From positions 1 to 20,483 of the IMG/VR virus record IMGVR_UViG_3300017989_003481: a stretch of DNA of 20,483 bases; one strand, given 5' to 3'. The translations under genes were made by a program, and so were the position numbers. Origin of the DNA: a virus. Shown piece by piece: positions 1-20,483 of this stretch. The notes below the pieces were generated by a model that did no database searches, was not told the DNA's origin, and was given only the letters and a program-made list of their open reading frames with translations. Position 1 is the stretch's first letter. Each line of letters opens with the position of its first letter.

Positions 1-1
1 A

Positions 2-169
2 GACAACGAGTTAGGGGATTCGGCCGAAGCAACTACAGCGCCAGCTACAGTACGCACGAACGCCGACGAACTGCCCGAGGACCTGGCCGAAGTGGTCGAA
101 CGCTGGGGCCGGCTGTCACCTGCAATCAAGGCGGGCATTCTGGCGATGATCCGCACGGAGGAACCTTGA
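2..169 (+). CDS. C-terminal fragment, possibly of a phage/planctomycete recombinase (5' end outside window)
   Basis: An open frame runs from the window edge to TGA at 167-169 and encodes 55 residues. The visible part has an acidic, low-complexity segment (Ala/Thr-rich), then an amphipathic tail reading LPEDLAEVVERWGRLSPAIK followed by AGILAMIR. From memory, tails of the form 'DLA.VV..W..L...I.AGI.AM' end many planctomycete tyrosine recombinases and other mobile-element proteins. An integrase next to the terminase genes would be a common prophage layout. No catalytic residue is visible, so the family call is inference. The reading frame itself is supported by good codon use right up to the stop and a possible terminator downstream. 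Confidence 0.5.
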   Translation, partial: DNELGDSAEATTAPATVRTNADELPEDLAEVVERWGRLSPAIKAGILAMIRTEEP

Positions 170-202
170 CAGATTTTGCCGGGGTCCTTCCCAGGGGGAC
201 GG

Positions 203-240
203 CGCGGGGGGCTTCGCCCGGCGATCGGTCGGCTTTTTTT
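203..240 (+). terminator. Possible rho-independent terminator after the left-edge gene
   Basis: A GGGC-TTC-GCCC mini-hairpin (around 208-219) is followed by a GC-rich stretch and seven T residues at 234-240. The stem is short and separated from the T run, so this is a weak call. The rest of 170-432 is GC-rich non-coding sequence with short inverted repeats such as GGGGCCC/GGGCCCC at 327-353. I see no gene or clear promoter in it. Confidence 0.3.
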
Positions 241-432
241 CACGCGATGGGCAAAAGTTGGGAGTAAGTAAGCGCGCACGCGGCGCGGCTTCGCCACGAC
301 CGACCGGACCCCGTAGGTACTACCCCGGGGCCCGGCCCAAGACACGGGGCCCCAAGAGATTGCACGGTTTCTGCGCGCACCCAGTTTTCCGGGATTGCTT
401 CTTCTTCCTTGTATTCTTCAGACCCGGAAGCA

Positions 433-753
433 ATGGCGAGCGAACTCGACGAAATCTACGCAATAGAGACGCTCCTGAACAAGGCAGCAGAGCCGCGCGA
501 TCTCGTTGCCGCGTTTGGCGTCTTCGATATTCAGGTATCATTACTGAATGCTCCGGTCGCCGCCACGCTGTTTCGCTCGGCGGTCGCCGGCGACACGTCA
601 GCCGCAAAGATGTGGTTAATAAATCGTGACCCGGCGAGTTGGTCAACGCGCAGCCGTGCTCCGCAGGCTCCGAGAAAAGGACCGGACGGAGACGAGGAGT
701 CTCGCGACTCGTCGCCGGCTAATCCATTCGAGCGGCTACGCCTAGTAGGTTGA
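433..753 (+). CDS. Small protein with a terminase-associated 'GD..A..W..NR.P..W' motif
   Basis: This 106-residue protein starts at ATG 433, preceded at close range by GGAAG. A TTG start at 409 in the same frame is the alternative. The N-terminal half is predicted helical. Residues about 57-74 read AGDTSAAKMWLINRDPASW, which resembles the 'GN..A..FWLKNR.P..W' signature found at the end of helix-turn-helix domains in small phage proteins encoded beside small terminases. The C-terminal tail is basic and Ser/Pro-rich and looks disordered. The stop at 751-753 lies only four bases before the small terminase start, so the two are probably co-transcribed. A DNA-binding or packaging-accessory role is inference from the motif and position. 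An 8-bp inverted repeat covers its start codon. Confidence 0.6.
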   Translation: MASELDEIYAIETLLNKAAEPRDLVAAFGVFDIQVSLLNAPVAATLFRSAVAGDTSAAKMWLINRDPASWSTRSRAPQAPRKGPDGDEESRDSSPANPFERLRLVG

Positions 754-757
754 TCGC

Positions 758-1384
758 ATGACATTGAAGCAGCTCGCCGCGCAGCTCGGCGTCTCAACTA
801 AGACGATACGCTCCTGGGTCGATCGCGGCCTGCCGCACGGTCGCCGCGGTCGGGCCTACGATTTCGATCCGCAGCGCGTGGCCGAGTGGCTCGTCGAGGC
901 CGGCCTGGCCAAGACCCGGCGCGTGGTACGCACGCGCGGCGAGGTGGCTCGCTTCTTCGAGGTCTCCGAACGCACGATCGGCTACTGGCAATCGCGAGGC
1001 ATGCCGGGCGGGCCCGGCGATTACGACCTCGACGAGATCGTATCATGGCGAGAACGAGAGGGCCTCGGCCGCAGCGACGAGGACAGCGTCCGCGCGCTGG
1101 GCCAGCGAATCGACAACGAAATGAAGCAGCTAAAGCTCGGCCAGCTCCGCGGCGAGCTGATCGCTGTAGAGCCGATCGTCCGGTTGTTCACCCGCCACAT
1201 ACACGAGGCGAAGGCCATTTTTGAGCAGATCCCGGAACGCGTGCTGTCGGCACTGCCAGCGCAGACGCCGGCCAAGACACGACGTCGGATCCGCCAGCAG
1301 TGCCGCAAGATTATCGACGACTCGTTGCGGTCGCTCTCCGATCTGTTGGCCGCTCCCGAGTTGACTGCTGAGGAGGCCCCGTAA
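758..1384 (+). CDS. terS: Phage terminase small subunit, Nu1-like, with duplicated HTH
   Basis: The small terminase binds the packaging site on phage DNA and recruits the large subunit. This 208-residue protein contains two similar winged-helix (MerR/excisionase-type) units. The first, at residues 1-50, has LKQLAAQLGVSTKTIRSWVDRG. The second, at about 58-105, has RGEVARFFEVSERTIGYWQSRGMP. Both end in a D-x-(D/E)-x-(V/I) helix. Lambda Nu1 has one such DNA-binding domain, so the tandem copy is notable. The C-terminal half (about 115-208) is helical and charged, as expected for oligomerisation and contact with the large subunit. Its last codons carry GAGGAGG (1370-1376), the ribosome-binding site of the next gene, which starts two bases after the stop. 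This implies translational coupling. The assignment is strong from domains plus adjacency to the large terminase. Confidence 0.85.
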   Translation: MTLKQLAAQLGVSTKTIRSWVDRGLPHGRRGRAYDFDPQRVAEWLVEAGLAKTRRVVRTRGEVARFFEVSERTIGYWQSRGMPGGPGDYDLDEIVSWREREGLGRSDEDSVRALGQRIDNEMKQLKLGQLRGELIAVEPIVRLFTRHIHEAKAIFEQIPERVLSALPAQTPAKTRRRIRQQCRKIIDDSLRSLSDLLAAPELTAEEAP

Positions 1385-1385
1385 G

Positions 1386-3404
1386 ATGCTGGCCGCCGTG
1401 ATCATGGTAAGCTCCATAATACTCAGCCCGATCAGCCAGGTCATCGCCGCCGGCCGGGAAGCCTGGCAGCCGGCTCCGCGGCCGGTACGATCGCAATGGT
1501 GTGTCGAGCATATCAAAATCCCGAGTCAGACCGGCGCGCAGCCTGGCTCATTCGACCTCGCTCACGGCCATCCGTACATTCGCGAGATCCTCGACGCCGT
1601 CGACGATCCAGACATACGCCGGATCACGTTCATTGCCTGCACGCAGATCGGCAAAACGGAGGCGGTCAAGGCGATCGCGCTGAGCCAGGGCGAGGTTGAT
1701 CGGGCGCCGATGATGTTCGCCGGTCCCGACCAGGTCTACACGCGCGAGCACCGCCGGGTGATCTACATGACGGCCGAGGCCTCGCCCACGTTATCGAGGC
1801 GGATCCCGCCCGAGCGGCTACGTAACGATTTATGGATCGATCTCCAGAAGAGCCTGGTATACCTGGCCTGGAGCGGATCCTCGCAACGGCTCTCCGGCCG
1901 CGCCTGCAAGGTGGTCCTGTGCAGCGAGGTCGATCGCTGGCAGAACTCGCCGACGCTGGCCGAGGAGCGGACGAAGGCCTTTTCGGCCAACTCGACCGTG
2001 ATCTTCGAGGGCACGCCGGTCGATCATTCGCCGTATCTGGAGGATTACTACAAGCAGAGCGATCGCCGCACGTTTCACGTCCCCTGTCCGCAATGCGGCC
2101 ACTGGCAGGCGTTGCGATTCTTTCCGCACCGCAAGGGCCCCTACGCCGGCCGCGGCGGCGTGGGCGGCCTGAAAGACGAGCGCGGCAACTGGCGATCGCC
2201 CGAGCAGGCGCGGCTGGCCGCATATTATATTTGCGAGCGCGGATGCCGGATCGAGGAAGAGGACCGGATGGAGATGATCCGTCTCGGCCGCTGGGTGCGC
2301 GACGGCCAGCGGATCGACGCCGGCGGCACCCTGTGCGGCACGGCGAAGAATCCATGCCGCCACGCCGGCTACCGGCTGAACTCGCTGTATTCCTCGACGA
2401 TCACCTTCGGCGACGCGGCGGAGAAATACCTCGGCATTCGCGATTCCCAGGAAGGACTTTCGCGATTCTTCAACGACTGGCTGGGGCTGGGATTCACTGC
2501 CCGCGGCCGCACGCCGTCTTGGAAGGATCTCGGCCAGCGGCTGGCCGGTCCCGTGCCGCGCGGCGTGATCCCGCGGGCGGCATATTTCCTAGTCGCGGCG
2601 GCCGACGTCCAGGAGAGAGGAGTATATTGGTCCGTCCGCGCGTTCGGCGATCGCAAGACGAGCTGGTTGGTGGATTTCGGCTACCTGGCCAAACAACTCC
2701 GGCTCGGCATCGGCGAGGACGATCAGGCCGAGGAGCAGATCGCCAGCGACCTGGCGCAACTCGACGAGGCGGTGCTTTCGCGGCGCTGGCCGGTCGACGG
2801 CCAAAACGCCCGCGGCCTGTCCCATCTTGCGGTCCGGCTCCTGGGCGTCGACCGAGGTTACCGAGCCACCGATGTAGACGCCTTCATCCGCGCGCATCCG
2901 GGGACCCGCGTGACGGCCGTCTACGGCGATCCCAAGATCACGCCCGGCACGCTCTATCGTCCGATGAAGACCGAGCGTTCGGCCCGCGACGGCCGCCTGG
3001 TCCCGGTCGAGGATCCTCGCACATGGGGCATCGAGACGGGGGCCTACAAATCGGAGATCTCCGACCGCTGGTTCGCCGACCGCACGCAACCGGGCGTATG
3101 GTGGCTGCCGTCGGACATTTTAGAGACCGACGGGGGCGAGGACTATCTCCGCCAGATCACGGCCGAGAGCCGCCGCTTCGAGCTGCTGAACGGCCGGAAA
3201 GTGGTCCGCTGGTTGCTAATTTCCAAGGGCGCGCCGAATCACTACTTCGACACCGAGGTATACAGCGCGTGCCTGGCCGACATGATCGTCGGCAACTGCT
3301 GGGAGGCCGCCGAGTGGGCCGTCCCGCAGCGTGTCGCGGCCGCCCGCGACGAACACGAACACGCCGCCCGCGAAGCGCCGGCGGACGATTTTTCGGCCAG
3401 ATAG
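1386..3404 (+). CDS. terL: Phage terminase large subunit, GpA family (ATPase and nuclease)
   Basis: This 672-residue protein is of the lambda gpA class, which pumps DNA into the prohead and cuts concatemers. Visible features, in order, are: the 'REAWQPAPRPVRSQW' entry region (24-38); a Walker A-like loop TQIGKT at 86-91; a Walker B-like strand VVLCSEVDRW at 176-185; coupling motif EGTP at 208-211; and a zinc-binding insert with CPQC (234-237) plus CERGC (283-287), followed by the family's M..G.W segment. The nuclease domain begins at AAADVQERG (404-412), where D407 matches the first catalytic acid. ATG 1386 is chosen because GAGGAGG lies nine bases upstream; ATG 1404 is an alternative. The acidic-basic C-terminal tail probably docks on the portal. 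The length is normal for the family. Confidence 0.95.
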   Translation: MLAAVIMVSSIILSPISQVIAAGREAWQPAPRPVRSQWCVEHIKIPSQTGAQPGSFDLAHGHPYIREILDAVDDPDIRRITFIACTQIGKTEAVKAIALSQGEVDRAPMMFAGPDQVYTREHRRVIYMTAEASPTLSRRIPPERLRNDLWIDLQKSLVYLAWSGSSQRLSGRACKVVLCSEVDRWQNSPTLAEERTKAFSANSTVIFEGTPVDHSPYLEDYYKQSDRRTFHVPCPQCGHWQALRFFPHRKGPYAGRGGVGGLKDERGNWRSPEQARLAAYYICERGCRIEEEDRMEMIRLGRWVRDGQRIDAGGTLCGTAKNPCRHAGYRLNSLYSSTITFGDAAEKYLGIRDSQEGLSRFFNDWLGLGFTARGRTPSWKDLGQRLAGPVPRGVIPRAAYFLVAAADVQERGVYWSVRAFGDRKTSWLVDFGYLAKQLRLGIGEDDQAEEQIASDLAQLDEAVLSRRWPVDGQNARGLSHLAVRLLGVDRGYRATDVDAFIRAHPGTRVTAVYGDPKITPGTLYRPMKTERSARDGRLVPVEDPRTWGIETGAYKSEISDRWFADRTQPGVWWLPSDILETDGGEDYLRQITAESRRFELLNGRKVVRWLLISKGAPNHYFDTEVYSACLADMIVGNCWEAAEWAVPQRVAAARDEHEHAAREAPADDFSAR

Positions 3405-3442
3405 GGCCGACAGACAATCCTTTACAGAAAGCGAAGTTGATA

Positions 3443-3721
3443 ATGGCAAAGAGCACAGCAAAACCGGCCAAGCCCTTGGCCGACGATCCCGCCGCCGACG
3501 TCGTCGAGCAGCCGGCGACCAAGCCCGCGCCGCCCCGGGCCCGGCAGTCGTCGGCCCCATTCTGTCCATATCATAAAAAAACGCGATGCAAGGCGGGCCA
3601 CAGCGATGCCTATTTCACGCGTTACTACTGCCCAGAGGAGGGCTGCACCTACTCGCAGAAGGTCGCGCGGCCGAACATGCCGTCGCGGCTGCACCGCGCG
3701 GAAGATTTTGGAGCGCGGTAG
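3443..3721 (+). CDS. Small zinc-ribbon protein of the packaging module
   Basis: This 92-residue protein has a Lys/Ala/Pro-rich disordered N-terminus (1-38). A compact zinc-ribbon-like C-terminus follows, with CPYH at 41-44, C49, H53, and CPEEGC at 63-68. The Cys/His spacing is right for one structural zinc. The sequence after the second knuckle (YSQKVARP) resembles short zinc ribbons common in phage accessory proteins, but I cannot name a family. The ATG at 3443 follows a weak GAAG. It sits between the large terminase and a nuclease gene (three-base gap after its stop), so it is co-transcribed with them. A DNA- or RNA-binding accessory role is inference. A run of A residues in the knuckle codons (CAT AAA AAA ACG) does not disrupt the frame. 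Confidence 0.7.
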   Translation: MAKSTAKPAKPLADDPAADVVEQPATKPAPPRARQSSAPFCPYHKKTRCKAGHSDAYFTRYYCPEEGCTYSQKVARPNMPSRLHRAEDFGAR

Positions 3722-3724
3722 CGG

Positions 3725-4099
3725 ATGCTGCACAAATCGCACTGGAGCGCGCATCTTCGCGGCCGTCCGAAGCAGCGCGGCGAAATGAACAAGCTCGAAA
3801 GCGCCTGGGCGGCCGAGTTGGAAACCCGCCGGCTGGCCGGCGAGTTGCTCTGGTGGCGATACGAGGCGGCCACGCTGAAGCTGACCGAGAAGACTCCCGG
3901 CGGCAAGCCGGGCATCCGCTACACGCCCGACTTCCTGGTGATGCTCCCGGACGGCCTGCTGGAGTGTCACGAGGTAAAGGGTTTCGCGGCCCCCGTCGAC
4001 CTCAACCGTCTGAAGCTGGCCGCCGACATATTTCCGTTTCGCTTCCTGCTGGTCCGTCGCGGCAAAAAAAACTCCGGTTGGCAGACCGAGGAGTTTTAG
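3725..4099 (+). CDS. DUF1064-type phage endonuclease (PD-(D/E)XK fold)
   Basis: This 124-residue protein matches the DUF1064 pattern of small phage nucleases, thought to act on branched or unpackaged DNA. The body starts MNKLESAWAAELE (21-33), with a helix supplying a Glu. 'WWRYEAATLKL' follows, then YTPDF with catalytic D69, and ECHEVKG with E83 and K85, which is the E-x-K of the PD-(D/E)XK core. The C-terminal strand is FPFRFLLVRR. ATG 3725 lies three bases after the previous stop; the conserved part would also fit a start at ATG 3785. The run of eight A residues at 4064-4071 encodes K-K-N near the natural end of the family, so no frameshift is needed. The gene ends at 4099, exactly abutting the convergent regulator at 4100. 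Confidence 0.8.
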   Translation: MLHKSHWSAHLRGRPKQRGEMNKLESAWAAELETRRLAGELLWWRYEAATLKLTEKTPGGKPGIRYTPDFLVMLPDGLLECHEVKGFAAPVDLNRLKLAADIFPFRFLLVRRGKKNSGWQTEEF

Positions 4100-4333
4100 T
4101 CATTCCGGCAACAGACTCCGCGGCTTGCAGCCCAGGGCCTCGGCGATCGCCGGCAGCCGCTGGAGGGTCAAGTGGCGTCCGGCCTCGGCGTGGTACCAGG
4201 TCGAGGTCGGCATGCCCGCCCGGTCGGCCGCTTGTTCGACGGTAAGCTTCTTCCGTAGCCGCCGCCGGCGGATGATCGCGCCGACCCTGCCGGAATAAGT
4301 GGTTTCGTTTTGTTGTTTGAGTGGTCTAGCCAT
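4100..4333 (-). CDS. XRE/Cro-type helix-turn-helix regulator
   Basis: This is a 77-residue DNA-binding protein. The HTH (about residues 17-70) reads IIRRRRLRKKLTVEQAADRA then GMPTSTWYHAEAGR, followed by LQRLPAIAEALG, the classic XRE helix 2-3-4 layout with 'L..iA.aLg'. The N-terminus is basic. I chose ATG at 4331-4333 (MARPLKQQ) because longer starts (4343-4348, 4367-4369) lack a ribosome-binding site and extend further into the upstream gene. With this start the two genes overlap by eight bases, suggesting translational coupling. It is the last gene of a minus-strand cassette placed inside the structural genes. It is a candidate repressor for the palindromes at 5375-5578, which is inference. 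Confidence 0.75.
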   Translation of the reverse strand: MARPLKQQNETTYSGRVGAIIRRRRLRKKLTVEQAADRAGMPTSTWYHAEAGRHLTLQRLPAIAEALGCKPRSLLPE

Positions 4334-4586
4334 TGTCGAGCCCATCATTGAAAGGGGTTGGTGAGCCAAAGATCGGTGGGATTCCCGCCATCGCGTCGAG
4401 GATGATCCGCGTGCTGTGCATCATTGACACGTGATCGACCGGGCTGGCGACGGCAGAGAAAAGCCGCCTGTCCGGCCCGAACAGATTCCAGCGGCAACGC
4501 CCGCCGCCGAGGACCTCGAATTCGATCCGCGTGACGTCGACCATTCCGTCCTGTCCGCAGATCGCTTCTTGTAGAGTGTTAGCCAT
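4326..4586 (-). CDS. Small hypothetical protein of the inverted regulatory cassette
   Basis: This 86-residue protein is of no family I recognise. It is supported by a strong ribosome-binding site (AAAGGAG, eight bases before the ATG at 4584-4586) and by overlap with the downstream HTH gene. The sequence has a mixed alpha/beta look: an N-terminal helix (NTLQEAICGQDG), a central strand pair (RIEFEVLGGGRCRWNLFGP) and a helical segment ending IILDAMAG, then a Pro/Gly-rich tail. There is no signal peptide or membrane segment. It could be an anti-repressor or co-regulator given its neighbours, but nothing in the sequence shows this. Confidence 0.6.
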   Translation of the reverse strand: MANTLQEAICGQDGMVDVTRIEFEVLGGGRCRWNLFGPDRRLFSAVASPVDHVSMMHSTRIILDAMAGIPPIFGSPTPFNDGLDNG

Positions 4587-4668
4587 TGGCAGCTCCTTTC
4601 TAAAAATAGGTGACGACGAACGTCCATCTTATCTATGCCCCGGTGTCGGCCGAGATTTAGCGTTATCT

Positions 4669-4710
4669 GAAAAAAAGGGAGAAACGGGCCGGCCCCCGGA
4701 GGGGCCGGCC
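4669..4710 (-). terminator. Rho-independent terminator for the sigma-like gene
   Basis: On the minus strand a perfect 10-bp stem GGCCGGCCCC/GGGGCCGGCC with a four-base loop (4687-4710) begins six bases past the stop codon at 4717. It is followed, after a short pyrimidine stretch, by seven T residues (complement of A 4670-4676). The stem strength and position suggest a terminator. The gap between stem and T run is longer than ideal. The next gene (4586) may depend on read-through or on its own promoter; the 4587-4668 spacer shows no convincing promoter. Confidence 0.65.
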
Positions 4711-4716
4711 GTCCGT

Positions 4717-5223
4717 TCAGGACTGGAAACCGTGCCAGCTTTCGGCCAGTTCCCGGCGAATCTGCGAGACCCGGCCGGCCGAAACGCCGAATCGATCGGC
4801 GGCTTCTCCGGTCCGGTCTCCCATTGCCAGGCTCGTGGCGACTTGCCGCTGCAGATCGGTTAGCGTGCCGATCCACTGCCGCACGTCCAAGCGAAAGGCC
4901 GCGATTCTCGCCGGATCGTCCCCGGTGCGGTAGACCGCCGCCGGATCAAGACGGAATCGCCCCGGCTTTTCCCGGTCGGGCGATGGCGGGCCGTCGATCG
5001 ACCGGATCGACTCCGAGAAAACCCGCCCGCTCGCCACGCGGCGAACCGCGTAGGCCGCCAGACTGCCCGGCGTTGCTTCGTCCGATGCAAGTTGCATCAA
5101 CTCGAAAGCCACGCTTGCCGAGTCGGCGAGTTTGGTTTCCCGGTCCGCGTCGCCGGCGAAACGCCGCTTGGCGGCCAGAATTACCACTGGCAGAACATCG
5201 TCCTGGAAGTTACACTTCCCCAT
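4717..5223 (-). CDS. Sigma-70 region-4-like DNA-binding regulator
   Basis: This 168-residue protein has a sigma-4-type HTH at its C-terminus. Residues about 119-160 read TLTDLQRQVATSLAMGDRTG followed by EAADRFGVSAGRVSQIRREL, the 'L...qrqv..L..G.t..e.A..lgvs.grvsq.rr.L' pattern. The N-terminal half (DDVLPVVILAAKRRFAGDAD onward) is helical and recalls a degenerate sigma region 2 (VAFELMQLA, YAVRRVASGR), but no clear core-binding motif can be shown. ATG 5223 is preceded by AGGAGA at seven bases. The frame stays open upstream to 5349, so a longer form cannot be excluded. I recall similar proteins from planctomycete genomes. It may be an alternative sigma or phage late activator, or a repressor using this HTH. 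It has its own promoter, leader and terminator. Confidence 0.7.
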   Translation of the reverse strand: MGKCNFQDDVLPVVILAAKRRFAGDADRETKLADSASVAFELMQLASDEATPGSLAAYAVRRVASGRVFSESIRSIDGPPSPDREKPGRFRLDPAAVYRTGDDPARIAAFRLDVRQWIGTLTDLQRQVATSLAMGDRTGEAADRFGVSAGRVSQIRRELAESWHGFQS

Positions 5224-5254
5224 GGTTCGTTTCTCCTGACTAGGGGGCACAGCT

Positions 5255-5286
5255 CGGCCCGGGCTGACCCATTCAGTTCCGGGCCG
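5255..5286 (-). promoter_or_regulatory. Structured hairpin in the 5' leader of the sigma-like gene
   Basis: On the minus strand, arms CGGCCCGG and CCGGGCCG (5279-5286 and 5255-5262) form an 8-bp stem. It continues, after a small bulge, into CTGA/TCAG closed by a five-base ATGGG loop. The hairpin ends about 30 bases before the start codon, next to the AGGAGA ribosome-binding site. A second palindrome GCCCCGCGGGGC (5308-5319) lies upstream. The leader from the predicted promoter is roughly 145 bases, long for a phage regulator. It could be a translational control element; no known RNA family is recognised. Confidence 0.45.
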
Positions 5287-5373
5287 TTTCTTTTCGCGAT
5301 CAAGGTAGCCCCGCGGGGCCCGCTCTGCTGATCGTCGCCGAATTGTCAAAGAGCCGTTTCGTTCATTGCTTAT

Positions 5374-5401
5374 ATTTTATCAGAATCCGATAAAACGTCA
5401 A
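5374..5401 (-). promoter_or_regulatory. Sigma-70-type promoter of the inverted regulatory cassette
   Basis: Read on the minus strand, TTGACG (5396-5401) and TAAAAT (5374-5379) are separated by 16 bases. Both are five-of-six matches to the -35 and -10 consensus. This is the clearest promoter in the window. It points towards the sigma-like gene, and the local sequence is markedly AT-richer than its surroundings. Confidence 0.65.
5375..5395. promoter_or_regulatory. Palindromic operator within the cassette promoter
   Basis: TTTTATCAGA (5375-5384) and TCCGATAAAA (5386-5395) form an inverted repeat about one central A, with nine of ten positions matching. It overlaps the -10 box and fills the spacer up to the -35 box, so a bound dimer would exclude RNA polymerase. 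Autorepression by the XRE or sigma-like protein of the same cassette is the simplest reading, but this is inference. Confidence 0.55.
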
Positions 5402-5436
5402 CCCCCAAAACCGAAAATTCCGAAAGTTTTCCAAAG

Positions 5437-5487
5437 TATTTCCGGCGAAATCCCCAATCCGTCGCCCGCGACATTTCGCCGGAAATA
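5437..5487. repeat. Perfect 15-bp inverted repeat in the divergent regulatory spacer
   Basis: TATTTCCGGCGAAAT (5437-5451) and its exact reverse complement ATTTCGCCGGAAATA (5473-5487) are separated by 21 bases. There is no T run after either arm, which argues against a terminator. Two sites in opposite orientation for a second regulator, or an RNA hairpin, are both possible. Confidence 0.6.
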
Positions 5488-5513
5488 ATCCGCCCGCCCC
5501 CCTCCGCTTGCAG

Positions 5514-5552
5514 GGCCCGCTTTCCAAACTTTGGAAAGCCGGGCCTCTTTTT
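5514..5552 (+). terminator. Hairpin with T-run upstream of the head operon (terminator or operator extension)
   Basis: GGCCCGC (5514-5520) plus TTTCCAAA pairs with TTTGGAAA plus GCCGGGCC (to 5545) with a single bulged base, giving a stem of about 15 bp. TCTTTTTC follows directly. On the plus strand this has terminator geometry and would insulate the head genes from upstream transcription. The inner part is also a candidate protein-binding palindrome, so the two functions may overlap. Confidence 0.45.
5521..5537. promoter_or_regulatory. Palindrome TTTCCAAA-C-TTTGGAAA, candidate operator 1
   Basis: A perfect 8-bp-arm palindrome with a one-base centre at 5529. It has the same core as the palindrome centred at 5570 (41 bp away). 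A half-site TTTCCAAA also occurs at 5428-5435. Repeated identical cores in a divergent spacer next to an HTH gene suggest operators. Confidence 0.5.
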
Positions 5553-5561
5553 CGCGCCGGC

Positions 5562-5578
5562 CTTCCAAAGTTTGGAAG
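5562..5578. promoter_or_regulatory. Palindrome CTTCCAAA-G-TTTGGAAG, candidate operator 2
   Basis: A perfect palindrome centred at 5570, differing from candidate operator 1 only in its outer base pair and centre. It lies just upstream of a possible -10 box (GATAAT, 5588-5593), so it would cover the -35 region of a promoter reading into the connector and portal genes. Confidence 0.5.
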
Positions 5579-5587
5579 TCTGCGGTG

Positions 5588-5593
5588 GATAAT
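5588..5593 (+). promoter_or_regulatory. Possible -10 box for the connector-portal-capsid operon
   Basis: GATAAT is a five-of-six match to the -10 consensus, about 28 bases before the GTG start at 5622. No good -35 box is present at the right distance, which would fit an activator-dependent promoter, for example one served by the sigma-like protein. Weak evidence. Confidence 0.25.
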
Positions 5594-5621
5594 CGCGCCG
5601 CGAATCGCTCATCATGTTCGC

Positions 5622-5828
5622 GTGACTGCCCAAGAACATCTCGACCTGATCGACGCCGTGATCGAGAAGCGGCTCCGCGGAGACGCCTACGAGTCCTATA
5701 GCGAGGCCGAGGCCCGTTTCGGCGGCACGCCGCTGGAAAAGCTCTATTCGCTCCGCACCGATCTGCAGCAAGAGATCGCCGCCTCGGCCGGCGGAAACTT
5801 CCGCCTGGCCGCCCCTTTCAGCGAGTAA
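5622..5828 (+). CDS. gpW-like head-tail connector protein (GTG start)
   Basis: This 68-residue protein reads MTAQEHLDLIDAVIEKRLRG then DAYESYSEAEARFGGTPLEK and LYSLRTDLQQEIAASAGG. This is the pattern of short gpW-type connectors: a helix ending 'rl.G.a..sYs', then 'f.g.tle.Ly.lr..Lq.eia...gG.fr.a'. Lambda gpW seals the filled head beneath the portal, and its gene sits between terminase and portal, exactly the location here. The GTG at 5622 gives the family's normal length. In-frame upstream codons run through the palindromic regulatory spacer and are unlikely to be translated. No clear ribosome-binding site is seen. The stop at 5828 is 21 bases before the portal start. Confidence 0.8.
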   Translation: MTAQEHLDLIDAVIEKRLRGDAYESYSEAEARFGGTPLEKLYSLRTDLQQEIAASAGGNFRLAAPFSE

Positions 5829-5849
5829 CCGTCGGATGAAATAGACCAG

Positions 5850-7403
5850 ATGAGCTATATCGTCAAGCAGAAGCTGGGGCCGATCGGCCGCGTCCGCCGC
5901 GCCCTCGGCGTGCTGATGACCGGCACCGGGCTGAAGGTCTACGGCGCGCATCCCTACAAAGGCGGCGAGGTAAACCGGCTGAACAAGACCTGGCAGCCGA
6001 ACCACTATTCGGGCGACGGCGCCGTCGCCGAGGACTGGGAGCTGCTGACCGCCAGGATCCGCGACCTGGGCCGCAACGATCCGGCCATCCGGTCGCTAAA
6101 GCGAGCGCTGCTGGACCACGTGGTCTCGACCGGAATCGGCACCACGGCCAACGTGACCGTGGCCGGCGAGCTGGTCGAGGATTTCAACGCCGAGTCCGAC
6201 GAGTTGTTCGAGTGGTGGAGCGAAAACGAGTGCGACGTCGAGCGGCGTTTGAGTTGGCCCGACATGCAGCGGCAACTGTTCGAGGAGTTGCTGGAGACCG
6301 GCGACGCGCTGCTGTTGCGATGCGCCGATCCGGACCGCGCCCGCTCGATCCCCTTATGCTACCAGGCCCTGGAGGCCGAGCAGCTCGACGCGATGAAGGA
6401 TCAGCTTCCAGGGGCCGGGCGCAACGAAATCAAACGCGGCATCGAGTTCGACCGCCGCGGCCGCCGCGCCGCCTATTGGCTGTTCTCCGCGCACCCCAGC
6501 GATCCGCACGCCGCGTTCAGCACCCGCTCGATCCGCGTCCCGGCAGAGCGCGTGATCCACTTCACATTGCCCGGCCGTCCCAGTCAGACCCGCGGCGTGG
6601 GCCTCTATAACGCCATCATCCAATCCGCTCGCGACCTGGACAACTATCTCGGTAGCGAACTGACCAGCGCCACCATCGCCAGCCTGTTCACGGTCGTTCA
6701 CAAGACGAAAACTCCCGGCACCGGGATGGGCTTCGTCGGCGACGGCTCGGAGACCGATGCGTCGGACGATTACGGCAATCCGCTGATAAAGCTCGGCCGC
6801 GGCATCGTCTCGCAGATCCCCCGCGAAGACGACGTCACGCCGGTCAAGGTCGACCGGCCAAACAACAAGGCCGACACCTTCGTGCGGCTGATCCTGATGC
6901 TGATGGGGATGGGCGGCGGCGTGTCGCGCTACCGTCTGACGCGCGACTACAGCGGCACCACCTACATCGCCTCCCGCGCCGCTCATATCGACGACCGGGC
7001 CAGCTTTCGGCCCTTGCAAGGCTATTTCGGCCGCCAGCTCTGCCTGCCGGTGCGGCGAGATTTCCAGCTTCAAACGGCCGCCTACGGCGGCTTTTCCAGC
7101 GTCTCCGCCACGCAGTTCCGGCGGCAGTTGCGCCGCTGGCAACGGCTGCAGCTCCAGCTCCCCGGCTGGGAGATGCTCGATCCGGAGAAAGAGACCGACG
7201 CCGCGATCGCCCGGATCGGCGCCGGCCTCTCGACGCTGGAGGAAGAGTGCGCGGCCCGCGGCAAGAACTGGCGGCGCGTGATCCTGCAGCGGAAGCGCGA
7301 GCAGGACTTCGCCGCCGAGCACGGCGTGACGCTGAACCTGATGCGTCCCAGCACGGCCGGCCAGGGCGGGCAGGCGGAACCCGAACCGGTCGCGGAGGAA
7401 TGA
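5850..7403 (+). CDS. Phage portal protein, lambda gpB type
   Basis: This 517-residue protein is of the lambda-B portal family, which forms the dodecameric ring at the unique capsid vertex and binds terminase and connectors. Diagnostic segments are: 'EDWELLTARIRDLGRNDP' then AIRSLKRALLDHVVSTGIG (61-97); WSENE and the following WPDMQRQLFEELLETGDALL (123-155); 'GIEFDRRGRRAAYWLF' (197-212); 'RVIHFTLPGRPSQTRGVG' (234-251); and 'YSGTTYIASRAAHIDDRASF' (367-386), the lambda-B 'ysS.R.a..e' signature. The C-terminal tail is charged. The start at 5850 has only a weak purine-rich upstream region, so coupling to the connector gene is likely. The length is typical. The last codons contain GGAGGAA, the ribosome-binding site of the next gene. 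Confidence 0.92.
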   Translation: MSYIVKQKLGPIGRVRRALGVLMTGTGLKVYGAHPYKGGEVNRLNKTWQPNHYSGDGAVAEDWELLTARIRDLGRNDPAIRSLKRALLDHVVSTGIGTTANVTVAGELVEDFNAESDELFEWWSENECDVERRLSWPDMQRQLFEELLETGDALLLRCADPDRARSIPLCYQALEAEQLDAMKDQLPGAGRNEIKRGIEFDRRGRRAAYWLFSAHPSDPHAAFSTRSIRVPAERVIHFTLPGRPSQTRGVGLYNAIIQSARDLDNYLGSELTSATIASLFTVVHKTKTPGTGMGFVGDGSETDASDDYGNPLIKLGRGIVSQIPREDDVTPVKVDRPNNKADTFVRLILMLMGMGGGVSRYRLTRDYSGTTYIASRAAHIDDRASFRPLQGYFGRQLCLPVRRDFQLQTAAYGGFSSVSATQFRRQLRRWQRLQLQLPGWEMLDPEKETDAAIARIGAGLSTLEEECAARGKNWRRVILQRKREQDFAAEHGVTLNLMRPSTAGQGGQAEPEPVAEE

Positions 7404-7407
7404 CCAG

Positions 7408-10047
7408 ATGCCAGCCGAGCAGAAAAAACACGCGATCCGCAACGTGGTCCGCACGGTATGCGCCACCCCCTGGGCGATCGAGCCGCAAAAGCTCGACGAG
7501 ATCGTCGAGTTGCTCAACCTCCGCGCCGAGGGCGCAACGCTCGACGAGGAGGAGATCCGCCAGCGGCTGGCCGCCGCCCGGCCGACGCTGGCTATCGCCG
7601 GCCGCGTATCGTCCGAGGATGGCGAGGAGGCGGCCTACCGGTTGACCGAGCAGGGGATCGCCTTGATTCCGCTCTACGGCGTGCTGGCCCCGCGGATGAA
7701 CATGATGACCCGCATCAGCGGCGGCACGTCCACCGAGCAGTTCGCCGACGCCGTCCGCCAGGCGGTCGCCGACGACCAGGTCCGCGCGATCGTGCTCGAC
7801 GTGGATTCGCCGGGCGGCAACGTCCAGGGCACTGAAGAAGCGGCCCAGGCCGTCAGGGAAGCGCGATCCAAGAAGCCGACCATAGCCGTCGCCACGAACC
7901 TGATGGCCTCGGCCGCCTATCACATCGGTTCGGCGGCCGCCGAGATCGTGGCCAGTCCCACCGCGCTGGTCGGCTCGCTGGGAGTGTTCACCGTCCACAG
8001 CGAATCATCCGAGAATCGCCGCTCCTACGGCGTCCGCGACACGGTGATCAAGGCCGGCAAGTTCAAGACCGACGGCAACGCCTACGAGCCGCTCGGCCAG
8101 CAGGGCCGGGCCACGATCCAGGAGCGGATAGATGATTACTACGAGCTGATGATCGGCGCCGTGGCTGAGAATCGCCGCGTGTCGGTCGAGACAGTCAATG
8201 AACAATTCGGCCAGGGTAAGGCCTGGGTCGCGCATCGCGCGGTCTCCGCCGGCCTGGCCGATCGTATCGGAACGCTTTCCGGCGTCATGGCGGAGCTCGC
8301 CCGGAAACTTGATAGTCCCTCCGCCGTCGCAATCCAATCCACGGAGAACATGACCATGGATAAGGAGATTTTCCAGGCCCTCGTCAATCGAGGCCTGATC
8401 GCCGCCGAGGCCACCGAGGCCGAGGCCGCCGCCGCGCTGAAAGCCTGGTACGCCGCCACCGGCGGCAAGCCGCCCGCCGACGCCGAGGGCAAGTTGGACG
8501 CCAAGCGGATCGTCACCGATCTGACCGCGTCTGCCTCCAGCGCCGGAACAACCGCCTCCAGCGCCGGAACAACCGCGTCCAGCGCCGGAACAACCGCCTC
8601 CAGCGCCGGAACAACCGCCTCCAGCGCCGGAACAACCGCGTCCAGCGCCGCGCCCGCCGAGCCGGAGCGGGCCGAAGGCCGCGAAGATCTCACCGCTCGC
8701 GACCGCCGGCTCCGCGCCGACGCGGCCGCGGCCGAACGGGTCCGCATCGAGGAGATCCGCTCCCGGGGCGAGCTGCTGGGCGTGGCCGCCGAAACCATCC
8801 AGGCCGCCGTCGACGAGGGCACGTCGCTTGCCGACTTCCTCGACTCGGCGACCAAGAACCTCACCGCCAGGGAGACCTCCGTGCCAAGACTCGAATCGGG
8901 CCAATCGGCCCAAGAACGGTTCGCCGACGCCGCCTGCGACGCGCTGCTGTTGCGGTGCGGAGTCGCGTTGGGCGAGGATCGCCAGCCGAGCGAAGGCGCC
9001 CGCGCGTTGGAGTACGGCTCGCTGATCGACCTGACCAAGGAATCGTTCCGCGTCGCCAGCGGCCGCGCGCCGATCGGCAGCAACGACACGATCGCCAAGG
9101 CCGCCCTCGGCGATCCGGAAGCGATGCGGATCCTGGGGGCCGATTTCCCGGCGCAGACGCCGGGCTCGTTCCCCAACATCCTCGCCAACGTGGCCAATCG
9201 CACGCTGGAGGCGGCCCCGCAGTACGTTGGAACCACCTTCCAAAACTGGGCCGCCCGGCGGCCCAGCGTCCCCGACTTCCGGCCGCAGACCCTGGTCCGC
9301 TTCGGCACCTTCGGCGAGTTCCCGCTGCACGTCGATGGAGACAACTTCGAGCAATCGGAGCTGTCCGAGGACTATGCCTGGCTCTCGGTCGACAGCTACG
9401 GCGACGAGTTCGGCCTGACGCCGCGGATGATGGTCGACGACGACCTGGGCGCGTTCATGGACGCCCTTGGCGACAAGCAGGCGGCACACGACCAGACGCT
9501 CAACCGTCTGTGCGTCAACCTCCTCACCGGCAACGTGCTGTGCGCGGACGGCGTTGCGTTGTTCAACGCCGCCGGCCACCAGGGCAACGACATCCTCGCC
9601 GGCGCCGGCGGCCAGCCGAGCACCGCGCAACTCTCCGCCATGCGGACCGTGCTGCGGCAGCAGACCGGAGTCGGCGGCACGCGTCAACTCAACCAGACGA
9701 TCGCTCGGCTGCTGGTGCCCGAGGCGCTGGAAACGGTGACCCAGCAGTTGTTGGCCGCCACGCTGCAGATCCATCCGATCCAGGAAACGGCCACGCCCGT
9801 CTTCAAGGGCCAGGTCGCCTGGGACGTCGAGCCGATGCTTACCGCCCATTCGGCGGCGATTTACTACGGCTTCGCCGATCCGGCCCGCGCCCGCTCGATT
9901 GTCTACTGCTACCAGCGCGGTTTCGAGCGGATGGTCACTCGCAACTATTACAACCCGCAAAACAACTGCCGCTTTTGGCAGTTCGAGGGCCGCTTCGCCG
10001 CCGCCGTGAACAATTACCGCGGCGTGATCCGCAACGCCGGGGCGTAA
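7408..10047 (+). CDS. Prohead protease (S49, gpC-like)-scaffold-major capsid fusion protein
   Basis: This 879-residue polyprotein combines three lambda functions (C, Nu3, E). Residues about 80-300 are a ClpP/SppA-fold S49 protease: VLDVDSPGGN (129-138), nucleophile S168 in MASAAY, SLGVFT (190-195) and the candidate general-base K220 in KAGKFK. Residues about 317-490 are Ala/Glu-rich, helical and repeat-bearing (ASSAGTT units), as expected for a scaffolding/delta segment. Residues about 495-879 are a gpT/E-like major capsid domain, with DYAWLSVDSYGDEFGLTPRM and LFNAAGHQGND. GGAGG nine bases before ATG 7408 sets the start. Similar protease-capsid fusions are known in databases. In-frame ATG 8356 and GTG 8881, each with a ribosome-binding site, could yield scaffold-capsid and capsid-only products. 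Self-cleavage is the alternative route to free capsid. Confidence 0.9.
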   Translation: MPAEQKKHAIRNVVRTVCATPWAIEPQKLDEIVELLNLRAEGATLDEEEIRQRLAAARPTLAIAGRVSSEDGEEAAYRLTEQGIALIPLYGVLAPRMNMMTRISGGTSTEQFADAVRQAVADDQVRAIVLDVDSPGGNVQGTEEAAQAVREARSKKPTIAVATNLMASAAYHIGSAAAEIVASPTALVGSLGVFTVHSESSENRRSYGVRDTVIKAGKFKTDGNAYEPLGQQGRATIQERIDDYYELMIGAVAENRRVSVETVNEQFGQGKAWVAHRAVSAGLADRIGTLSGVMAELARKLDSPSAVAIQSTENMTMDKEIFQALVNRGLIAAEATEAEAAAALKAWYAATGGKPPADAEGKLDAKRIVTDLTASASSAGTTASSAGTTASSAGTTASSAGTTASSAGTTASSAAPAEPERAEGREDLTARDRRLRADAAAAERVRIEEIRSRGELLGVAAETIQAAVDEGTSLADFLDSATKNLTARETSVPRLESGQSAQERFADAACDALLLRCGVALGEDRQPSEGARALEYGSLIDLTKESFRVASGRAPIGSNDTIAKAALGDPEAMRILGADFPAQTPGSFPNILANVANRTLEAAPQYVGTTFQNWAARRPSVPDFRPQTLVRFGTFGEFPLHVDGDNFEQSELSEDYAWLSVDSYGDEFGLTPRMMVDDDLGAFMDALGDKQAAHDQTLNRLCVNLLTGNVLCADGVALFNAAGHQGNDILAGAGGQPSTAQLSAMRTVLRQQTGVGGTRQLNQTIARLLVPEALETVTQQLLAATLQIHPIQETATPVFKGQVAWDVEPMLTAHSAAIYYGFADPARARSIVYCYQRGFERMVTRNYYNPQNNCRFWQFEGRFAAAVNNYRGVIRNAGA
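8343..8358 (+). promoter_or_regulatory. Candidate internal ribosome-binding site and ATG (scaffold-capsid product)
   Basis: GGAG (8343-8346) lies nine bases before the in-frame ATG at 8356 (Met317), and another ATG is at 8350. It falls precisely at the junction between the protease domain and the helical scaffold-like segment. Lambda Nu3 arises from an internal start within C at the analogous place. Confidence 0.5.
8533..8650 (+). repeat. 21-bp tandem repeat encoding ASSAGTT, five copies plus a partial
   Basis: Units begin at 8533, 8554, 8575, 8596 and 8617, with a partial sixth at 8638. The only visible differences are the third base of the first codon (GCC, GCC, GCG, GCC, GCC, GCG). That pattern suggests a 63-bp trimer was duplicated. 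The frame is kept throughout. It encodes a flexible Ser/Thr/Gly/Ala linker (from residue 376) in the scaffold-like part of the capsid fusion. Confidence 0.9.
8869..8883 (+). promoter_or_regulatory. Candidate internal ribosome-binding site and GTG (capsid-only product)
   Basis: AGGGAG (8869-8874) is six bases before an in-frame GTG at 8881 (Val492), just before the predicted capsid domain (PRLESGQSAQERFADAACDA). Initiation here would give a 388-residue major capsid protein of ordinary length. This may be the relic of, or still function as, the start of a once separate capsid gene. Confidence 0.45.
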
Positions 10048-10064
10048 TTTCCACGGGTCGAGAG

Positions 10065-10087
10065 CCACAAACCAAAAACCAAAAACT
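10065..10087 (+). repeat. Short A-rich direct repeats in the intergenic leader
   Basis: The sequence is built of near-identical 7-base units (ACCAAAA-type, about three copies) in the 59-base gap after the capsid gene. It resembles low-complexity intergenic repeats seen in many planctomycete and other GC-rich genomes (from memory). Confidence 0.5.
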
Positions 10088-10106
10088 CCACACGGGAGAA
10101 AAAACC

Positions 10107-10823
10107 ATGAACGTGATCGACAAAATATTCGACTTCCTCGGCGCGGCCGATCCGCCCGCCGCGGGGGCGCGAGACGGGGGCCCCTGGGTCCAGACGACCG
10201 TGCAGACGGCCGGCACGCCGCTGGTGGTCGCCGAGGAGGGCTACATGAAGCTCGAACTCGACGGCACGCAGGAAACGCAACTCGCCTGCCTGCACATGGC
10301 AGACGAGCTGCCGCTTGACATCGACAAGATCCAGCAGGTCGATTTCTGGGCCAAGCTGGGCGCGGCCACGCTGCCGGCCTCGGTGTCGCTCTGCTTCGGC
10401 CTGGCCTCGGCTCGCAACAACGATCCGGACCTGATCGCCTACCACGCGCTGTTCCGCGCGTACGGCACCACGGCGGTGACGATCGATACCGACGACGCCG
10501 TCCACGACAACGACGACGCGGCCACCGGCCAGGTGATCAGCAATTCGCTGAAGCGGTTCACGATGGACTTCGCCAGCGGGATCCGCACCGTCTCGCCGCC
10601 GCCCAGCCTGGGCGGCAAGGCCAACGTCCTGTTCTCGATCGACGACGCCCGCAACAACCTGCAGCCGGTGGCACGCGGCACCACATTCGATATGTCGAGC
10701 TACGCCGGCGGCCTGCAACTGTTCGCCCAGATCCAGAAGGGCGCCGCCAGCAGCGTGGGGGCGAGCGAATCGGCCAAGCTACTGATCGAGAAGATCCGCG
10801 TCCGCTACCTGGCCGGGGCCTAA
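10107..10823 (+). CDS. Putative virion (decoration-like) protein after the capsid gene
   Basis: This 238-residue protein has no family I can name. It begins MNVIDKIFDFLGAADPPAAG and is then rich in beta-strand-like segments (VQTTVQTAGTPLVVAEEGYM, KIQQVDFWAKLGAATLPASV, SAKLLIEKIRVRYLAG). Such a sequence is typical of a jelly-roll or immunoglobulin-like surface protein. GGGAG eight bases before ATG 10107 gives a firm start. Its position directly behind the major capsid gene is that of lambda D-type decoration genes, although it is larger than gpD. A dense hairpin follows its stop. Decoration is inference from position; a host-range or structural role elsewhere in the virion is possible. Confidence 0.6.
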   Translation: MNVIDKIFDFLGAADPPAAGARDGGPWVQTTVQTAGTPLVVAEEGYMKLELDGTQETQLACLHMADELPLDIDKIQQVDFWAKLGAATLPASVSLCFGLASARNNDPDLIAYHALFRAYGTTAVTIDTDDAVHDNDDAATGQVISNSLKRFTMDFASGIRTVSPPPSLGGKANVLFSIDDARNNLQPVARGTTFDMSSYAGGLQLFAQIQKGAASSVGASESAKLLIEKIRVRYLAGA

Positions 10824-10844
10824 CGCAGTCCGTCCGTTCCTGCC

Positions 10845-10875
10845 GGGGACCGGGGGAGCCTTTCCCCCGGTCCCC
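10845..10875 (+). terminator. Strong 12-bp hairpin between two virion genes
   Basis: GGGGACCGGGGG (10845-10856) and CCCCCGGTCCCC (10864-10875) pair perfectly around a seven-base AGCCTTT loop. No T run follows, so it may be a partial or factor-dependent terminator, or a processing/stability hairpin that sets different levels for capsid-region and tail genes. It lies 21 bases after a stop and 27 bases before the next start. Confidence 0.55.
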
Positions 10876-10902
10876 ATGGAATGAACACGAGGAGCCCCCG
10901 CC

Positions 10903-11301
10903 ATGACAGTCGATAATTTCGCCGCCGCGCGGCGCGAAAACGCGGAGTCCGGCCTGATCTTCGCCAATACGGATCATTTCGGCGAGGAGGTCGTCTACCG
11001 GCCGGTCAACTCGGCCGAGCGATCCGTGACGGTCCGGATCTCCGCCTTCGTCCAGGGCGACGCCGAGGTCGAGCTGGGCGATCGCCGCGACGAGTCGATC
11101 CTGGTCTCGATCTGCAAGGATCCCGGCGCCGCCCGCGGCGGCGTGGCAGACCCCGGCTCCGGCGACTCGCTGCTGCGCACCGGAGATCCGGTCGACGCCC
11201 CATGGTCTTACCAATTTCGCCAGGGCGAGACGGCCAGCGAGTGGAAGCTCGTCTTCGGCCGTCGTCGCCCGCAACGCTACGGCCCGCCCGCGGAAGGATA
11301 G
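10903..11301 (+). CDS. Putative head-tail connector (gpFII-like) protein
   Basis: This 132-residue protein begins MTVDNFAAARRENAESGLIF, followed by ANTDHFGEEVVYRPVNSAER with a strand-rich remainder. The 'FG.E..Y.P......rtI.A.V' arrangement matches small connector proteins (phage attachment family, lambda FII type) that cap the head and dock the tail. The tail end 'FGRRRPQRYGPP' resembles the usual final strand before the stop. GAGGAG eight bases before ATG 10903 fixes the start. Its place between capsid-proximal and tail genes agrees. The GAAGGA of its final codons serves as ribosome-binding site for the next gene, so the two are coupled. Confidence 0.6.
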   Translation: MTVDNFAAARRENAESGLIFANTDHFGEEVVYRPVNSAERSVTVRISAFVQGDAEVELGDRRDESILVSICKDPGAARGGVADPGSGDSLLRTGDPVDAPWSYQFRQGETASEWKLVFGRRRPQRYGPPAEG

Positions 11302-11305
11302 ACGG

Positions 11306-11509
11306 ATGGCTGCGCAAGAGACAAACGGATTGAAAAAGATGCTCTGGCAAGCGGCCGGCACGCTGATCGTCACGATCGTGCTGCAGTCGGGCGTGCTGGC
11401 CTATTGGGCCGGGGCGATCTCGACGCGGATGTCAGTAGCCGAACGCGACATCGGCCAGATCTGCGAGCGGATTCACGCCATCGAGCGCCGCCTGCCGCCC
11501 GCCAACTGA
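11306..11509 (+). CDS. Small single-pass membrane protein in the head-tail junction
   Basis: This 67-residue protein has a charged N-terminus, one hydrophobic segment (about 15-37, AAGTLIVTIVLQSGVLAYWAGA) and a C-terminal amphipathic, coiled-coil-like helix (MSVAERDIGQICERIHAIER). This layout resembles small phage membrane proteins such as XhlA-like or holin-associated proteins, although those usually have the coil before the membrane segment. It is translated directly after the connector gene (four bases between stop and ATG, ribosome-binding site inside the preceding stop region). A lysis, superinfection-exclusion or membrane-docking role are all possible; none is proven. Confidence 0.6.
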   Translation: MAAQETNGLKKMLWQAAGTLIVTIVLQSGVLAYWAGAISTRMSVAERDIGQICERIHAIERRLPPAN

Positions 11510-11521
11510 ACTGGACGAACA

Positions 11522-12028
11522 ATGGAAACCGCCGCCGGCCCTATCGACGCCTCGCTGCTTGCCGCCGAGCGGCTGCTGGCCGAGTCGACCGCCTTCCAGC
11601 GGCGCGGCGGCTGGGCCAACGCGGCCGAGGCCCGCCAGCAGGGAATCTATCTGTTCGAGACGTTCGAGGAAAACCCGGCGCAGCTCCACCGCCGCCGCCC
11701 GTTCGCGGCCATCTGGCACGCGGACGCATCCGACCTGGAGCAATACGCCGGCGGGCAACGGAATTTTCTGGAGCCCTCCGGCGAGCTGGTGCTGATGCTG
11801 ACCGACCGCGACCGCTATCCGGCCAATCGTCGGCAATCCGGACTGGATTTCTGCGGCTGGCTATCGCAGGTGCTCTGCCGAGACATGGCCGGCCACTCGG
11901 CCGTCAGCGACCGCCTGCCGATCACCGCCATGCGCTGGCTGGTGCGGCCGACGCACTCGCCGGCGCTCGACGAGCCCAGCGCCGGCGCCTACTGGCACTG
12001 CGGAGTACTGCTGACCTGGAAGGGCTGA
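11522..12028 (+). CDS. Putative tail completion/neck protein
   Basis: This 168-residue protein lies where lambda encodes Z and U. The N-terminus is helical (DASLLAAERLLAESTAFQRR), and the core contains strands (RPFAAIWHADASDLEQYAGG, GELVLMLTDRDRY) and ends with AYWHCGVLLTWKG, a typical final beta-hairpin of tail-terminator-like folds. No diagnostic signature is recognised, so the function comes mainly from synteny. The start ATG 11522 follows the previous stop by 12 bases with no strong ribosome-binding site. The next gene begins five bases after its stop with GTG. Confidence 0.5.
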   Translation: METAAGPIDASLLAAERLLAESTAFQRRGGWANAAEARQQGIYLFETFEENPAQLHRRRPFAAIWHADASDLEQYAGGQRNFLEPSGELVLMLTDRDRYPANRRQSGLDFCGWLSQVLCRDMAGHSAVSDRLPITAMRWLVRPTHSPALDEPSAGAYWHCGVLLTWKG

Positions 12029-12033
12029 GACGC

Positions 12034-12540
12034 GTGATCCCGATCCATATAAAAATCGAATTCGATCCGCCCGCCGAGACCTACGGCCGCAAGCTGCCGG
12101 AGGTCACGCGCGAGGCGCACCGCCGCGCCGCGCTGCACTGGCATGCGGAGATCCTTCCCGGCCACTTCACCGATTACGCCCGCTTTCGCTACGGCCACAA
12201 GTCGCGCAGCTCCCGTTACCTGAAATACAAGCGGCTCTACGCCCGGCTCGGCCGCGGCGTCCAGGACGGCGGCCGGATCGACCTGGTCTACAGCGGCCTG
12301 ACGCGGCGGAAGATGCTCCGCCCGCCGGCGGTGAAGGCCTTTCCCAGCCGGGCCACGCTCGACATGCACGCGCCGAGCTACGTCAAGATGCGGCCCTTCC
12401 GCCGCAACGCCCCGGCGATGGGCGAGGAGCTCGTCCGCATGAACGCCAACGACCTGCAGGCGGTGGAGGAGGTCCTCGGCCGCGCGGCCGAGGAAGGGCT
12501 CAAAAAAATCAACGACACCCGGCGAGTGATCGTCGGCTAA
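12034..12540 (+). CDS. Putative minor tail/neck protein (GTG start)
   Basis: This 168-residue basic protein is read from GTG 12034 (MIPIHIKIEFDPPAETYG...). I chose GTG because it is the first start after the preceding gene's stop (12026-12028), and the following strand-like IPIHIKIEF is a natural N-terminus. No ATG occurs before the middle of the protein. It contains a His/Arg/Tyr-rich stretch (HFTDYARFRYGHKSRSSRYL) and a C-terminal helix 'NANDLQAVEEVLGRAAEEGL'. Such proteins between the tail terminator and tube genes are usually neck or tail-assembly parts. No family is recognised. Overlapping antisense frames here are shadows of the GC bias. Confidence 0.55.
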   Translation: MIPIHIKIEFDPPAETYGRKLPEVTREAHRRAALHWHAEILPGHFTDYARFRYGHKSRSSRYLKYKRLYARLGRGVQDGGRIDLVYSGLTRRKMLRPPAVKAFPSRATLDMHAPSYVKMRPFRRNAPAMGEELVRMNANDLQAVEEVLGRAAEEGLKKINDTRRVIVG

Positions 12541-12556
12541 CCGAGGAGAGTCCATT

Positions 12557-13489
12557 ATGGGCATGACCAAGAAATTCTATTTGCACGGGATCCTCTTGCC
12601 CAGCGGCGCGTGGATTTCCCAACTGACGGACACCACGCCGGCGGCGGCGGTCGAGCAGATCTGCGAATACGCCGCCGGGGCGTACGTACCGAGCTTCCGC
12701 GGCGGCCACGGCGCGGTCCCGGAGATCACCTTCACCAGCCCGCAGTTGAAAACTGTCCTCGACCTGTGCGGGCTGGCCGGCGCCGACCTCTCGGCCGGCA
12801 ACGTCGATCTGTTCTACCGCGCCGCGACCAACCTGGGGACCCGCGCCGCGATCGGCGACGGGGCCCACATCCGCATCCGCGCCGTCCGCGCGATGATGAC
12901 CTGGGACCAGATCACCGCCCGCCAGAACCAGTTGGCCACGATCGGCTGCCGGATCATACCGACCTTCGACGGTACGACGCCGCCGCTGGTCGGGCTGGGC
13001 AGCCAGACGATCGCCGCCAACCTGTTGGCCTCCCAGGCCTACACGCTGGGGCCGGTGAAACTCAACGGGGCCTGGATCGACGGCTCGATCGACTGGACGC
13101 TGAACCTCAACCCGAAGCCGAACGACGAGGCCAGCGACGGAGACGCCTACATCTCCTGGGCCGGCGTCGAGCGGCACGATCCGGTGCTGAGCGTGACGCC
13201 CCGCGACCTGGGCCACTGGGAGACGATCGGCGTGGGCGGTCTGCAGGTTACCGCCTGCCTGGCCTACCTGCGCAAGAAATCGGCCGACCTGGTGGGCAAC
13301 GTGGCCGACGCCAACGCCGAGCATATTCTGTTTTCCGGCACCGACAACCCCTGCGGCATGGCCACGCTGGAGCAGAGCAGCGACGGCAGCGACGGCGCGG
13401 CGCAGATCGCGTTGCGGGTCGGCTTGCGAATCTCCGACGCCGCCAGCGCGCATCCGCTGACTCTTAACACGGCCACGGCGATCGCCTGA
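12557..13489 (+). CDS. Putative major tail (tube) protein
   Basis: This 310-residue, cysteine-poor, beta-rich protein begins MGMTKKFYLHGILLPSGAWI. Repeated Gly/Asp turns, strands such as VKLNGAWIDGSIDWTLNLNP and ALRVGLRISDAASAHPLTLN, and the position before the tail chaperone and tape measure genes fit the tail tube subunit. GAGGAG lies upstream of ATG 12557; ATG 12563 is an alternative two codons later. The length is within the range of large siphophage tube proteins with an extra domain. The family is not recognised at sequence level, so this is a synteny-based call. It has a gap of 42 bases to the next gene. Confidence 0.55.
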   Translation: MGMTKKFYLHGILLPSGAWISQLTDTTPAAAVEQICEYAAGAYVPSFRGGHGAVPEITFTSPQLKTVLDLCGLAGADLSAGNVDLFYRAATNLGTRAAIGDGAHIRIRAVRAMMTWDQITARQNQLATIGCRIIPTFDGTTPPLVGLGSQTIAANLLASQAYTLGPVKLNGAWIDGSIDWTLNLNPKPNDEASDGDAYISWAGVERHDPVLSVTPRDLGHWETIGVGGLQVTACLAYLRKKSADLVGNVADANAEHILFSGTDNPCGMATLEQSSDGSDGAAQIALRVGLRISDAASAHPLTLNTATAIA

Positions 13490-13531
13490 GACTAATCCGT
13501 TCACCGAACCAATATTTAATCGAGCGAAACA

Positions 13532-13915
13532 ATGAGCACCTACAACATCACGCGGGCCTGGTCGATGGCCGGCGAGACCCTTTCGCAGGTCGAGCAGATC
13601 ACCGCCGGGTCCGAGATCCGCATCGACGAGTCGATCCCCGACGAGAGCGCCGATCTGCTGGTCGCGCTGGCGCTGGACGTTACGCAGATCAAGGCGCTGC
13701 ACATCGAGGCCGACCAGGATCTCACGCTGGAGACCAACGACGGCGCGGCCCCCGACGACACGATCGCCCTGAAGGCCGACGTACCCGTGCAGTGGACCGC
13801 CGACGGCGGGCTGACCAATCCGCTGGGGACCGACGTCACGGCCCTCTACGTCACCAACGCCAGCGGCGCGGCGGCCACGCTCCGATGCCGCTTCCTGGTC
13901 GACCCGACCGTCTGA
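13532..13915 (+). CDS. Small virion-protein-like gene next to the tube gene
   Basis: This 127-residue protein reads MSTYNITRAWSMAGETLSQV then EQITAGSEIRIDESIPDESA, with ADQDLTLETNDGAAPDDTIA in the middle. From memory, proteins with 'l..v..itAG.E..ldesIp....dl.va...Dvs..k.l...sd.dltietN...' occur in many phages as small structural or tail-associated proteins without assigned function. The fold is predicted all-beta. There is no signal peptide. The ribosome-binding site (GAGCGA) is weak. The following gap carries an AAATCC-type repeat. Its position between tube and chaperone suggests a second tail-tube or decoration component. Confidence 0.6.
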   Translation: MSTYNITRAWSMAGETLSQVEQITAGSEIRIDESIPDESADLLVALALDVTQIKALHIEADQDLTLETNDGAAPDDTIALKADVPVQWTADGGLTNPLGTDVTALYVTNASGAAATLRCRFLVDPTV

Positions 13916-13937
13916 CCGGTATTTCGCACGAAATAAC

Positions 13938-13970
13938 CAATCCCAAATCCGAAATCCAAAATCCGAGAAT
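13938..13970 (+). repeat. AAATCC-type short repeat in the leader of the tail chaperone gene
   Basis: Four near-copies of an (A)AATCC(G/C) unit occur in 33 bases immediately before ATG 13973. The reverse strand encodes the 'FGFRI'-type string that recurs as spurious proteins in planctomycete and other genomes (from memory), marking it as a dispersed intergenic repeat and not phage-specific coding sequence. No ribosome-binding site is obvious for the following gene. Confidence 0.55.
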
Positions 13971-13972
13971 CG

Positions 13973-14815
13973 ATGGCCCCTCCGCTCTATTTTTTGCCGA
14001 AGACGACGGTCGCCGAACTGGCCCCCGGCGGCCGGCTGGACCACCGCGTAGTGGCCCGCTTCGGTCTCGATCGCACGATGGCCGACGTCCGCGCGATCGA
14101 GACCGACGCCGCGCTGTTCGAGCTGGTCGGGGCCGGCCCGGGCGGTCTGCCGGGCTGCCTGTTCTGCGCCTTGCCCAGCTCGGGCGCGGCCCCGCCGCGC
14201 GTGTTGTACGCGCCCGGCGGGCAACAGTGGCAACAGGTGTCCTGCGGCGGCGATCCGTTCTGGGTCTCGGCGGACAAGGACCATCCGCCGCGGGCCGAGG
14301 ACCTGGTGCGGCGGAAGACGCTGGGGGGCTACCGGATCGAGATGGCCGATCAGATCTGGGTGGTGCCGGTGATCCGCACCCCCGACGGCGGCCACGGCAA
14401 CCTGCCGTGCCACTGGGAATACGACGAGCACGGGAAAATCGTCGAACGGCTCAAGGCAGAGTACGAGGATCTGTGGGAGCGCTTCGGCGAGGCGGTGGGG
14501 ATGTTCGCGCAGGAGGGCGGGCAGTTGGAGATGGACCGCACCGAGGCCGCCGATCTGTGCGTCGCCGCGCTGGCGATCAATTACCGCGTCGGTCCGGTCG
14601 AGCAGAACCTGCTGCACCTGATCGACAGCGAGACTTGGGCCGGCGTGCTGGCGGCGGCCGTCGATTACCTGGCCTTCCGAGACTTGTTCCCCGCCGCCGA
14701 GCAAAAAAAAACTGCCGAGACCTCCGCCGCGACCGCCGCGGCGACCGGGCCCGAATCGACCGATACCTCGCCTGGGTCGCCGGCCTGCTGCCCGGCTACC
14801 GACCCAGCCGGATAG
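13973..14815 (+). CDS. Tail assembly chaperone, zero-frame product (lambda gpG-like)
   Basis: This 280-residue protein is encoded directly upstream of the tape measure gene, the usual place of the tail assembly chaperone pair. The body (1-245) has a mixed fold with CLFCALPSSG and a Trp-rich segment (GQQWQQVSCGGDPFWVSADK). Its C-terminal helical part (ADLCVAALAINYRVGPVEQN, LAAAVDYLAFRDLFPAAEQK) precedes a poly-A codon run (Lys-Lys). Past that run the zero frame becomes low-complexity Thr/Ser/Ala/Pro to the stop at 14813-14815, which suggests little selection there. A -1 shift continues into a 59-codon extension. The protein is larger than lambda gpG (140 residues), so the assignment rests on synteny and the slippery site. 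Confidence 0.65.
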   Translation: MAPPLYFLPKTTVAELAPGGRLDHRVVARFGLDRTMADVRAIETDAALFELVGAGPGGLPGCLFCALPSSGAAPPRVLYAPGGQQWQQVSCGGDPFWVSADKDHPPRAEDLVRRKTLGGYRIEMADQIWVVPVIRTPDGGHGNLPCHWEYDEHGKIVERLKAEYEDLWERFGEAVGMFAQEGGQLEMDRTEAADLCVAALAINYRVGPVEQNLLHLIDSETWAGVLAAAVDYLAFRDLFPAAEQKKTAETSAATAAATGPESTDTSPGSPACCPATDPAG

Positions 14816-14889
14816 AGCTGATGCTGGCCGCCCGCGGCCTGGGCCGCCCGGCCGTGACGACGAACAACTATTACGTCGTGAGGCGCTGA
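13973..14889 (+). CDS. Tail assembly chaperone, predicted -1 frameshift product (lambda gpG-T-like)
   Basis: Ribosomes slipping back one base at A-AAA-AAA (14704-14710) leave the 13973 frame after residue 246. They read NCRDLRRDRRGDRARIDRYL then AWVAGLLPGYRPSRIELMLA to a stop at 14887-14889, four bases before the tape measure start. The fusion is about 305 residues. The extension has an ordered basic helical character, unlike the low-complexity zero-frame tail, and has no good start of its own. It would be the part that binds the tape measure protein. Lambda and most siphophages make the minor chaperone this way (Xu, Hendrix and Duda). A simple indel error, or RNA polymerase slippage on A9, are the alternatives. 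Confidence 0.65.
14702..14743 (+). promoter_or_regulatory. Programmed -1 frameshift site (A9 slippery run plus downstream hairpin)
   Basis: Nine A residues (14703-14711) are read CAA-AAA-AAA-ACT in the zero frame, which contains the heptamer A-AAA-AAA. Fourteen bases after the heptamer, CGCCGCG (14725-14731) and CGCGGCG (14737-14743) form a 7-bp stem with a five-base loop, a possible stimulator though placed further away than usual. Confidence 0.65.
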
Positions 14890-14893
14890 CGCG

Positions 14894-16786
14894 ATGAACG
14901 TCAAGACCACATTCACCAGCGACTCGAAGCAGTTGGAGGCCACGCTCCACAAGCTGGAGCGTCAGAACACCAAGCTGATCGAGCAGAACCGCCGCCTGGC
15001 CGGCGAAAGCCGCCGCGCGTCGGCCGCCGCCGGCAAGCAGGCCGACTCGGCCGGCCGGGCCGCCGACCGGGCCGTCGGTTCGATCGCCCGGATGGCCGCC
15101 GGCTATCTCTCCATGCAGGCGGCGATAAATCTGGTGGTCCAATCGCTCAAGGACAAGGAAGTGCAGGAGGCCAAGTCCCGCGACGCCACTCTCTCGGTGG
15201 CGGACGCCCAGATCAAGGCCCTGCGAAACCTGGGCCCGGTCGCCGCCTCGGTGCAGAAGGATTTCACCGATCAGATCGCCAAAATGGCCGCCGAGACGCC
15301 GGTGGCCGGCGGCGAGGCCACCCTCTACAGCGCCGCATCGACCGGGCTGTCGGCCAGCGGCGGCAACGTCAAGGCCACGATGGACGCCATCCGGGCGGCC
15401 GTGGCGATCGCGCCGGAGTCGGCGCAGGAGATCGAGGCCATATCCGGCGCGCTGCTGCACCTGGGCAAAGCCACCGGCACCTTCGACGCCGAGAAGAATC
15501 TCGGCTTCCTGCTCGGCGTCGGCCAGCAGGCGGCGGTGACCAGCACCGAGAAGATCGCCGCCAACCTGGCCCCGGGCATCATCGGCGCCACCGGCTACGG
15601 CGGGACCGCGCAGGAATCGGGCGCGATTATCGCCGCCTTGACCCAGGGCATGGCCGATCCGGAGGGCCGCAAGGCGTCCACCGCTGCGGTGAACATGGCC
15701 AAGCAGTTGGAGGCCTTCCTGCCGGAGAAGACGACCTACAAGACGGAAGAGGACAAGAGGACCGGCAAGATCACCAAGGTCGCCGACGTGGAGGGGACCG
15801 GGCTGCGGACCACGGCCGAGCGGATCCGCTACATGCAGGAAAACGCCGAGGCGCGCCAGCGGTTCCTGGCCCAGGCCACATTCGAGACCAAGGCCCAGAT
15901 CCCGATCGAGCAGCTCCTCGGCGCGACCGAGCGGGGCGACGCCACGCGTAAGTCGTTCGAGGAGGCGTTGCAAAAAATACCCAAGGCCGAGGACGCCGGC
16001 CAGATCGCCCGCGAAATGGCCGAATCGGTCAAGCGGCCGTTCCAACAGCAGATCGCCGGCCAGCAGCGGGCCGCCGACGCACTGGCCGACTCGCTGGATC
16101 GCGACGAGGGCGGCCGCGCTCGCGCCAAGGCGGGCGTCTACAGCGTCGAGAACCTCGACAAAATGCTGCAAAAGTCTGGGATGGGATTCATCGCCCGCAC
16201 AGCGGAGGCGATTGATTACCGCGTGCGACGGAAGCTCGGCGACACCGCGAAGACGGCCTACGGTGCGGTGGCGAAGCGGCGCGCGGTCGCGCTGAGGCGG
16301 CAGGGCCGAACGGAAGAGGCCGAACAGATCGAGGCCGAATGGGGAACGCGCGCCGACGAGCGTTATCGCGTCCCGGGTGCACAGCCGATCGGTCGCCAGT
16401 GGGAGCGCCAGCCCGAGCCGATCGCCGCGCCGGCTCAGCCGGCGGTCGCGATGCCCGAGCCGATCGCCGCGCCGGCTCAGCCGGCGGTCGCGATGCCCGA
16501 GCCGATCGCCGCACCGGCTCAGCCGGCGGTCGCGATGCCCGAGCCGATCGCCGCGCCCGATCCACGCGGCCGCGGTCTGTGGGACCTGATGCCGCCGGAG
16601 AATAATCCGCCGGCCGCGGCGCCGAACCAACCGGCCGGCGAAGACCAGGCGGCGCTGCTCCGCGAACAGAACAGACTATTGGCGAAGATCGCCGCCAATA
16701 CGCGGCGGACCGCCGGGCGATCCGCCCGGCCAGATCCGGCCGCCGTGGCCGCCGGCCGCACGATCCACGGAGAGGTCGTCGCATGA
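14894..16786 (+). CDS. Tail tape measure protein
   Basis: This 630-residue protein determines tail length and passes through the tube. The N-terminus is coiled-coil-like (SKQLEATLHKLERQNTKLIE, then QNRRLAGESRRASAAAGKQA). An Ala-rich, mildly hydrophobic helix follows (about 62-82), then long alpha-helical stretches rich in Ala, Gln, Lys and Glu, typical of tape measure proteins. The segment 'AAETPVAGGEATLYSAASTG' to 'KATGTF' resembles the ordered core of phage tail length proteins. From about residue 507 a Pro/Ala-rich 14-residue repeat (PEPIAAPAQPAVAM) appears three times, followed by a helical C-terminus. At roughly 0.15 nm per residue it predicts a tail near 95 nm. The start follows the chaperone's shifted frame by four bases. 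The stop overlaps the next start (ATGA). Confidence 0.8.
   Translation: MNVKTTFTSDSKQLEATLHKLERQNTKLIEQNRRLAGESRRASAAAGKQADSAGRAADRAVGSIARMAAGYLSMQAAINLVVQSLKDKEVQEAKSRDATLSVADAQIKALRNLGPVAASVQKDFTDQIAKMAAETPVAGGEATLYSAASTGLSASGGNVKATMDAIRAAVAIAPESAQEIEAISGALLHLGKATGTFDAEKNLGFLLGVGQQAAVTSTEKIAANLAPGIIGATGYGGTAQESGAIIAALTQGMADPEGRKASTAAVNMAKQLEAFLPEKTTYKTEEDKRTGKITKVADVEGTGLRTTAERIRYMQENAEARQRFLAQATFETKAQIPIEQLLGATERGDATRKSFEEALQKIPKAEDAGQIAREMAESVKRPFQQQIAGQQRAADALADSLDRDEGGRARAKAGVYSVENLDKMLQKSGMGFIARTAEAIDYRVRRKLGDTAKTAYGAVAKRRAVALRRQGRTEEAEQIEAEWGTRADERYRVPGAQPIGRQWERQPEPIAAPAQPAVAMPEPIAAPAQPAVAMPEPIAAPAQPAVAMPEPIAAPDPRGRGLWDLMPPENNPPAAAPNQPAGEDQAALLREQNRLLAKIAANTRRTAGRSARPDPAAVAAGRTIHGEVVA
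16412..16557 (+). repeat. 42-bp tandem repeat within the tape measure gene
   Basis: Three nearly identical 42-base units start at 16412, 16454 and 16496 and a partial fourth runs to about 16557. I see one base difference between complete units (GCG to GCA, synonymous). The frame is preserved and encodes a Pro/Ala-rich 14-residue unit that probably forms an extended linker. The near-identity implies recent expansion. Confidence 0.9.
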
Positions 16787-17187
16787 ACCGCATCGGGCAA
16801 TTCCTGTTCCTCGTCCTGCTCGGCCAGCCGGAGGTCCACGACAAGCAGACGGTATCGCTGGTCTCCCGGCCGGGCGTCGACGGCGTCGGGCTCTGGCTCC
16901 GCGGCTCGCGCGGCCGGCAGTTCACGATGCGCTCGAAGGTCGATGCGGTCAACCTGGCCGCCGCCCGCGCGCTGTACGCCCAGTATCACGGCCTGGTCGG
17001 CGAGGACCCGGTCGAGATGGTCTGGGCCGGCTGCTCCAGCACGGCCGAGGGCTACAAGGTGGCGGTGATCGACGTCCGCCCGGTCGGCGTCCGCGGGATT
17101 CTCGGCGGCGTCGGCGGCCTCCATCCGCCCAGCCGGGGCTGGGCGGAGTACGAATGGGACCTAGTGGCGATCGATGACAATCCATAG
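16783..17187 (+). CDS. Small tail-tip candidate, overlapping the tape measure gene
   Basis: This 134-residue protein starts at ATG 16783, four bases inside the tape measure stop (ATGA), so it is translationally coupled. It has a short hydrophobic start (IGQFLFLVLLG), which is not a convincing signal peptide, then a beta-rich core (KQTVSLVSRPGVDGVGLWLR, YKVAVIDVRPVGVRGILGG) and ends WAEYEWDLVAIDDNP. Siphophage genes immediately after the tape measure normally encode distal tail or hub proteins. This one is short for a Dit protein and no family is recognised. A tail-tip accessory role is inference from position. Confidence 0.6.
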   Translation: MNRIGQFLFLVLLGQPEVHDKQTVSLVSRPGVDGVGLWLRGSRGRQFTMRSKVDAVNLAAARALYAQYHGLVGEDPVEMVWAGCSSTAEGYKVAVIDVRPVGVRGILGGVGGLHPPSRGWAEYEWDLVAIDDNP

Positions 17188-17210
17188 CTGAAAACGAAAG
17201 GAACAAACCA

Positions 17211-17690
17211 ATGTCCACACTGACCGCGAACATGCAATTCTCGCTGTCGGTCAACGAGGTGTTTTCCGCCGCCGAGTGTCCCTCGGCCGGCGATCGCACG
17301 CTGGTCCACAACCAGTTCAACGAGCTGGTCAGTTTTTCCGCCAGCTCGACGCCGCCGATCAGCCAGGTGTTCGCCAAGCAGTACACCGGCACGCAGAACC
17401 TCGACCTGACGGCCCTGGTCAAGGATATCGGCGGCACGATCGACTGCACTGGGCTGAAGGTGCAGGCCATCCTCTTGAATAATCTCTCGACGACAGACGA
17501 GCTGATCGTCTCCGACGGCGGCGCCAATCCTTATTCGCTCAACGGCGGCGACGACAAGGAGGTCCCGCCGGGCGGCCGCTGGCAAGAGTATTTCGCCGAC
17601 CAGTTGGCCGACGTCGACGCCACTCACCTGGCGATCGACATAACGCCCGCCGCCGGCGAGCAGTTTCAAATCATTATGATCTTCGGGTAA
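17211..17690 (+). CDS. Virion-protein-like gene, possible tail-tip or decoration protein
   Basis: This 159-residue, beta-rich protein has an N-terminal strand region (MSTLTANMQFSLSVNEVFSA) and the middle motif DLTALVKDIGGTIDCTGLKV then QAILLNNLSTTDELIVSDG. From memory this matches small phage proteins with 'l.D..G.ti....ikai.i.N.s....l.vg' followed by a 'G' rich turn, an immunoglobulin-like structural family. AAAGGAAC before ATG 17211 gives a clear start. Together with the next gene it sits between the tail tip and the fibre-like genes. No transmembrane or signal segment is seen. A structural role on the tail or capsid surface is inference. Confidence 0.65.
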   Translation: MSTLTANMQFSLSVNEVFSAAECPSAGDRTLVHNQFNELVSFSASSTPPISQVFAKQYTGTQNLDLTALVKDIGGTIDCTGLKVQAILLNNLSTTDELIVSDGGANPYSLNGGDDKEVPPGGRWQEYFADQLADVDATHLAIDITPAAGEQFQIIMIFG

Positions 17691-17735
17691 CCGACGAACA
17701 ATAATCCGGACCATCTTCCAGATAGGAGCCATACC

Positions 17736-18176
17736 ATGGCCAGCACGGTTTACAACGAATTCAAACGGGGCAACGCGGCCGGCGAGATCGACCTGAACGC
17801 CGACGACATCCGCGTGCGGCTGGTGATGAGCAACACCACCTGCGACACGGAGAACGACGCGATCGTCAACCTCGACGACTTCAGCACGATCGACCCCTGC
17901 GACGGCGCCAATTACGTCGACAAGGCGTTGGCCAACGAGGCGGTCAACAAGGATGACGGCAACGACCGAGCGGAGTTCGACGCCGACGACGTGACTTGGA
18001 CGGCGCTGGGCGTCGGCACGCGGCAGACCGTCGGCGCGTTGGTCTACAAGTACGTCGACGGCACGGACGCCAACGACATCCCGATCGCCTTCATCGAATT
18101 CGCGGCCGCCGTCACTCACGACGGCACGGATTTCAAGATCCAGTGGAACGACGAAGGCATTTTGAACTTGACCTGA
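17736..18176 (+). CDS. Acidic virion-protein-like gene, family seen in many phages
   Basis: This 146-residue, strongly acidic protein reads MASTVYNEFKRGNAAGEIDL then NADDIRVRLVMSNTTCDTEN, with IDPCDGANYVDKALANEAVN and a C-terminal 'FIEFAAAVTHDGTDFKIQWN'. From memory, proteins with 'm..t.Yn..k..l..g.idl..d.ikv.Lv.s.tt.' occur in many phages and are probably part of the tail or capsid surface; none I know has a proven role. TAGGAG before ATG 17736 supports the start. The fold is likely a beta-sandwich. Codon usage is still GC-rich like the head genes, so it belongs to the phage core and not to the AT-richer end. Confidence 0.65.
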   Translation: MASTVYNEFKRGNAAGEIDLNADDIRVRLVMSNTTCDTENDAIVNLDDFSTIDPCDGANYVDKALANEAVNKDDGNDRAEFDADDVTWTALGVGTRQTVGALVYKYVDGTDANDIPIAFIEFAAAVTHDGTDFKIQWNDEGILNLT

Positions 18177-18243
18177 TCGCAGACCGAGGCGACCACCAAA
18201 GTAACCTTTTCCGAGGCGGCGTAATCTTACAAGGAACGACAAT

Positions 18244-18597
18244 ATGGCAATCCCAGAATACAAAATCGTCGGCACTCGCAGCGATAAAGACGGTCGGCTG
18301 CTGGTCGCTACTCGGATCGTCGGATATCCCAGCGAGGAACTCGTGTTCGACGCCGATCCGGACAAGTGGGAGGTTCCCGGCGATCTGGCCGCATCGATCG
18401 AGGCCGCGATCGAAGGGCCGGAATATGACGAGCCGAAACAGGTCGACCCGGAGGCCGTGCCGCCGCATTTCTTGCAAATGCTGCAACAGCTTGTTGATGG
18501 CGTCGAGTCGGGAAAAATAGCTAAGAACGCCAAAATCCTGCAACTGTTTGTCAGCAAACTCAAGGTCAATGATGATCTCAGCCCTATTGTTAAGTAG
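18244..18597 (+). CDS. Small hypothetical protein at the start of the compositional shift
   Basis: This 117-residue protein is not recognised. It reads MAIPEYKIVGTRSDKDGRLL, then VATRIVGYPSEELVFDADPD and ends with the helical KNAKILQLFVSKLKVNDDLS. AAGGAA upstream of ATG 18244 supports the start. The N-terminal half has strands and the C-terminal half helices. It may be a fibre or baseplate accessory given its neighbours. Codons towards the end become less GC-biased, marking the edge of the AT-richer segment. The next gene's start overlaps its last 29 bases, indicating co-transcription. Confidence 0.55.
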   Translation: MAIPEYKIVGTRSDKDGRLLVATRIVGYPSEELVFDADPDKWEVPGDLAASIEAAIEGPEYDEPKQVDPEAVPPHFLQMLQQLVDGVESGKIAKNAKILQLFVSKLKVNDDLSPIVK

Positions 18598-19015
18598 CCT
18601 GATCGGACAAGGAATGCCGCTGCAAGACCCTGCTTTGCCGGGCGTTGCGATGGGCAGTGGTGTTCCGTTCCGCGAACCATTTCTGAAACACAGGGAATTG
18701 GTCTGGGATGAATCAATGATGTTCGACGATATGGCCGAGCCAGCGGAACCGCTAGTATTGTTCCGCAACCCGAAAGAAGAACAATTACACGAACGCAACA
18801 TGGAACGGATGCGAGTTGAAATTGATCGTCTTAGATTCATGCTCGACATAATTACGATGGGAATATTCGTAGGCAGCATGCTGATTCTTGCATTGGTGGT
18901 TGGCACGTTCGGAGCAATTTTACACAGATTCCGATTACCGCCGGAGGAACGGGAACCGCTGACATTTCGGTGGTCGCGGCCAGGTCCAAACGGTCAAACA
19001 GTGCGGAGCAAATAA
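18569..19015 (+). CDS. Small membrane protein with N-terminal hydrophobic patch and C-terminal TM
   Basis: This 148-residue protein starts at ATG 18569 or 18572 (AAGG in front), overlapping the previous gene. It opens with a short hydrophobic patch (ISALLLSSLIGQG), too short for a confident signal peptide. A Pro/Met-rich and then charged helical region (HERNMERMRVEIDRL) follows. A long hydrophobic segment (about 91-118, MLDIITMGIFVGSMLILALV continuing) precedes a basic cytoplasmic-like tail. Topology suggests one or two membrane passes. In a phage this could be a holin, spanin-like or fibre-tethering protein. Family not recognised. Base composition is visibly lower in GC than the head and tail genes. 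Confidence 0.55.
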   Translation: MMISALLLSSLIGQGMPLQDPALPGVAMGSGVPFREPFLKHRELVWDESMMFDDMAEPAEPLVLFRNPKEEQLHERNMERMRVEIDRLRFMLDIITMGIFVGSMLILALVVGTFGAILHRFRLPPEEREPLTFRWSRPGPNGQTVRSK

Positions 19016-19018
19016 GTT

Positions 19019-20107
19019 ATGCCTCATTACGAATACGACACTGAAAATGCGGATCGTGACCTAACCAGTTTGGTTACGGTCTTGACCGATACGCCGGATG
19101 CTGATTTTCCAACGTTGTGTTATGTGAAGTTGTATCTGGGTGACGGCGTGAAAGACCTTGACGGCACGGGCGGTGATTTCCTTTTGATAATCAAGACCGG
19201 CGGTGTTATTTTTGACGGGGGTGCCCAAGTCAAAACGGTAGGGGCTGGTGTTGAGCGGTTGTTCTGGCAAAGCGTCCCTTTCTCCGTAAAGGCAAACGAA
19301 GAAGTCATTGTACAGGTGGAATCGCCTAACATTGACGACGATGACGTAGACGTGACAGCCTACCTGTTTGGCGATGGTGCGGAAGTCGAGGGACGACATT
19401 TCAAGTTTGTCTCTAATGATTCATCGCCAGCAATGGAATTGGAGAATTCTAGCACTGGCAAAGGTCTTACCATTGAAACGCTTAGTGGAGTAGGAGCACT
19501 TATCCACTCAACCTTGAATTCTGGAATGGAGATTCAAACCGATGCTGCTTATAGTGCTGGGTTGTCTGTGACTGGAACAGACTCAGACGGTATTGGCCTG
19601 TACGTTGATGGTGGCTTGGTAGGTATATTTGGAACAGGTGGTAATACCGCTCTGGAGTTGGAGGGTGTTGCATACGGCATATATGCTTATGCTAGTAGTG
19701 GAACTGCCGTTGCTGCCGCAGGTAGTTCCGCAGATGCAGCACTGTCTGGCACGCACACCATTGAAGACGGTAGCGGGAACAATATCGTTTTTGATTCCAA
19801 CATAGAACAGATTGATACAAACTCGGCGGCCGCCACTGCCTTGCTGGCAATGTGCAATGCAACGGCAGTTTCGACGGTCAACGATGGTTCAGCAACCACG
19901 ACATCTTTCATTACATCGTTAACCGAAGCCAGTGACGACCACTACAACGGTTGCGTGTTGGTGTTCTCCAGTGGAGCCCTGCTCGGACAGAGCAGACGCA
20001 TTTCAGACTACGCTGGCGCGACGAAAACAGTCACGCTTGAATCGGCATTGACCGAAGCTCCGGCAAACAGCGTATCGTTTATAATCCTTGGGAGAATCGA
20101 GTCATAG
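19019..20107 (+). CDS. Fibre-like virion protein (putative receptor-binding/tail fibre)
   Basis: This 362-residue protein is Gly/Ser/Thr/Ala-rich and strand-rich. An N-terminal domain (about 1-125, with YLGDGVKDLDGTGGDFLL and EEVIVQVESPNIDDDDVDV) may be a beta-sandwich. The middle (about 130-250) has repeated short strands with Gly turns (GKGLTIETLSGVGALIHST, GIGLYVDGGLVGIFGTGGN), like a beta-helix or fibre shaft. The last 66 residues (FITSLTEASDDHYNGCVLVF then SSGALLGQSRRISDY) match a C-terminal module I recall in other phage fibre proteins ('G..l.f.sG.l.Gq.r.i..Y.g.tk'). It starts four bases after the preceding stop. A virion surface or host-recognition role is inference. GC content is visibly lower than in the head genes. 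Confidence 0.6.
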   Translation: MPHYEYDTENADRDLTSLVTVLTDTPDADFPTLCYVKLYLGDGVKDLDGTGGDFLLIIKTGGVIFDGGAQVKTVGAGVERLFWQSVPFSVKANEEVIVQVESPNIDDDDVDVTAYLFGDGAEVEGRHFKFVSNDSSPAMELENSSTGKGLTIETLSGVGALIHSTLNSGMEIQTDAAYSAGLSVTGTDSDGIGLYVDGGLVGIFGTGGNTALELEGVAYGIYAYASSGTAVAAAGSSADAALSGTHTIEDGSGNNIVFDSNIEQIDTNSAAATALLAMCNATAVSTVNDGSATTTSFITSLTEASDDHYNGCVLVFSSGALLGQSRRISDYAGATKTVTLESALTEAPANSVSFIILGRIES

Positions 20108-20108
20108 T

Positions 20109-20483
20109 ATGCTTGGATTCTTTCAATATTTTTTGGGAAACGCTGCTACGGCTACAACCGTGGAGCCTACTCCCGCTTCCGCCGCGTGGTCGGTTCCGGC
20201 TCCGTCGTTTCCGAAGACAATCAGCCCGTCGCCGGCGGCCGCCGCCTGGTCAGTTCCGGCTCCGTCGTTTCCGAAGACAATCAGCCCCTCGCCGGCGGCC
20301 GCCGCCTGGTCGGTTCCCGCTCCGACGTTTCCCAAGACAATCAGCCCGTCGCCGGCGGCCGCCGCCTGGTCGGTTCCGGCCCCGTCGTTTCCCAAGACAA
20401 TCAGCCCGTCGCCGGCGGTCGCCGCCTGGTCGGTTCCCGCTCCGACGTTTCCCAAGACAATCAGCCCGTCGCCGGCGACCGCC
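20109..20483 (+). CDS. Trp/Pro 20-residue repeat protein, C-terminus beyond window
   Basis: Open from ATG 20109 to the window end (125 codons visible). A short hydrophobic N-terminus (MLGFFQYFLGNAATATTVEP) is followed, from residue 27, by 20-residue repeats whose core reads WSVPAPSFPKTISPSP, each with one Trp. At least five copies are present, varying at Ser/Thr (APSF/APTF) and Ala/Val. Trp-Pro-rich repeats of this kind occur in planctomycete phage genomes (from memory) and suggest an extended stalk on a fibre or surface protein. The start lies one base after the stop of the previous gene, with GGGAG 13 bases upstream. The function is unknown; the gene is truncated by the window. Confidence 0.65.
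   Translation, partial: MLGFFQYFLGNAATATTVEPTPASAAWSVPAPSFPKTISPSPAAAAWSVPAPSFPKTISPSPAAAAWSVPAPTFPKTISPSPAAAAWSVPAPSFPKTISPSPAVAAWSVPAPTFPKTISPSPATA
20187..20483 (+). repeat. 60-bp tandem repeat, about five copies, running off the window
   Basis: Units begin with TGG at 20187, 20247, 20307, 20367 and 20427; the last is cut by the window edge. Copies differ by a few bases (for example GTCG/GTCA, CCGGCT/CCCGCT, GTCGTT/GACGTT, CCGAAG/CCCAAG). The differences alternate among copies, consistent with unequal exchange and gene conversion. The frame is kept. Confidence 0.95.

Follow-up and report, generated by a model that had tools for sequence, protein, structure and literature searches.

A viral protease–scaffold–capsid fusion gene with a conserved candidate nested start for a protease-free scaffold–capsid protein

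Introduction

A capsid shell requires hundreds of capsid subunits but few proteases, and genes in which a protease and a capsid protein are fused thus pose a problem of stoichiometry. In phage HK97, the protease (gp4) and the capsid protein (gp5) are encoded by separate genes, the scaffold is the N-terminal delta-domain of the capsid protein, and the protease removes this domain. The stretch of viral DNA analyzed here (the window; 20,483 nucleotides, IMG/VR record IMGVR_UViG_3300017989_003481) contains a single open reading frame (ORF) for protease, scaffold and capsid, which raises the question of how these proteins could be made in a suitable ratio from one gene. A first-pass annotation of this DNA had proposed that two nested starts in one frame could give rise to three forms of the protein. 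In the present work, we have examined the fusion ORF, its relatives and other types of protease–capsid fusions in regard to such starts.

Results

The fusion ORF and its surroundings

The features of the window that are relevant to this question are as follows (SD, Shine–Dalgarno motif; aa, amino acids).

758–1384: small terminase gene
1386–3404, plus strand: large terminase gene (PHROG match, phrog_15)
5850–7403, plus strand: portal gene (phrog_21), immediately 5' of the fusion ORF
Ahead of ATG 7408, plus strand: primary SD, GGAGGA, duplex −9.5 kcal/mol
7408–10047, plus strand: S49 protease–scaffold–major capsid fusion, 879 aa, no internal stop
7861–8307, plus strand: Peptidase_S49 domain, residues 152–300 (Pfam PF01343, E 6.9e-33, above the curated cut-off)
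7909–7911 and 8065–8067, plus strand: codons of S168 and K220, aligned with S166 and K218 of lambda C
8343–8346, plus strand: SD GGAG of nested start 1, nine bases ahead of ATG 8356
8356–8358, plus strand: candidate nested start 1, ATG, codon 317 (M-D), which would open a 563-aa scaffold–capsid protein
8356–8880, plus strand: scaffold-like part, with a helical segment (319–373), a low-confidence linker (375–428) and helices (430–488) in the AlphaFold2 model
8533–8650, plus strand: 21-bp tandem repeat, 5.6 copies, coding for a TASSAGT linker inside the scaffold part
8869–8874, plus strand: SD-like AGGGAG (codons Arg-Glu), six bases ahead of GTG 8881
8881–8883, plus strand: proposed nested start 2, GTG, codon 492, unproven
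9160–10035, plus strand: HK97-type major capsid domain, Phage_capsid_4, residues 585–876 (Pfam E 2e-28)

The division of the 879-residue ORF into an S49 protease, a helical scaffold-like part and a major capsid domain, as given in the first-pass annotation, is borne out by the Pfam matches to protease and capsid and by the helices of the scaffold-like part in the structural model. The Phage_capsid_4 score (100.9 bits) lies above the gathering cut-off of 27, and the protein shares 33% identity with lambda C across residues 60–287, where both of the proposed catalytic residues find their counterparts. The AlphaFold2 model has a mean pLDDT of 55; confidence is fairly high in the protease core and in the helical segments and low in three linkers (304–315, 375–428, and 489–498), and the capsid part (pLDDT mostly <50, from an 11-row alignment) does not resolve the domain fold. 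M317, the residue encoded by nested start 1, lies where the first linker ends, between the protease and the helical segment, and codon 492 falls inside the third.

Several other features of the window and of one further contig were observed. A Holliday junction resolvase-like ORF (3725–4099, phrog_190) is located between the terminase and portal genes. A 42-bp repeat (16405–16557, 3.5 copies, 98% matches) lies within an ORF (14894–16786) that has neither a Pfam nor a PHROG match, and a 60-bp tandem repeat (20179–20483, 5.1 copies, 93% matches) reaches the end of the contig and may stem from the end of the assembly or code for a repetitive protein. At a place comparable to that of the TASSAGT repeat, contig L004 carries a different in-frame repeat (LGAGLLTPPASSGGQTQSSTS, 2x), and a DNA string resembling it reappears past the stop codon.

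Relatives of the fusion ORF

Nine relatives of the fusion ORF were found in IMG/VR; direct searches gave one full-length relative (L001), and the others came from scans with alignments, after which duplicate contigs were removed. The resulting family of 10 (the window, L001, L005, L093, L094, L095, L097, L098, L099, and L102) forms a single clade with 100/100 support relative to HK97-proheadase-type and ClpP-type fusions. A match in a Bacilli genome (L002) was spurious and short and was dropped, and Bacillota genomes searched with NF045541 gave weak partial matches, none of them above the cut-off. The more distant Dulem virus 34 has a separate upstream gene followed by a scaffold–capsid gene without a protease part.

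A candidate start at the protease/scaffold junction is conserved in all family members

The GGAG and AGGGAG motifs that had been reported nine bases before ATG 8356 and six bases before GTG 8881 are indeed present in the sequence; a second in-frame ATG occurs at 8350, just 3 bases from GGAG 8343–8346. SD–start pairs of this kind are not rare by chance: an ORF of 879 aa holds about 3.8 of them with duplex energies of ≤ −6 kcal/mol, and any particular junction has a chance of about 9% of lying within 10 codons of one. Hence, the position of such a pair proves little, and conservation alone can decide.

An ATG preceded by an SD at a spacing of 6–9 nt is found at the protease/scaffold junction in 10/10 members of the family (window GGAG-9, L001 AAGGAG-8, L005 AGGAG-8, L093 GGGAG-8, L094 AGGAG-9, L095 AAGGAG-9, L097 AGGAG-8, L098 AAGGAG-6, L099 AGGAG-6, and L102 AAGGAG-6). 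The duplex energies at this site range from −6.5 to −8.7 kcal/mol over the 10 members, as calculated with a generic bacterial anti-SD, which may differ from that of the host. When the complete alignment was scanned, no other point had an SD and a start in all 10 members, and the next best points reached 5–6/10. Most members show weak mRNA folding in this region (Fisher P 5e-6 for the 10, taken as independent), and local GC is low. Synonymous shuffling gave single-gene P values of 0.07–0.75 and a product of 2e-5 that ignores relatedness; by itself, the shuffle is a weak test of this site.

Motifs resembling an SD could also arise as by-products of the constraints that protein sequence and codon use place on a GC-rich gene. 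The background of pairs per ORF given above is in keeping with such an origin, and a conserved Val-Glu-Pro-Met motif yields one of the 5–6/10 points from the protein alone, its SD-like codons being dictated by the residues. This explanation fits nested start 2 and the other SD–start matches, but it does not fit nested start 1, where the SD persists in spite of changes in its codon phase and in the encoded residues (STEN, PQGA, ATGA, MGAP, RQES, QKEN, PQET, TKEK), so that conservation of the protein does not account for it. For this site, it is further disfavored by L095, in which a separate S49 protease gene (3137–4045, 302 aa, ending ...AAAGGAGTATAG) has its stop within the SD region, and the scaffold–capsid gene opens in a different frame at ATG 4050. 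This ATG is the equivalent of nested start 1 and the sole start of its gene, and it must therefore function as a start there. We regard a by-product origin of the conserved motifs as very improbable. L095 is placed inside the clade of fused genes, although this placement is weak, and it may represent a secondary split; whichever way it arose, its gene arrangement suggests that the start at this site can serve alone.

A second rival explanation is that all of the product is made at full length and that self-cleavage frees the scaffold and the capsid protein, with no internal initiation. Cleavage by prohead proteases is established for lambda C and HK97, and it is thus a known activity of such phages. 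However, a polyprotein of this kind would supply one protease per capsid subunit, and it leaves unexplained both the presence of an SD and ATG in 10/10 members in changing codon contexts and the split gene of L095. An origin of the head proteins from the polyprotein alone is, in our view, improbable.

The conservation of nested start 1 is most readily explained by its use in translation. We consider it highly probable that at least two starts are used in one frame, giving the fusion protein from ATG 7408 and a protease-free scaffold–capsid protein from ATG 8356, which would co-assemble. The nested SD of the window is weaker than the primary one (duplex −6.6 vs. −9.5 kcal/mol), and SD strength therefore gives no clear indication that the short form is in large excess.

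The proposed start at the scaffold/capsid junction

The first-pass annotation also held that a capsid-only form is made from GTG 8881, so that two nested starts would yield three proteins (protease–scaffold–capsid, scaffold–capsid, and capsid alone) and set their ratio. In the window, the SD ahead of GTG 8881 is strong (−8.2 kcal/mol), the mRNA there is weakly folded, and the codon falls in a low-confidence linker of the model. AGG, which makes up 3% of the Arg codons, is used in the SD at this site in both the window and L094. Half of the family (5/10) has an SD and a start within 8 codons of the site (≤ −6 kcal/mol), the second-highest peak in the family alignment, and in view of this peak in the sliding scan, the site may be more than pure chance. 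At the column itself, however, GTG with an SD is limited to the window and L094 (2/10, compared with 10/10 for the start and ribosome-binding site at the first junction); six relatives have GTC, L001 has ATC and L095 has GCA. L094 is placed in another branch than the window, and common descent of the site is thus not established. In L097, L098, and L099, an ATG is present seven codons upstream of the column, with an SD spacing of 11, and GTG with an SD appears in 8–10% of synonymous shuffles. A separate capsid start would also be superfluous if the protease cuts the scaffold from the capsid. Thus, of the two nested starts and three forms that were originally proposed, the start between protease and scaffold is upheld by its conservation, its weakly folded mRNA and L095, whereas the capsid-only product is not (GTC in six of the nine relatives, GTG with an SD in L094 only). 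In the window phage, GTG 8881 may serve as an additional start, but it is not needed, and we judge a three-protein arrangement in this family to be doubtful, although it deserves some weight.

Comparison with lambda

The fusion ORF resembles the lambda C/Nu3 system in its S49 protease, in the aligned Ser/Lys pair, and in an in-frame nested SD and ATG after the protease, at codon 309 in lambda C and codon 317 in the window; the parallel with lambda that had been suggested earlier is thus supported. As a positive control, the same scan picks codon 309 of lambda C (AGGAGG and ATG), which we take to be consistent with the Nu3 start; in the GenBank lambda record used, nu3 is annotated from an earlier position. 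ATG 8356 thus probably gives rise to a protease-free scaffold–capsid protein in the manner in which lambda Nu3 starts inside C. The two genes differ in that the lambda frame stops behind the scaffold, with capsid protein E encoded by a separate gene, whereas the capsid domain of the window lies in the same frame, so that the predicted nested product is a scaffold–capsid protein rather than a scaffold. Hence, the gene would work like lambda C/Nu3, yet it is not of the lambda gene type. L006 also carries a lambda-like S49–scaffold gene, in which the junction has an in-frame Met.

Candidate nested starts in other protease–capsid fusions

Compared with HK97 gp4/gp5, the scaffold of the window protein is likewise N-terminal to the capsid, but the HK97 protease belongs to a different family and the genes are separate. 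Protease–capsid fusions themselves are known, as had been noted. In Pseudomonas phage MD8, a single gene (gp5) combines a protease with scaffold and capsid (PMC8508860), and Arthrobacter phages Circum (gp12) and Maggie (gp7) have a fused protease–capsid gene (PMC5513430). Their proteases differ from the S49 protease of the window, that of MD8 being ClpP-like (NCBIfam NF045540) and those of Circum and Maggie HK97-type. Fusions of a further group (NF045541; Paracoccus and Pseudomonas phage LPPA33) have a scaffold–capsid part homologous to that of the window (E 8.9e-77) joined to a protease that is not S49. The window protein scores below the curated cut-offs of both NCBIfam models (131.8 bits vs. 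475 for NF045540; 259 bits vs. 525 for NF045541, with only residues 388–879 matched).

An SD and ATG following the protease are also found in these other fusions: at codon 220 in MD8, at the same column with a different SD in HannyBb (ClpP type), at the protease/scaffold junction in the HK97-proheadase-type fusions (NF045541), and in both Circum and Maggie. The candidate nested starts of Circum are at codons 165 and 242. The statement that nested starts in such fusions have not been described agrees with our search of openly accessible papers, in which no nested start in a protease–capsid fusion was found. The text of the MD8 paper (PMC8508860) does not contain the words "internal", "start codon" or "Shine", and that on the Arthrobacter phages (PMC5513430) does not contain "internal start".

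We have compared nine Circum-type fusions (that of Circum itself, L105 4037–6013, and those of L121–L128; 34–100% identity). The start after the protease is present in six of these and missing in three, and all nine have an SD and a start at the scaffold/capsid boundary, as ATG, GTG or TTG. GAA-GGN codons lie just 5' of this start in the eight actinophages, and all eight use GAA, although it accounts for 13–60% of their Glu codons. On this evidence, the boundary start is likely to be a second nested start, occurring in culturable actinophages and a lactococcal phage. Its presence in 9/9 Circum-type fusions also lends weight to a three-protein arrangement, which may exist in that group.

Discussion

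The arrangement that best accounts for these observations is one in which ATG 7408 would yield the protease–scaffold–capsid fusion, probably as the minority product, and the nested ATG 8356 would yield a protease-free scaffold–capsid protein whose scaffold is an N-terminal domain of the capsid protein, in an HK97-like manner. The fusion would co-assemble through its scaffold–capsid part and thus carry the protease into the prohead, where it could then remove the scaffold. We infer ribosome initiation at 8356, the relative amounts of the two proteins, their co-assembly and the cleavage from the gene sequences. In such an arrangement, the device of lambda C/Nu3 would be supplemented by a fused capsid protein, and the nested start would set the excess of capsid over protease. 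The novel part would be the predicted nested, protease-free scaffold–capsid product of a fusion of this kind.

A broader and rather speculative proposal, which we hold to be unlikely in its full form, is that, among fusion genes with unrelated proteases, nested ribosome-binding sites at the domain junctions have been retained or acquired repeatedly, so that one frame yields two or three head proteins in a set ratio, and that the window phage uses both of its sites. The idea of nested starts is testable in culturable phages such as Circum and MD8. If it is true, the annotations of fused protease–capsid genes list just one product of each gene, and the stoichiometry problem that these genes pose would be solved by a nested start recurring in different types of fusion.
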